From contig NZ_JAAABL010000024.1 in NCBI RefSeq assembly GCF_009900765.1, positions 1 to 52,621 of the forward strand: a stretch of DNA of 52,621 nt, written 5' to 3'. Position 1 is the stretch's first letter. Each line of letters opens with the position of its first letter. The notes beneath the pieces were generated by a model. The model worked only from the letters and a program-made list of their open reading frames with translations, was not told the DNA's origin and searched no databases. A program made the translations under genes and the position numbers. Below, in pieces: positions 1 through 52,621 of this stretch. This DNA is from Rhodovarius lipocyclicus. GTDB taxonomy: Bacteria; Pseudomonadota; Alphaproteobacteria; Acetobacterales; Acetobacteraceae.

Positions 1-94
1 CGGTGAGATCGGCCGCGAACAGCTTGGCGAACAGCCGGAACTGGGGCTCGGAAAGTTTGGAACTTTTGACGTACCGGTTCACAAGTCTTTTCAT
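1..94 (-). CDS. IS1595-family-like transposase, N-terminal fragment cut by window edge
   Basis: The minus strand from 94 reads MKRLVNRYVKSSKLSEPQFR and continues into a leucine/alanine-rich helix ending in ADLT at the window edge. The pattern of a short basic leader, a K/RSSKLSE motif, FR and then LFA.DLT is what I know from the N-termini of IS1595-type (ISXO2-like) transposases. Only 31 residues are visible, so the DDE/N catalytic domain cannot be checked. The upstream sequence (95-180) is AT-rich compared with everything around it, as expected of inserted DNA, with a weak AAAGG ribosome site. The family call rests on recall of the motif, not a search. Confidence 0.55.
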   Translation of the reverse strand, partial: MKRLVNRYVKSSKLSEPQFRLFAKLFAADLT

Positions 95-223
95 AGCATT
101 AGCGACCTTTCAGACGCTCGTGCTAGTTGAGACCCATAATTGATATTATTGTATAAATTTACATGAAAAGCCTTCGCAGGCCCCGCACGGCCCCCAAACC
201 GATAAAAAGTAATGGGAGAGTTT
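95..223. other. AT-rich leader of the left-edge IS
   Basis: There is no gene here. The stretch around 135-170 is unusually AT-rich for this genome and could hold the promoter of the minus-strand transposase. The outer end of the IS probably lies between about 180 and 235, but with the other end outside the window I cannot define the terminal inverted repeat or target duplication. Confidence 0.4.
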
Positions 224-247
224 GAGAGGGAAAGTCATTTCCCTCTC
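224..247 (-). terminator. Perfect 10-bp inverted repeat spanning the GNAT stop codon
   Basis: GAGAGGGAAA (224-233) and TTTCCCTCTC (238-247) are perfect inverted repeats around the loop GTCA. The stop codon of the acetyltransferase (235-237) sits in the loop. It could act as a transcription-ending hairpin for the minus-strand gene, although no U-run follows on that strand. It may instead be part of the end of the adjacent IS. Confidence 0.4.
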
Positions 248-696
248 AACGGGTGCTCGAGGGCGGCGCCCTCGATCTGCCTGTAGAACCGCAGCGCCTG
301 ATCCTGAAACCCCAGCCGCCGGTAGAACGCATGCGCCGCCGGCCGGTGCATACCGCTGGTCAGTTCCAGCGCCTCGCACCCGCCTGCCGCCGCCAGTTCC
401 TCCGCCGCGTCGATCAGCAGCCGCCCCAGCCCGGTGCCGCGCTCGTTTTCCTCTACCACCAGGGCGGTGATGCGCGCGATGCGGTACGACCAGTGCAGCG
501 TGTGCATCATGTGCAGCGCGACCAGCCCCACCGGGGTGCCGTCGCGTTCGGCCACCAGCACCGGGTCGTCGCCGGTGGCCAGCAGCCGGGCCAGATTCTG
601 CGTCACCGCCGGGCCTTCCCAGGCATAGCCCAGCTGATGCAGCAGCGGCACCAGCGCCGGGCCATCGGCCGGGATCACCGGCCGGATCGCCAGCAT
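235..696 (-). CDS. GNAT-family N-acetyltransferase
   Basis: The 153-residue product has the GNAT layout: N-terminal IRPVIPADGPAL segment, central strands ending ITALVVEENERG, acetyl-CoA pyrophosphate loop R86-G-T-G-L-G91, and a C-terminal PAAHAFYRRLGF motif typical of the last helix and strand. It should transfer an acetyl group from acetyl-CoA to an unknown amine in the cytoplasm. The start at 696 is chosen because its ATG overlaps the TGA of the upstream hydrolase (TGATG), implying translational coupling; longer upstream readings run back into that hydrolase. Its last codons lie in a perfect inverted repeat beside an IS end, so the C-terminus may have been altered by the insertion. Substrate unknown. 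Confidence 0.85.
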   Translation of the reverse strand: MLAIRPVIPADGPALVPLLHQLGYAWEGPAVTQNLARLLATGDDPVLVAERDGTPVGLVALHMMHTLHWSYRIARITALVVEENERGTGLGRLLIDAAEELAAAGGCEALELTSGMHRPAAHAFYRRLGFQDQALRFYRQIEGAALEHPLRGK

Positions 697-1571
697 CAGC
701 GCACGATCCCGCCCGACTGGCTGGCCGGGATGCGGTTGCGCCAGGTGCCGGCATCGACATGGGTGATGAAGTCCAGCACGGCGCGGTTGAAGGCGTCCGG
801 GTCCTCGATGTTCATGGTGTGCCCGCATTTCGGCATCACCAGCAGGGCCGAGGATTTGATGGTGCGCTTGAGGTAGATGCTGGCCTCCAGCGTCGGGTCG
901 TCCTCATCGCCGGCGACGATGAAGGTGGGCAGGGCCAGCTTCTCGAAATCCGCCTTCAGGTCGAACAGGGAAGGGCGGCGAAGCTGCACGCCGCGCTGGG
1001 TCAGATAGCTGCCGGTGGTGTCGTGCTCGCGCAGCTGGCGCTCGAACTCCGCGAAGCCGCGCGGATCCTTTTCCTCATAGACCAGCCGGGTGGGGCCGCG
1101 GGCGTAGATGGCGCCGAAGCGGTCCATGCCCAGCTCCTTGATGCGCGCGGTGTTGGCCTCGGTCTCGGCCTTGAACTGCTCGCGCTTGGCGGGGTCGGCG
1201 CCATAGCCGACGCCGGCCGCCGTCAGGCTCCGCGCCAGTTCGGGGTGGCGCAGGCCCAGGTGCAGCGTGGCGAAGGCGCCCATGGACAGCCCCACCACAT
1301 GCGCGCGGCCAAGGTTCAGCCCCTTGATGACGGCCGCGATGTCATCCGCCGCATGGGCCTGGCTGTAGGAGGCCTCGTCCTGCGGGATGTCGCTGGGGGT
1401 GTAGCCGCGCGCGGAATAGGTGATGCAGCGGTAGCGCCGTCCGAAGAAGCGCATCTGCAATTCCCAGCTGCGCCAGTCCCCCGCGTATTCGTGGACGAAG
1501 ACGATGGGCGTGCCCTCGCCGGTTTCCTCGTAATACAGGCCCACGCCATCATCGGTGGTGATCTTCGGCAT
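696..1571 (-). CDS. Alpha/beta hydrolase
   Basis: This 291-residue cytoplasmic alpha/beta hydrolase has the nucleophile elbow G94-L-S96-M-G, an acid at D222 in VAGDEDD and the histidine at H251 in CGHTMN, so the catalytic triad looks complete. The N-terminus (DGVGLYYEETGEGTPIVFVH) is typical of esterases and haloperoxidase-like hydrolases. The start at 1571 follows a GAGGGAAG ribosome site; an upstream ATG at 1643 would run into the divergent CoA-transferase leader. It is divergent from the CoA-transferase (93-bp gap) and coupled to the GNAT gene downstream. Substrate not predictable. Confidence 0.88.
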   Translation of the reverse strand: MPKITTDDGVGLYYEETGEGTPIVFVHEYAGDWRSWELQMRFFGRRYRCITYSARGYTPSDIPQDEASYSQAHAADDIAAVIKGLNLGRAHVVGLSMGAFATLHLGLRHPELARSLTAAGVGYGADPAKREQFKAETEANTARIKELGMDRFGAIYARGPTRLVYEEKDPRGFAEFERQLREHDTTGSYLTQRGVQLRRPSLFDLKADFEKLALPTFIVAGDEDDPTLEASIYLKRTIKSSALLVMPKCGHTMNIEDPDAFNRAVLDFITHVDAGTWRNRIPASQSGGIVR

Positions 1572-1663
1572 CGCGCGCTTCCCTCTTGGCCGGGCGCAGC
1601 ATGGTGCGGGGGTGACAGGTCGGCAATCCCGTGATGAAACCATGGGCCAGGAGAAACAGCCTC
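1572..1663. promoter_or_regulatory. Divergent promoter region
   Basis: These 92 bases separate the divergent hydrolase/GNAT unit and the CoA-transferase/hydrolase unit and must hold both promoters. An AGGAG ribosome site lies just upstream of 1664. I see no convincing -35/-10 pair or operator. Confidence 0.4.
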
Positions 1664-2887
1664 ATGCCCGATACCGTTACCGCCCCCGAAAACACCGGTC
1701 CGCTCAAGGGCCTGCGCGTGCTGGACCTGACGCGCGTGCTGGCGGGGCCCACCTGCACCCAGATGCTGGGCGACCTGGGCGCCGAGGTCATCAAGATCGA
1801 GCGCCCCGAGGCCGGCGACGACACCCGCGGCTTCGCCCCCCCCTTCGTGCCCAACACGCGGGAGAGCGCGTATTTCGTCGGCGTAAACCGCAACAAGAAG
1901 TCCGTCACGGTGGACATCGCCAGCGCCCAGGGCCAGGCGCTGATCCTGAAGCTGCTGGAAAGCTGCGACATCCTGGCCGAGAACTTCAAGGTGGGCGCGC
2001 TGGCCAAGTACGGCCTCGGCTATGAGCAGCTGTCGAAGAAATTCCCGCGCCTGATCTACTGCTCGATCACCGGCTTCGGGCAGACCGGCCCCTACGCGCC
2101 GCGCCCGGGCTATGACGCGCTGATCCAGGCGATGGGCGGCATCATGTCCCTGACCGGTGAGCCCGGCGGTTCCCCGCAGAAGGCCGGCGTGCCGGTGGCG
2201 GATTTGTTCGCGGGGCTGTACGGCTGCATCGGCATCCTGTCGGCGCTGAACCACCGGCACGCGACCGGCCAGGGCCAGCACATCGACATCGGCATGCTGG
2301 ACACCCATGTGGCGTGGCTGGCGAACCAGGGCTCCAACTTCCTGTCCACCGGCGAGAACCCGCCGCGCCTGGGCAACCAGCACCCCAACATCGCGCCGTA
2401 CCAGGAATTCCCGTCCAAGGACGGCTACCTGATCCTGGCCGTGGGCAATGACCCGACCTTCGAGCGCTTCTGCAAGAATTTCGGCCAGGAGCATCTGCTG
2501 GCCGATGAGCGCTTCGCCACCAACCCCAAGCGCGTCGAGAACCGCCAGCTGGTGACGGACACGCTGACGCCCCTGATGAAGTCCAAGACCACCGCCGAGT
2601 GGATCAAGGAGCTTGAGGCGCTGAAGATCGCCTGCGGGCCGATCAACACGCTGAAGGATGTGTTCAGCGACCCGCATGTGATCGCGCGCAACATGGTGCT
2701 GGAGATGGACCATGCCTCGGGTGCCCGCGTGAAGGTCACGGCCAACCCGGTGAAGCTGTCGGCCACGCCGCCCAGCTACCGCTCCGCCGCCCCGGTGCTG
2801 GGGCAGCACAACGCCGAGGTGCTGCAGGGCATCCTGGGCATGAGCGAGGCCGAGGTCGCGGCGCTCAAGGACAAGGGCATCATCTGA
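1664..2887 (+). CDS. CaiB/BaiF (family III) CoA-transferase
   Basis: This 407-residue family III CoA-transferase moves CoA between carboxylic acids. Family signatures are N-terminal LKGLRVLDLTRVLAGP, then LGDLGAEVIKIE, NKKSVTVDI, SITGFGQTGPY and P-V-A-D180, where D180 matches the catalytic aspartate that forms the acyl-enzyme anhydride. The length is normal for the family. The start at 1664 is set by AGGAG about ten bases upstream rather than by the in-frame ATG at 1631. The stop overlaps the next hydrolase (TGATG), so the two are likely co-translated and may act on the same acid or ester. The acid substrate cannot be read from sequence. Confidence 0.9.
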   Translation: MPDTVTAPENTGPLKGLRVLDLTRVLAGPTCTQMLGDLGAEVIKIERPEAGDDTRGFAPPFVPNTRESAYFVGVNRNKKSVTVDIASAQGQALILKLLESCDILAENFKVGALAKYGLGYEQLSKKFPRLIYCSITGFGQTGPYAPRPGYDALIQAMGGIMSLTGEPGGSPQKAGVPVADLFAGLYGCIGILSALNHRHATGQGQHIDIGMLDTHVAWLANQGSNFLSTGENPPRLGNQHPNIAPYQEFPSKDGYLILAVGNDPTFERFCKNFGQEHLLADERFATNPKRVENRQLVTDTLTPLMKSKTTAEWIKELEALKIACGPINTLKDVFSDPHVIARNMVLEMDHASGARVKVTANPVKLSATPPSYRSAAPVLGQHNAEVLQGILGMSEAEVAALKDKGII

Positions 2888-3738
2888 TGGGCGCACCCTC
2901 CCCCTCGATCGGCGGTTTCCTCTCGCCCTTCGAGGGCGGGGGGGTGATGCTGCGATGGCACGAATGGGGGCCGGCCGATGGCCGCCCCGTGGTCTGCGTG
3001 CATGGGCTGACCCGCAACGGGCGGGATTTCGACGTGCTGGCGGCGGCGCTCGCCGCCGAGGGCCGGCGGGTGCTCTGCCTGGACGTGCCGGGGCGCGGCA
3101 TCTCCGCCTGGCTGCCGCTGGGCACGCAATACATCGTGCCGGTCTATGTCGGGCTGATCGCGCCGCTGCTGGCCAGCCTGGGCGAGTATGACTGGGTCGG
3201 CACCTCCATGGGCGGGCTGATCGGCATGGGGCTGGCGGGGCTGCCCGGCCCCGGCCCGCGCCGGATGGTGCTGAACGACATCGGCCCCTTCGTGCCCGTC
3301 GCCTCGCTGGAGCGCATCCGCGATTATCTCTCCCAGCCGCCGGTGGAATTCACCGCGCTGGAGCAGGTGGAGGCCTATCTGCGCCGCGTCCATGCGCCCT
3401 TCGGCCCGCTGACCGATGCCGAGTGGCGCCACATGGCCACCCACAGCGCGCACCGCACGCCTGGCGGCGGCTGGCGCCTGCATTACGACCCGCGCATCGT
3501 GGAGCCGATGGGCATGGGCCCGCTGGCCGATGTGGATCTCTGGGCGCTGTGGCCCTGGGTTTCGGCCCGGCCCACCCTGGTGATCCGGGGTGAGAGCAGC
3601 GACCTGCTGCTGCCCGGCACCGCCCGCCAGATGGCCGAGCCCGAGACCGTGACGCTGGCCACCATCCCCGGCTGCGGCCATGCGCCCGCCCTGATGGAGG
3701 CGGGCCAGGTGCGGCTGATCCAGGACTTTCTGCGGTAA
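2887..3738 (+). CDS. Alpha/beta hydrolase coupled to the CoA-transferase
   Basis: The product is 283 residues if translation starts at the ATG overlapping the upstream TGA. A second candidate start is the ATG at 2947, which gives the family-like N-terminus MLRWHEWGPADGRPVVCVHG and has GAGG upstream; the first 20 residues are low-complexity and may be untranslated. The nucleophile elbow is G105-T-S107-M-G-G, the acid lies in RGESSD and the histidine in GCGHAP. Likely an esterase, thioesterase or lactonase-type enzyme working with the CoA-transferase. Substrate unknown. Confidence 0.85.
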   Translation: MGAPSPSIGGFLSPFEGGGVMLRWHEWGPADGRPVVCVHGLTRNGRDFDVLAAALAAEGRRVLCLDVPGRGISAWLPLGTQYIVPVYVGLIAPLLASLGEYDWVGTSMGGLIGMGLAGLPGPGPRRMVLNDIGPFVPVASLERIRDYLSQPPVEFTALEQVEAYLRRVHAPFGPLTDAEWRHMATHSAHRTPGGGWRLHYDPRIVEPMGMGPLADVDLWALWPWVSARPTLVIRGESSDLLLPGTARQMAEPETVTLATIPGCGHAPALMEAGQVRLIQDFLR

Positions 3739-3805
3739 ATCGGGCGCTGGCGGGCCTGCCGCTCCTCGCCGCCGGCAGGGCGGCGCGGCTGCTTGGCCCA
3801 TTCAT

Positions 3806-3830
3806 AAAAAAGGGGGGCCGGAGCCCCCCT
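3806..3830 (-). terminator. Rho-independent terminator of the secreted-protein gene
   Basis: The GGGGGGC/GCCCCCC stem (3812-3818 with 3823-3829) has a CGGA loop and is followed on the minus strand by a run of U (A-run at 3806-3811 on the plus strand). It sits directly downstream of the stop at 3838. Confidence 0.85.
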
Positions 3831-3837
3831 CAAACCC

Positions 3838-4479
3838 TCAGCGCCAGGTGATGGTGCTGACGGAGCAGGTCTCCATGCCCCGGCGGTCCTGCGCGGCGCC
3901 GTTCATGTACACCACGCGGATGTCGGTCATGCAGCCCAGGCCGCCCGGCATGTTGATGTACAGGCTGCCGCCCGGGTTCAGCACGCTGGACCCCAGCCGG
4001 TCCGGCCCCCAGTTCGAGAGCTGGGAGGAGGAGGCGTAGATCTCACGGATGGTGGTGCCCGTGGCGTTCACCAGCGTGAAGGAGGGGTTGCCGCTGACCG
4101 CCCCCCCGCCGATCACGGCACCCGCGCCCGCGCCCGGCTGCTGGTACACGCCGCCGCCGCCGAAGGCGATGCGCGTGATGTTGCAGGCGTTCACCCCCAT
4201 GCGGGTGGCTTCCCGGCCCGACTGGTACACCACCCGCACATCCAGGATGCAGTCGCCGAAGGTGGGGGTGACGAACACCTGGTTGCCGGCCGGCAGCACG
4301 CTGGAACCCAGGATGTCCGGCCCCCAGTTCTGCACGCGGGAGGACGAGACATAGGCCTCGCGAATCACCTCGCCGGAGTTGTTCACCAGATAGAAGCGGT
4401 TCTGGGCATGGGCCGGCGCCAGCGCACCGAGGCCCAAAAGAACGGCGAAAGCCACGAAGGCACGGCGCATCAGGCGCAT
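3838..4479 (-). CDS. Secreted protein with two tandem beta-rich domains
   Basis: The 213-residue precursor has a Sec signal peptide (MRLMRR, hydrophobic core, APAHAQ). Two copies of one domain of about 80 residues follow, at roughly 27-107 and 132-213, joined by a Gly-rich linker. Each copy contains LVN.(S/T)G..IRE.Y.SSS...NWGPD.LGSSVL, then an aromatic strand, a cysteine, D(V/I)RVVY and a final cysteine, suggesting one disulfide per domain. The start at 4479 follows AAGGAGG. I know this domain from alphaproteobacterial exported hypothetical proteins but not with an assigned role; a periplasmic or surface binding role is a guess. Its own terminator lies just downstream. Confidence 0.75.
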   Translation of the reverse strand: MRLMRRAFVAFAVLLGLGALAPAHAQNRFYLVNNSGEVIREAYVSSSRVQNWGPDILGSSVLPAGNQVFVTPTFGDCILDVRVVYQSGREATRMGVNACNITRIAFGGGGVYQQPGAGAGAVIGGGAVSGNPSFTLVNATGTTIREIYASSSQLSNWGPDRLGSSVLNPGGSLYINMPGGLGCMTDIRVVYMNGAAQDRRGMETCSVSTITWR

Positions 4480-4617
4480 GAGCGAAATCCTCCTTCATTC
4501 CGGGGCATGATTTTGCCCCAACACTCTGGAACAAAACCTAACAGCCAGGACACATGTCAGCCAAGCGCCTACACGAAGCGCCCGGGACGTGCATCACTCA
4601 GTTCAAGGAGAATCCCG
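4480..4617. promoter_or_regulatory. Divergent promoter region
   Basis: This gap separates the minus-strand secreted protein and plus-strand gamma-glutamyltransferase. It contains AGGAGG for the minus gene (about 4488-4494), AAGGAG for the plus gene (4605-4610) and a GGGGCA/TGCCCC inverted repeat near 4501-4518. Promoter boxes are not clear by eye. Confidence 0.4.
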
Positions 4618-6243
4618 ATGCGCCCCAGCCGTTGCCTGCCCGAGCCACACGCCATGATCGTGGCCCCACAACCGGAAGCCGTGGAGGCGGGCACCGAGAT
4701 CCTGCGCGCCGGCGGCAATGCGCTGGATGCCGCCATCGGCTGCGCCCTGGCCCAGGGCGTGGTGGACCCGATGATGTGCGGTCTGGGGGGCCTCGGCGTC
4801 GCGCATCTGTTCGACCCCGCGACCGGCCGGCATGAGGTGTGGGATGGCCTGTCCACCTGCCCCGCCGCCGCGCGGGAGGACATGTTCGCCAGCCGCTTCC
4901 AGCGCGAATGCAGCGACGGCTATGGCTATGTGCTGTCGGATTTCGCCAATGAGCTGGGGCATGAGGCGGTGACGGTGCCCGGCATCCTGGCCAATTTCGC
5001 CGCCGCCCACGCCGCGGCCGGCCGCCTGCCCTGGCGGGAGCTCTTCGCCCCCGCCATGGCGCTGGCGCGCGAGGGCTGGCTGGTGCGCCCGCATGTCGCG
5101 GCCATGTTCCATCTGGATGAGGCGGGCTATGGCCGCCTGCCTTATCAGCGCAAGCTGGCCTTCACTCAACAGGGCGCCGCGCTCTACTGCCGCCCGGACG
5201 GCACGCCCAAGCGCGTGGGCGACAAGGTGGTGAACCCCGCGCTCGCCGACACGCTGGAGACCATTGCCCGCGACGGTGCCGATGCCTTCTATCGCGGCGA
5301 CATCGCGGCCGCGATCGTGGCCGACATGGCGGCCCATGGCGGCCTCATCACCCGCGCGGACCTGGAGAATTTCCGCCCCCGGCGGGAGGCCTCGCTCTCC
5401 ATCCCCTATCGCGGCCGGCGCATCGCCCTGCCGCCGCCGCCCGCCGGCGGCATCTTCGTGGCGGAGATGCTGCGCATCCTGGAACGCTTCGACCTGGTCT
5501 CGCTCGGCCACAACAGCGCCGAGTACATCCGCATCGTGGCCGAGGCGATGCTGATCGCGGGCCGCGACAAGGACGAGCACATCGGCGACCCGGATTTCGC
5601 CCCGGCACCGCTGGAGATGCTGCTCTCCGACCAATACGCCGATGCCTGCGCCCTGGGCATCGTGGCCGGCCGCCGCACCAGCCTGACGCGCCTGCCGGAG
5701 CCCACGGGCACCACCACCATCTCCTGCGTCGATGCCGATGGCATGGTGGTGTCGCTGACCCACACGCTGGGCCTGCCCTCGGGCGTGATGCCCGGGGGGA
5801 TGGGTTTCATGCTGAACGGGGCGATGAACTGGTACGACCCGCGCCCGGGCCGGGCGGGCTCCATCGCGCCGGGCAAGCGGCGCTATTCCTCCATGTCTCC
5901 CAGCATCGTGTTCGAGGGCGACACGCCCGTGGCCACGCTGGGCGCGCCGGGCGGTGCCTGGATCGGCGTGGCGGTCGGCCAGGCGCTGTTGAACCTGCTC
6001 GACTGGGGCATGACCATGCAGGAGGCCGTCAGCGCGCCCCGCTTCTCCGCGACCTCGGAGGTGATCGACCTGTCCAACCGCATCCCCCGCGCGGTGGAAC
6101 GGGAATTGCGGGCCATGGACTACCAGGTGAAGCGCCACGCCATCAGCTACGCCTTCGCGGCCGTCCACGGGATCTCGATGTGGGACGGCAAGCTGGAAGG
6201 CGGGGCGGACCCGCAGCGGGATGGATACCCGGGGGGCGTGTAG
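4618..6243 (+). CDS. Gamma-glutamyltransferase family protein
   Basis: The 541-residue product is of the Ntn-hydrolase gamma-glutamyltransferase family, which transfers or hydrolyses the gamma-glutamyl group of glutathione-like amides. The N-terminus has the family EAGTEILRAGGNALDAA and MCGLGG segments. The self-cleavage and nucleophile region is P-T-G-T-T-T-I-S-C-V-D-A-D-G, where a threonine becomes the new N-terminus of the small subunit. The start at 4618 has AAGGAG seven bases upstream. No signal peptide is visible at this start, so it may be cytoplasmic, unlike the classical periplasmic Ggt. A structured intergenic repeat follows the gene. Confidence 0.88.
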   Translation: MRPSRCLPEPHAMIVAPQPEAVEAGTEILRAGGNALDAAIGCALAQGVVDPMMCGLGGLGVAHLFDPATGRHEVWDGLSTCPAAAREDMFASRFQRECSDGYGYVLSDFANELGHEAVTVPGILANFAAAHAAAGRLPWRELFAPAMALAREGWLVRPHVAAMFHLDEAGYGRLPYQRKLAFTQQGAALYCRPDGTPKRVGDKVVNPALADTLETIARDGADAFYRGDIAAAIVADMAAHGGLITRADLENFRPRREASLSIPYRGRRIALPPPPAGGIFVAEMLRILERFDLVSLGHNSAEYIRIVAEAMLIAGRDKDEHIGDPDFAPAPLEMLLSDQYADACALGIVAGRRTSLTRLPEPTGTTTISCVDADGMVVSLTHTLGLPSGVMPGGMGFMLNGAMNWYDPRPGRAGSIAPGKRRYSSMSPSIVFEGDTPVATLGAPGGAWIGVAVGQALLNLLDWGMTMQEAVSAPRFSATSEVIDLSNRIPRAVERELRAMDYQVKRHAISYAFAAVHGISMWDGKLEGGADPQRDGYPGGV

Positions 6244-6268
6244 CGCGGGCAGGGGAGGGCGCCAGTCA

Positions 6269-6494
6269 GGGGCTCCGCCCCCGACACCCCCGCCAGGACC
6301 GTGCTCGGTCCTGGACCTAGAGCAGTTGGGCGCTACATTCTGGAAACGTGGTTCCTATTGATTTTAATAATGAAAATGGCGCCCCGCCTGCCAGGATGAA
6401 GCGCCAATTCCTGGGTTCCAAGGGCCTTTCGGCCTTTGGCGGGGATGCAAGGGGCAGAGCCCCTTGCTGGGGGCTCCGGGGGCAACGCCCCCGC
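6269..6494 (+). repeat. Structured intergenic repeat, copy A
   Basis: This copy fills the 252-base gap between ggt and pdxJ. Features shared with copies near 31632 and 52275: a first hairpin CAGGACCG-TGCT-CGGTCCTG (6294-6313), a short AT-rich block containing TTTTAATAATGAAAA, a second hairpin bounded by GGCGC/GCGCC, a third hairpin CCAAGGGCC-TTTC-GGCCTTTGG (6418-6439), and GC-rich tail inverted repeats. No ORF is supported. It lies tail-to-tail between convergent genes and may also end transcription. Confidence 0.75.
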
Positions 6495-6495
6495 C

Positions 6496-7215
6496 TCACC
6501 CCCTCGCCGCGGCGATGATCCCCTTGAAGCGCGCGATCACGGCCGGCAGCCCTTCGAACACGCTGGCCGAGATCAGGAAATGCCCGATCGACACTTCCGC
6601 GATCTCGGGCAGGGCGGCGACCGGCGGCAGGGTCTCGAAGCTGAGGCCATGGCCCGCGTGGCACAGCAGCCCTTCGGCCTTGGCGGCCTGGGCGGCGGCG
6701 GTGATGCGGGCCAGCTGGTCGGCCCGGCGTTCGGGCGCGCCTTCGGCGTAGCTGCCGGTGTGCAGTTCCACCGCCTGGGCGCCCAGGCGTTTGGCGGCGC
6801 GGATGGCTTCCGGCTCGGGTTCGACGAACAGGCTGACCTCGACGCCCGCGGCGGTCAGCCGCGCGATGGCCTCGGCCAGGAAGGGGGCGGGGTTCAGCAC
6901 TTCCAGGCCGCCCTCGGTGGTCAGTTCCTGGCGCTTCTCGGGCACGATGCAGCAGGCCTCAGGGCGCAGTTTCTCGGCGAAGGCGACCATTTCCTCGGTG
7001 GCCGCCATCTCGAAGTTCAGGCGGCAGGGCACCTCGGCGCGCACGGCCAGCACGTCCGCGTCGCGGATGTGCCGGCGGTCCTCCCGCAGGTGCATGGTGA
7101 TGCCGTCGGCGCCCGATGCCATGCACAGCCGCGCGGCCTCGACCGGGGAGGGGAAGGTGCCGCCGCGCGCGTTGCGCAGGGTGGCGACGTGATCGACATT
7201 GACCGAAAGGCGCAT
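6496..7215 (-). CDS. pdxJ: Pyridoxine 5'-phosphate synthase PdxJ
   Basis: The 239-residue TIM-barrel enzyme condenses 3-amino-2-oxopropyl phosphate with deoxyxylulose 5-phosphate to pyridoxine 5'-phosphate in the DXP-dependent vitamin B6 pathway. Diagnostic segments are the N-terminus LSVNVDHVATLRNARGG, DGITMHLREDRRHI, the Glu-containing NFEMAAT segment, AQAVELHTGSYAEG and a C-terminal GHGLS plus EVSIGHFLISAS phosphate-binding end. The length is normal. Its ATG overlaps the stop of pdxA (TGATG), so the two consecutive pathway enzymes are coupled. Confidence 0.97.
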   Translation of the reverse strand: MRLSVNVDHVATLRNARGGTFPSPVEAARLCMASGADGITMHLREDRRHIRDADVLAVRAEVPCRLNFEMAATEEMVAFAEKLRPEACCIVPEKRQELTTEGGLEVLNPAPFLAEAIARLTAAGVEVSLFVEPEPEAIRAAKRLGAQAVELHTGSYAEGAPERRADQLARITAAAQAAKAEGLLCHAGHGLSFETLPPVAALPEIAEVSIGHFLISASVFEGLPAVIARFKGIIAAARG

Positions 7216-8186
7216 CAGGAACTCCGATGTTCCGCGAGGGAGCGCGCCAGCCGCAGCGCGGCCAGCAGCGAGGAAGGGTTGGCCACGCCCCGGCCCGCGA
7301 TATCCAGCGCGGTGCCGTGGTCGGGGCTGGTGCGGATGATGGAAAGCCCGAGCGTGACGTTCACGCCGCCATCCATGTCCAGCGTCTTGATCGGGATCAG
7401 CGCCTGGTCGTGATACAGGCAGATCGCCACATCCATGCGCGGCCGGGCATGGGCGGTGAACATGGTGTCCGGCGGCAGCGGGCCGCGCGCGTCGATGCCG
7501 AGCGCTTGTAGGGCCGCGACGGCGGGGGCCACGATCTCGATATCCTCGCGCCCCATGGTCCCGGCCTCCCCGGCATGGGGGTTCAGGCCGGCGATGGCCA
7601 GGCGGGGCCGGGCGATGCCGAAATCCCGCACCAGCCCGTCATGGGTGATGCGGGCGGTTTCCACGATCAGCTCCGGCGTCAGCCGCGCGATGGCGCTGCG
7701 CAGCGATTCGTGGATGGTCACCGGCACCACGCGCAGCTCCTCGCTGGCCAGCAGCATGACGGGGCGGGCGGCGACGGGGGCCAGCGCGTGCAGGAATTCC
7801 GTGTGGCCCGGATAGGGGAAGCCGGTGCCGGTGAGGACGGATTTCTGGATCGGGTTGGTGACGACCGCGCCCACGCGCCCAGCCTGGGCCAGGGCCACCG
7901 CGGCCTCGATGCTGGCGATCACGGCGGGGGCGTTGGCCGGGTCCAGCACGCCGGGGCGGGGCCGGGCGGGCAGGGGGGTGTGCAGCACCGGCAGGCCGGC
8001 GGCGAAGGCGGCGGGGGCTTGCTCCGGACTGTCCACGCGCACCACCGGTACGCCCTGGATGGCCTCGGCATCGCCCAGGAACACGAAGCCCGGGCCCCCC
8101 GCGCCGCGCAGCGCGGCCCAGGCCTTGGCCGCGACCTCCGCGCCGATGCCCGCGGGTTCGCCCATGGTGAGTGCGAGCGGCTTCAC
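7215..8186 (-). CDS. pdxA: 4-hydroxythreonine-4-phosphate dehydrogenase PdxA
   Basis: The 323-residue NAD-dependent enzyme oxidises 4-phosphohydroxy-L-threonine to the substrate used by PdxJ. It opens with [14 protein letters not shown], the family start, and has the metal-binding histidine regions ([27 protein letters not shown]) and the GTALDIAG end. The start is GTG at 8186, forming GTGA with the stop of the upstream PLP-enzyme gene; an ATG 21 bases further in would remove the first conserved strand. Together with pdxJ this links B6 cofactor synthesis to a PLP-dependent enzyme. Confidence 0.96.
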
Positions 8187-9337
8187 AGCCCGCGCATCCG
8201 CTGCAGCAGCGCGTCCACATCGGCCTCCCGCTGATAGATCCCGAAGCCGAAGCGCAGCCGGTCGCCGCGCCGGTCGGTGATGATGTTCGCGGCCTCCAGC
8301 CTGGCCTGCCAGGCCTCGGCGTCGGGCAGGGCGAAGGTCAGGAAATTGCCGCGCGCGGGGTCCGTCACGGGCACCACCAGCCGGGCCGGGGCCAGCCCGG
8401 TGCCGTCCAGCCCGGCCACGAAGCGCGCCTGCAGCGCATGGGCATGGGCGTGGATCACGGCGGGGCTGGCCTTCACGCTGGCCGCCCAGTTCAGCGCGGC
8501 ATGCAGGCGGTAGAGGCCCGAGGGATCGAAGGTGGCGCCCATGAAGCGGCGCCCGTCCTCGGCATAGGGCACGCCGGATTGCGCTGCCCCCAGCGCGCCG
8601 AAGGCCGCGTACCAGCCGGTGTCGCGCGGGCGCGGCAGCCAGCCGGGCGGGCAGTGCAGGAAGCAGCAGCCCTCCCCGCCCATCGCGTATTTATAGCCCC
8701 CGGCCAGGTAGAAGGCGCGGCCCGCCACCGCCGAGAGATCCACCGGCCGCGCCATGAAGGCGTGATAGCCGTCGATCACCAGCGCGGCCTCGCCGGCGGC
8801 GCGGGCCAGATCCTCGAACCCCTCCAGCGCGGCGCCGGAGGAGAAGAACACCTCGCTGACCCAGATCAGGTCGAAGCCCCGGGCGGCGGCCTCGGCCAGC
8901 TTCGGCAGGCAGTCGCGCGCGGGTTCGGCGGCGATGCGGGTGACCTGGGCCAGCCCTTCCTCCTCCAGCCGCGCGATCTGGCGGGAGAAGCTGTGGAATT
9001 CCGCATCCGTGGTCAGCACCCGCACCGGCCGCCCGATCGGCATGGCCGACAGGATGCGGGTGGCGAATTCATGGGTGTTGGGCGCGAAGCACAGGCTGGA
9101 CGGGTCCGGCAGGCGCAGCAGCCCGGCGATCACCTTCGCCAGCTCCTGCCATTTATGCGCCAGGATGGGTTCCCACTTGCCGTCGATCAGCCGGGCGGCG
9201 TTGTCCCAGGCCTGCATGTGCGCGGCGCGCGTGGCGTCCGGCCAGGGGTGGTGGCTGTGAGCCGCGAAATGCAGGCGCGGCGGGCCATTGGGCCCGGGCT
9301 TCAGAAAGGCGGAGAAATGCGCGGCCAGATCGAGCAT
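8183..9337 (-). CDS. Kynureninase-like class V aminotransferase-fold PLP enzyme
   Basis: The 384-residue fold-type I PLP enzyme of the class V aminotransferase superfamily has [12 protein letters not shown] and VSEVFFSSG segments, the PLP-binding aspartate in [10 protein letters not shown] and the Schiff-base lysine in [11 protein letters not shown]. The context is divergent to tryptophan 2,3-dioxygenase (67-bp gap), which argues for a kynureninase-type role, cleaving kynurenine to anthranilate and alanine. The motif around the lysine is not the classical KynU one, so this is inferred from context. The start at 9337 (MLDLAAHF) is preferred over 9388. It is GTGA-coupled to pdxA. Confidence 0.7.
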
Positions 9338-9404
9338 GGGCGGAACATGTCCGCTTGGCACGCTTCTGGCTAGACTGCCGCGGCGCATTCACGGAGCGGC
9401 CGCC
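9338..9404. promoter_or_regulatory. Divergent promoter region for the tryptophan-degradation genes
   Basis: Only 67 bases separate the starts of the kynureninase-like gene (minus) and kynA (plus), so their promoters overlap and are probably jointly regulated. A GGAG ribosome site precedes kynA. No operator is obvious. Confidence 0.45.
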
Positions 9405-10232
9405 ATGACCCAGGGCATCACCACCGATTTCAGCCGCCGCATGAGCTATGGCGACTATCTGAAGCTGGACCAGCTGCTGACGGCGCAGGACCCGCTCTCG
9501 GGCCAGCATGACGAGATGCTGTTCATCTGCATCCACCACGTGCAGGAGATCTGGCTGAAGCTGCTGAACCATGAGCTGACGCTGGCCATGGACTGCATCC
9601 GGCGCGACGCGCTGCGCCCGGCCTTCAAGGCCATGGCGCGGGCCGGACGCATCCAGCGCCAGCTGATCGAGGCCTGGGACGTGCTGAGCACCATGACCCC
9701 GCACGACTACCTGGCCTTCCGCGACAAGCTGGGCAGTTCCTCGGGCTTTCAGTCCTGGCAGTACCGGCTGCTGGAATTCCGCCTGGGCGCGAAGGACGCC
9801 TTCATGCTGAAGCCGCACGCCCACCGGCCGGACCTGATGGCGGTGCTGGAACAGGCGATGGCCGAGCCCTCGATCTATGACGAGACGCTGCGCCTGCTGG
9901 CGCGCCGGGGCCTGCCGGTGCCGAAGGAGGTGCTGGACCGCGATGTCAGCCTGCCGCACCAGGAGAATGAGGGCGTGACCGCCCTGTGGACCAGCATCTA
10001 CGAAGGGGCGGAGGACGGTTTCGACCTGTACGAGCTGGCCGAGGAGCTGGTCGACTTGGAGGACAATTTCCAGACCTGGCGCTTCCGCCACATGCGCACG
10101 GTGGAGCGCATCATCGGCTATCGCATGGGCACCGGCGGGTCGGCGGGTGTGGCCTATCTGCGCCAGGCGCTGGAGCGCCGCTTCTTCCCCGAATTGTTCG
10201 AGGCGCGGACGCGGATCAAGGCGAAGGGCTAG
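9405..10232 (+). CDS. kynA: Tryptophan 2,3-dioxygenase
   Basis: The 275-residue cytoplasmic haem enzyme opens the indole ring of L-tryptophan to N-formylkynurenine, the first step of the kynurenine route. Family marks are MSYGDYLKLDQLL, the FICIHHVQEIWLKLLNHE segment with the substrate-binding histidine, SSGFQSWQYRLLEFRLG, and the C-terminal RHMRTVERIIGYRMGTGGSAG block with the proximal haem histidine and tryptophan-carboxylate loop. Length is standard for the bacterial enzyme. No kynB (formamidase) is adjacent, so the pathway is completed elsewhere. A large imperfect palindrome starts exactly at its stop codon. Confidence 0.96.
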   Translation: MTQGITTDFSRRMSYGDYLKLDQLLTAQDPLSGQHDEMLFICIHHVQEIWLKLLNHELTLAMDCIRRDALRPAFKAMARAGRIQRQLIEAWDVLSTMTPHDYLAFRDKLGSSSGFQSWQYRLLEFRLGAKDAFMLKPHAHRPDLMAVLEQAMAEPSIYDETLRLLARRGLPVPKEVLDRDVSLPHQENEGVTALWTSIYEGAEDGFDLYELAEELVDLEDNFQTWRFRHMRTVERIIGYRMGTGGSAGVAYLRQALERRFFPELFEARTRIKAKG

Positions 10233-10393
10233 GGCCGATCGACAATCAGGTTCGGGAGGCGGCTGGCCGGGGATTTTTCGCGCCAGGGAGGAAGAAGCCG
10301 CCGCCAATGCTGGGGCATTGGCAAGGGTTCTGACGCTGCTGGCGTGGAAAAGCACCACCAGACGCACCCGCAACTTGAATGTCGATTGGCCCT
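10232..10393. repeat. About 160-bp imperfect palindrome (MITE-like or structured RNA)
   Basis: The first about 55 bases (10232-10286, starting GGGCCGATCGACAATCAGG) match, as an inverted copy with a few mismatches and small gaps, the last about 55 bases (10339-10393; reverse complement starting GGGCCAATCGACATTCAAG). The centre holds a perfect hairpin GCCAATGC-TGGG-GCATTGGC near 10302-10322. The whole stretch can fold into one long rod. It carries no gene and lies between the convergent kynA and trxA genes. I see no second copy in the window. Confidence 0.7.
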
Positions 10394-10400
10394 AAGGCGG

Positions 10401-10427
10401 GCCGGGAGGGGGCATCCCCCTCCCGGC
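10401..10427. terminator. Perfect 12-bp hairpin between kynA and trxA
   Basis: GCCGGGAGGGGG (10401-10412) and CCCCCTCCCGGC (10416-10427) form a perfect stem with a 3-base loop seven bases beyond the trxA stop. No U-run follows on either strand, so intrinsic termination is likely but not certain. Confidence 0.6.
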
Positions 10428-10433
10428 GCGGCT

Positions 10434-10763
10434 TCAGCCGAGATGCCCGGCCAGCCAGGCCTTCATCTGGCCCTTCGGCATCGCGCCCACCTTGGTGTCC
10501 ACGGGCTTGCCGTCCTTGAACAGGATCATGGTGGGGATGCCGCGCACCGCGTATTCGTTCGGCGTCATCGGGTTCTCGTCGATGTCCACCTTCGCGATGG
10601 TCAGCTTGCCCTGGTATTCCTTGGCGATCTCGTCCAGCACCGGGCCGACCATGCGGCACGGGCCGCACCATTCGGCCCAGAAATCCACCAGCACGGGGCC
10701 GGGGCTTTCCAGCACATCCTGCTTGAAGCTGTCATCGGTGACGGGCTTGGTCAGTTCGCTCAT
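10434..10763 (-). CDS. trxA: Thioredoxin
   Basis: The 109-residue cytoplasmic thioredoxin has the redox motif W32-C-G-P-C36 inside [18 protein letters not shown], the buried lysine/aspartate segment KVDIDENP, the cis-proline [15 protein letters not shown] and a C-terminal helix. The start at 10763 ([13 protein letters not shown]) gives the normal family length; the longer reading frame upstream is not conserved in character. It lies downstream of addB-addA on the same strand, an arrangement common in alphaproteobacteria. Confidence 0.97.
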
Positions 10764-10836
10764 GGCGGGGGTCCTCGAAACGCGCTGAGAGTGAAAGTCG
10801 GTCGCCGGGTGGCATTGGTCAAGGTGCGCGTGGCCG

Positions 10837-13800
10837 CTACGCGCCGGGCGCATGCATATCCAGCAAGCCATCCGGCAGGGGCATGAGGCGCGCGGCATAG
10901 GTCCACAGCAGCGCGCATTCCACGGCGCGGCCCGGAAAGGCCAGCCGCAGCAAGGCCCTGTAGGCCGCCATCTGCTTCAGATAGGCGGGCGAGACATCGC
11001 CCACCAGCGCCGGCGGCGGGCGGTTGGTCTTGTAGTCGATCAGCAGCACCCGCCCCGCTTCCACCAGCAGCCGGTCCACCTGGCCGGCATAGAGCTGGCC
11101 GCCGATGCGCCCGGCGATCGGCGCCTCCGCCAGCGAATCCGGGCCGAAGGCGGCGGCGAAGCGCGGATCGTGCAGCAGCGCCGCGACCTCGGCCGCGATG
11201 GCCTCCTGCTCAGCCGTGACAATTCCATGACCCGGGCGGGCCAGGAAGCGCCGGGTGGCGGCGGGCCGGTCCTCGAGCGGCAGCAGCGGCAGATGCTGCA
11301 ACAGCGCATGGATCAGCCGCCCGCGCAGGAAGCGCCGGGCCGCCGGGTCGCCGGGCGCGTGCGGGGCGGCGGCGGGCGGGCCCGCCTCCTCATCCAGCAG
11401 GGCGGAGGGCGAGAGCGCGCCGGGCACCCGCTCCAGCTCCGCCGGGATGGCGGACCAGGGGGGCAGGGTGGCGGCGCGGGCGGCCTCGCGCGGGGGTTCC
11501 TCGCGCGGGGGCTCGGTCTGCGGGGTGGCGAAGGCCAGGGCCTCGCCGACGAAACCCTCGGCGGGGGCGCCGAAATCCCCTGGCGCGAAGGGCGCGGCGG
11601 TGGCGCCCAGCGCCTCGAAGCCCAGGCGGATCTGGTGGTACCAATCCTCGTCCCGCGCGCCCTTCTCCCCGGCCCAGCCGCAGACCAGCAGCCGGTCCTC
11701 GGCGCGGGTCAGGGCGACATACAGCAGGCGGTTTTCCTCCTGCTGGCGGGCGCGGGCCTCGGCCTCGGAGAGGCGGTCCACCGCCTCCGGCCTCGGCTTT
11801 TCCTGCGCGGGGGCCCAGAGCGGCAGGGGGTGGTTCAGCCCTTCCTCCAGCCAGCGCAGGCCGCTGTCGTTGGGCGCGCGGCGCACCGTGTCGGGCAGGA
11901 TGACGATGGGCGCCTGCAGGCCCTTGGCGCCATGCACGGTCATCAGCCGCACCAGCCCCTGCGCCTGCTCGGCATCGCGCTTCACCTCGGCGCCGCCCTG
12001 GCGCAGCCAGTGCAGGAAGCCTTGCAGGGAAGGCGGGTGCCGCCCCTCATGCACCAGGGCGGCGTTCAGCAGCTCGTCCAGCCCCTCGGCGGCCTCCGGG
12101 CCCAGCCGCGCCAGCAGCCGCGCCCGGCCGCCATCGGCGCCGAGCAGTTCGGCCAGCAGCGCATGCGGCGTGGCGCGGTCCGCCCGCGCGGCCCAGCCGG
12201 CGACCCATTCGGCGGCCTGGGCGAAGCGGCCGCCCTGGCCGCGATATTCCATCAATTGGGCATGCAGCGAGGCATCGCGGCCCCGCGCCAGCGCGAACAG
12301 CTCCTCCTCCGTCAGGCTGACGGGCGGCAGGGGGGATTTCAGCAGGGCGGCCAGTTGCAGGTCGTCGCGCGGCATCAGCAGCACGTCCAGCAGCGCCAGC
12401 ACGTCCATCACGCCGATCTGCGCGGTCAGCGCGATGCGGTCCAGCCCGCCCACCGGCACCCGCGCCTGCTTCAGTTCCCGGATGATGAGGCGCGCCAGCG
12501 CGTTGCGGCTGCGTACCAGGATCAGGATGTCGTCTGGGCGGACGCGCCGGCCCTGGGGCTGGTCCGGGCCATCCGATCGGGCGGGCAGGGTTTCCGTATC
12601 CAGCATGTGGCGGATGCGGGCGGCGATGGCGGTGGCCAGCCGGGCCTGGGCATGGGCCTCGGCCTCGGTTTCCTCGGGCACCGCCCAGGGGGCGGGGGTG
12701 CCGGTCTTGGCCGCCAGTTGCAGGGGCCACAGCTCCACCAGCCCGGCCGCGCCCTGGCGGTGGGGGATGTGGCGCAGGGTGGCGCCGGGCTCCACCACGC
12801 CATCGCGCGCGGTGCCGCTGGCGAAGCAGCCATCCACCAGCCCCAGCACGGCGGGGGTGGAGCGGAAGGACACATCCAGCGGCACATCCTCGAACCGGCC
12901 CGCGGCCCCGCGCACCCGGGCGGAGAAATGCCCCCGGCTGTCGGAGAAGCCGGTGGGGTCGGCGCCCTGGAAGCCGTAGATGGATTGCTTCACATCCCCC
13001 ACCGCGAAGACGCTGCGCGGGGTGTCGCCGGCGCCGGGGTTCGCCCCTTGGCCCGCGAAGAAATCGGCCGACAGCGCCTTCACGATGCGCCATTGCGCCG
13101 GATTGCTGTCCTGCGCCTCGTCCACCAGGATGTGGTCCAGGCCGCTGTCCAGCTTGAACAGCACCCAGGCGCTGCCGGGGTCGCGCAGCAGGTCGCCGGT
13201 GGCGGTGATCAGGTCGTTGAAATCCAGCTGCGCCCGGCTTTCCTTGGCCGAGCGGTAGGCCGCCAGCACCGGCTCCGCCAGGCCCAGCAGGGCCAGCGTG
13301 CTGTCCACCATGCCGGCCGCGACCTGGGATTGCCGCAGGCGCAGGATGCGCTCGGCTTCCCGCGTCAGGATGTCCTGGGTCTCGGCGGCGGTCTTGGGCA
13401 TGCCGGTCTTGGTGGCGAAGCTTTTGCGGATGGCGCCGTCGTTGGTCAGCAGGATGCCGGCCCAATCCGTGAAGCGCGCGGCGCGCCCCGCCCCATCCAG
13501 CGCCAGCCAGGCCGAGAGCTTCGCCCCCCGCTGCTGGTCATTGGCGTTGCCGGAGAGCTTCAGCATCGCCGCCGCGCGCGCCAGGGCGGTGTCGTCGGCG
13601 GCCAGGCATCCGGTCTCCAGCGCCGTGTCGGCATCGGCGGGCGCGCCCAGCGCGTTGGCCAGGGCGGCGCGCAGCAGGGCCAGGCCGCCCACCTCCTCCA
13701 GCGCCGCGCCGATCCGCGCGGCCTCCCCCGCCATATCCTTCACCAGCTGGGCGAAGCGGTCGGCGGAGATCTTCTCGGCCAGGGATTCCAGCGCGGGCGA

Positions 13801-14313
13801 GCCCCTGGCCAGGATCTCCTCCCGCGCCTCGGTCAGGGTGGCGGCGGCGTCGCGTTCCTCCAGCACCGAGAATTGCGGCGGCAACCCGGCCTCCAGCGGA
13901 AAGGCGCGCAGCAGGGACTGGCAGAAGGCATGGATGGTGCTGATGCGCATGCCGCCCGGCAGTTCCAGCACCTCGGCGAACAGGCGGCGGGCCAGGTCGG
14001 ATTCGGCGGGGCTGGGGCGGTGGCCCAGCAGGCGGGTCAGGGCGCGCAGCAGCTCCGCGTCCTCCGCCACCGCCCAGCCGCCCAGGGCTTTGTTCAGCCG
14101 TTGCGCCATCTCGGCGGCGGCCGCCTTGGTGAAGGTCAGGCACAGGATGCGCCCGGGCGCGGTGCCCGCCAGCATCAGCCGCAGCACGCGGTCGGTCAGC
14201 AGCTTGGTCTTGCCCGACCCGGCCGAGGCCGAGACCCAGGCCGAGGCCAGCGGATCGGAGGCGCGGGACTGTTCGGCCTCGGCGCGCTGCGCGGGGGTGA
14301 GGGCGGTGTTCAT
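10837..14313 (-). CDS. addA: Double-strand break repair helicase-nuclease subunit AddA
   Basis: The 1158-residue UvrD-like (SF1A) helicase subunit of AddAB processes DNA double-strand ends for homologous recombination. Visible motifs are Walker A A29-S-A-G-S-G-K-T36, [14 protein letters not shown] (motif Ia), [13 protein letters not shown] (Walker B), [33 protein letters not shown] and [15 protein letters not shown], and a C-terminal RecB-type nuclease with LLIDYKTNR. The start at 14313 overlaps the addB stop as ATGA; an ATG 15 bases further upstream exists but the coupled start is preferred. It works as a heterodimer with AddB. Confidence 0.96.
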
Positions 14314-17297
14314 GCGCCGGGCTCCCATTCGGCCACGCGCGCCAGATGCGCGTAATCCTGGTTGCGGCTGGTGCGGCCGGGGTGGGGGCGGGCGGTGAAG
14401 GGCTTTTCGCCGGCCAGGTAGTCGGTGGCCAGGTGCAGCATGGCGGCGCGCGCCTGCTCGACCAGATCGGCCACCTTGTCCAGCGCCAGTTCCTTGCCGG
14501 CCTCCCGCCCGCCGGTCAGGCGCCAGTAGAGCAGATGCGTGGCCTCGGCCGGCGGCAGGCCCTGGAAGCCGCCATCGGCGGCCAGCACGGCTTCCAGCGG
14601 CAATTGGGGGGCGGTGCCGTCATTCACCTCCCGCGCGGTGGGCAGGGTGCCGGTCTTGTAGTCCAGGATCGCCACCGAGCCGTCCGAGAGCTGGTCCACC
14701 CGGTCCGCCCGGCCATGCAGGGTGATGCCGTGCACCACCGCCTCGGCCTTCAGCTCCACCCGCGTGCCGATCACGCCGCGTTCCGCGCGGTGGGTGGGCT
14801 CGTGCTCCAGCACATAATCGCCGATGCGGGCCAGGCGCGGGCGCCAGAAGGCCGCGACCGCCGGGCGCAGCGCGGCGTTCGCCAGGGCCTGTTGCGCGGC
14901 GGCGGTCCAGGCGGCGCGGGCGCTGTCCTCGCCCGGCCATTTCGCGGGCAGGGCGGTCAGGAAACGCGCCATCGTCTCATGCACCAGCTCCCCGTATTCG
15001 GCGGGGCCGATCTCGGCCTCCAGCGGGTCCAGCGGGCTGAGGCGCAGCACCCGCTTGGCGTAGAAGGAATAAGGATCGGCCAGCAGCAGCCCGGCATCGG
15101 TCACCGACAGCTTGCGCGGCCGCTCGCCCGCGGGCGGCGCGGGGCGCGGGCGGCGGGCGGGGGTGATTTCGCCCTCCGGCTGGTCCAGCGCGGCGGCCCA
15201 GGCCACGGCGGGGTTCTCCGGCAGGCTCAGCCCCTGCGGCCAGTGCGCGTTGCGCTGCCCGGCCAGGAAGGTCTCCAGCCGCGTCAGCCAGCGCGCGGGC
15301 ACGGTGGGGGAGCCGCCGCGCCGGGTGGCGCGGGACAGCACGACCTCCTTGGCCGAACTCGCCGTCAGCAGGAAATCGGCGGCGACGCGGCCGATGCGGG
15401 ATTCCGGCGAGGGCAGGCCGAATTGCCGCCGCATGGGCCGGCCCATCCAGGGGCCGGGGTCGGTGGCCAGCGGCCAGATCGCCTCATCCAGGCCGCCCAG
15501 CACCACGCGGTCGAAATGCAGCAGCCGCGCTTCCAGCAGGCCCAGGATCGCCACGCGCGGGTGCGCGGAGCGGCTGCGCGGTCGGCGCGCCACACCCTGG
15601 CCCAGCGCCGCCTCGAACAGAGGCGGGAAGCGGTTGGGCGCGATGGGCGGCAGGGCGGCGAAGGCCACCTGCATGTCGGCCAGATGGTTGGCCAGGGCCT
15701 CGCCTTCCTCCCCGGCATACAAGGCCAGGCCGCCCGGCAGTTCCGGGGAGCTGGCCAGCCGCTCTGCCGCCGCCAGCAGGTCCGACAGCAATTGCGCGGG
15801 CGGCAGGGCGGGCGAGGATGGCAGGGCGGAGAAACCCTCCATCGCGCTGGCCAGCGCCTCCAGGATCTCCAGCGCATTGGCGGGGGCTTCGGGTGAAAGC
15901 GTGGCGCGCAGCCCGGCCAGCCCCGGCCCCGGGCGCGGGCCGCGCATCGCCGCCAGTTCCAGCGCGCGGGCGGCGGGCAGCCAGGTGTCGCGCCCCATGC
16001 CGCCCGCGGCCAGCGGGTGTTTCAGCGCCGAGAGTGTCGCCACCGGCGCGAAGCCGGTGCGCACCATCTCCGCCACCAGCCGCAGGAACACGCCCGCTTC
16101 CGAGAGATGCAGGGGCTGGCCCGCGCTGTCCTCCGCCTCGATGCCATGGCGGGCCAGGGCGGCGGCGGTGCGGCGCGCCAGGTCGCGGTCGGGCGTGACC
16201 AGCGCCGCCGAGGCGCCCGGCTGTTCCAGCGCGCCGCGCAGCAGCAGCGCCACCGCGCGGGCCTCGTGCTCCGCATCCGGCGCGGTCTGGCGCGAGAGGC
16301 CGGTGAGGGCCGGGGCGTGTTCATCGGGCCGGCGGGATTGCCAGGCAGGCAGGGCGGCGGCGGGGCGCAGCGCATTGCCCAGCAGCCCGGCGCGCGGCAG
16401 CGGAACTTCGCCCTCATGCCAGGGCGGGAAGGGGCCCAGCCCGGCGCCCATCATCCGCAGCAGCCGCCGCTGGCCGTGGAAGGGGTGGGTGGGGGCTTCG
16501 TCCAGCGCCTCGGGCTCCAGCGAGGCGGTGGCCGGGTCCTCCGCGTGCAGCACCACGAAGCCTTGCGGCAGTTCCGCCGCGATCACCTGCAACAGCCGCG
16601 CGGCGGCGGGGATGGTGCCGCCCGCGCCGATGCCGGCCGCGACCACCAGCCCCTCGGGCGGGCGGGCGCGCCAGGCCTCGGCCTGGGTCGCCAGCGCCAG
16701 CACCCGGCGCACGCCGATATCCAGCAGCTGCTGGTCCTCCAGCCATTCCTGCCAGGCCTCGACCACGCCGCGCAGGAAGGTGGTGGTGATGCGCCAATGG
16801 ACGGCGAGTTCGCCCTCCACCAGCCCTTCCAGCCGGCCGAGCCAGGCGTGTTGCAGGGCGCGCGGGTCCCGCAGCAGGTCCAGATCGGCTTCCTCCAGCG
16901 CGATCTCATCCAGCAGGGCCGCGAGTTCCCCCGCCAGGCCCCAGGCCTGTTCCGGGCTGGCCGGGCCGCCGCGCGCGGGCGGCAGGCGCTGCACCAGGGC
17001 CGCGAGCTCGCCCTGGCGGCGCAGGGGCTCCACGGCGGGGGGCAGTTCCAGCAGGGCCGGCAGGGCCAGCTCGTCGGCGTCCTCGGTGGACAGCCCCGCC
17101 AGGGCGCGCATGCGCGGCAGCAGCAGGGCGCCGCCCTCGGGCGGGGCGAATTCGGCGCGCAGCGCGCGGGCGCTGCGGCGGGTGGGCAGCAGCAGGGTGG
17201 CGCGGGCGAGGTCCTCCGGCGCGGGCAGGCGGGCGCGCAGGCCGGCGGCCAGGGCGGGCAGAAACGGGACGCCGGTGGGAATCGTCAGGATTCGCAT
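14310..17297 (-). CDS. addB: Double-strand break repair protein AddB
   Basis: The 995-residue partner of AddA has an inactivated helicase-like N-terminal part and a C-terminal PD-(D/E)XK nuclease. The N-terminus MRILTIPTGVPFLPALAAG is typical of alphaproteobacterial AddB. The nuclease region carries LSVTDAGLLLADPYSFYAKRV, GELVHETMARFL and V-A-I-L-D-Y-K-T-G. I see no cysteines in the nuclease region, so the four-cysteine iron-sulfur staple of Firmicute AddB appears absent. The start at 17297 is chosen over upstream in-frame ATGs, which lie in low-quality leader sequence. The stop overlaps addA (ATGA). Confidence 0.95.
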   Translation of the reverse strand: MRILTIPTGVPFLPALAAGLRARLPAPEDLARATLLLPTRRSARALRAEFAPPEGGALLLPRMRALAGLSTEDADELALPALLELPPAVEPLRRQGELAALVQRLPPARGGPASPEQAWGLAGELAALLDEIALEEADLDLLRDPRALQHAWLGRLEGLVEGELAVHWRITTTFLRGVVEAWQEWLEDQQLLDIGVRRVLALATQAEAWRARPPEGLVVAAGIGAGGTIPAAARLLQVIAAELPQGFVVLHAEDPATASLEPEALDEAPTHPFHGQRRLLRMMGAGLGPFPPWHEGEVPLPRAGLLGNALRPAAALPAWQSRRPDEHAPALTGLSRQTAPDAEHEARAVALLLRGALEQPGASAALVTPDRDLARRTAAALARHGIEAEDSAGQPLHLSEAGVFLRLVAEMVRTGFAPVATLSALKHPLAAGGMGRDTWLPAARALELAAMRGPRPGPGLAGLRATLSPEAPANALEILEALASAMEGFSALPSSPALPPAQLLSDLLAAAERLASSPELPGGLALYAGEEGEALANHLADMQVAFAALPPIAPNRFPPLFEAALGQGVARRPRSRSAHPRVAILGLLEARLLHFDRVVLGGLDEAIWPLATDPGPWMGRPMRRQFGLPSPESRIGRVAADFLLTASSAKEVVLSRATRRGGSPTVPARWLTRLETFLAGQRNAHWPQGLSLPENPAVAWAAALDQPEGEITPARRPRPAPPAGERPRKLSVTDAGLLLADPYSFYAKRVLRLSPLDPLEAEIGPAEYGELVHETMARFLTALPAKWPGEDSARAAWTAAAQQALANAALRPAVAAFWRPRLARIGDYVLEHEPTHRAERGVIGTRVELKAEAVVHGITLHGRADRVDQLSDGSVAILDYKTGTLPTAREVNDGTAPQLPLEAVLAADGGFQGLPPAEATHLLYWRLTGGREAGKELALDKVADLVEQARAAMLHLATDYLAGEKPFTARPHPGRTSRNQDYAHLARVAEWEPGA

Positions 17298-17364
17298 GGA
17301 CGCAGTATAGACCGGAAGGGGCGCTGCCCCCTCCGGTGTCCCCGCGGGACGTTTTGGGGAGGCC

Positions 17365-18156
17365 TCAGAGGGTCTCCCAGGCCGGCTTCCGCCGCTCCCG
17401 GAACGCGGCGATCCCCTCCACCGCATCCCCCACCGCGCAGCGCGCGAAGGCCTGCGCCCCCGCCTCCGCATAGCCTGCCGGCGAGACCGCCCCGAGGGCC
17501 GCCAGCAGCGTCTTGGTCTCCGCCATCGCCTGGGGCGAGCCCTTCAGCAGATCCTTGACGATGGCCTCCAGCCCCGCATCCAGCGCGGCCTCATCGGCGA
17601 ACACCTCATGCACCAGGCCGATTTTCGCGGCGGCGGCGGCGTCCAGCACCTGGGCCTGCAGCACCAGGCGCCGGGCCTGGCTGGGGCCGGTGCGCCGCGT
17701 GATCCAGGGCAGGATCTGCGCCGCCACCAGCCCGCGCAGCGTCTCCGGCGCGCAGAACCGGGCGGAGGCATCGGCGATGGCGATATCGGCCGCGCAATTC
17801 AAACCCAGCCCACCCGCGAAGGCACTGCCCCGCACGCGCGCCACCACCACCTGCGGCAGGGAGGCGATGCGCAGCAGCCGCGCGCCCATGGCGGCGTTGC
17901 GCTGCAACTGCGCCTCCAGTCGCTGTTCGGCGGAAAGCTGGTCCTCCGCGACCTCCACCAGATCGAGCCCCGCGCAGAAATGCCCGGCCGCGCCGCGCAG
18001 CACCACCACCCGGAAGGCCGGGCTGGCCTCCAGCTCCGCCAGCGCCTTGTCGAGTTCGGCGACCAGCGCCAGCGACAGCGCGTTGCGCCGGTGCGGGCGG
18101 TTCAGGGTGATGTGCATCACCGGGCCGGCGCGGGTGATCAGGATGGGCTGTTCCAT
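17365..18156 (-). CDS. Enoyl-CoA hydratase/isomerase family protein
   Basis: This 263-residue crotonase-fold protein has MHITLNRPHRRNALS, the first oxyanion-hole segment RGAAGHFCAGLDL, and VRGSAFAGGLGLNCAADIAIADASARFCAPE. In classical hydratases the two catalytic glutamates follow GGG-E and PE; here the first position reads A-G-G-L-G-L-N, so only the second region (CAPETLRG) keeps a glutamate. It may therefore be an isomerase-, hydrolase- or decarboxylase-type member rather than a strict hydratase. It lies alone, 51 bases downstream of the racemase on the same strand. Substrate unknown. Confidence 0.85.
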   Translation of the reverse strand: MEQPILITRAGPVMHITLNRPHRRNALSLALVAELDKALAELEASPAFRVVVLRGAAGHFCAGLDLVEVAEDQLSAEQRLEAQLQRNAAMGARLLRIASLPQVVVARVRGSAFAGGLGLNCAADIAIADASARFCAPETLRGLVAAQILPWITRRTGPSQARRLVLQAQVLDAAAAAKIGLVHEVFADEAALDAGLEAIVKDLLKGSPQAMAETKTLLAALGAVSPAGYAEAGAQAFARCAVGDAVEGIAAFRERRKPAWETL

Positions 18157-18207
18157 GATGTTTCCTCGGTTGCTTGCTTCCGGCGATGCGCTGGCCCGCG
18201 CCCCCGG

Positions 18208-18924
18208 TCAACCCAGCAGGGCGGTGAGCGGCGGGGAAAGCCCCACGGTGGGCGTGGGCTGGCCATAGGGGGCCGCCACCGCATCGAAGGCCGCGATCAG
18301 CGAGCAGTCCAGGCTGTCCAGCACCGGCACCCCGCTGGCGGCGGCCACGCGCGGGGCGAGCCCCGCCAGCCCCGCCCCGCCCAGCACCACGGCCCCCGCG
18401 CCATCGGCGGCGGCATCCCGCGCGGCCTGGGCCAGCAGGGCGATCGCGCCCTGCGGGTCGGCCGCGATCATGCCGCCGGTTGGGGCCACCGCCAGCACCG
18501 AGACGCGATCGGGGCCATGGCCGCGCACCAGGCAGAATTCCTGCAGCATCGGCACCCAGGCGGCACCGCCGGTGATCAGCGCCACCCGCCCGGCCTGGCG
18601 GAATGCGATCCTCAGTGAGGCATCGGCCATCGCCACCACCGGCACCGGGCTGATCTCCCGCGCGGCCTCCAGCCCCGGGTCGCCGAAGCAGGCGATGACG
18701 ACGGCGCCGGTGTCGGGCGTCAGGTGTTCCGCCAGCGCGTCCAGCACCGCATGCCCCGCGATGGCCGAGGCCGCGCGGGAGGCGATGTAGCGCGCCCCGA
18801 AGCGCGCCGTGGCCCCCACCAGAGTCGCCGACAGGCCGAGGCGCGGCAGCGCGGCCCGCGCATGGCGCAGCACCAGGTCGGTGATGGCGGCATCCGTGTT
18901 CCCGTTGATGACCAGTAGCTTCAT
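18208..18924 (-). CDS. Asp/Glu/hydantoin racemase family protein
   Basis: This 238-residue cofactor-independent racemase family protein starts M-K-L-L-V-I-N-G-N-T, the phosphate/substrate loop of this family. It has the first catalytic cysteine in VVIACFGDPGL and the second in VLDSLDCSL, with GGAGLAGLA between them, matching the two-cysteine mechanism of aspartate, glutamate, hydantoin and allantoin racemases. Start 18924 is chosen because this motif must be N-terminal; the frame upstream is not coding-like. The nearby peptide-type permeases (divergent) might supply its substrate, but this is only context. Confidence 0.85.
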   Translation of the reverse strand: MKLLVINGNTDAAITDLVLRHARAALPRLGLSATLVGATARFGARYIASRAASAIAGHAVLDALAEHLTPDTGAVVIACFGDPGLEAAREISPVPVVAMADASLRIAFRQAGRVALITGGAAWVPMLQEFCLVRGHGPDRVSVLAVAPTGGMIAADPQGAIALLAQAARDAAADGAGAVVLGGAGLAGLAPRVAAASGVPVLDSLDCSLIAAFDAVAAPYGQPTPTVGLSPPLTALLG

Positions 18925-19086
18925 GGGCGGGCAGTCCTGCATCCGTGCTGGGCATGCGCAGTCTGCCCCGGGGGATCGGTGCCGCCAACGGCGTTGCTGC
19001 CCGCCCCCCCGGCGCGCGAAATTGGGGCGTTCCGGCCGGGCCCTGCCCACGGCCTCGCCCGCCGGGACCGATAACGGGAGTGCCAC
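18925..19086. promoter_or_regulatory. Divergent promoter region, racemase / dppB-like
   Basis: The 162 bases between the divergent racemase and permease genes must hold both promoters. A CGGGAG ribosome site precedes the plus-strand start at 19087. No operator or riboswitch is apparent. Confidence 0.35.
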
Positions 19087-20040
19087 ATGTTATTCTACCT
19101 GCTCCGCCGGGTTCTCTATGCCATCCCCATCGCGCTGGCGGTGGGCTTCGTCTGCTTCATGCTGGTGCAGATCGCCCCGGGTGACCCGATCAACGCCATC
19201 GTGCCGCCCGACGCGCCGGCCGATGTGGTGGAGCAGGTGCGCCGCGACTACGGGCTGGACAAGCCGCTGGCCATCCAGTTCGTGCTGTGGCTGGGCAAGG
19301 TGGTGCAGGGCGACCTGGGCCGGTCGCTGGCCACCGGCCGGCCGGTCTGGGCGGATCTGCGCTCGGCCATCGGCAACACGCTGATGCTGGCGGCCTTCGC
19401 CTCGGGCCTCGGCTTCCTGATGGGCGTGGTGCTGGGCGGGCTGGCGGGCACCTTCCGCGGTTCCATCATCGACCGCGCGGCGGTCACCACCGCTGTCGCC
19501 GGCGTGTCCGTGCCGCATTACTGGCTGGGCATGGTGCTGGTCGTGATCTTTTCCGTGCAGCTGAACGTGCTGCCGGCCATGGGGGCGGGGCCCGGCGGCA
19601 GCGACGACTGGGCCTGGAACTGGGAGCACATGAAGCACCTGGTGCTGCCCGCCATCACGCTCGCCGTGATCCCGATGGGCATCGTGACACGCACGGTGCG
19701 CGGCATCGTGGCCGAGATCATGAACCAGGAATTCGTCACCGCCCTGCGCGGCAAGGGGCTGGGCGGCTGGGGCGTGTTCATCCATGTGGTGAAGAACGCG
19801 GCGCCGAACGTGCTGGCCGTGATGGGCCTGCAGCTGGGCTATCTGATGGGCGGCTCCATCCTGGTGGAGACGGTGTTCTCCTGGCCCGGCACCGGGCTGC
19901 TGCTGAACAGCGCCATCTTCCAGCGCGACCTGCCGGTGCTGCAGGGCACGATCCTGGTGCTGGCGATGTTCTTCGTCATGCTCAACCTGTTCGTCGACCT
20001 GATCCAGACCGGGCTCGACCCGCGCATCAAGAGGGGCTGA
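19087..20040 (+). CDS. ABC transporter permease, DppB/OppB type
   Basis: The 317-residue inner-membrane permease of the dipeptide/oligopeptide/nickel ABC family has the typical N-terminus LFYLLRRVLYAIPIALAVGFVCF (first membrane helix), an N-terminal periplasmic segment with PGDPI and YGLDKPLAIQF, about six membrane helices, and the cytoplasmic EAA-type loop TALRGKGLGGWGVFIHVVKN that contacts the ATPase. The dppC-like gene starts 4 bases after its stop. No solute-binding protein or ATPase gene is present in the window, so those partners must be elsewhere. Confidence 0.93.
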   Translation: MLFYLLRRVLYAIPIALAVGFVCFMLVQIAPGDPINAIVPPDAPADVVEQVRRDYGLDKPLAIQFVLWLGKVVQGDLGRSLATGRPVWADLRSAIGNTLMLAAFASGLGFLMGVVLGGLAGTFRGSIIDRAAVTTAVAGVSVPHYWLGMVLVVIFSVQLNVLPAMGAGPGGSDDWAWNWEHMKHLVLPAITLAVIPMGIVTRTVRGIVAEIMNQEFVTALRGKGLGGWGVFIHVVKNAAPNVLAVMGLQLGYLMGGSILVETVFSWPGTGLLLNSAIFQRDLPVLQGTILVLAMFFVMLNLFVDLIQTGLDPRIKRG

Positions 20041-20044
20041 GGCC

Positions 20045-20950
20045 ATGAGCACCGCAACCACCGCCGCGGCCGCCGAGCTCGCCGTCCAGGCCCGCCAGGC
20101 CGCCTCCGCCTCCGATGGGTACTGGAAGGGCGTGCTGCGCCGCGTCAGCCGCGACCCGGTAACCATCGCCTGCACCCTGGTGCTGCTGCTGATGTTCCTG
20201 GCCATCGTCTTCGCGCCGCTGGTCGCCCCGCATGACCCGTACCAGGGCAGCATGATCCGCCGCCTGCGCGCGATCGGCACGCCCAACTACCCGCTGGGCA
20301 CGGATGAGCTGGGGCGCGATATCCTGACGCGGCTGCTGTATGGCGGCCGCCTGTCCTGGTTCATGGGCATCGTGCCGGTGGCGCTGGCCTTCGCGGTCGG
20401 CACGCTGCTGGGGGTGACCGCCGGCTTCATGGGCGGGCGCGTGAACATGCTGATCATGCGCGTGACGGACGTGTTCTACGCCTTCCCCTCCGTGCTGCTG
20501 GCCGTGGCGATCTCCGGCGCGCTGGGGGCGGGCATCATGAACGCCATCCTGGCACTGACGCTGGTCTTCGTGCCGCCCATCATCCGCGTGGCCGAAAGCG
20601 TGACCCAGGGCGTGCGCAACCTGGATTTCGTGGATGCGGCCCGGGCCTCCGGCGCCTCGGGCTTCACCATCGTGCGGGTGCATGTGCTGGGCAATGTGCT
20701 GGGGCCGATCTTCATCTATGCCACCAGCCAGGTCTCGGTCTGCATGATCCTGGCCTCGGGCCTGTCCTTCCTCGGCCTGGGCACCCGCCCGCCGGAGCCC
20801 GAATGGGGCCTGATGCTGAACACGCTGCGCACCGCGATCTATGTGCAACCTTGGGTCGCGGTTCTGCCCGGCGTCTGCATCTTTATCACCTCCATCTGCT
20901 TTAATCTGGTCAGTGACGGGCTGCGGCAGGCGATGGACGTCAAGGGGTAA
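20045..20950 (+). CDS. ABC transporter permease, DppC/OppC type
   Basis: The 301-residue partner permease has the DppC N-terminal extension ending in a first membrane helix (TIACTLVLLLMFLAIVFAPL), the conserved P-L-G-T-D-E-L-G-R-D-I-L-T-R-L-L-Y-G-G-R segment of this family, and the EAA loop FVDAARASGASGFTIVRVHVL. The gene ends before a strong terminator, so the transcription unit seems to contain the two permeases only. Substrate could be a di/oligopeptide, a nickel chelate or another small amide; it cannot be set without the binding protein. Confidence 0.93.
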   Translation: MSTATTAAAAELAVQARQAASASDGYWKGVLRRVSRDPVTIACTLVLLLMFLAIVFAPLVAPHDPYQGSMIRRLRAIGTPNYPLGTDELGRDILTRLLYGGRLSWFMGIVPVALAFAVGTLLGVTAGFMGGRVNMLIMRVTDVFYAFPSVLLAVAISGALGAGIMNAILALTLVFVPPIIRVAESVTQGVRNLDFVDAARASGASGFTIVRVHVLGNVLGPIFIYATSQVSVCMILASGLSFLGLGTRPPEPEWGLMLNTLRTAIYVQPWVAVLPGVCIFITSICFNLVSDGLRQAMDVKG

Positions 20951-21147
20951 TGAATTCCCGCTTGGGCGGACTCGCGCAATCGGGCATAATGATGGCGCAC
21001 CCAAGAAGATGAGCCGGGTCCCCCACTACCTCGAGCCCGGCTTGAGTAACGCCGGAGGGCACTACGCCCTCCGGCGTTTGCTTTTGTGGGCCGCGCGACT
21101 CACGCCTGAGTGATGCAACCTGTGCGTGCATGTGTTAACCAATCCCG
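20951..21147 (+). other. Intergenic region with hairpins after the permease pair
   Basis: There is no gene here. An AGCCGGG/CCCGGCT inverted repeat (about 21012-21043) precedes the strong terminator at 21049-21086. The remainder up to 21147 is the leader of the lipoprotein gene. I cannot exclude a small RNA ending at that terminator. Confidence 0.35.
21049..21086 (+). terminator. Rho-independent terminator
   Basis: A perfect 12-bp stem, ACGCCGGAGGGC (21049-21060) with GCCCTCCGGCGT (21066-21077), has an ACTAC loop and is followed by TTGCTTTT. It ends the permease transcript before the lipoprotein gene. Confidence 0.92.
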
Positions 21148-21942
21148 ATGCGCCCCTGGCTTCCATCGCTGCTCTGCCTGCTGCTGCCGCTCGCGGCCTG
21201 TTCCGGCGGTTCCGCCGATGCGATGACGGAGCGCACGGGCCTGTCCGCCCTGTTGCCCGACAACCCCCTGAATGGCCTGTTCACACGCAGCCCCCTGGCC
21301 AGCCCATGGCCGGAGGACGAGGCCGAGGGCCCCGCCCTGCGGCTGACGCTGGGCCGGCGCAGCGCGGGGGCGCGGATGGTCCATCAGCAGGGCGCGCGGC
21401 AGATGTGGCGCACCCGCAGCGGGGTGGTGGTGGCGCTGGACGGCGCGCGGGTAGTCGCGACCTCCGGCCTGCCGACCCTGCTGGCCGCCACCCGCTTCGA
21501 CGGGCCGGACCCGCTGGCCGAGCCGCTGCGCCTGCGCGGCCACCCCGCCGAGGCGCGGCGCGTGCTGGACCTGATGAGCGCGAGCCGGGAGCCCGCGGGC
21601 ATGCGCTTCGGCGTGGCGCTGCAATGCCGGCTGAGCGCCGCCACCCAACTGGCCGAACCCTCGGCGGAGGAGGGCGTGGAGGAAGGCTGGCTGGCCATCA
21701 CCGAGCGCTGCCGCGCGGAGGGCCTGCGCCCCATCACCAACCGTTTCTGGGCGGACCCGCGCACGGGCGAGATGCTGTACAGCGAGCAATGGGTGGGCCC
21801 GGGCCTGGCCTATCTGCGCATGCGCCACCTGGCGGCCAGCCCGCCGCCGGCCCCCGCCGAGGATACTGCCGAACCGCCCGAGGCCGAGCCGCAGGCCCTG
21901 CCCCCGGTGCCGGGCCCGGAGCCGGAGGCTATCCCAGGCTGA
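21148..21942 (+). CDS. YjbF/GfcB-like lipoprotein
   Basis: The 264-residue predicted outer-membrane lipoprotein has a signal peptide with lipobox L-A-A-C (cysteine about residue 18). The body resembles the YjbF/GfcB family of polysaccharide-linked lipoproteins in its QMWRTRSGVVVALDGARVVATSGL segment and its later tryptophan-rich strand pair ITNRFWADPRTGEMLYSEQWVGPGL. The C-terminal 35 residues are Pro/Glu-rich and probably disordered. No other exopolysaccharide genes are adjacent. The last 14 bases overlap tail-to-tail with the convergent gene ending at 21929. Family assignment is by motif recall. Confidence 0.6.
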   Translation: MRPWLPSLLCLLLPLAACSGGSADAMTERTGLSALLPDNPLNGLFTRSPLASPWPEDEAEGPALRLTLGRRSAGARMVHQQGARQMWRTRSGVVVALDGARVVATSGLPTLLAATRFDGPDPLAEPLRLRGHPAEARRVLDLMSASREPAGMRFGVALQCRLSAATQLAEPSAEEGVEEGWLAITERCRAEGLRPITNRFWADPRTGEMLYSEQWVGPGLAYLRMRHLAASPPPAPAEDTAEPPEAEPQALPPVPGPEPEAIPG

Positions 21943-23122
21943 GGCGCTGCTCGATCAGCCTGCCCTGGAAGCGCTCGATCCCACGCTGCCAGCCCCAGCC
22001 GATCGCCACCGGGCTTTCCACCCCCACCAGCACCAGCCGCGCGCGGTCCCGTGGCAGGGCGGCTTCCAGCGCCGCGCGGGCGGGGGCGCCCTGTTCCAGC
22101 AGGGCGGGGCTGAAGCGCAGCTTCAGCAGGTCCAGCCCGAACAGGCCGGGGGGCAGCAGGGGCAGATCCGTGTGGTCCAGGTCGTCCAGCGCGGTGCGAT
22201 AGCCGCGCAGGGCCGCGAAGCGCAGCGCCAGGCCGAAGGCCTCGGGGTCCGCCACGATGTCGCGCAGGGCGAAGGCGATGGTCAGCGCCCCGCGATGCGG
22301 GCCCAGCATCGCGTCCAGCCGCAGGAATTCCTCATCCATCAGGTTTTCCGGCAGCAGGGTCAGGCCGCGCGGGGTGAAGCCCATCATTTCCTCGGGCCGG
22401 GCCCATTGCGCCAGGGTGCGGCGGGCCATGCGGGCGCGCAGGCGCCGGCGCAGCCAGGGCACGCCCTCCAGCCGCATGCCGGGCAGCAGGGCCTCCAGCA
22501 ACGCCGATTCGCTCAGGCGCTGCTCCTTCCATTCCTCACGCGGGGCGGGGCCGCCATCCCGCAGCAGGCACACCGCCTGCCACCGCTGGTGCACGCTGAG
22601 GTCGGCGGGCGCCAGCGCGGCCTCGGCGGCCAGCACGTCCTCGGCGCGCGGCGGCTGGTCGGGTGCGGGGCGGGCGGGGCGCTGCATCCAGGTGCGGCCC
22701 TCGGGTGCGGGGGCCACGGATTGGGACAGGCCCAGCGCCCCCTCCAGCGCCGAGAGCAACGCCGCCGCCTGGGCCGGCAGGCGCAGTTCCTGGCAGCAGG
22801 CGGTGGTGGCCGGGTCGTCGCCCAGCAGTTTCTCCATGGTGGCGCGCACGGTTTCCAGATGTTCCGCCGGCGGCGGAGAGACCGCCATCAGGTCCCCGTT
22901 CGGCAGGTCGTACAGCCGGGCGCGGGTGGGGCGCAGCAGCGGCAGCAGGGCTTCGCGCAATTGCCGCTGATGGTGGGCGCGGTTGAAGCCGGCGGGCAGG
23001 GCGGACAGGCGCAGGTGCAGCAGCCGGCGCTCGACGCCGCTGGCCACGCTTTCCCGCGCCAGGGCGGCCAGGGCCAGCGCATCCTTCTGCGCGCCGGCGG
23101 GGTTGGGCAGCACGGCGTTCAT
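21929..23122 (-). CDS. Protein with degenerate EAL-like C-terminal domain
   Basis: The 397-residue protein has an N-terminal part (FNRAHHQRQLREALLPLL, YDLPNGDLMAVSPP) that recalls a non-catalytic GGDEF-like or PAS-like module. The C-terminal about 200 residues resemble an EAL barrel in spacing: FLRLDAMLG, TIAFALRDI, RGYRTALDDL, LFGLDLLKLRFSPAL, RARLVLVGVESPVAIGWGWQRGI and FQGRLI. The catalytic EAL/metal residues are missing. It is therefore more likely a binding or regulatory protein than an active c-di-GMP phosphodiesterase. The ATG at 23122 overlaps the upstream stop (ATGA), so the two are co-translated. Function unassigned. Confidence 0.55.
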   Translation of the reverse strand: MNAVLPNPAGAQKDALALAALARESVASGVERRLLHLRLSALPAGFNRAHHQRQLREALLPLLRPTRARLYDLPNGDLMAVSPPPAEHLETVRATMEKLLGDDPATTACCQELRLPAQAAALLSALEGALGLSQSVAPAPEGRTWMQRPARPAPDQPPRAEDVLAAEAALAPADLSVHQRWQAVCLLRDGGPAPREEWKEQRLSESALLEALLPGMRLEGVPWLRRRLRARMARRTLAQWARPEEMMGFTPRGLTLLPENLMDEEFLRLDAMLGPHRGALTIAFALRDIVADPEAFGLALRFAALRGYRTALDDLDHTDLPLLPPGLFGLDLLKLRFSPALLEQGAPARAALEAALPRDRARLVLVGVESPVAIGWGWQRGIERFQGRLIEQRLSLG

Positions 23123-24105
23123 GCGCCCATCCCGTGGCACAGGGCGAAGCCATGGTGTTGCGACAGGGCCAGGGCCTCACGCGAGGGAGGGCCGCACAGC
23201 ACCAGCCGTTCCGGCGCGGGGCCGGGGGCCTGGGCCAGCGCGCCCTCATAGGGGGCGAGCACCAGCCCATCCCCGCCCGGCAGCCGGCCCGGTTCCATCA
23301 GCCCCGCCAGCTCCGCGCCCATGCCCCACCAGGCCAGGCCCCAGCCGGCCCGGGCGGCGGCGGCGGCCCAGGCGGCGCCTTCGGGCAGGGCCGCGAGCGG
23401 CAGCACCAGCGCATGGCCCTCACCGGGCGGCGGCCGGGGCAGGTCGGGCGGGGTGGGCAGCCAGGGCATGTCCAGCAGCAGGGGCAGGCTGGCCTTGCGC
23501 CCGGTGGGCCATTGCTGGCCGCGCGCCAGCCGCAGCAATCGTGCGGCCAGCAGGGATTCGGCATGGCCGGTCCAGTTGCGGGCCATGCCGGGCAGCAGCG
23601 CGCCCGGCGCGGTGCCCCAGCGCTGGGCCAGCAACACCGGCTGATGGCCCCGCATATGCCAGACGGTGCTCAGGGGCAGGGCAGTGGCGGCGGGCAGGGC
23701 CTCGGCCCGTTCCTCCAGCCCGGCCAGGCTGGGGGGCGGGGCGGGGCGATGGGGCTCGGAGCCACCTTCCTGCGCCACCGCCGTGTCCAGCACGGGCAGG
23801 TCGCGGGGGAATTCCAGCAGCTGGGGGGCCAGGCCCATGCGGTCCAGGTTGCGGGCGGCGCGGGCGGCCGCGGCCGGGCTGGTGCCCAGCAGCCAGAAGC
23901 CGCCACCGCGCGGGCGCCACACCAGCCCATCCCCGGCATTGGCCGCTTCCTCCAGCAGGGCGGCGGCCAGCGCGGGCTGCCGCCCGCCCACCAGCACGCC
24001 GGCGCAATCCCCGACCTCGCAGCGGCGCAGGGCCTCGGCCAGCGCGGCGGAGCGGGGAGGGGAGGGGGGCGGCGGTGTTTCGGCGGAGGTGGCGTTGATC
24101 TGCAT
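23119..24105 (-). CDS. Uncharacterised protein coupled to the EAL-like gene
   Basis: The product is 328 residues from the ATG at 24105; an alternative ATG at 24132 adds nine residues, and neither has a strong ribosome site. I do not recognise the fold with confidence. The N-terminus is Pro-rich, followed by an Ala/Leu-rich region with LVWRPRGGGFWLLGTSPAAAARAARNL. The last 60 residues (GLVLAPYEG, PERLVLCGPPSREALALSQHHGFALCHG) parallel the last strands of the EAL-like barrel in its downstream partner, so the two may be distant paralogues. ATGA overlap indicates a shared function. Role unknown. Confidence 0.5.
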   Translation of the reverse strand: MQINATSAETPPPPSPPRSAALAEALRRCEVGDCAGVLVGGRQPALAAALLEEAANAGDGLVWRPRGGGFWLLGTSPAAAARAARNLDRMGLAPQLLEFPRDLPVLDTAVAQEGGSEPHRPAPPPSLAGLEERAEALPAATALPLSTVWHMRGHQPVLLAQRWGTAPGALLPGMARNWTGHAESLLAARLLRLARGQQWPTGRKASLPLLLDMPWLPTPPDLPRPPPGEGHALVLPLAALPEGAAWAAAAARAGWGLAWWGMGAELAGLMEPGRLPGGDGLVLAPYEGALAQAPGPAPERLVLCGPPSREALALSQHHGFALCHGMGA

Positions 24106-24265
24106 GGTGAACCCGGTGCGTGGGCCCAGCATGGGCCGGAATGGTTAAGCGAAGCTTCCCCATCCGCCCCCACGCACTCACAATGCCTTGCAATAGCCAT
24201 CAAGCGATCGCCATGATCGATCCTCGTTATTGTCCCGGTAGCGCTTTACCCGCCATAAGGCATTG

Positions 24266-25666
24266 ATGGTGTCAGCCCGTCCTCTTCTCACGAACCGAAC
24301 GCCCGAAATCCTGGCCGCCGCCGTCCGGCAGCTCAAACGCGGCACGGTGCTGGTGGTGGGCGACGCGATGCTCGACCGCTACGTCTATGGCCGCGTTACC
24401 CGCGTCTCGCCCGAGGCCCCCGTGCCCGTGCTGGCGGTGGAGCGCGAGCTGGCGCTGCCGGGCGGCGCCGCCAATGTGGTGCGCAACCTGACCGCGCTGG
24501 GGGCGGCCGTCGCCTTCGTTTCCGTCGTGGGCGACGACCAGCCGGGCAGCGACCTGACCGGGCTGATCGGCGGCCAGCCGCGGGTGGAACCCTGGCTGCT
24601 GGTGCAGGGCGGCCGCGCCACCACCACGAAAACCCGTTTCGTCGCCGCCGGCCAGCACATGATGCGCGCCGACCACGAACACCCCACCGCCATCCATCCC
24701 CGCCTGGCGGAGCGCCTGGTGCGCATCGCCTCCGACGCCATCGCCGCCACCAGCGCGGTCATCCTGTCCGACTACCAGAAGGGCGTGCTGGCGGGCGATG
24801 TCGCCCCGCGCATCATCGCCGCCGCCCGCGCCGCCGGCCGCAAGGTGGTGGTGGAACCCCGCGGGCAGGACATGTCGCGCTTCAAGGGCGCCGACCTGCT
24901 GGTGCCGGACCGCGAGACGCTGGCCGCCGCCTGGGGCGCGCCGGTCGTGACGCGGGAGGATCTGATCGCCGCCGCCGAGCATCTGCGCCAGGAGCACGGC
25001 TTCGGCGCCGTGCTGGTGCCCCGCTGCCCGGAAGGGCTGACGCTGGTGCATGGCGACGGCCAGGTGCTGTCCCTGCGGGCCGAGGCCTCGGAACAGAACG
25101 ACAATGCCGGCGCGGGCGACGCCGTGGTGGCGCTGCTGGGCGCGGCCCTGGCCGCGGGCCTGCCGCTGGTGGTGGCGGCCCAGCTGGCGGCCGTGGCGAT
25201 CGGGGTGGTGGCGCGCAAGGCCGGCATCTCCGTCGTGCGGGAGGATGAGTTGCTGGAGGCCCTGACCCCCGGCGTGCTGGCCCGGCGCAAGCTGGCCTCC
25301 ATCCCCCTGGCGTCGGAGATGGTGGAGCGCTGGCGGCATCGCGGCTGGCGCATCGGCCTGCTGCATCTGAGCAACGGCGCGGCCGAGGCCTGGTCGCTGC
25401 CGCTGATGGAACAGGCGCGCGGCTGGTGCGACCGGCTGCTGGTGGCCGTGAGCGACGAGGCCGGCCTGTCCCTGGCCGATTGGCCGGCGGTGGACCTCGT
25501 GACCAGCTGCAACGGCCAGTCCAATGAGGAATTGCTGCGGCTGTTCCGCCCCGATGTGCTGGTGCACGGCCCGCATGCCGTGCCGCTGGGCATGGATGAC
25601 GAGAACCTGCTGGCCGAATGGGGCGGAACGCTGAAGCGCACAGAATTGGCGCGCGCCGCCGAATAG
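24266..25666 (+). CDS. HldE-like protein: PfkB-type kinase with degenerate nucleotidyltransferase domain
   Basis: This 466-residue paralogue of the bifunctional heptose kinase/adenylyltransferase is also represented at 46893. The kinase half is intact by motif: VVGDAMLDRYVYG, R-V-S-P-E-A-P-V-P-V, LPGGAANVVRN and the anion hole/catalytic base A281-G-A-G-D285. The C-terminal half keeps the domain size and entry strand (GWRIGLLHLSNG) but the HxGH nucleotide-binding motif is replaced around 371-380 and no GRSTT-type end remains. It therefore probably only phosphorylates a sugar, or regulates. AAGG precedes the ATG at 24266 (a TTG sits one codon earlier). A bidirectional terminator follows. Confidence 0.82.
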   Translation: MVSARPLLTNRTPEILAAAVRQLKRGTVLVVGDAMLDRYVYGRVTRVSPEAPVPVLAVERELALPGGAANVVRNLTALGAAVAFVSVVGDDQPGSDLTGLIGGQPRVEPWLLVQGGRATTTKTRFVAAGQHMMRADHEHPTAIHPRLAERLVRIASDAIAATSAVILSDYQKGVLAGDVAPRIIAAARAAGRKVVVEPRGQDMSRFKGADLLVPDRETLAAAWGAPVVTREDLIAAAEHLRQEHGFGAVLVPRCPEGLTLVHGDGQVLSLRAEASEQNDNAGAGDAVVALLGAALAAGLPLVVAAQLAAVAIGVVARKAGISVVREDELLEALTPGVLARRKLASIPLASEMVERWRHRGWRIGLLHLSNGAAEAWSLPLMEQARGWCDRLLVAVSDEAGLSLADWPAVDLVTSCNGQSNEELLRLFRPDVLVHGPHAVPLGMDDENLLAEWGGTLKRTELARAAE

Positions 25667-25686
25667 GGGACGCCCGCTCCCCAAAG

Positions 25687-25724
25687 AAAAACCCCGGCGC
25701 CGCGAGGCACCGGGGTTTCTTTTT
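25687..25724. terminator. Bidirectional Rho-independent terminator
   Basis: AAACCCCGG (25689-25697) pairs with CCGGGGTTT (25710-25718), with A-run upstream and TTTCTTTTT downstream. The inner GCC/GGC adds to the stem. It serves both the HldE-like gene (plus) and fusA (minus). Confidence 0.9.
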
Positions 25725-25771
25725 GCCCTGAGGGCGCCACCCGGCTGGGCGGCACCCCTGGGACAGAGCGC

Positions 25772-27865
25772 TTAGGCGCTCTGCTTCATGATTTCCTCGG
25801 CGACGTTGCGCGGCACCGGGTCGTAGTGGTGGAACTGCATGGAGAAGGACGCACGGCCCTTCGTCATGCCGCGCAGGTTGGAGATGTAGCCGAACATCTC
25901 CTTCAGCGGCACGTGGGCGCGCACGATGACCGAGGTGCCGGCCATGTCCTGGCTCTGGATCACGCCGCGGCGGCGGTTCAGGTCGCCCACGACGTCGCCC
26001 ACATGGTCCTGCGGGGTGGTCACTTCCACGTCCATGATCGGCTCCAGGATCACCGGGCCGGCCTTCTTCATGCCTTCGCGGAAGCAGGCCTTGCCGGCGA
26101 TTTCGAACGCCAGCGCGCTGGAGTCCACGTCATGGTACTTGCCGTCGACCAGGGTGAACTTGAAGTCCACCGTGGGGAAGCCGGCCAGCACGCCGGTGTC
26201 GGCCTGCACCTTGATGCCCTTGTCCACCGCCGGGATGTATTCCTTCGGGATCGCGCCGCCGACCACGGCGTTCACGAACTCGATGCCCTCGTTCCGTTCC
26301 TTCGGCTCGAAGGTGATCTTCACCTCGGCGTACTGGCCCGAACCGCCCGACTGCTTCTTGTGGGTGTAGGTCTCGGTGTGGGACTTCGTGATCGTCTCAC
26401 GATAGGCCACCTGGGGCGCACCGATGTTCGCGTCCACGCCGTATTCGCGGCGCAGGCGGTCGATGATGATCTCCAGGTGCAGCTCGCCCATGCCGGACAG
26501 GATGGTCTGGCCGGTTTCCTGGTCGGTCTTCAGGCGCAGGGAAGGATCCTCGCCGGCCAGCTTCTGCAGGCCGAGCGTCATCTTCTCGACGCCTTCCTTG
26601 GTCTTCGGCTCGACCGAGATGTCGATCACGGGCACGGGGAAGGCCATGCGCTCCAGCACCACGGGGTCGGCGGCATCGGCCAGCGTGTCGCCGGTGCCGG
26701 TGTCCTTCAGCCCCACGAAGGCCGCGATGTCGCCCGCGAACACTTCCTTGATTTCCTCACGCTTGTCGGCGTGCATCTGGAACATGCGGCCCACGCGTTC
26801 CTTGTGGCCCTTGGTCGTGTTCAGCACCTGGTCGCCCGAGCGCAGCACGCCGCGATACACGCGCACGAAGGTGAGGTTGCCGTACTTGTCGTTGATGATC
26901 TTGAAGGCGAGGCCGGCGAAGGGCTCGGTCTCGTTCGCGGGGATCACGCGGCGCTCGGCGGTCTCGTCCTGGCCTTCCTCGGGGGCGACCTTGATGCCCT
27001 CGATGTCCACGGGGGAGGGCAGGTAGTCCACCACCGCGTCCAGCAGGGGCTGCACGCCCTTGTTCTTGAAGGAGGAGCCGCACAGCACCGGGCGGAACTC
27101 GCCGCTGATCGTGCCCTTCTTGATGGCGCGCTTCAGGATGTCCGTCGGAACGTCGCCGTCCTCCAGGTACTTCTCCATCGCCTCGTCATCGGCGGCCACC
27201 ACGGCTTCCAGCAGCTTCTCGCGCCACTCGGCGGCCTTGTCCTTCAGGTCGGCCGGGATTTCGACGATGTCGAACTTCGCACCCAGCTCATCGCCCTGCC
27301 ACACCACGGCGTTCATCTCGACCAGGTCGACGATGCCCTTCAGGCTGTCCTCGATGCCGATCGGCAGCTGCAGGGCGACCCAGTTGATGCCCAGCTTCTC
27401 GGTCAGCGTGTCGGCCGCGCGATAGAAATCGGCGCCGGTGCGGTCCAGCTTGTTGACGTAGATGATGCGCGGCACGTTGTAGCGGTCGGCCAGGCGCCAG
27501 TTCGTCTCGGACTGCGGCTGCACGCCGGCCACGCCCTCGATGATGAACACCGCGCCGTCCAGCACGCGCAGCGAGCGGTTCACCTCGATGTTGAAGTCGA
27601 TGTGGCCCGGGGTGTCGATGACGTTGATGCGGTAGTCCTTCCACTCGGCCGTCACGGCCGCGGAAGTGATCGTGATGCCGCGCTCACGCTCCTGCGCCAT
27701 GTAGTCGGTGGTGGTGTTGCCGTCGTGGACCTCACCGATCTTATGGGACTTGCCGGTGTAGTAGAGAATCCGCTCCGTCGTCGTGGTCTTGCCCGCGTCG
27801 ATGTGTGCGGTGATGCCGATGTTGCGAATATGATCGAGCGGGGTGCGTGCCACGAGGGCCTCCAT
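25772..27865 (-). CDS. fusA: Translation elongation factor G
   Basis: The 697-residue GTPase drives ribosomal translocation. G1 is A-H-I-D-A-G-K-T (20-27), followed by the G2 region [13 protein letters not shown]3 DTPGHIDF and G4 NKLD; domains II to V follow with normal length, ending in [19 protein letters not shown]. The start at 27865 is chosen because [18 protein letters not shown] matches the family N-terminus; an ATG six codons upstream is possible. It is not next to rpsL, rpsG or tuf, so it either lies outside the usual str operon or is a second copy. The terminator at 25687 closes the gene. Confidence 0.97.
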
Positions 27866-28012
27866 GACCAAAGAAACGGGCATGCGCGTTTCACCGCACG
27901 GCCCGTGGGCTGCTACCTGGGAATTGTAATTCGGGGCGGGGTTTGCACGTTGCGGGCTGATTTGTCCAGCCATCTTGCGGCATGGCGCCCCTTGCGCGAC
28001 ACATGGGGTGCA
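27866..28012. promoter_or_regulatory. Divergent promoter region, fusA / tRNA
   Basis: The 147 bases between fusA (minus) and the tRNA (plus) should contain both promoters. I see no gene. A TTGCACG hexamer-like sequence near 27943 is a weak candidate -35 element for the tRNA side. Confidence 0.3.
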
Positions 28013-28086
28013 TGCGCCTGTAGCTCAATGGTCAGAGCGGACCGCTCATAACGGTTTGGCTGCAGGTTCGAGTCCTGCCGGGCGCA
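28013..28086 (+). tRNA. tRNA with anticodon CAU (elongator Met or Ile2)
   Basis: The 74-base cloverleaf has acceptor stem TGCGCCT/GGGCGCA, a D-arm with TAGCTCAATGG, anticodon stem GACCG/CGGTT around loop CTCATAA, and a T-arm with GGTTCGAGTCC. The 3' CCA is not encoded. A CAU anticodon with elongator-type stems means either tRNA-Met or the lysidine-modified tRNA-Ile2. The TTGG in the variable region resembles tRNA-Ile2 more than Met, but I cannot decide. Confidence 0.9.
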
Positions 28087-28133
28087 TTTCTTCGAGCGGC
28101 TGTAGGCCGCTCGAAGAAATGCTGGCTTTTTTT
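28084..28133 (+). terminator. 17-bp perfect hairpin terminator overlapping the tRNA 3' end
   Basis: The stem 28084-28100 pairs perfectly with 28106-28122 around loop TGTAG, followed by TGGC and seven T (28127-28133). The left arm begins with the last three bases of the mature tRNA (GCA), so hairpin and acceptor stem compete in the precursor. Confidence 0.9.
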
Positions 28134-28242
28134 GCCCTCAGACGCCGGGCGCGGCCATCCGGCCGCTTGGCTTCGCCGGACTGCCGGCGGGCCGCGTTCG
28201 CGGCCTTGAGATATTTTATGCCCTCAGGCGCCGGGCGCGGCC
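28133..28242. repeat. Two 24-bp direct repeats between tRNA terminator and lhgO
   Basis: TGCCCTCAGACGCCGGGCGC plus CGGCC's remainder at 28133-28156 recurs at 28219-28242 with one A/G difference. Between them is a GGCCGCG/CGCGGCC hairpin (about 28191-28206). No gene is present; the significance is unclear. Confidence 0.5.
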
Positions 28243-28256
28243 GGTGGGGCAGGGGC

Positions 28257-29366
28257 TCAGGCTTCCGCCCGCGCCATCTCCAGCACCGCGTCGCCGATCG
28301 CCAGCGACGACGTCAGCCCCGGGCTCTCGATCCCGAACAGGTTGATCAGGCACCGGTGCCCATGCACCCGCGGCCCCTGGATCAGGAAATCCTGCTTGGC
28401 GACCTCCGGCGGCACGATCTTCGGGCGGATGCCCGAATAGCCCGGCGCCAGCGACCCATCCGGCAATTCCGGCCACCAGCGCCGGATCGAGGCATAGAAC
28501 CCCTCGCCCCGCGCCGGGTCCACCTCATACTCCAGCCCGTCCACCCATTGCACATCCGGGCCGAACTTCGCCTGCCCGCCCAGGTCCAGCGTCAGGTGCG
28601 TGCCCAAGCCCCCGGCCACCGGCACCGGATAGATCAGCCGCGTGAACGGGTTCTTCGCCGACAGCGTGAAATAATTGCCCTTGGCGTAATAGGCGCGCGG
28701 CACCAGCGCGGGGTCCAGCCCCGCCAGCGCCCCGGCCAGCTTCGGCGCATGCAGCCCGGCGCTGTTGATGAACAGCTTCGCCCGCAGGCGCATCGGCTCC
28801 GGCCCGCCAATCTCCAGCTCCGCCCCCGCATCCGTCAGCCGCCCGCCGGTGACCGGGGAGAAGAACACGCTGACGGCCCCCGCATTCTCCGCGTCGCCCT
28901 GCAGGCTCAACATATACGCATGGCTGTCCAGGATGCCGGTGGAGGGGCTGAGCAAGGCCGCCGTGCAGCGCAGGGCGGGCTCCATCGCGCGCGCCTCCTC
29001 GCTGGTCAGGAAGGTCAGGTCGTCCACCCCATTATCGGCCGCCCTGGCCTGGATGGAGGCCAGCTGCCCCGCCTCCGCCTCATCGGTCGCCACGATCAGC
29101 TTGGTGCAGTTGGCGTGGGGAATGCCGCGCTCCCGGCAATAGGCGTAGAGCTTGCGCTTCCCCTCCACGCAGTAGCGCGCCATCAGGCTGCCCTTGGCGT
29201 AGTAGATGCCAGCGTGGATCACCTCGCTGTTGCGGGAACTGGTTTCCGTCCCGATGCCCTCATTCGCATCGAGAAGGATCACTTCGCGGCCTGACATTGC
29301 AAAGGCTCGCGCGATGGCAAGGCCGACCACGCCGGCCCCCGCCACCACCACATCGACGTCTTCCAT
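28257..29366 (-). CDS. lhgO: L-2-hydroxyglutarate oxidase/dehydrogenase family FAD protein
   Basis: This 369-residue DAO-type flavoprotein oxidises L-2-hydroxyglutarate to 2-oxoglutarate at the membrane face. It has the dinucleotide-binding G10-A-G-V-V-G15, the family block [19 protein letters not shown] (flavin contact), [41 protein letters not shown] and the C-terminal [20 protein letters not shown] loop. Length is slightly below the E. coli protein. It is divergent to the oxidase at 29420 with a 53-bp gap. Other hydroxyacid oxidases of this fold are possible, but the IYYAKG and GIESPGLT motifs favour this family. Confidence 0.88.
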
Positions 29367-29419
29367 GCCCGCACCATAGACGCGACAATGGCCGCCGCAA
29401 CTGCCCTGGGGCCCGCATC

Positions 29420-31624
<2,205 letters not shown>

Positions 31625-31631
31625 CGGTCCG

Positions 31632-31880
31632 AGAGGGGCTTTGCCCCCCTCGGGCTCCCCCCACCAGGAGCCGAAAGGCCCCTGGACCCCAGGAGTTTGG
31701 TGCCGGTCCTGAGCAGGAGTTTCCGCTTAAATTTTATCATGAAAAAGGCGCCCCACCTGCGAAGGTCAGGCGCCAAACGGATGGGGTGCAGGGGCCTTTC
31801 GGCTCCTGCCGGGGGTCCCAAAAGGAGGATTGGGGGGCGGCGCCCCCTGGCCTGTTGCTTGTCCAGGGGGCAGGGCCCCC
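31632..31880 (+). repeat. Structured intergenic repeat, copy B
   Basis: This copy occupies the 269-base gap after the oxidase gene. It has the same order of elements as copies A and C but is more diverged: a first hairpin of the type CCAGGAGCC-GAAA-GGCCCCTGG, the AT block with TTTTATCATGAAAAA, a GGCGCC-bounded hairpin with inner ACCT/AGGT, the third hairpin GCAGGGGCC-TTTC-GGCTCCTGC (31788-31809), and GC-rich tail inverted repeats. The base pairs change together relative to the other copies. No ORF is supported. Confidence 0.7.
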
Positions 31881-31893
31881 TGGAAGCGCCCCA

Positions 31894-32850
31894 TCAATCC
31901 GGCCGGATGTTGTATTCCCGCACCACCCGCGCCCAGGTTTCCATCTGCTCGTCCAGGAAGCGCCCGAATTCCTCCGCCCCGGCGCCCGAGACCTTCACGC
32001 CCAGCTGTTCCGTCAGCCGGCCGCGCAGTTCCGGCCCTTGCAGGGCGGCGCGCAGCACGTCCTCCATGCGTTTGCGGATGGGTTCCGGCGTGGAGGCGGG
32101 GGCCAGCACGCCCCAGAAGGCGCGGGCGTCCACCCCGGGGATGCCGAGCTCGGCCAGGGTCGGCACATCCGGCGCGCCGGCGAAGCGTTCCGCCCCGGCC
32201 GAGGCCAGCGGCCGCACCATGCCTTCGCGCAGCGGGGTGGCGAAGGCGGTGGGGGTGGTCACGTACAGGTCGGCCTCACCGGTGGCGGCCGCCGTCACCA
32301 GCGGCCCGCCGCCGCGATAGGGCACGTGCTGCACGACGAAATTGCCGTTCTTCTGCGCGATGGACATGCCCAGATGCGCCAGGCTGCCATTGCCGATGGT
32401 GCCATAGGTGATGGTGTCCGGCCGGGCGCGGGCGGCTTCCAGCAGCTGCTGCCAGTTCTGCCAGGGGCGGGTTTTGTGGGCCATGATCAGGTTGGGCGTG
32501 GTGCCCACCAGCAGCACCGGCGCCAGGTCGCGCTTGGTGTCGAAGCCCAGATTCGGGATCAGCACCGGGTTCACCACATGGGTGTCGAACACCACGGCCC
32601 AGGTGTTGCCGTCGCCGGGCGCGCGGGCCACCACCTGCGCGCCCAGCGCGGCCGAGGCACCGGGCCGGTTCTCGACCACCACCGCCACACCATAGGCCTG
32701 GGCGATCGCCGGTTGCAGCAGCCGCGCGACCAGATCCGTACTGCCGCCCGGCGGGAAGCCCACCACCAGCCGGATCGGCCCGCTCTGGGCCAGGGCGGGG
32801 GTGGCGAGACCCAGTGGGGCACCCAGGATGACTCGGCGCGATAGCTGCAT
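31894..32850 (-). CDS. Bug-family (TctC) tripartite tricarboxylate transporter substrate-binding protein
   Basis: The 318-residue periplasmic receptor has a Sec signal peptide (MQLSRRVILGAPLGLATPALA) followed by IRLVVGFPPGGSTDLVAR, the family opening, then VENRPGASAALGAQVVARAPGDG, LIMAHKTRP, TYGTIGNGSLAHL, HVPYRGGGPLVTA and a typical C-terminal helix with GVKVSGAGAEEFGRFL. It binds a carboxylate or similar solute. No TctA/TctB membrane genes are adjacent, so it is an orphan receptor. It begins 21 bases after the telA stop on the same strand and may be co-transcribed. Confidence 0.93.
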   Translation of the reverse strand: MQLSRRVILGAPLGLATPALAQSGPIRLVVGFPPGGSTDLVARLLQPAIAQAYGVAVVVENRPGASAALGAQVVARAPGDGNTWAVVFDTHVVNPVLIPNLGFDTKRDLAPVLLVGTTPNLIMAHKTRPWQNWQQLLEAARARPDTITYGTIGNGSLAHLGMSIAQKNGNFVVQHVPYRGGGPLVTAAATGEADLYVTTPTAFATPLREGMVRPLASAGAERFAGAPDVPTLAELGIPGVDARAFWGVLAPASTPEPIRKRMEDVLRAALQGPELRGRLTEQLGVKVSGAGAEEFGRFLDEQMETWARVVREYNIRPD

Positions 32851-32870
32851 GTCGTCGTGTTCCTTGCTTT

Positions 32871-33941
32871 TCACTGTTTTCCCGGCTCCGTGCGGGCCTT
32901 GGCCGCCGTCAGGGCACGGCGGATCTCGGCCTCGCACATCGCAAGTTCCTGCACCGCCTGGCCCCGGGCCGTGCGGCCCTGCTCGGCGATGCGCAGGCTG
33001 TCCTCGATGGTGCCCACCAGCGCGGCGTTGGCGCGCTTCACGGCGTCCATGTCGAACACGCCGCGTTCCAGTTCGGTCCGCGCCTCGGCATTGCCCTGGC
33101 GCAGGGTCTCGGCATTGGCGGTCAGCAGCTGGTTGGTCAGGTCGGTGGCGGCCTTCACGGCGGCGCCGGCTTCCTTCATGCGATGGATGGCCAGCGCCTG
33201 GGCCAGCTGCTGGCGCCACAGCGGCACGGTGTTGGCCAGCACGGACTGGATGCGCGCCGACAGCGCCTTGTCGTTTTCCTGGATCAGCCGGATGGAGGGC
33301 AGGGCCTGCATCGCCACCTGCCGCGTCAGGCGCAGGTCATGCACGCGCCGGTCCAGTTCGTCGCGCGCGGCGCGGGCATCGCGCAGCTTCTGCGGCGCCA
33401 GCGGGTCGGGGCCGGTGCTGGCGGCCTCCAGCGCCGGGATGGTTTCGGTGTCCGCGCGTTTCAGGGCCAGCTCGCCGGCGGCGATATGGTCCGCCAGGGC
33501 ATGGAACCATTCGAGCGTGGCGGTGTAGAGGCGGTCCAGCCGCTCAACATCCTCCAGCAGGCGGGTGCGGTGGTGGTCCAGCTTGTCGCCGATGCTCTCG
33601 ATCTGGCCGCGCACCGTCTCATACCGCATGACGATGGAGCCGACCCCGGCCTTGGCGCGGCCGAACAGGCGGGCGACCAGGCCGGGCTTCTCGCCCAGCT
33701 TCGTCACGTCGAAGCCGCGCAGGGCGGCCAGCATGGCGTTCAGGCTCTGCCCCGCCTCGCCGGTCTCGGCGTTCTTGGCGCCTTCCAGCATGGCGTTGGC
33801 TGCTTCCTGCGCGCGGGTCTGGGTGGCGGCGCCGAAACGCAGGATGGTGGCGGGCTCCGCCAGGTCGATCTGGGCGGCCAGGCCCGCGATGGCGGCCTCG
33901 CGCGCAGGGTCGGTCTGGGGGGCGGTCTGGATGTCGTTCAT
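32871..33941 (-). CDS. TelA-family toxic anion resistance protein
   Basis: The 356-residue soluble, mostly helical coiled-coil protein is of the TelA/KlaA family. The diagnostic core is the ETGEAGQSLNAMLAALRG segment, KPGLVARLFGRAKAGV, RTRLLEDVERLDRLYTATLEW, a central DAR.ARDELDRRVHDLRLTRQVAMQALPSIRLIQ stretch and NTVPLWRQQLAQALAI. Homologues are linked to tellurite and envelope-stress phenotypes, with mechanism unsettled. The start at 33941 overlaps the xpaC stop as ATGA. The usual XpaC partner is present, so this is the standard two-gene unit plus a small membrane protein upstream. Confidence 0.9.
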   Translation of the reverse strand: MNDIQTAPQTDPAREAAIAGLAAQIDLAEPATILRFGAATQTRAQEAANAMLEGAKNAETGEAGQSLNAMLAALRGFDVTKLGEKPGLVARLFGRAKAGVGSIVMRYETVRGQIESIGDKLDHHRTRLLEDVERLDRLYTATLEWFHALADHIAAGELALKRADTETIPALEAASTGPDPLAPQKLRDARAARDELDRRVHDLRLTRQVAMQALPSIRLIQENDKALSARIQSVLANTVPLWRQQLAQALAIHRMKEAGAAVKAATDLTNQLLTANAETLRQGNAEARTELERGVFDMDAVKRANAALVGTIEDSLRIAEQGRTARGQAVQELAMCEAEIRRALTAAKARTEPGKQ

Positions 33942-34690
33942 GGGCGTTCCTCCCGCAGGCGCTCGCTCAATACCTTGACCTGGATGTCCAGCGCCTCGGT
34001 TTCCTGGGCGCGTAGGCGGGCGCGCCAGTCCTGGGCGGCGGTGGCGATCTCGGACAGCAGGGGGGCCATGCCCTCCGGCGGTTCGGCCCCGGCTTCCAGC
34101 CGCTGCGCCATGCGTTCCAGCCCATCCACATGCATATTCAGGAATCGGCGCGCTTCATCGGCCGAATCCGGGCGGCGCGCAATATCCATAAGCAACTCTG
34201 AAAGTGCCAGCACGCCGCGGTCGAGATTCCCGCCCGTGGGCAGGGCCAGGGCGCGGGCGTGCAGCGCCGCCAGGCGCGTCTCGGCCTGTTTCAGCGCGGG
34301 CGGCCAAGTGCTGAGCGGCGGTGTGCTGAGAGGCGGGGGCGGCGGGGCCGGGGCTGGTTCCGGCGCCTGTTCCGGCAGGTCCTCGGTCAGCAGCCGGGCG
34401 CCGGCGAAGGCGCCGAAGCCCAGCAGCACCGCGGCCAGCGGGTGCAGGTGCGCGGCCATGCCCGCCGCGACGGCGGCGGCCACGCCCACCAGCAGGGCGC
34501 CCCGGCGGGAATCCCCCCGGCGGCCACGGCCCAGCCGCGTCGCCGCCAGCACCAGCAGGCCGAGGCCGAGCGCCGAGCCCACCAGGCTGGTCGGCCGGCC
34601 GGCGAACAGGCTGATGAGCAGGTCCAGCGCCAGCGGCCAGCCGAAGGCCACCACCAGCCACACGCGCCAGCCGCGCCAGAAGGGGTTCAT
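33938..34690 (-). CDS. XpaC-like (5-bromo-4-chloroindolyl phosphate hydrolysis family) membrane protein
   Basis: The 250-residue protein has two or more N-terminal membrane helices (LVVAFGWPLALDLLISLF and ALLVGVAAAVAAGMAA with following LAAVLLGFGAFAGA), a Pro-rich linker at about 108-130 and a C-terminal helical domain with RRFLNMHVDGLERMAQRLE. Size, topology and position beside telA fit XpaC, which usually pairs with TelA. The linker and C-terminal domain should face the cytoplasm. The stop overlaps telA (ATGA), and a 49-residue membrane protein gene ends 10 bases upstream. Confidence 0.78.
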   Translation of the reverse strand: MNPFWRGWRVWLVVAFGWPLALDLLISLFAGRPTSLVGSALGLGLLVLAATRLGRGRRGDSRRGALLVGVAAAVAAGMAAHLHPLAAVLLGFGAFAGARLLTEDLPEQAPEPAPAPPPPPLSTPPLSTWPPALKQAETRLAALHARALALPTGGNLDRGVLALSELLMDIARRPDSADEARRFLNMHVDGLERMAQRLEAGAEPPEGMAPLLSEIATAAQDWRARLRAQETEALDIQVKVLSERLREERP

Positions 34691-34700
34691 GCGCGCATCC

Positions 34701-34850
34701 TCACCGGCGGAACAGGGCGATGAAGGCCGGCAGCCACAGGCACAGCGTCATCAGGCCGAAGCCCAGCGCGTAGCGCAGCGGGCGCGGCAGGCCCGGCAGC
34801 AGCGGCGCCAGGGCCCGTTCCGAATTCTCCCCACGGCGGCGTTTGCCCAT
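34701..34850 (-). CDS. Small single-pass membrane protein upstream of xpaC
   Basis: This 49-codon frame starts with basic M-G-K-R-R-R-G-E-N-S, continues through ERALAPLLPGLPRPLRY and ends in one hydrophobic helix (ALGFGLMTLCLWLPAFIALF) with RR at the C-terminus. It lies 10 bases before the xpaC start on the same strand. Positive residues at both ends and the uninterrupted helix make it more credible than chance. The ribosome site is weak. It is probably an accessory of the TelA/XpaC unit; function unknown. Confidence 0.55.
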   Translation of the reverse strand: MGKRRRGENSERALAPLLPGLPRPLRYALGFGLMTLCLWLPAFIALFRR

Positions 34851-35038
34851 GCGATCGCGCCCATTGCTGCACGGCGCTTACATCGCCCTTGCGAAGGGCG
34901 GCATCAAGCCATTGCGTGAACGGGCGACCATAATGGGCGCCGGGCCCGCCCCGCCGGCCCGCGAACGGTCACGCGACTGAAAAGGAGGGGAGGGGGGCTG
35001 GACAGGATCAGGAGGGTTCCTGTATCTCCCGGCCCGTC

Positions 35039-35114
35039 GCCCGGATAGCTCAGTTGGTAGAGCATGCGACTGAAAATCGCAGTGTCGCTGGTTCGATTCC
35101 GGCTCCGGGCACCA
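35039..35114 (+). tRNA. tRNA-Phe (GAA)
   Basis: The 76-base cloverleaf has acceptor GCCCGGA/TCCGGGC, anticodon loop CTGAAAA with GAA, T-loop GGTTCGATTCC and encoded CCA. Its last 16 bases serve as the attachment core for the integrated element at 35099-45977, which leaves the tRNA intact. Confidence 0.97.
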
Positions 35115-36264
35115 TGCATTTTGTAGTTCCTTTGTTATCAATAGGTTCTAGTTCGTTATTGTCCCACTTCAGCGTGCCAGCGCTGGGTGGGACTTTTTCG
35201 TTTGCGGCTGACGCCTGAGACAGCCGCGCCATAGCGCTGGCCGCCATCACACGCTGCGCTGCCGCCTGCGTGTACCGCTGCACCTCCTTTAGGGTCCGAT
35301 GGCCAGTGATGGCCATGATCTCATGTGCCGTCGCGCCGCGCTCCGCCAGGCGGCTCGCAGCCGCCTTCCGCAGGCCATGCGCGGAGCAGTGCGGGAGGCC
35401 AGCATCACGGCACCATTTGCGGAAGCGGTTGCCGAAGGAATCGGCCTGGAACGGGCCACCCCTTTCGCTCTCCAGGAAGGTCAGGCCGGTGGAAGGGCAA
35501 GCCTCGATGGCTTCCACCAGCTCCGACACTACGGGCAGGCTCAGCCGAACCGGCCGGCGCCGGCGGCCCTTCACTTGCGTGAAGCTGATCCAGCCGTCGC
35601 GCAGATGCTGGCGGCCCAGAGTGATGATGTCGCTGCGGCGCTGGCCGGTGTAGAGCAGCAGGGCAAGGGCGAGATAAGCCTTGGAACCCAAGGGGTGCGC
35701 TCGCTCGAATTGCTCGACCTCATCCACTGTCCAGGTGTGGTAGCCATCGGGGTTGTTGCTCGCGAGATAAGGCACGCGCAGCGCGGGGTTGGCGGCGATC
35801 TTGCCATTCGTCTCCGCTACGCTGAACACCGCGCGCAGGGCCTTCAGCAGGCCATTGGCGGCCTCGGGGCGGTCGGCCATGTCATCCCGGATCTTCAGGA
35901 AGTGCCGTCGCTCCATGCGGGCCGCAGGCTTGGTGCCGTTGGCGTCGCGGAACTTGTCCAGGATCAGGCGCTTCACATGCTGCGAGCGCGGGGCGAGGCT
36001 CTTGAAGCTGGCCGAGCTGTAGTAGGCGATACAGAAGTCATCGATGCTGCCTGGCAGCACGGTGCCTACCGCAGGCTTCCCACGCCCCTTCTTCGCCGGC
36101 TTCGCCTCCAGGGCGGCGCGATACTCGGCCTCGAATGCGTCCGTGCCAGGCTGCGCGCGCAGTCGAACCTTGGGCTTGCCAGGCACACGCAGGTAGACCC
36201 GGACGTTGCCGTGACGGTCAGCGTCCTGAACCACATACCGGTATGTGCGCAGCAGCTCGATCAT
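35050..36264 (-). CDS. int: Tyrosine recombinase/integrase reading through attL into tRNA-Phe
   Basis: The 404-residue phage-type tyrosine recombinase has catalytic R209 in YTGQRRSD, a beta-hairpin lysine about K232, H296-x-L-R299 in SAHGLRK, H322 in GHRT and nucleophile Y331 in EVQRYTQ. The N-terminal about 65 residues look like an arm-binding domain. The frame does not stop before the attachment core: the last about 20 codons are antisense tRNA-Phe, with the stop at 35050-35052. In the excised circle the tail would be different and shorter. The ATG overlaps the portal-HTH stop (ATGA), so its expression is coupled to the structural genes. Confidence 0.93.
   Translation of the reverse strand: MIELLRTYRYVVQDADRHGNVRVYLRVPGKPKVRLRAQPGTDAFEAEYRAALEAKPAKKGRGKPAVGTVLPGSIDDFCIAYYSSASFKSLAPRSQHVKRLILDKFRDANGTKPAARMERRHFLKIRDDMADRPEAANGLLKALRAVFSVAETNGKIAANPALRVPYLASNNPDGYHTWTVDEVEQFERAHPLGSKAYLALALLLYTGQRRSDIITLGRQHLRDGWISFTQVKGRRRRPVRLSLPVVSELVEAIEACPSTGLTFLESERGGPFQADSFGNRFRKWCRDAGLPHCSAHGLRKAAASRLAERGATAHEIMAITGHRTLKEVQRYTQAAAQRVMAASAMARLSQASAANEKVPPSAGTLKWDNNELEPIDNKGTTKCMVPGAGIEPATLRFSVACSTN
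35099..35114. repeat. attL core (direct repeat with attR)
   Basis: CCGGCTCCGGGCACCA is the 3' end of tRNA-Phe and recurs exactly at 45962-45977. The flanking bases differ on both sides, so the core is exactly 16 bp. Confidence 0.9.
35161..35199 (+). terminator. Intrinsic terminator inside int, facing the tRNA-Phe transcript
   Basis: GTCCCAC (35161-35167) pairs with GTGGGAC (35187-35193), with an inner CAGCG/CGCTG pairing, followed by TTTTT on the plus strand. It sits within the antisense of the integrase C-terminus, 46 bases beyond the tRNA, and would end host tRNA transcription before it enters the element. Confidence 0.75.
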
Positions 36265-37415
36265 GCATCGTCCCAGGGGTTCGGCGTCGCACCTTGCGCC
36301 ACGCGCTTATCCTCGATCCAGCCATCGAGGTCGGCCTTGTCCCATGCCTCTATCCCGGCCGTGACGCGGATCGGCGCCGGCATGCGCTCCGCGCGGCGCT
36401 CAGCATCGAAGGCCGAGGGCGACATGCCCAGGTAGGAGGCGGCCAGCTCGCGCCGGAGTAGGCGCGGCCAGGGCGCCAGGGTAAACTGGGCGAACCACCG
36501 GCCGGCCTCACGACTGTTGGTGAACGTGCCGTGGCTCAGATCCTGCACGATCGGCGGCGGCACCTGAAACAGGCGGCACATTTCCTCGACGGTGAAGCGC
36601 CGGCTGTTCAGCACCTCGGCATCCTCCGGGGAGACGCCGAAGGGCTGCCATTCTGCCCCCCCTTCCAGGATGAGGGCCTTGCCGGCGTTGTGCGTGCCCG
36701 CGAAGCCCTGGGTGAACTGCGTGCGCAGGCGCGTGAACATGTCCTGCCCCAGGGAGCCGGGGAACTTGATGGCGCCCGAGGGCGTCACCTGGTTGCGCCA
36801 CTGAGACCCGGTGAAGTCCTGCAGGGCGATGGCGCTGCCCAGCACTTCCCGCGCCCGGCTGATGCGGCTGCGGCCAAGCAACCCATCGTCGCTCCGGTCG
36901 CGGAGGTGGAATACCTCGCCTGAGAGGTAGCGGCGGGCCCGGCCGTGATCCTCCACCACGTCATAGACAAGGCGGCCGGACATGAGCTGATAGACCTGCA
37001 CCTTGCCCCAGGGCAGGGGGCGCAGCGCCAGCGGCCGGCCGGCGCCGTCATAGTCGATGGCCAGCACCGCGTTGCCGTGCAGAAGAACCTGCGCGACCAT
37101 CCATTCCATCATGTCCGGCCAGGTCTGATCGTCATTCGGGCGGATGGTCAGGCGCGTGACCGGGTGGTTGGGCAACTCTTCCCGCCCCTTGTCCACGATG
37201 CGGTAGACGCGGGGCGTGCAACTCGCCAGCACCGAGGCGATGGCGTTGATGCAGGCCATGACCGCCGCAAGGTTCATCTCGGCCGTGTGGGGGGTCACAT
37301 AATGGCCGGCAGCCGTGGGCGTGATGCCGAAGGCGGCGGCAAAGCCCGGCGGGCTGCTGCCGGCGCTGCGGGCCTCCTGGCGGCCCGTGAGGCGGTTCCA
37401 GGCGGAACGGATCAT
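36261..37415 (-). CDS. HK97-type portal protein fused to AlpA/excisionase-like helix-turn-helix
   Basis: The protein has 384 residues. Residues about 1-316 are a phage portal of HK97 type: N-terminal TPHTAEMNLAAVMACINAIA, LPWGKVQVYQ, EVFHLRDRSDDGLLGRSRI, GALEGG-like ILEGGAEWQPFGVSPEDAEVL, VEEMCRLFQVPPPIVQDLSHGTFTNSREA and FTLAPW. After W316 the usual portal C-terminus (LRGD...NEVR..ENLPP) is missing. Instead LLRRELAASYLGMSPSAFD, RMPAPIRV and EAWDKADLDGWIEDK follow, the pattern of small AlpA/excisionase-like DNA-binding proteins. The start at 37415 overlaps the protease stop (ATGA). This is either a deletion-made fusion or an assembly error. Confidence 0.85.
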   Translation of the reverse strand: MIRSAWNRLTGRQEARSAGSSPPGFAAAFGITPTAAGHYVTPHTAEMNLAAVMACINAIASVLASCTPRVYRIVDKGREELPNHPVTRLTIRPNDDQTWPDMMEWMVAQVLLHGNAVLAIDYDGAGRPLALRPLPWGKVQVYQLMSGRLVYDVVEDHGRARRYLSGEVFHLRDRSDDGLLGRSRISRAREVLGSAIALQDFTGSQWRNQVTPSGAIKFPGSLGQDMFTRLRTQFTQGFAGTHNAGKALILEGGAEWQPFGVSPEDAEVLNSRRFTVEEMCRLFQVPPPIVQDLSHGTFTNSREAGRWFAQFTLAPWPRLLRRELAASYLGMSPSAFDAERRAERMPAPIRVTAGIEAWDKADLDGWIEDKRVAQGATPNPWDDA

Positions 37416-37948
37416 GCCAGCACCTCCACCAGGCGGCGGCGCCACGCGGCCCCAGCCTGGCCCGCGCTGCGCGCCGCCACGCTGGTGCCCGCATAGGCCG
37501 GATGCGCTTGCACGATGCTGACTTCTAGCAGGTCCACATCCACCAGCTCGCGCTTGTCGGCCGAGGGCCACAGGTCACGCTTGGCGATGAAGCTGAAAGA
37601 CATGCCGCCCAGGTCGCGGCGCTCCGCCAGGGCCAGCATGTCGCGGCCCAGGGCGGTATCGGGCACGTCCAGGCTGAAGGTCAGCCCACGGCTATCGGCC
37701 GCCAGGCGCAGGGTGCCGGATGAGGTGCGCCCCAGCAGCCTGCCGGGGTCGTGGTCCACCAGGGCAAGAATGTCCGTGGCGGCGGCCAGGCTGCGCGAGA
37801 ACGCGCCCGGCTGGATGACTTCGGAGAAGCCGCCGATGCGGGCGGCCTCCCCGAAGACGGCAGCATAACCCTCCAGCTTCCGGCCCGCCGCCCGATATTC
37901 GGTGGCGAACCGGCGCTCGGTGCCGTTCGGGAAGCGGGCCGGGACCAT
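37412..37948 (-). CDS. HK97-type prohead protease (U35)
   Basis: The 178-residue maturation protease trims the capsid delta domain. It opens with RRFATEYRAAGRKLEGYAAVFGE and has the catalytic histidine in ALVDHDPGRLLGRTSSGTLRL and the serine in DLGGMSFSFIAKRD. The C-terminal VDVDLLEVSIVQAHPAYAGTSVAAR is the conserved family end. The start at 37948 overlaps the capsid stop (TGATG); the frame upstream of it is inside the capsid gene and not used. Length is normal. Confidence 0.92.
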   Translation of the reverse strand: MVPARFPNGTERRFATEYRAAGRKLEGYAAVFGEAARIGGFSEVIQPGAFSRSLAAATDILALVDHDPGRLLGRTSSGTLRLAADSRGLTFSLDVPDTALGRDMLALAERRDLGGMSFSFIAKRDLWPSADKRELVDVDLLEVSIVQAHPAYAGTSVAARSAGQAGAAWRRRLVEVLA

Positions 37949-39216
37949 CACGCGATGATGTCCGTGATGGCCGCGAAGGACTGCGGATGCCGCACGGCAA
38001 TATCGCAGGTCAGCATGGCGCGGATCTGAACATTGCCCTTGGCATAGGCGGTGGACTCGTAGGGGTTCACCAGGATGTCCAGCTCGGACCACATGCCGAT
38101 CAGCAGGTCGGACCAGTTGCCGTAAATCAGCGGCGACAGGCCGGTGCCGGTGCCCTTCGTCAGGTTCGACGGCACGTTGTTGCTGACGGCCGGCGGGCTG
38201 CCCTGGAACACCACGCTCAGCCCATAGGGGCGGTCCTGGCCATCCTTCAGCTTCCGCGCGGCCCGGACCACCTTCGTGTTGGTCAGGAAGCCCGTGCCGC
38301 TGGCGTTGGCGTCATCGAGCTGGCCCATCAGATCGGACACAGCATCGAGGGTCAGCGCCCCGCCGTTGGTGCCCAGGGCCACGCTGCCAATGCCCGAGGT
38401 GTTCAGGATGCCCCGAGGCTGGGCACCGCTGCCGCTGCCATTGATGGCGGCGCCGTCCAGCGTCTCGGCCAGCACCTGCGCCATGTCGTTGCGGGCGAGC
38501 GCCTCGACATCAGGCGAACTCTGCTGGGTCATGTTGCGCGACCATTCCATGATCGCGCCGGCGTGCTTGGGCGACAGGCCGATGCTCTCGAACTGCGGGT
38601 CTGAGGCGGTCAGGGCGGTGTTCTCGGCCACCCAGCCGGCCGTGACGCTGCCCTTGCGGCGCGGGATGGTGACGTTGCCGGTCAGGCCACTCAGCACCGT
38701 GGCGCCAAGGCCGCGCACGCGGGTGGTGTTCCGCAGGCGCTCGATGAAGAGGTCCGGCCGGTAGTCGGTCGGGATCAGCGTGCCGCCGGGCCCTCCGCCC
38801 GGGGTGGTGGTGGTCAGCACGCGGGACTCGGCGGGGGCGCCCATGTGCCAGAACACGCCCTGCGCCTTCCGGCCGGAGCGGCGCTCCATTTCCTGGCTCG
38901 CTTCGCGGGCGCGGCCGGCGGCCTGGTCGGTGCCGCCCATCTGCGCGCGGATGGCGTCCAGGATGCCGACGCCATCCAGAAGGGCGTCAAGCTGGCGATC
39001 CCCGGTGCCCAGCGGCTGGCCGGCCGCGCGGCGCTCGGCATCGTCCAGCACGGCCTGGCGGTCGATGCGAGTGTTCAGCGTGTCCAGCTCGCCCTTCAGC
39101 TTGTCGAACTGGGCACGCTGTTCGGTGTTGAGGTCGGCTTCGCCGGCGGCGTCGTGGATCTGGCGCAGCTCGGCAGAGAGGGCGGCGCGGCGTTCAAGAA
39201 GTGCGCGGAGGGTCAT
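37948..39216 (-). CDS. HK97-type major capsid protein
   Basis: The 422-residue major capsid precursor has an N-terminal delta/scaffold region (about 1-120) that is a charged helical coiled coil (ALLERRAALSAELRQIHDAA, DKLKGELDTLNTRID). The shell domain follows with GGTLIPTDYRPDLFIERLR, ATVLSGLTGNVTIPR, GWVAENTALTASDPQFESI, LDGAAINGSGSGAQPRGILN, FLTNTKVVRAARKLKD and DLLIGMWSELDILVNPY. These are the HK97 gp5 landmarks. The protease next to it would remove the delta domain. The start is shared with a 23-base overlap by the upstream small gene. Confidence 0.95.
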   Translation of the reverse strand: MTLRALLERRAALSAELRQIHDAAGEADLNTEQRAQFDKLKGELDTLNTRIDRQAVLDDAERRAAGQPLGTGDRQLDALLDGVGILDAIRAQMGGTDQAAGRAREASQEMERRSGRKAQGVFWHMGAPAESRVLTTTTPGGGPGGTLIPTDYRPDLFIERLRNTTRVRGLGATVLSGLTGNVTIPRRKGSVTAGWVAENTALTASDPQFESIGLSPKHAGAIMEWSRNMTQQSSPDVEALARNDMAQVLAETLDGAAINGSGSGAQPRGILNTSGIGSVALGTNGGALTLDAVSDLMGQLDDANASGTGFLTNTKVVRAARKLKDGQDRPYGLSVVFQGSPPAVSNNVPSNLTKGTGTGLSPLIYGNWSDLLIGMWSELDILVNPYESTAYAKGNVQIRAMLTCDIAVRHPQSFAAITDIIA

Positions 39217-39541
39217 CGGGCGCGGTCTCCAGGTAGGGAGAAGCCGTCGCGACCGGCGTTTCAGCGGAGCGCGCAGCGAGACGCTGGCGCAGCATGTGTG
39301 TGGCTTCGGTGAGCAGTGCTGTACGCTCCTGCCCAGGCCGGAAAATCACGCGATCATCCCCCCGGCGCGTATTCGGCGGCCGGAAGAAGAAGCTACCTCG
39401 GTCGCTGATGCAGAGGCGCATGCCCGAGATCACCAGCGGCCCGAATTCGACGGTCAGCCTTGCCACGTCAGACTGCGTGCCGGCGGGCGGCAGCGCGGTC
39501 AGCAGCGGCTCAAAGGCGACGATGGAGGGGGCGGAATTCAT
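39194..39541 (-). CDS. Uncharacterised 115-residue protein upstream of capsid
   Basis: The protein has a beta-rich middle (VARLTVEFGPLVISGMRLCISDRGSFFFRPPNTRRGDDRVIF) and a helical tail ending in Pro/Thr-rich sequence. The strand pattern faintly recalls SpoVG-like nucleic-acid-binding folds, but I would not assign it. The start at 39541 overlaps the upstream stop as ATGA and its end overlaps the capsid start by 23 bases, so it belongs to the structural operon. It could be a head-completion or scaffold factor. Confidence 0.6.
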   Translation of the reverse strand: MNSAPSIVAFEPLLTALPPAGTQSDVARLTVEFGPLVISGMRLCISDRGSFFFRPPNTRRGDDRVIFRPGQERTALLTEATHMLRQRLAARSAETPVATASPYLETAPDDPPRTS

Positions 39542-40281
39542 GCGTCCCCCCGGTGTTCAGCCAGGCGGTCCAGACCGGTCCGGATGGCCAGGCTGGCATT
39601 GATCTGGAGGGTGGCCAGCGCATTGCTGCGGGCGTTGCCGAATTCCTCGCGGATCGTCTTCCAGGTGGCGTCACCCTCAGGAGTGCCCCAGCCGCCGGCC
39701 TGGTCCACCGCAGCAAAAACGGTCTGAAGGGTAGCCTCGCTTCCCCGCTCCCAGCCCGTGATCCAGAATTCCGCGTCCTGGTTAGGCGTGGCCGGGGGCG
39801 GCCCGCCCAGGGGCCGGACGAAGCCGTAGCGCCGGTTCACAATCTCGATCACGACATCGTTGCTGTGCGTCTTGCCCGGCCGGTAGACGCCGGCACGGCA
39901 AAGCGCCTGGTGAAACCAATAGTCGTTACGAATGTCGTGATCGCGGGCCGAGAAGAAAACTCGGCCCGATGGGTCAAACTCCTTGAGCTGGGAAGGAATA
40001 AAACCGTAGGTCTGCTCCAATCCCTCCACTACAGCGTTACTCAGTCGCGCGGCAAGCAGCAGCTCGGCGCCGCCGGCATGTAGCGCACCGACAATGGCGG
40101 TACGGTGGAGGGCGCGGATATCGAAGAGCTTGGCGCTCCCCTCGATGTCGTCATGCTCCGCTTCCGGCAACAAGCCTTTTGCTCCCAAATACAACGCGTT
40201 ACGGACCGTCAGGCCCGCCGCCGAAGCCAGCTCCGCACTGGTGAAAAGCTCCGGCGGTGTGTCGCGGCGACGGCGTGCCAT
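39538..40281 (-). CDS. Protein with MerR-like N-terminal helix-turn-helix
   Basis: In this 247-residue protein, residues about 12-70 (FTSAELASAAGLTVRNALYLGAKGLLP, KLFDIRALHRTAIVGALHAGG) have the MerR-type winged-helix pattern. The remainder, with a charged region SQLKEFDPSGRVFFSARDHDIRNDYWFHQAL and a C-terminal helical part, matches nothing I know. An AGGAA ribosome site precedes the ATG at 40281. It is the first gene of the capsid operon, so it may regulate it, or be a capsid-size or redirecting factor as in known satellites. Both are guesses. Confidence 0.65.
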   Translation of the reverse strand: MARRRRDTPPELFTSAELASAAGLTVRNALYLGAKGLLPEAEHDDIEGSAKLFDIRALHRTAIVGALHAGGAELLLAARLSNAVVEGLEQTYGFIPSQLKEFDPSGRVFFSARDHDIRNDYWFHQALCRAGVYRPGKTHSNDVVIEIVNRRYGFVRPLGGPPPATPNQDAEFWITGWERGSEATLQTVFAAVDQAGGWGTPEGDATWKTIREEFGNARSNALATLQINASLAIRTGLDRLAEHRGDA

Positions 40282-40370
40282 GGTTCCTAGATTGCTACAG
40301 TAACTGACTTAAAGCACGTCGATGCGCCGTTCCGCAAGCTTTGCGATGGGGGCGGAGCCCTCAAAGGCAC

Positions 40371-40757
40371 CTAGGCGGCTGACCTCGGGCGCTGTTTCCG
40401 TTCGACGTCGCTGTGCTTCGCGAGATCGGCCAGCAGGGCCGCGTGGGCTTCCTCCTGGGTCGGGAGCGCATCCAGCGCAGTGGCACGCTCCCGAAACTCG
40501 ATATCGGTCTGGAACTTGGGCCGATGCCCGCTGGTGAACGCATCAAGTTCCCGCGCCCTATACTCCAGGAAGAGAGCAAACCATTCTAAAGCCTCTCTCC
40601 TTTCGCTGTTATCAGCGATGGTGGGGGCGAGCATGGAGAGTATCTGTGTGCCGTAGAGCAGCGGCGTTACGAAGGCATCGAGGTCGGCGGGATTGATGCT
40701 GCGGCGGCCGTGATATGTGTCGTCCGGCGCGGGCGTGCTATGGGCGCGAGTAGCCAT
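40371..40757 (-). CDS. Hypothetical protein
   Basis: The 128-residue mostly helical acidic protein includes RRSINPADLDAFVTPLLYGTQILSMLAPTIADNSERREALEWFALFLEYRARELDAF-type helices and a C-terminal Glu/Ala-rich helix. The start at 40757 (MATRAHSTPAPDD) is preferred over 40817. It is divergent from the ribbon-helix-helix gene across a 109-base regulatory gap with inverted repeats. I do not recognise it; position suggests a regulatory or early satellite function. Confidence 0.55.
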   Translation of the reverse strand: MATRAHSTPAPDDTYHGRRSINPADLDAFVTPLLYGTQILSMLAPTIADNSERREALEWFALFLEYRARELDAFTSGHRPKFQTDIEFRERATALDALPTQEEAHAALLADLAKHSDVERKQRPRSAA

Positions 40758-40837
40758 GATCCGAAAGCTCCAGCTTCGGGTTGAGGTTAGGCCGGGTGGG
40801 GAGCTGCTACTCCGCACTCGGCCGATGCTGGCAATCG

Positions 40838-40895
40838 ACCAACAATGATGGTAGATAGGTGAGGCGATGACGTCCCGTCAACTAGCATTGTTGGT
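40838..40895. promoter_or_regulatory. Operator-like 10-bp inverted repeat flanking the RHH start
   Basis: ACCAACAATG (40838-40847) and CATTGTTGGT (40886-40895) are perfect inverted repeats 38 bases apart. The start codon of the ribbon-helix-helix gene (40867) lies between them, and GGTAGAT follows both (40850 and 40893). This fits an autoregulatory site in the divergent promoter of the element. Confidence 0.6.
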
Positions 40896-41061
40896 AGATG
40901 ATAGCATGACAAGAACTGCTAGTATTGGAATTAGGGTTAAGCCCGAGCTCAAGGCTCAGATAGAGGCGGCGGCCAAAGCGGATGGGCGCACAATGGCTCA
41001 GTGGATCGAGCGCCTTATCGTTAGAGAGCTGCAAGCTATGACGACAGATGGCGACAAATGA
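40867..41061 (+). CDS. Ribbon-helix-helix (Arc/CopG-like) regulator
   Basis: The product is 64 residues, or 51 from the second ATG at 40906. The beta strand TASIGIRVKPELK is followed by two helices (AQIEAAAKADGRT and MAQWIERLIVRELQ), the classical RHH layout. The upstream start has GTGAGG in front and is preferred. It is one of only two plus-strand genes in the element and lies between operator-like inverted repeats, so it is probably an autoregulating repressor of the divergent genes. The surrounding DNA is clearly less GC-rich than the chromosome. Confidence 0.72.
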   Translation: MTSRQLALLVDDSMTRTASIGIRVKPELKAQIEAAAKADGRTMAQWIERLIVRELQAMTTDGDK

Positions 41062-41130
41062 CGCCGCAGCACTGGCGAATCGTATATTCAGTTTGCTAGG
41101 CCGCCTGCAGGGGAAGCAGGAGACTTAGAG

Positions 41131-41301
41131 ATGAGTTTAAAGGTTGGCGATATCGTAAAGCTTAATTCAGGTGGACCACTGATGACGGTGCATTCGGTGA
41201 ATCAGAGCAGTGGAGAAATTTGGATTAACTGCACGTGGTTTGGTAACGGTGAAGTTAACACCGCTGCATTTCTTCAGGATATGCTGAAGAAGCACAGTTA
41301 A
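41131..41301 (+). CDS. YodC-family (DUF2158) small protein
   Basis: The 56-residue protein begins MSLKVGDIVKLNSGGPLMTV, the YodC/DUF2158 opening, and ends with WINCTWFGNGEVNTAAF and LKKH. AGGAGA lies before the ATG. It is AT-richer than its neighbours. Members are small beta-barrel-like proteins frequent on phages and islands; their function is not established. It follows the RHH regulator by 69 bases, and a hairpin terminator follows at 41311. Confidence 0.8.
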   Translation: MSLKVGDIVKLNSGGPLMTVHSVNQSSGEIWINCTWFGNGEVNTAAFLQDMLKKHS

Positions 41302-41310
41302 TGCCGAAGT

Positions 41311-41350
41311 AGGCGAGAGGGCGGTTTCGATGGAGCCGACTCTCGCCTTT
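41311..41350. terminator. Bidirectional hairpin between yodC-like and terL
   Basis: AGGCGAGAG (41311-41319) pairs with CTCTCGCCT (41340-41348), followed by TT on the plus strand. It lies tail-to-tail between the YodC-like gene and terL, just after the terL stop. Confidence 0.7.
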
Positions 41351-42995
41351 ACCCTAGTACTAATCCGGTGAATTCAAAGCTCGGTGCCGGTGGCTCCCTG
41401 CTTGCCAGTCCCATTGCCATCACAGACGCGATCAGAGGATCAATCCGGCCGTGCGCCCGGGCCTTGGTCAGCTTCCGGTTCCCGGCCGGGTCGGTATCTA
41501 CAACGGCATTGCTCACCGCCCAGCGCAGCAGGGCGTTGCCACCGTGGCACAGCTCCTCCTTCAGCACGGCGGCCTCGAAGGCGTTGATGGAAGGGCTCAT
41601 ATCCTTGAAGCCCTGGCCATGCTCCTTCAGCGGCAGGGTCACGCCCTCGCGCTCCATCACCGCCTGCAGATCCTTCAAGCCCCACCGGTCATGCCCCACG
41701 GCGGCCAGCTCCAGGCCCTCCGTCTCTCGCGCGATCCATGTGACCAGCCAAGGGCGGTCGATGGCCCGACCGGGCATCGGCACCACCAGGCCGCGGTTGA
41801 TCCACTCGCGATAGGGCGCGCGGTCCTCCTGCATCTTCCGGTCCAGGTCGGCATCGGGCAGGAAGGCGCGCACGGTCAGCTTGCCCGTCTCCGGCCAGAA
41901 CAGGGCCAGCGCCGTCAGGTCGGCCGCACCAGAGGATAGGTCGAGCGCGCCATAGCAAGGCCCCCGGGCCTCGGCATCGCCCGAACAGGCGTCCCAGTCA
42001 TTCGCGTGAATGAAGCGATCATCGGGCGCGACCGGCTGATTCAGCGTGAAGGCCCTGAAGGACGCTTCCTTGCTGGGAACCCGCCTGGCCTGCATCGCCT
42101 GGCTTCGCACGTCCTCCAGGCTCCGGAAGTCCCCCAGCGCCGGGTTGGCCGCCGCCCAGGTTTCCTCTGCCCAGGGGTCAGCATCCAGGGGCGCGGTCCA
42201 CACGAAGGACCGAAAGGTGGGGTCGGGAATGGTGCCATCCGCCACGCCCTCGCCGTAGCGTAGCAGCTCTTCCAGGGGGTTGTTCGTGTCGGGCGAGCGG
42301 GTGGAGATGGCCAGCAGCAGCGACTCAGCGTGGGCGCCGGCGCCCGTCGCCAGGGCGTCGAACAGGTCGCGGCCGCGCCACTGCGCCACCTCATCCGCGA
42401 TGGCGAAAGTGGGTGACAGGCCATGCGCCTTGCGGGCATCCGCCGAAAGCGCGGCGAACACGCTGCCCGTCTTCACGTCCTCGACGGTGCGGTTGAAGTC
42501 GCGGAACACCAGCCGGTCGCGCAGCTGCGGCTGTTCCAGCGCGAAGGCGCGCAGCTCGGAATAGACCAGGCTCGCCTGGCCACGATCAGCCGCCGCCGAC
42601 AGCACCTGGCCGCGCGGCACCGCTTCCGGCCCACAGAGATGCGCGAGCGCGAGGGCGCCGGCGAGGCCCGTCTTACCGTTCTTCCGGCCCATGCTGATAA
42701 CGCCCGTGCGGACGATGCGCCGGCCATCCGGGCCGGTGGCATACAGCTCATGCAGGATCTCGCGCTGCCACTGGCGCATGACCAGCGGCTGCCCCGCCAG
42801 CGCGCCGGAGGTGACGTTCAGGCCCTCGATCCACCGAATGAGCCGTTCCGGACGCGATATGCCGGGTGCTTCCCAGTTGGGGCGGCCTGGCACGACATTG
42901 GTCCGGGGAGCGGTGACGCCCGAGACCGCAAAAAGGTCCGCTTTCGCCCCCTCTTTGACCTTGGGAGGCTTCGCGCCGGGGCCACGCTTACCCAT
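41349..42995 (-). CDS. Phage terminase large subunit
   Basis: The 548-residue packaging ATPase/nuclease has a Walker-A-like motif S101-M-G-R-K-N-G-K-T109 and Walker B FAIAD202-E203. The ATPase coupling region is followed by the RNase-H-like nuclease, with an acidic cluster in YGALDLSSGAADLTAL and the late acidic motif in GRIDPLIASVMA. The start at 42995 (MGKRGPGAKPPK) is preferred over 43022. Length is typical of HK97-type TerL. There is no small terminase beside it; the nearest upstream gene is the HNH protein, separated by 126 bases. Confidence 0.94.
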   Translation of the reverse strand: MGKRGPGAKPPKVKEGAKADLFAVSGVTAPRTNVVPGRPNWEAPGISRPERLIRWIEGLNVTSGALAGQPLVMRQWQREILHELYATGPDGRRIVRTGVISMGRKNGKTGLAGALALAHLCGPEAVPRGQVLSAAADRGQASLVYSELRAFALEQPQLRDRLVFRDFNRTVEDVKTGSVFAALSADARKAHGLSPTFAIADEVAQWRGRDLFDALATGAGAHAESLLLAISTRSPDTNNPLEELLRYGEGVADGTIPDPTFRSFVWTAPLDADPWAEETWAAANPALGDFRSLEDVRSQAMQARRVPSKEASFRAFTLNQPVAPDDRFIHANDWDACSGDAEARGPCYGALDLSSGAADLTALALFWPETGKLTVRAFLPDADLDRKMQEDRAPYREWINRGLVVPMPGRAIDRPWLVTWIARETEGLELAAVGHDRWGLKDLQAVMEREGVTLPLKEHGQGFKDMSPSINAFEAAVLKEELCHGGNALLRWAVSNAVVDTDPAGNRKLTKARAHGRIDPLIASVMAMGLASREPPAPSFEFTGLVLG

Positions 42996-43121
42996 CGGCT
43001 CCGCTCCGCATGACCGCCACAACCACCTGATTTTGGCCGAATTTCACAAAATCCGAACTAACTAAAAGCTGACTTGCCCTGACGGTCTGGCCCCCCCTTT
43101 GGAGAGATTTTGATGCGAGCA
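42996..43121. other. Gap between terL and HNH gene, possible packaging site
   Basis: There is no convincing gene in these 126 bases. They are locally less GC-rich (AAATCCGAACTAACTAAAAG) and end in a run of C. In HNH/cos-type phages the packaging site lies near these genes, so this is a candidate cos region, but no cos motif is identifiable by eye. Confidence 0.3.
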
Positions 43122-43430
43122 TCAGGGCTTCCCCCGGGTCGGGTTGAGGCCGTTCTGCGGCCTGTTCCACCAGTGCCCGGCCTGCCTCGGCCGCCCATCG
43201 GTGTCGCACCAGGCCCGAGGCTCACCACCCTGCCGCCGCTGGTTGTGGCATTGGGTGCACAGGCCGCGCAGGTTGGACGGGTGGTCCGCGCCGCCCTTGC
43301 TGCGCTGGAGGATGTGGTCCACGGCCACGGACTGGCGGCCACAGCCAGGCGTGCGACAGGTCGGGTCGCGCTTCAGCACGATGGTCCGAAGCCTGTGCCA
43401 TTCCTTGCTGCGATAGAACGGGTCGCTCAT
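43122..43430 (-). CDS. HNH endonuclease
   Basis: The 102-residue HNH nuclease has zinc-binding C25/C30 and C58/C61 pairs around the catalytic D38-H39 (AVDHILQRSKGG), N53 (PSNLRGLC) and H62 (CTQCHNQRR). Small HNH proteins next to terL stimulate cos cleavage by the terminase in HK97-like phages, and cf-PICI satellites carry one. The ATG at 43430 overlaps the stop of the preceding small gene (ATGA). Confidence 0.92.
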   Translation of the reverse strand: MSDPFYRSKEWHRLRTIVLKRDPTCRTPGCGRQSVAVDHILQRSKGGADHPSNLRGLCTQCHNQRRQGGEPRAWCDTDGRPRQAGHWWNRPQNGLNPTRGKP

Positions 43431-43630
43431 CTGCCCCTCCTGATGGTGCGTGCGAGGCGGCGCAGCTCGGCCAGCAGCTCGGACTTGTCGATGTGGAACT
43501 GTTCGGGGTCACGGTGGCTGGGCGACAGGCGGGCCAGCCGGGCGGCGATGCCCTCGATGGTATAGAGGGGGCAGGGGGGGGTAGGGTTCCCCGCTTCCTT
43601 TTCCATGCGTGCGCGCGTGTGGGCGATCAA
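43427..43630 (-). CDS. Small coupled protein between primase-helicase and HNH
   Basis: The product is 67 residues from a TTG that overlaps the primase-helicase stop (TTGA), or 59 from the ATG at 43606 (MEKEAGNPTPP). The sequence is helical and basic: YTIEGIAARLARLSPSHRDP, FHIDKSELLAELRRLARTIRRGR. Overlaps on both sides show that it is translated with its neighbours. It could stand in for a small terminase or a DNA-binding adaptor, but it is shorter than known TerS proteins. Function unknown. Confidence 0.6.
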   Translation of the reverse strand: MIAHTRARMEKEAGNPTPPCPLYTIEGIAARLARLSPSHRDPEQFHIDKSELLAELRRLARTIRRGR

Positions 43631-45834
43631 TGGTCTGACCCCGCCCTACCGCGCCCCCCTGCCCCCCATTGGTCGGACTCGGAGGGTCGCAGCCCGATAC
43701 CTCGCACCAAGCGGTCGCCACGCACCTTGGCGTAGCGCAGGCCGGGCGTCCGCTCGATCATGCCGCGCAGACGGCGGTTGTCGCTGTCCGGCTCCCCGTT
43801 CTCACGGCACCATTGCTGGAAGCTGGACAGAAGGTGCGTCGGCTTGGTGAACAGGGTGTCGTCAAGGATGCAGCATTCGGCCAGCCAGCGTCCGAAGTGG
43901 TCTTGCACCTCGAAATACTCATCCGTGGCGGCCTGCACCGCTGCCGGCCGGGTCAGGCCCTCGGCCTGCCATGCCATGCAGCCCTCGATCATCCAGGCGA
44001 GGATGGCGGGCCATTCGTCCCGCAGCTTGCTCTCCAGCTCGCGGTCAGGCGTGGCGGGCTGATGGAGGAAGGGCACGATGTTGAAGCGGCGCTTGGCAGC
44101 ATCATCCACGTTCTTCAGCACCGGCTTGTGGTTGCCCACGAGGGTCAGCTTGAACTGCGGCGTGAAGGTGAAGAAGTCCTGCCGCATAAAGCGCGCGGTG
44201 ATAGGGTCGCCGCCCGTCATCTGCTTGATGCGCGACTCAGCCCAGGCCCGGCCTTCCTCGGTTTCCGTGGCGGTCACCAGCCTGGCGCCGCGCAGCATCG
44301 CCAGGTCGGTCGGGTGCTTGTCGCCCAGGGAGGCGGTGAAGGTGTCCATGGCCGCCACGACGGCATAATCGCCCATGATGCGCGCTACGGTGTTGAGGAA
44401 CACGGACTTACCGTTGCCGCCCGGCCCATAGCCGAACAGCAGGGCGTGTTCCTTCGTGTCGCCCGTGAGGCAGTAGCCGCACCAGCGCTGAAGGAAGGTC
44501 GCCAGCGCAGCGTCGTGGCCGGTTGCTTCATCGAGGAAGTGGAGCCAGCGCGCCGGCGGGCCACCCTGGCGGTCGGGCCCCACGGCGGTGATGCGGGTCA
44601 TCATGTCCGCAGGCTTGGCATGGCGCATGCGGCCCGTGCGGAGATCCACCACACCGCCAGGCGTGGCCAGCAGATAGGGGTCAGCATCCCAGGCTTCGCT
44701 GGTGACGGCATGAGCGGGGTCACGCTGGGCGAAGCGCTCGACCCCGCCGGAGAAGGCAGCGCGGCCGGTGATGGCCTTCGCCTTCATGTCCGCATCGCGG
44801 TTGGCGTCGGCCGTCACTTCGCGCGCGAAGCTGAAGGCGGCATGCTTACGATCGCGCTGCCAGTGGGTGCCGGTCCACTGGAACCAAGCCCCGGTGTCGT
44901 GACAGTAGCGGAGCTGGTCGCGGAAGCGCTCGGTGAATGCCATGGCCACCCCGTGTTCGGTCAAGAGGGTCGGTTCGCCGGAGGTCGGCTGCTGGCTGGG
45001 AGTTTCGGCCGGCGCCGCCCGCGCGGCCGCGTCCGCCAGCTTCATAAGGGCTTCGGTTGTGCCGCCCGCAGTGACCCAGTCCGACACATCGCCCTTCGGG
45101 GGCAGGTCGGGCAGATCGATGATGCGGACGCTCTGGGCGCCGGCCGTCTGGGCGACGGCGGCGGCATGATCGCGGCCAGCCTGATCGTTGTCAGGCAGGA
45201 TGATGATGTGCCGGCCTTTGAGCCAGCGCGCGAAGCTGGCGCGCCATTTGCCGGCGCCGCCTGGGTTGCAGGTCGCCACCAGGCCGAGACCGCGCAGCCG
45301 GTCCACGTCCTTCTCGCCTTCCACAATGAACACGGGCACGTCCGTGGGCGCGGCGAGCAGCTCGGGCAGGCGGTAGGGCACCAGCTCCACCCCCTTCACA
45401 CCCCATAGCCACCCGCCCTTTCCGTCCGGTCGGCGCTGCCTGAAGTCCTTCGGGTCGTGGCGGGTAACCTGGAACAGCAGCTCGCCATCGGCGCTGATGT
45501 AGTCGTAGGCGGCCACCAGCTTGCCAAGGCGAGCGCCGCCCCCGTGGGACTGCTGCCGCTTCTCGGGCTGGGCCTTCTGAGGCCCGTTGAGCCATTCGAC
45601 GGCGGCCGCCTTGTCGAGGTCCAGCTTCCACTGCACCAGGTCCAGCACGCCGCCGCCCCGGTTGGCCTCATGGTCGAACCATGTGCCAGCGGCTTGCCCG
45701 TGAAGGCGAACCACCAGGCTGCCGCGACTTCCGAAGCGCATTTCATCGCGGGAGGACAGCTGCTTGTTGGGCTCGCCCAGCAACTGGCGCGCTACGGGCC
45801 CGATGAGGGCTTGGTAGGGAACACCGTCAGGCAT
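43627..45834 (-). CDS. TOPRIM primase / P4-type superfamily 3 helicase
   Basis: The 735-residue replication protein has an N-terminal primase-associated region (1-110), a TOPRIM domain with V171-E-G-E-K-D176 and D215-N-D217, a linker about 270-300, a D5/P4-like N-terminal helicase domain, and an SF3 ATPase with Walker A G470-P-G-G-N-G-K-S477, followed by TATETEEGRAWAESRIKQMTGGDPITARFM and LTLVGNHKP. A C-terminal winged helix is likely (FQQWCRENGEP). It primes and unwinds element DNA, so the element can replicate autonomously. Similar proteins are typical of P4-like and PICI satellites. Confidence 0.93.
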   Translation of the reverse strand: MPDGVPYQALIGPVARQLLGEPNKQLSSRDEMRFGSRGSLVVRLHGQAAGTWFDHEANRGGGVLDLVQWKLDLDKAAAVEWLNGPQKAQPEKRQQSHGGGARLGKLVAAYDYISADGELLFQVTRHDPKDFRQRRPDGKGGWLWGVKGVELVPYRLPELLAAPTDVPVFIVEGEKDVDRLRGLGLVATCNPGGAGKWRASFARWLKGRHIIILPDNDQAGRDHAAAVAQTAGAQSVRIIDLPDLPPKGDVSDWVTAGGTTEALMKLADAAARAAPAETPSQQPTSGEPTLLTEHGVAMAFTERFRDQLRYCHDTGAWFQWTGTHWQRDRKHAAFSFAREVTADANRDADMKAKAITGRAAFSGGVERFAQRDPAHAVTSEAWDADPYLLATPGGVVDLRTGRMRHAKPADMMTRITAVGPDRQGGPPARWLHFLDEATGHDAALATFLQRWCGYCLTGDTKEHALLFGYGPGGNGKSVFLNTVARIMGDYAVVAAMDTFTASLGDKHPTDLAMLRGARLVTATETEEGRAWAESRIKQMTGGDPITARFMRQDFFTFTPQFKLTLVGNHKPVLKNVDDAAKRRFNIVPFLHQPATPDRELESKLRDEWPAILAWMIEGCMAWQAEGLTRPAAVQAATDEYFEVQDHFGRWLAECCILDDTLFTKPTHLLSSFQQWCRENGEPDSDNRRLRGMIERTPGLRYAKVRGDRLVRGIGLRPSESDQWGAGGRGRAGSDH

Positions 45835-45961
45835 GTGCGGCGTCCTGCCAAGAAATCAGGTCTTGGAGTGGGACACCTTCAATGCTAGAAGTAGCAATAT
45901 CAAGAGGTTGGGAAGCATCCCACTTTCCGCTAACTACTTGGATTTGCGGGTGCGAATAGCC
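45835..45961. promoter_or_regulatory. Element right end with paired inverted repeats
   Basis: These 127 bases lie upstream of the primase-helicase gene and inside the right attachment core. GTGGGA-CA-CCTTC (45868-45880) and GGAAG-CA-TCCCAC (45911-45923) form an interrupted inverted repeat, with TGCT/AGCA nested inside. The GTGGGAC heptamer also occurs twice at the left end (35161 and 35187), so these are candidate integrase arm sites. The primase-operon promoter must also lie here. Confidence 0.5.
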
Positions 45962-45977
45962 CCGGCTCCGGGCACCA
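45962..45977. repeat. attR core
   Basis: An exact copy of the 16-bp tRNA-Phe 3' end (CCGGCTCCGGGCACCA) marks the right boundary of the integrated element. No other tRNA-like sequence is around it. Confidence 0.9.
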
Positions 45978-46006
45978 CTCCCCATCCCTCCTCCGGCCAT
46001 TCGCGG

Positions 46007-46588
46007 TCAGTCGATCATCGGCACCACGAAGATGCCGCCGATCACCACGGCCATCAGCAGCGCGAAGCTCAGCTTGCCGTGCCGTTCCATGAAGTCCGAG
46101 GCCTGGTCCCCATAGCGCTGGCACAGCCACGCGATGAGGAAGAAGCGCGATCCGCGCCCGATGATGGAGGCGAGGATGAACTTGCCCATCCCGAACTCCA
46201 CGGCCCCTACCGCGATGGCGACCACCTTGTAGGGAATGGGCGTCAGCCCCTTCAGCGCGATCGCCAGAAAGCCCCAATGGGCCGCGTGTTCCTTGAACGT
46301 CTCGAACGCGCCCATGGCGTCGTAGAATTCCAGGATGGGCACGGCGGCCAGATGGAACAGCTCCCGCCCGACATAATAGCCCAGCACCCCGCCGCCCACG
46401 CTGGCCAGCGTGCAGACCAGGGCGAACCACATCGCCTTTTGCCGCTGCGCCACGCACATGGGCACCAGCAGCAGGTCGGGGGGGATGAAGAAGATGCTGC
46501 TCTCGGTGAAGCTCAGCCCCGCCATCCACCAGGTGGCCTTGCGGGAGGAGGAGAGAGCGAGGAGCCGTTGGTACCAGGAGGTGAACAT
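46007..46588 (-). CDS. YqaA-like (DedA/VTT superfamily) membrane protein
   Basis: The 193-residue inner-membrane protein has several helices and the conserved small-membrane-protein pattern WWMAGLSFTESSIFFIPPDLLLVPM, GGGVLGYYVGREL, KGLTPIPYKVVAIAVGAVEF and ILASIIGRGSRFFLIAWLC. The start at 46588 (MFTSWYQRLLAL) follows AGGAGGT. Members are linked to lipid or ion transport and envelope homeostasis. It is the first host gene to the right of the element, with its stop 30 bases past attR. Confidence 0.88.
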   Translation of the reverse strand: MFTSWYQRLLALSSSRKATWWMAGLSFTESSIFFIPPDLLLVPMCVAQRQKAMWFALVCTLASVGGGVLGYYVGRELFHLAAVPILEFYDAMGAFETFKEHAAHWGFLAIALKGLTPIPYKVVAIAVGAVEFGMGKFILASIIGRGSRFFLIAWLCQRYGDQASDFMERHGKLSFALLMAVVIGGIFVVPMID

Positions 46589-46892
46589 GAACTCCGCTTT
46601 GCCGGTAGGCTGCCTGATCACCAGGCCGTGAGATTCAGAGAGGCTGGCATCAGCCGACGCAACTCTCCACTCAATAGTGACGCTTGCAAGCCGCTGCATG
46701 GGATTCCGTGCGAGGATTCGGCGAAACCGTCGCCGCCGGGCCAGGCCGGAACACGGTTTTCATGATGAGGCATTCATATGTGGAATCTCCCCTTGGCCTC
46801 TGTGCCATGGCGGGCATGACCAATTCCTTGCCGGTGGCGGGCATGGCCTGCCCGCGCTGGCCCGGCGGCGCCCCCTCTGCTACAGCCCTTGC
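46589..46892. other. Divergent intergenic region, yqaA-like / hldE
   Basis: This stretch of 304 bases has no convincing gene. It must contain both promoters. It holds a repeated GCCGGTGGCGGGCATG-type sequence near 46820-46860 and a short AT-rich block (CATTCATATGTGGAAT, about 46770). No riboswitch or terminator is recognised. Confidence 0.4.
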
Positions 46893-48311
46893 ATGCTGAA
46901 TTTTTCCGATTTGCGCGTTGTCGTGCTGGGCGATGTGATGCTGGACCGCTTCCTGTACGGCGATGCGGGCCGGCTCTCGCCCGAGGCGCCGGTGCCCGTG
47001 GTGCGCAGCCGCCGGACGGACAGCATGCCCGGCGGTGCCGCCAATGTGGGCCGCAACCTGCTGGCGCTCGGCGGGCAGGTCACGATCATCGGCCTGGTGG
47101 GTGAGGATGCGGAGGGGGCCGAACTCTCCGCCCTGCTCGGCCCCGCCGCGCGGCTGATCCCCTCCGCCCGGCGCACCACCAGCAAGCTGCGCGTGATCGC
47201 GGCCCATCAGCAGGTGGTGCGGGTGGATGACGAGGACCCCGCCCCCGCGACCACCGAGGAACAGGCCGCCCTGCTGGGCGCGCTGGCCGCGGCCCTGCCG
47301 GGGGCCGGGGCGCTGGTGCTGTCCGATTACGGCAAGGGCGTGCTGACGCCGGCGCTGGCCGCCCAGGCCATCGCCCTGGCCAAGCGGGCCGGCGTGCCCT
47401 GCCTGGTGGACCCCAAGGGCCGCGACTACACCCATTACGCCGGTGCCGACGCGCTGACCCCCAACGCCCGCGAACTGGCCGAGGCCACGGGCCTGCCCGT
47501 CGCGTCCTCGATGGAATGCGAGGCCGCGGCCCGCGCCCTGCTGGGGCAGGTGGATGCCGCGGCCATCCTCGTCACCCGCAGCGAGAAGGGGATGATGCTG
47601 GTCCCCCGCGACGCACCGGCCCTGTCGGTGCCCGCGGAGGCGCATGAGGTGTTCGATGTCTCGGGCGCGGGCGACACCGCCATCGCCACGCTGTCCCTGG
47701 CCGTGGCCTCGGGCCGGTCTCTGGGCGCGGCCATGCGCCTGGCCAACGCGGCCGCCGGGGTGGTGGTGGGCAAGCTCGGCACCGCCACCTGTTCCGTGGC
47801 GGAACTGGAACTGGCGCTGCGCCGCCAGGAAGGATCGGGCGGCGTCACCCTGACCTGGCCGCAGGCCGCCGCCCTGGCGCGGGACTGGCAGCGCCAGGGC
47901 CTGCGGGTGGGCTTCGCCAATGGCTGCTTCGACCTGCTGCACGCGGGCCATGTGCGCATGCTGGAAGCCGCGCGCCGGCATTGCGACCGGCTGATCGTGG
48001 CGCTGAACGAGGATGCCTCCGTCGCGCGGCTGAAGGGTCCCACCCGCCCGCTGAACCCGCTGGAGGACCGCGCGGTGGTGATCGGCGCGCTGGCCGCCGT
48101 GGATGCCGTGATCGGCTTCGCCGAGGACACGCCGCTGGAAGCCATCCTGGCGCTGCGCCCCGACCGCCTGTTCAAGGGCGCGGACTACAGCATCGCCCAG
48201 GTGGTGGGCGCGCCGGAGGTGGCCAGTTGGGGCGGGCAGACCGTGCTGCTGGACCTGCTGCCGGGCCGCTCCACCACCTCCCTGGTGCAAAGGGCGCAAC
48301 AGGGGCGCTGA
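46893..48311 (+). CDS. hldE: Bifunctional heptose 7-phosphate kinase / heptose 1-phosphate adenylyltransferase
   Basis: The 472-residue cytoplasmic enzyme of ADP-heptose synthesis for LPS core has an N-terminal PfkB kinase (VVLGDVMLDRFLYG, LSPEAPVPV, GGAANVGRN, catalytic G258-A-G-D261) and a C-terminal nucleotidyltransferase with the HxGH motif H350-A-G-H353 in FANGCFDLLHAGHVRMLE and the family end GRSTTSLVQR. Both activities look intact, in contrast to the paralogue at 24266. The start at 46893 is chosen because MLNFSDLRVVVLGD is the family opening; the longer frame upstream is untranslated leader. Confidence 0.94.
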   Translation: MLNFSDLRVVVLGDVMLDRFLYGDAGRLSPEAPVPVVRSRRTDSMPGGAANVGRNLLALGGQVTIIGLVGEDAEGAELSALLGPAARLIPSARRTTSKLRVIAAHQQVVRVDDEDPAPATTEEQAALLGALAAALPGAGALVLSDYGKGVLTPALAAQAIALAKRAGVPCLVDPKGRDYTHYAGADALTPNARELAEATGLPVASSMECEAAARALLGQVDAAAILVTRSEKGMMLVPRDAPALSVPAEAHEVFDVSGAGDTAIATLSLAVASGRSLGAAMRLANAAAGVVVGKLGTATCSVAELELALRRQEGSGGVTLTWPQAAALARDWQRQGLRVGFANGCFDLLHAGHVRMLEAARRHCDRLIVALNEDASVARLKGPTRPLNPLEDRAVVIGALAAVDAVIGFAEDTPLEAILALRPDRLFKGADYSIAQVVGAPEVASWGGQTVLLDLLPGRSTTSLVQRAQQGR

Positions 48312-48393
48312 TCCGCGCCGCTGGCCCTCGAAGTGCCGCCATGGCACGCTATATGTCAGTTCGAGAACTGCATATTTTCAGGGTGCCAAGGAG

Positions 48394-48873
48394 ATGATCC
48401 GCTTCACGCTGCGTTGCGACGCAGGGCATGAGTTCGAGAGCTGGTTCCGCAACAGCGAGGCCTATGACAAGCAGGCCGGCGCCGGGCTGGTGGATTGCCC
48501 GGTCTGCGGTTCCGCGAAGGTGGAGAAGGCGCTGATGGCGCCCTCCGTGGCCAAGGTGCCAGGCGCCAAGGGCCGGCCCGAGGCCGTGCCGATGACCGCC
48601 GCCCCCGCCCCCCCGGACATGCCCGCCAAGGCCGCCACGCCCAAGGCCGTGCCCGCCCAGCTCGTCGCCCTGCTGCAGCGCATGCGCGCCGAGGTTGAGA
48701 AGAACTGCGACTATGTCGGCCCCGAATTCGCCGAGGAAGCCCGCCGCATCCATTACGGCGACGCCGAGGAGCGCGGCATCTACGGCGAGGCCACCCCCGA
48801 GGAGACCGAGGCCCTGCGCGAGGAAGGCATCGAGGTGGGCAATATCCCCTGGATCCCGCGGGCGGACGGCTGA
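48394..48873 (+). CDS. DUF1178 family zinc-ribbon protein
   Basis: The 159-residue protein begins MIRFTLRCDAGHEFESWF, the DUF1178 opening, with zinc-ribbon ligands C8 and H12 or nearby and C35/C38 in DCPVCGS. An Ala/Pro-rich linker follows, then the conserved C-terminus NCDYVGPEFAEEARRIHYGD, ERGIYGEATPEE and NIPWIPR. Function is unknown. AAGGAG directly abuts the ATG, an unusually short spacing, so either the ribosome site is another sequence or initiation is weak. The stop overlaps the VOC gene (TGATG). Confidence 0.9.
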   Translation: MIRFTLRCDAGHEFESWFRNSEAYDKQAGAGLVDCPVCGSAKVEKALMAPSVAKVPGAKGRPEAVPMTAAPAPPDMPAKAATPKAVPAQLVALLQRMRAEVEKNCDYVGPEFAEEARRIHYGDAEERGIYGEATPEETEALREEGIEVGNIPWIPRADG

Positions 48874-49271
48874 TGATCAGCCACATCTGCCTGGGCACCG
48901 CCGATGTGGAGCGCGCAGCCGCCTTCTATGACGCGGTGCTGGCGGAGATCGGGCTGGCGCGGAAATTCCTGGAACCCGATTGGGTGGCCTGGAAACACCC
49001 CGACCACGCCAGGCCGCTGTTCATCCTGACCATGCCCTTCGACGGCCAGCCGGCCACACCGGGCAATGGCACCATGGTGGCGCTGCTGGCCCCCAGCCGG
49101 GGCGCGGTGGATGCGGCCCATGCCCGCGCCCTGGCGCTGGGCGGCGTGTGCGAGGGCCCGCCCGGCCTGCGCCCCCATTACCACCCCCATTACTACGCGG
49201 CCTATCTGCGCGACCCGGACGGCAACAAGCTGTGCTTCGTGTGCCATGACGAACCGGCCCCTTCCGCCTGA
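48873..49271 (+). CDS. VOC (glyoxalase/bleomycin resistance fold) protein
   Basis: The 132-residue metal-dependent VOC-superfamily protein has paired beta-alpha-beta-beta-beta modules: ISHICLGTADVERAAAFYDAVL, GTMVALLAPSRGAVDAAHARAL, GLRPHYHPHYYAAYLRDPDGNKLCFVCH. Metal ligands are likely the first histidine (H4), a central histidine and the late Glu/His region, but I cannot fix them. It overlaps the DUF1178 stop (TGATG). Substrate unknown. Confidence 0.88.
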   Translation: MISHICLGTADVERAAAFYDAVLAEIGLARKFLEPDWVAWKHPDHARPLFILTMPFDGQPATPGNGTMVALLAPSRGAVDAAHARALALGGVCEGPPGLRPHYHPHYYAAYLRDPDGNKLCFVCHDEPAPSA

Positions 49272-49317
49272 ACCCGGCGCGGGCTTATGCTGCCCGACCG
49301 AATAGGGGAGACGCGCA

Positions 49318-49932
49318 ATGAACGCGACAGATATCAAGGCCGCCCGGGCTGCCCATGTGGCCGCCACCGTGGACCGCATCCGCGCCATCGAGGCCGCCGA
49401 GGGTGTCACGCCCGCCAGCCTGGCGAAGTTCCGTGAGGAGCTGATGAAGCTCGCGGCGCAGGAGCATCTGTTCCCCGCCGCCGAATTCCCGCCCCCGCCG
49501 AATGGCGAGAAGGGCAGCAACCGCTATCTGATGCAGATGGACGATGGCGGCACCTTCGCGCTGTATCTGAACGCGCTGAACCCCGGCAACGAGACCAAGC
49601 CCCACGACCACACCACCTGGGCCGTGGTCGTCGCCGTGGACGGGCAGGAACTGAACAAGGTCTATCGCCGCACCGATGACGGCTCCGACCCCGAGCGCTG
49701 CGCGCTGGTCGTGGACCATGAGGTGATGGTGGAGCCCGGCCGGGGCATCGCCTTCATGCCGGATGCCATCCATTCCATCCACACCACGGGCGCCGTGCCC
49801 ACGCGCCACCTGCACATGTACGGGCTGGCGCTGGAGAAGCTGGACGGCCGCAAGGCGTACATGGCCGATACCGGCGAGATCGTGCCCTACAACAAGAACT
49901 TCATGAAGCCGACGCAACAGGCGGGCGCATGA
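49318..49932 (+). CDS. Cysteine dioxygenase-like cupin
   Basis: The 204-residue thiol dioxygenase family cupin has an iron triad likely made of H96 and H98 (KPHDHTTWAVV) and H152 or H155 (DAIHSIHT). GRGIAFMPDAIHS and LHMYGLALEKLDGR complete the cupin core. It should oxidise a small thiol such as cysteine or 3-mercaptopropionate to the sulfinate in the cytoplasm. GGAG lies 10 bases before the ATG. The stop overlaps the four-rhodanese gene (ATGA), which ties it to sulfur-transfer chemistry. Confidence 0.85.
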   Translation: MNATDIKAARAAHVAATVDRIRAIEAAEGVTPASLAKFREELMKLAAQEHLFPAAEFPPPPNGEKGSNRYLMQMDDGGTFALYLNALNPGNETKPHDHTTWAVVVAVDGQELNKVYRRTDDGSDPERCALVVDHEVMVEPGRGIAFMPDAIHSIHTTGAVPTRHLHMYGLALEKLDGRKAYMADTGEIVPYNKNFMKPTQQAGA

Positions 49933-51485
49933 AGCAGGTCTCCCCGGCCACGCTGAAGGCGTGGATCGGGGGCGGTGAGGAACTCGCCATTCTCGACGCG
50001 CGCGAGGAAGGTGAGTTCGGCCGTTCCCACCTGTTCTGGGCCATTCCCTGCCCGCTGTCGCAGAAGGAGCTGCGCGCGCCCAAGCTGGTGCCGCGCCGCG
50101 CCACCCGCATCGTCTGCACCGATGGCGGGGAGGGCTACGCCACCACCTTGGCGCAATGGCTGGCCCATCAGGGCTACACCGACGTGCAGGTGCTGGAGGG
50201 CGGCGGCCCGGCCTGGAAGGCCGCCGGCCATGTGCTGTTCTCCGGCGTCAACGTGCCTTCCAAGGCCTTCGGCGAATGGGCCGAGCACCATTACGGCACC
50301 GAGAGCCTGGACCCGCCCGAACTCAAGGCGCTGATGGATTCCGGCCAGCCGATGGTGATCCTCGACAGCCGCCCGCTGGAGGAATACCGGCGCATGTCGA
50401 TCCCCGGTGCCGTGAACGTGCCGGGCGGCGAGCTGGTCTATCGCATCGGCGAATTCGCGCCCGATGCGGACACCACCATCGTCATCAACTGCGCCGGCCG
50501 CACCCGCAGCATCATGGGCGCCGAGAGCCTGCGCCGCGCGGGCGTGCCGAACCGGATCGTGGCGCTGCGCAACGGCACCATGGGCTGGGAGCTGGCGGGC
50601 TTTTCCTGCGATCGCGGCAAGACCGCCAGCTACAGCCCGGGCACCCCGCCCGGGGCCGAACTGGCACTGGAACGCGCCAGCAACTTCGCGCGCGAGACGG
50701 GGGTGAAGACCATCGGCGCGGCCGAACTGGCCGCGCTGCGGGCCGATACCTCCCGCACCACCTATCTGCTGGATGTCCGCGCGCCCGAGGAATACGGCGC
50801 GGGCCATCTGCCGGGTTTCCGCCACGCCCCGGGCGGGCAGCTGATCCAGGCCACCGACCAGTGGGTGGCGGTGCGCCGGGCGCGCATCGTGCTGACCGAT
50901 CTCGGAGACGGCGCCCGCGCCCGCATGTCCGCCGCCTGGCTGCGGCTGCTGGGCGGGTGGGAGGTGTTCGTGCTGGACGGCGCGGGTGACACCACGCTGG
51001 AAACCGGCCCCGAGCCCATCCCCGCCGTGCCGCCCGCCCCCACCATCACGGTGGCGGAACTCGCGGCCCGGCCGGGCGCGCATGTGATCGACCTGGCGCG
51101 CAGCGTGGACTTCCGCGACGGCCATATCCCCGGCGCGGTCTGGGGCGTGCGGTCGCGCCTCTCGGCCCCGCCTTCGGGCGTGCCGCTGGTCGTCGTGACC
51201 GCCCCGCGGGAAGCATTGGCCCATCTGGCCGCCGCCGATCTGGCGGCGCTGACCTCCGCCCCCGTGCGGGTGCTGGCGGGCGGCACCGCCGCCTGGGCCG
51301 CCGCCGGCCACAGGCTGGAGGCCGACCGCCTGGTGCCGGACGATGCCGCCTGCATCGACTTCTACCTGCGGCCCTATGACCGCAACTCCGGCATCGAGGA
51401 GGCGATGCGCGAATACCTCTCCTGGGAGATCGACCTGGTGCATGAGGTGGAGCGCGACGGCGATGCTGGCTTCGGCCGGCTTTAG
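49929..51485 (+). CDS. Four-domain rhodanese protein, two active-site cysteines lost
   Basis: The 518-residue protein consists of four rhodanese-like domains (about 1-105, 125-225, 250-355, 360-460) and a short helical tail (YLRPYDRNSGIEEAMREYL). Domain 1 has C63 in RIVCTDGGEG. Domain 2 has the full loop C188-A-G-R-T-R after VIN. Domains 3 (IVLTDLGDGAR) and 4 (LVVVTAPREA) lack cysteine at that place and are probably structural. It would carry persulfide sulfur made from or feeding the dioxygenase encoded just upstream, with which it is translationally coupled. Confidence 0.88.
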   Translation: MKQVSPATLKAWIGGGEELAILDAREEGEFGRSHLFWAIPCPLSQKELRAPKLVPRRATRIVCTDGGEGYATTLAQWLAHQGYTDVQVLEGGGPAWKAAGHVLFSGVNVPSKAFGEWAEHHYGTESLDPPELKALMDSGQPMVILDSRPLEEYRRMSIPGAVNVPGGELVYRIGEFAPDADTTIVINCAGRTRSIMGAESLRRAGVPNRIVALRNGTMGWELAGFSCDRGKTASYSPGTPPGAELALERASNFARETGVKTIGAAELAALRADTSRTTYLLDVRAPEEYGAGHLPGFRHAPGGQLIQATDQWVAVRRARIVLTDLGDGARARMSAAWLRLLGGWEVFVLDGAGDTTLETGPEPIPAVPPAPTITVAELAARPGAHVIDLARSVDFRDGHIPGAVWGVRSRLSAPPSGVPLVVVTAPREALAHLAAADLAALTSAPVRVLAGGTAAWAAAGHRLEADRLVPDDAACIDFYLRPYDRNSGIEEAMREYLSWEIDLVHEVERDGDAGFGRL

Positions 51486-51518
51486 AGGGCCAAGCGCGCC
51501 CCCGGCGGGGCCCGGGAC

Positions 51519-52262
51519 GTGATCCAGCAGGGCGGGTCACGGTTCAGGCGGCTGCTGGGGGGGCTGCTGAACGCGGCGCTGCCCCCCCATTGCCTCTCCT
51601 GCGAGGCGCCGGTGCTGGAGCAGGGCACCCAATGCGCCGCCTGTTTCCGCAAGCTGACCTTCGCGGTGGCGCCCCTCTGCCGCCGCTGCGGCATCCCCCT
51701 GCCGCATGCGGGGCTGGACATCTGCGAGGCCTGCGACCGCCGCCCGCCCCTGTATGCCCGCGCCCGCGCGGCGCTGCTGTACGATGACGGCGCGCGCGCC
51801 CTGGTCCTGCCGATGAAGCACGGCGACCGCACGGAACTCGCCCTGCCGCTGGCCCGCCACATGGCCCGCGCCGGGGCCGAGCTGCTGCGCGAGGCCGACC
51901 TGTTGCTGCCGGTGCCGCTGCATTGGCGCCGGCTGTTGGCGCGGCGCTACAACCAGTCCGCCTTGCTGGCCCGCCACCTGGCCCGGCTGGCCCGCAAGCC
52001 CAGCATCCCCGACGCGCTGCGCCGCACCCGCGCCACCCGCCCCCTGGGGGAGCTCGGCGCCATCGCCCGCCGGGCGGAGCTGGATGGCGCCATCCGCCTG
52101 GCCCCGCGCCACGCCGCGCGGGTGCGAGGGCAGCGCGTGCTGCTGATCGACGATGTGCTGACCTCCGGCGCCACGGCCGAGACCTGCGCCGCCGTGCTGC
52201 TGGCCGCCGGGGCCGCGCGGGTGGATGTGCTGGCGGCGGCGCGGGTGCCGCTGCGGGGGTAG
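51519..52262 (+). CDS. ComF family protein (phosphoribosyltransferase-like)
   Basis: The 247-residue ComF-like protein has an N-terminal zinc-finger region with four cysteine pairs (C25/C28, C39/C42, C54/C57, C69/C72) and a PRTase fold whose PRPP loop is V-L-L-I-D-D-V-L-T-S-G-A-T. The RYNQSALLARHLAR motif is characteristic. The start is GTG at 51519. In competent bacteria ComF helps DNA uptake; in most proteobacteria its role is unproven. Structured repeat copy C follows the gene. Confidence 0.92.
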   Translation: MIQQGGSRFRRLLGGLLNAALPPHCLSCEAPVLEQGTQCAACFRKLTFAVAPLCRRCGIPLPHAGLDICEACDRRPPLYARARAALLYDDGARALVLPMKHGDRTELALPLARHMARAGAELLREADLLLPVPLHWRRLLARRYNQSALLARHLARLARKPSIPDALRRTRATRPLGELGAIARRAELDGAIRLAPRHAARVRGQRVLLIDDVLTSGATAETCAAVLLAAGAARVDVLAAARVPLRG

Positions 52263-52274
52263 GGCACGGGCAGC

Positions 52275-52500
52275 GGGCCCCCACCAGGGGGCGCCGCCCC
52301 CTGGACCCCCGCCAGGACCGTGCTCGGTCCTGGACCTAGAGCAGTTGGGCGCTGATCCTGGGAAGGTTTTTCCCATTGATTTTTATCATGAAAATGGTGC
52401 CCCACCTGCCAAGGTAAGGCGCCAATCTGATGGGTTCCAAGGGCCTTTCGGCCTTTGGCGGGGAGCCGAGGGGCAGGGCCCCTCGGTGGGGGTCTCGGGG
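52275..52500 (+). repeat. Structured intergenic repeat, copy C
   Basis: This copy follows comF. It is nearly identical to copy A through the first hairpin and its following sequence (CAGGACCG-TGCT-CGGTCCTG at 52313-52332, then GACCTAGAGCAGTTGGGCGCT), and has the AT block TTTTTATCATGAAAA, GGTGCC/GGCGCC hairpin with inner ACCT/AGGT and the third hairpin CCAAGGGCC-TTTC-GGCCTTTGG (52437-52458). A CCAGGGGGCG/CGCCCCCTGG hairpin precedes. An IS481-like element starts directly at its right end. Confidence 0.75.
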
Positions 52501-52501
52501 G

Positions 52502-52583
52502 TGTTCAGACCGGACACATCCCTGACTGATGTTCGGAGAGATGGTTGACGGTTTTTGGGTGAGAGTTTCGCGGGAGCGGAGCG
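52502..52583 (+). repeat. Putative left terminal inverted repeat and leader of an IS481-like element
   Basis: The sequence changes character at TGTTCAGACCGGACAC, a TGT start typical of IS481 ends, and runs 82 bases to the transposase ATG. Only one end is in the window, so the inverted repeat and target duplication cannot be confirmed. Confidence 0.45.
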
Positions 52584-52621
52584 ATGCCCTGGAAGCCTGT
52601 ATCGATCATGGACAGTCGCCG
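52584..52621 (+). CDS. IS481-family-like transposase, N-terminal fragment cut by window edge
   Basis: The frame MPWKPVSIMDSR is visible to the window edge. The opening M-P-W-K-x-x-S-I-M-D is typical of IS481 (IS3-like, DDE) transposases, whose next part is a helix-turn-helix. GGAGCGGAGC lies upstream as a ribosome site. Only 12 residues can be seen. Confidence 0.55.
   Translation, partial: MPWKPVSIMDSR

Follow-up and report, generated by a model that had tools for sequence, protein, structure and literature searches.

The window, a stretch of 52,621 nucleotides of the Rhodovarius lipocyclicus contig NZ_JAAABL010000024.1, contains a block of about 10.9 kb (35099-45977) that is flanked by exact 16-bp repeats of the 3' end of a tRNA-Phe gene. 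This tRNA-Phe(gaa) gene (35039..35114, plus strand), predicted by ARAGORN, is the integration site: its final 16 bases constitute the attL core CCGGCTCCGGGCACCA (35099..35114, plus strand), and an exact copy, the attR core, is found at 45962..45977 on the same strand. By chance the core is expected at a mean of 0.01 matches with at most one mismatch, and two copies arose in 0 of 100 shuffles. The genome G253, from the same genus, retains the empty site, which aligns to 45962-45997. The exact cores and the tRNA-Phe insertion reported in a preceding sequence-only reading of this DNA are thus corroborated, and the att repeats, the adjacent integrase and the relative with an empty site together identify the block as a tRNA-integrated mobile element.

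On the minus strand, the element encodes a tyrosine integrase (35050..36264; PF00589 1.9e-22, phrog_1), whose ORF terminates within the antisense of the tRNA-Phe, from which its final ~21 residues are read. The integrase directly follows a gene in which an AlpA/excisionase domain (36261..36482, minus; phrog_66 and others) is fused in frame to an HK97-type portal lacking its C-terminal part (36483..37418, minus; PF04860 1.3e-73). The remaining head genes, likewise on the minus strand, are an S78 prohead protease, with an approximate start (37412..37948; PF04586 5e-40, phrog_80), and an HK97-fold major capsid protein (37948..39216; PF05065 1.8e-43, phrog_617). These are preceded by three minus-strand genes for smaller proteins. 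The 115-aa protein (39194..39541) has homologues at the equivalent position in some relatives, and weak Foldseek matches (E 0.26-0.31) are suggestive of a SpoVG-like fold. For the 247-aa protein (39538..40281), Foldseek and VIA-align predict a MerR-type DNA-binding fold, which would fit either a regulator or a stand-in small terminase. The 148-aa protein (40371..40817) has weak homologues and matched zero families in the Pfam and PHROG scans. Two small genes lie on the plus strand, namely a ribbon-helix-helix protein with HicB/RHH-type Pfam matches, possibly a repressor (40867..41061), and a DUF2158 protein (41131..41301; PF09926 2e-12). Further along, the minus strand codes for the terminase large subunit, TerL (41349..42995; PF20441 2.7e-35, PF03354 2e-16), an HNH endonuclease (43122..43430; PF01844, phrog_589), a small conserved ORF with positionally equivalent homologues in relatives (43427..43630), and a D5-type primase-helicase (43627..45834; PF08706 (D5_N) 7.4e-31, PF19263 (DUF5906), phrog_6088 2.4e-143). 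The PHROG scans are concordant with the Pfam calls, and the integrase, primase-helicase, HNH, TerL, portal, protease and capsid named by the sequence-only reading are all recovered by profiles, although its gene list had missed the two small plus-strand genes.

That reading had also claimed an absence of tail, lysis and small-terminase (TerS) genes. Consistent with this, none of these was recognised in the Pfam and PHROG scans of the window proteins; head-tail connectors, too, had zero profile matches among them, and no tail module with a tape measure was recognised beside the head genes within the 10.9 kb. The HNH protein does match phrog_4581, annotated as terminase small subunit (E 1.1e-11), beside many HNH families. 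A divergent TerS is possible; the sole candidate from the search for a small terminase in the window was the MerR-like protein, whose fold comparison fits a regulator as well. The host additionally carries one tailed HK97-type prophage.

Portal-excisionase fusion in the focal copy

The ORF containing the portal joins a truncated portal (approximately residues 1-312, counted from 37418) in frame to the AlpA/excisionase domain. The matches to phrog_66 and other excisionase families cover residues ~364-427 of the 436-aa ORF, and standalone small proteins align mostly to residues ~307-385 of a 385-aa portal-excisionase query. All of the 13 aligned relatives retain the C-terminal part of the portal that is absent here, and two solved portals also span it in alignment. 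In the focal copy, a deletion removed the portal C-terminus and thereby joined the portal to the excisionase. Because its portal lacks the C-terminal part and is fused to the excisionase, the focal copy is probably impaired, most likely as a damaged exception within a family that is otherwise intact. The sequence-only reading hinted at the portal by excepting it from the intact motifs, but it missed this defect, and its picture of undamaged structural genes was wrong in that respect.

Distribution and gene content of related elements

The same block reappears in related elements inserted at tRNA-Phe and at further tRNAs, in genera that include Roseomonas, Rubritepida, Acetobacter and Gluconacetobacter. 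Strains with intact relatives include Acetobacter pomorum LHT 2458, A. syzygii 9H-2 and Roseomonas nepalensis S9.3B. An att repeat was found in 21 of the 25 tRNA-linked loci examined, with spans of 8.7-11.3 kb. The sequence-only reading had called for a search for the same tail-less block in related genomes and held that homologues always embedded in tailed prophages would overturn it; these compact, att-bounded relatives show otherwise. The core-to-core size of 24 att-bounded elements ranges from 8.7 to 11.3 kb with a median of 10.5 kb; in this set, loci that occur identically in two collections (such as L048/L073, L051/L077 and L052/L081) are counted once, L099 and L102 have less certain cores, of 16 and 14 bp, and those of L057 and L058 measure 17 and 19 bp. 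Four metagenomic relatives are circular (L123, L132, L136 and L165; 10.0-10.7 kb), with no integrase recognised in the circles L132 and L136 or in the near-circle L115. An integrase lies within 1 kb downstream of the portal in 73 of 121 loci, while the other 48 comprise 21 that end within 1.5 kb, 19 without an integrase match, 6 with a more distant one and 2 without a long portal match; these counts, like those on 120 loci for gene order and on 57 for TerL below, may include some genomes twice via IMG/VR (e.g., L081/L140, L069/L111). Among the loci that seemed exceptional in lacking an integrase match close to the portal, and setting L075 and L082 aside, five (L087, L093, L100, L102, L104) are nonetheless att-bounded at 10.1-11.3 kb, the boundary of L102 resting on a 14-bp core. 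TerL did not match the family profile in 11 of the 57 relatives with enough upstream sequence, and one unassigned ORF in relatives weakly matches another TerL family (phrog_13702, 4.1e-6).

In IMG/VR, 178 contigs labelled viral encode a related portal; 80 were kept, and 48 of these 80 retrieved stretches are 8.0-11.6 kb long. Against 50,697 phage records, all best portal matches fall below 60% identity (about 36% at the top among the matches listed), and the same is true of plasmid records (about 38% at the top among the matches listed), where several of the matches are to 16-kb records.

No tail module was detected in the 17 profile-scanned elements of the 21 att-bounded, tRNA-linked relatives. 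More broadly, 224 unassigned ORFs from 37 elements were collected, of which 126, from 35 elements, were scanned against PHROG; all minus-strand and some short plus-strand ORFs were left aside, overlaps with assigned genes were excluded, and four long ORFs were omitted from the rescan and scanned singly instead. The families listed for these 126 ORFs include no tape-measure, tail-tube or tail-terminator family. Likewise, among the 25 of 47 families listed for 35 plus-strand unassigned ORFs of the att-bounded loci L087, L093, L100, L102 and L104, there is no tape-measure, tail-tube or tail-terminator family; those listed include integrases, excisionases, replication proteins, adaptors and one tail fiber family (phrog_1980, 5.8e-8). 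Isolated fiber-like matches are seen elsewhere: phrog_12296, a tail fiber family (E 3e-24), was matched once among 71 ORFs of relatives and was not recovered in the 20 of these scanned singly, and a single ORF weakly matches a central tail fiber J family (6e-5). A match to a virion structural protein was traced to the head-closure ORF of L179. Some relatives do encode connectors: phrog_442 and phrog_40 were each found in 5 of the 126 ORFs, single connector matches occur in L105, L158, L166, L179, L185, L187 and L100, and Acetobacter farinalis has a weak one (phrog_1161).

Gene order and phylogenetic relationships

The head genes are arranged as capsid-protease-portal in 113 of 120 loci (of the other seven, five are unreadable and two were flagged otherwise through overlong ORFs). 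The same order is common to four records that we term cf-PICI-like from our reading of their gene content rather than from their labels: the PE15 island near fis (E. coli, NZ_CP041628), vB_KppS-Ant (Escherichia phage, LR881103), Pasteurella phage Pmp8 (OR544139) and the head genes of a Klebsiella phage record (PQ569648). It is reversed in all 14 readable rows among 21 phages and prophages (7 being unreadable).

The portal, capsid and TerL were compared with phage and satellite sets, as the sequence-only reading had advised; as the comparators were picked by similarity to the family, the trees do not represent an even sample. TerL has a distinct ancestry: the 30 family rows form one clade (support 97), with HK97 as the adjacent row. 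In the portal tree, a distinct clade (support 98) unites the portals of phages and prophages, 13 of the 21 "phage" rows being same-family genome loci taken as prophages; the family also lies apart from the gammaproteobacterial cf-PICI-like clade, and both are outside the phage clade. The first portal tree needs 2 changes for the family, and a single clade is not rejected (p 0.705). In the capsid tree, the family does not form one clade (4 changes), and the head module is therefore mosaic. The family protease and portal profiles score cf-PICI-like records above every phage record compared, the protease clearly and the portal narrowly. On the cf-PICI side, all these comparisons draw on gammaproteobacterial records rather than on those from Firmicutes.

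Discussion

The focal element belongs to a widespread, mostly alphaproteobacterial family of capsid-forming satellites, whose members probably take their tails from ordinary phages. For the block itself, we consider an integrated phage satellite likely, one that builds a head from its own genes and, having no tail module, borrows a tail. An alternative, suggested by the broken focal portal, is that the block is what remains of an ordinary HK97-type tailed prophage after deletion of its tail and lysis genes. Yet this seems highly improbable: many genera share an equivalent tail-less, att-bounded block of ~10.5 kb, free circular contigs of comparable size exist, the head genes are ordered differently from those of tailed phages and prophages with readable order, and phage and prophage portals fall in a clade of their own. 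The compact att-bounded blocks of the homologues led us to set the remnant reading aside at the level of the family. The nearest TerL proteins among the phage records listed, at ~37% identity, are those of HK97/HK022-type phages, which differ in being fully tailed, ~40 kb in size and ordered TerS-TerL-portal-protease-capsid. We also regard as very improbable, if slightly less so, that the element makes particles without a helper tail, as an autonomous or otherwise dispersed, gene-transfer-agent-like system or through an unrecognised entry device. A different mode of entry would need no tail, and a few relatives have isolated ORFs resembling tail-fiber families; however, such fibers are insufficient for a tail, no lysis gene was recognised, and portal-type dsDNA heads are known to deliver their DNA via tails. 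The head-tail adaptors of several relatives likewise point to tail docking.

A closer question is whether the element is a strict-sense member of the described cf-PICI family, newly found in Alphaproteobacteria. Several features favor this: the element encodes a capsid, a protease, a portal, HNH and TerL of its own and no recognised tail, it shares the capsid-protease-portal order with the E. coli and Pasteurella examples, and the profile preferences noted above agree. PE15 and Pmp8, like the element, combine an integrase, a primase, an HK97-type capsid, an S78 protease, a portal, HNH and TerL, and the cf-PICI-like records have no tail module beyond isolated annotations (one "tape measure" in Ant, one "tail terminator" in Pmp8). 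The account of cf-PICIs in PMC10690885 defines them by their own connectors, large and small terminases, HNH, lack of tail genes, a helper tail, genome packaging into small capsids and an ancestry in common with known cf-PICIs. The focal element has TerL and HNH; no TerS or connector was recognised in the window proteins, whereas PE15 and Pmp8 have TerS and two connectors and Ant has TerS and one. Furthermore, HNH-TerL lies upstream of the capsid, while TerL in PE15 sits at the end farthest from the integrase, at ~16 kb; TerL groups with HK97, and both TerL and portal of the cf-PICI-like records form clades separate from those of the family, within the gammaproteobacterial scope of the comparison. 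The size of ~10.5 kb also differs from the cf-PICI mean of 14 kb given in PMC10803314. Strict membership thus appears unlikely, though not as improbable as a remnant or a helper-free particle maker. Accordingly, the sequence-only reading was right in seeing a tail-less, capsid-forming, satellite-like element, while a plain cf-PICI identity is not supported; of the two options it offered, an alphaproteobacterial member or a parallel lineage, the latter best fits the TerL clade and the module order.

Among other known systems, the Streptomyces phage satellites MulchRoom and MiniFlayer, likened here by their description in PMC10690885 rather than by sequence, have their own capsid and packaging genes, like the element, and MulchRoom virions bear tails of helper length; unlike the element, they are described there with direct terminal repeats, helpers that are virulent, hosts among the Actinomycetota and no evident replicase. 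P4, PICI, PICMI and PLE resemble the element in being small, integrated and dependent on a helper, and most are of comparable size, but the accounts in PMC11389934 and PMC10803314 have them taking capsids from the helper.

For a capsid-forming satellite of this kind, we envisage that the integrase and AlpA-type excisionase would free a circle of ~10.8 kb, which the D5 primase-helicase would copy. HNH and TerL would then cut the DNA and fill a head, presumably small and built from the element's capsid, protease and portal, with a single genome length. A tailed phage, resident or incoming, would provide the tail and lysis and, in the focal subgroup, probably the connectors too. The MerR-like protein, encoded just ahead of the capsid, might activate the head genes or mark satellite DNA for TerL. 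A more specific scenario, to which we would give somewhat less than an even chance, is that of an old, largely alphaproteobacterial satellite lineage, independent of the gammaproteobacterial cf-PICIs and derived from an HK97-type terminase, in which a small head would keep the genome near 10.5 kb, the MerR-like protein would guide HNH-TerL in place of TerS, and some members would use connectors as well as the tail of the helper.

No alphaproteobacterial capsid-forming satellite was found among the matches listed in the literature searched, a search that did not extend to the founding cf-PICI and SatelliteFinder papers. If true, our interpretation would add a bacterial class without described cases in that literature to those that harbor head-making satellites, with an apparently separate origin of the same solution. 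Acetobacter and Roseomonas are culturable, and with members in these genera the choice of helper, the assembly of small heads and packaging without TerS would be open to direct tests. Finally, numerous IMG/VR contigs currently labelled as viral may be satellites rather than phage fragments.

Boundaries and integration site of the element

At each end of the block at 35099-45977 stands an exact 16-bp copy of the tRNA-Phe 3' end (attL core 35099-35114; attR core 45962-45977). The sequence-only reading had claimed such cores, and they are borne out: dinucleotide shuffles average 0.01 matches with at most one mismatch, and two were never seen. The empty site is found in a same-genus genome (G253), whose tRNA-Phe has its two flanks but carries no insertion. 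There the left flank aligns with 35114 and leftwards (77%), the end of the tRNA and the bases after it align with 45962-45997, and hldE follows (83%). In the window, one extra gene separates attR from hldE; it encodes a membrane protein with a VTT domain (46007-46699, minus strand; score slightly below the Pfam cut-off), is missing at the G253 site, and has no match in the eight other genomes of the genus that were searched (E 0.001). The integrase ORF ends inside tRNA-Phe, and its final ~21 residues are encoded by the antisense of this host gene (35050-35115, minus strand), a stretch that matches at tRNA-Phe in all eight other same-genus genomes. In another genome of the genus, a 64% identical integrase occupies the same tRNA-Phe (L202, G215:C49), and the remaining element genes are unmatched in the 16 kb covered there.

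Read from attR in the direction of transcription, the minus-strand genes are those for primase-helicase, the product of a small ORF, HNH, TerL, three small proteins, capsid, protease, a portal-excisionase fusion, and the integrase. Between TerL and the head genes lie two small plus-strand genes, one for a ribbon-helix-helix protein and one for a DUF2158 protein. The original observation of a tail-less, att-bounded block of head genes in tRNA-Phe was right.

A damaged portal in the window copy

The portal profile stops short of the C-terminus of its ORF, the last ~70 residues of which match AlpA/excisionase-type families. When the 385-residue fusion served as a query against 250 genomes, eleven other portals of at least 50% identity covered only residues 7-340, and many separate small proteins matched mostly residues 307-385. 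A full portal C-terminus is present in all 13 aligned relatives, two solved portals align across the part missing from the window portal, and, compared with L068, the closest relative by portal, the fusion corresponds to about 250 missing bp. Wherever both were found in the surveyed relatives, portal and excisionase were always separate matches; the window excisionase is now present solely as part of the fusion. A portal so shortened is unlikely to build a functional packaging vertex.

A family of tail-less elements

The portal profile recovered 41 loci in the genome collection and 178 in IMG/VR, 80 of which were kept. Of the 41, 36 carry the label of Alphaproteobacteria or of groups within them; the others are labelled Nitrosovibrio, Clostridia, Burkholderiales and Deltaproteobacteria (all four metagenome bins) and Pseudoxanthomonas. 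Across these 121 loci the prevailing order, from which individual loci may have some genes unmatched, is primase, HNH, (connector), TerL, DNA-binding protein, capsid, protease, portal, excisionase, integrase. The integrase follows the portal within 1 kb in 27 of the 41 genome loci and in 46 of the 80 viral contigs. Of the remaining loci, 2 gave no long match to the portal, 21 break off less than 1.5 kb downstream of it with no integrase, and 25 are other cases. On the integrase side, 25 genome loci have a tRNA or tmRNA. In 21 of them an att repeat (14 bp or longer) delimits elements of 8.7-11.3 kb; in the other four, the sequence on the side in question extends for just 3.9-6.5 kb. The median size is 10.5 kb (24 elements, including the window's and two further ones). 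Five loci with no matched integrase beside the portal (L087, L093, L100, L102, L104) are still att-bounded, at 10.1-11.3 kb. Four IMG/VR relatives of 9,992-10,743 bp have ends that overlap exactly by 105-127 bases, which usually signals a circular assembly; no integrase was recognised in two of these (L132, L136) or in a near-circular IMG/VR relative of ~10 kb (L115).

Two side observations concern gene content. An att-bounded element adjoining tRNA-Ala (L064, in G203) has a related integrase and excisionase, and its 648-aa ORF resembles, by eye, a ClpP-type protease fused to a capsid. A conserved ORF of ~160 aa with a twin-arginine-like N-terminus lies between TerL and capsid in L051, L054, L058, L077, L079, L080, L081 and L084; the L077 copy has no PHROG match.

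For tail genes, 126 plus-strand ORFs from 35 elements, out of 224 unassigned ORFs listed for 37 elements, were compared with PHROGs. The families listed include connectors, replication proteins and regulators but no tape measure, no tail tube and no tail terminator (20 of 20 and 25 of 27 families listed for the 122 ORFs rescanned in two sets; the other four were scanned singly). From 35 ORFs of the five att-bounded loci with no matched integrase beside the portal came matches to integrases, excisionases, replication proteins and adaptors, plus a single "tail fiber protein" match; the 25 families listed, out of 47, include no tape measure. Overall, 17 of 21 att-bounded loci linked to a tRNA or tmRNA were profile-scanned in part. 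Two matches count against the tail-less reading: a "tail fiber protein" (phrog_12296, E 3e-24) from one unassigned ORF among 71 (L119-L187, L123, L132, L136, L165, L115), not in the 20 of these scanned singly, and a weak "central tail fiber J" among the rescanned ORFs. A further match, to a "virion structural protein", traces to the head-closure ORF of L179. Among the families listed for the elements scanned, no tail module was recognised.

Relationship to capsid-forming PICIs and phages

One account defines capsid-forming PICIs (cf-PICIs) by capsid, protease, portal, connectors, the large and small terminase subunits and HNH, and describes them as widely distributed across Bacteria (PMC10690885); another reports three distinct radiations of their capsids (PMC11389934). 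The capsid-protease-portal order is common to the family, an E. coli island of cf-PICI content and two phage-collection records. A script read it in 113 of 120 family loci, with five unreadable and two (L103, L139) read otherwise; the reversal in these two was rejected as an artefact of overlong ORFs because their matches lie in the usual order. In contrast, the phages and prophages of the portal tree (21 rows) have the reverse order in all 14 readable rows. These 21 rows form one clade (98) and four cf-PICI-like rows another (100); the family falls outside both, and a single clade for it is not rejected. In the TerL tree, the 30 rows of the family group as a single clade (97) that adjoins HK97 and is distant from three cf-PICI-like rows, and the capsid tree shows the family capsids to be mosaic. 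The cf-PICI-like comparators in these trees are gammaproteobacterial. Against them, the likeliest reading is that the same design was assembled separately, by convergence or very long ago, rather than transferred from a gammaproteobacterial cf-PICI.

The earlier interpretation of the block as a satellite is largely right for the family; the window copy itself, its portal truncated and fused to the excisionase, is probably impaired. The strict cf-PICI label is not supported, given no recognised small terminase, a TerL clade away from the gammaproteobacterial cf-PICI-like rows and no connector recognised in the window copy.

Proposed life cycle and possible helper

In the proposed cycle, the element's own genes would carry out excision and replication, HNH and TerL would package one genome length into its own head, and a helper would supply tail and lysis. 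The narrow size range near 10.5 kb would fit a head-size limit. A head-tail adaptor follows the portal in several relatives (L105, L158, L166, L179, L185, L187, L100), which would fit the docking of a tail; none was recognised in the window copy. Many relatives encode a divergent counterpart of the MerR-type protein at the same position before the capsid, and several of these counterparts are visibly DNA-binding. The MerR-type protein is the leading candidate for a late-gene activator or a small-terminase substitute. Among 57 relatives whose sequence reaches 4.5 kb or more upstream of the capsid, 11 have no TerL match (L068, L073, L083, L129, L138 and six others). Such relatives do carry capsid, protease and portal, and may use the helper's terminase or have a TerL too divergent to see. 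In the host genome (G000), exactly two loci match the capsid family: the window element and an HK97-type prophage on contig C1 (~130000-170000; L061, L062). The latter carries tape-measure and distal-tail genes and is a possible helper.
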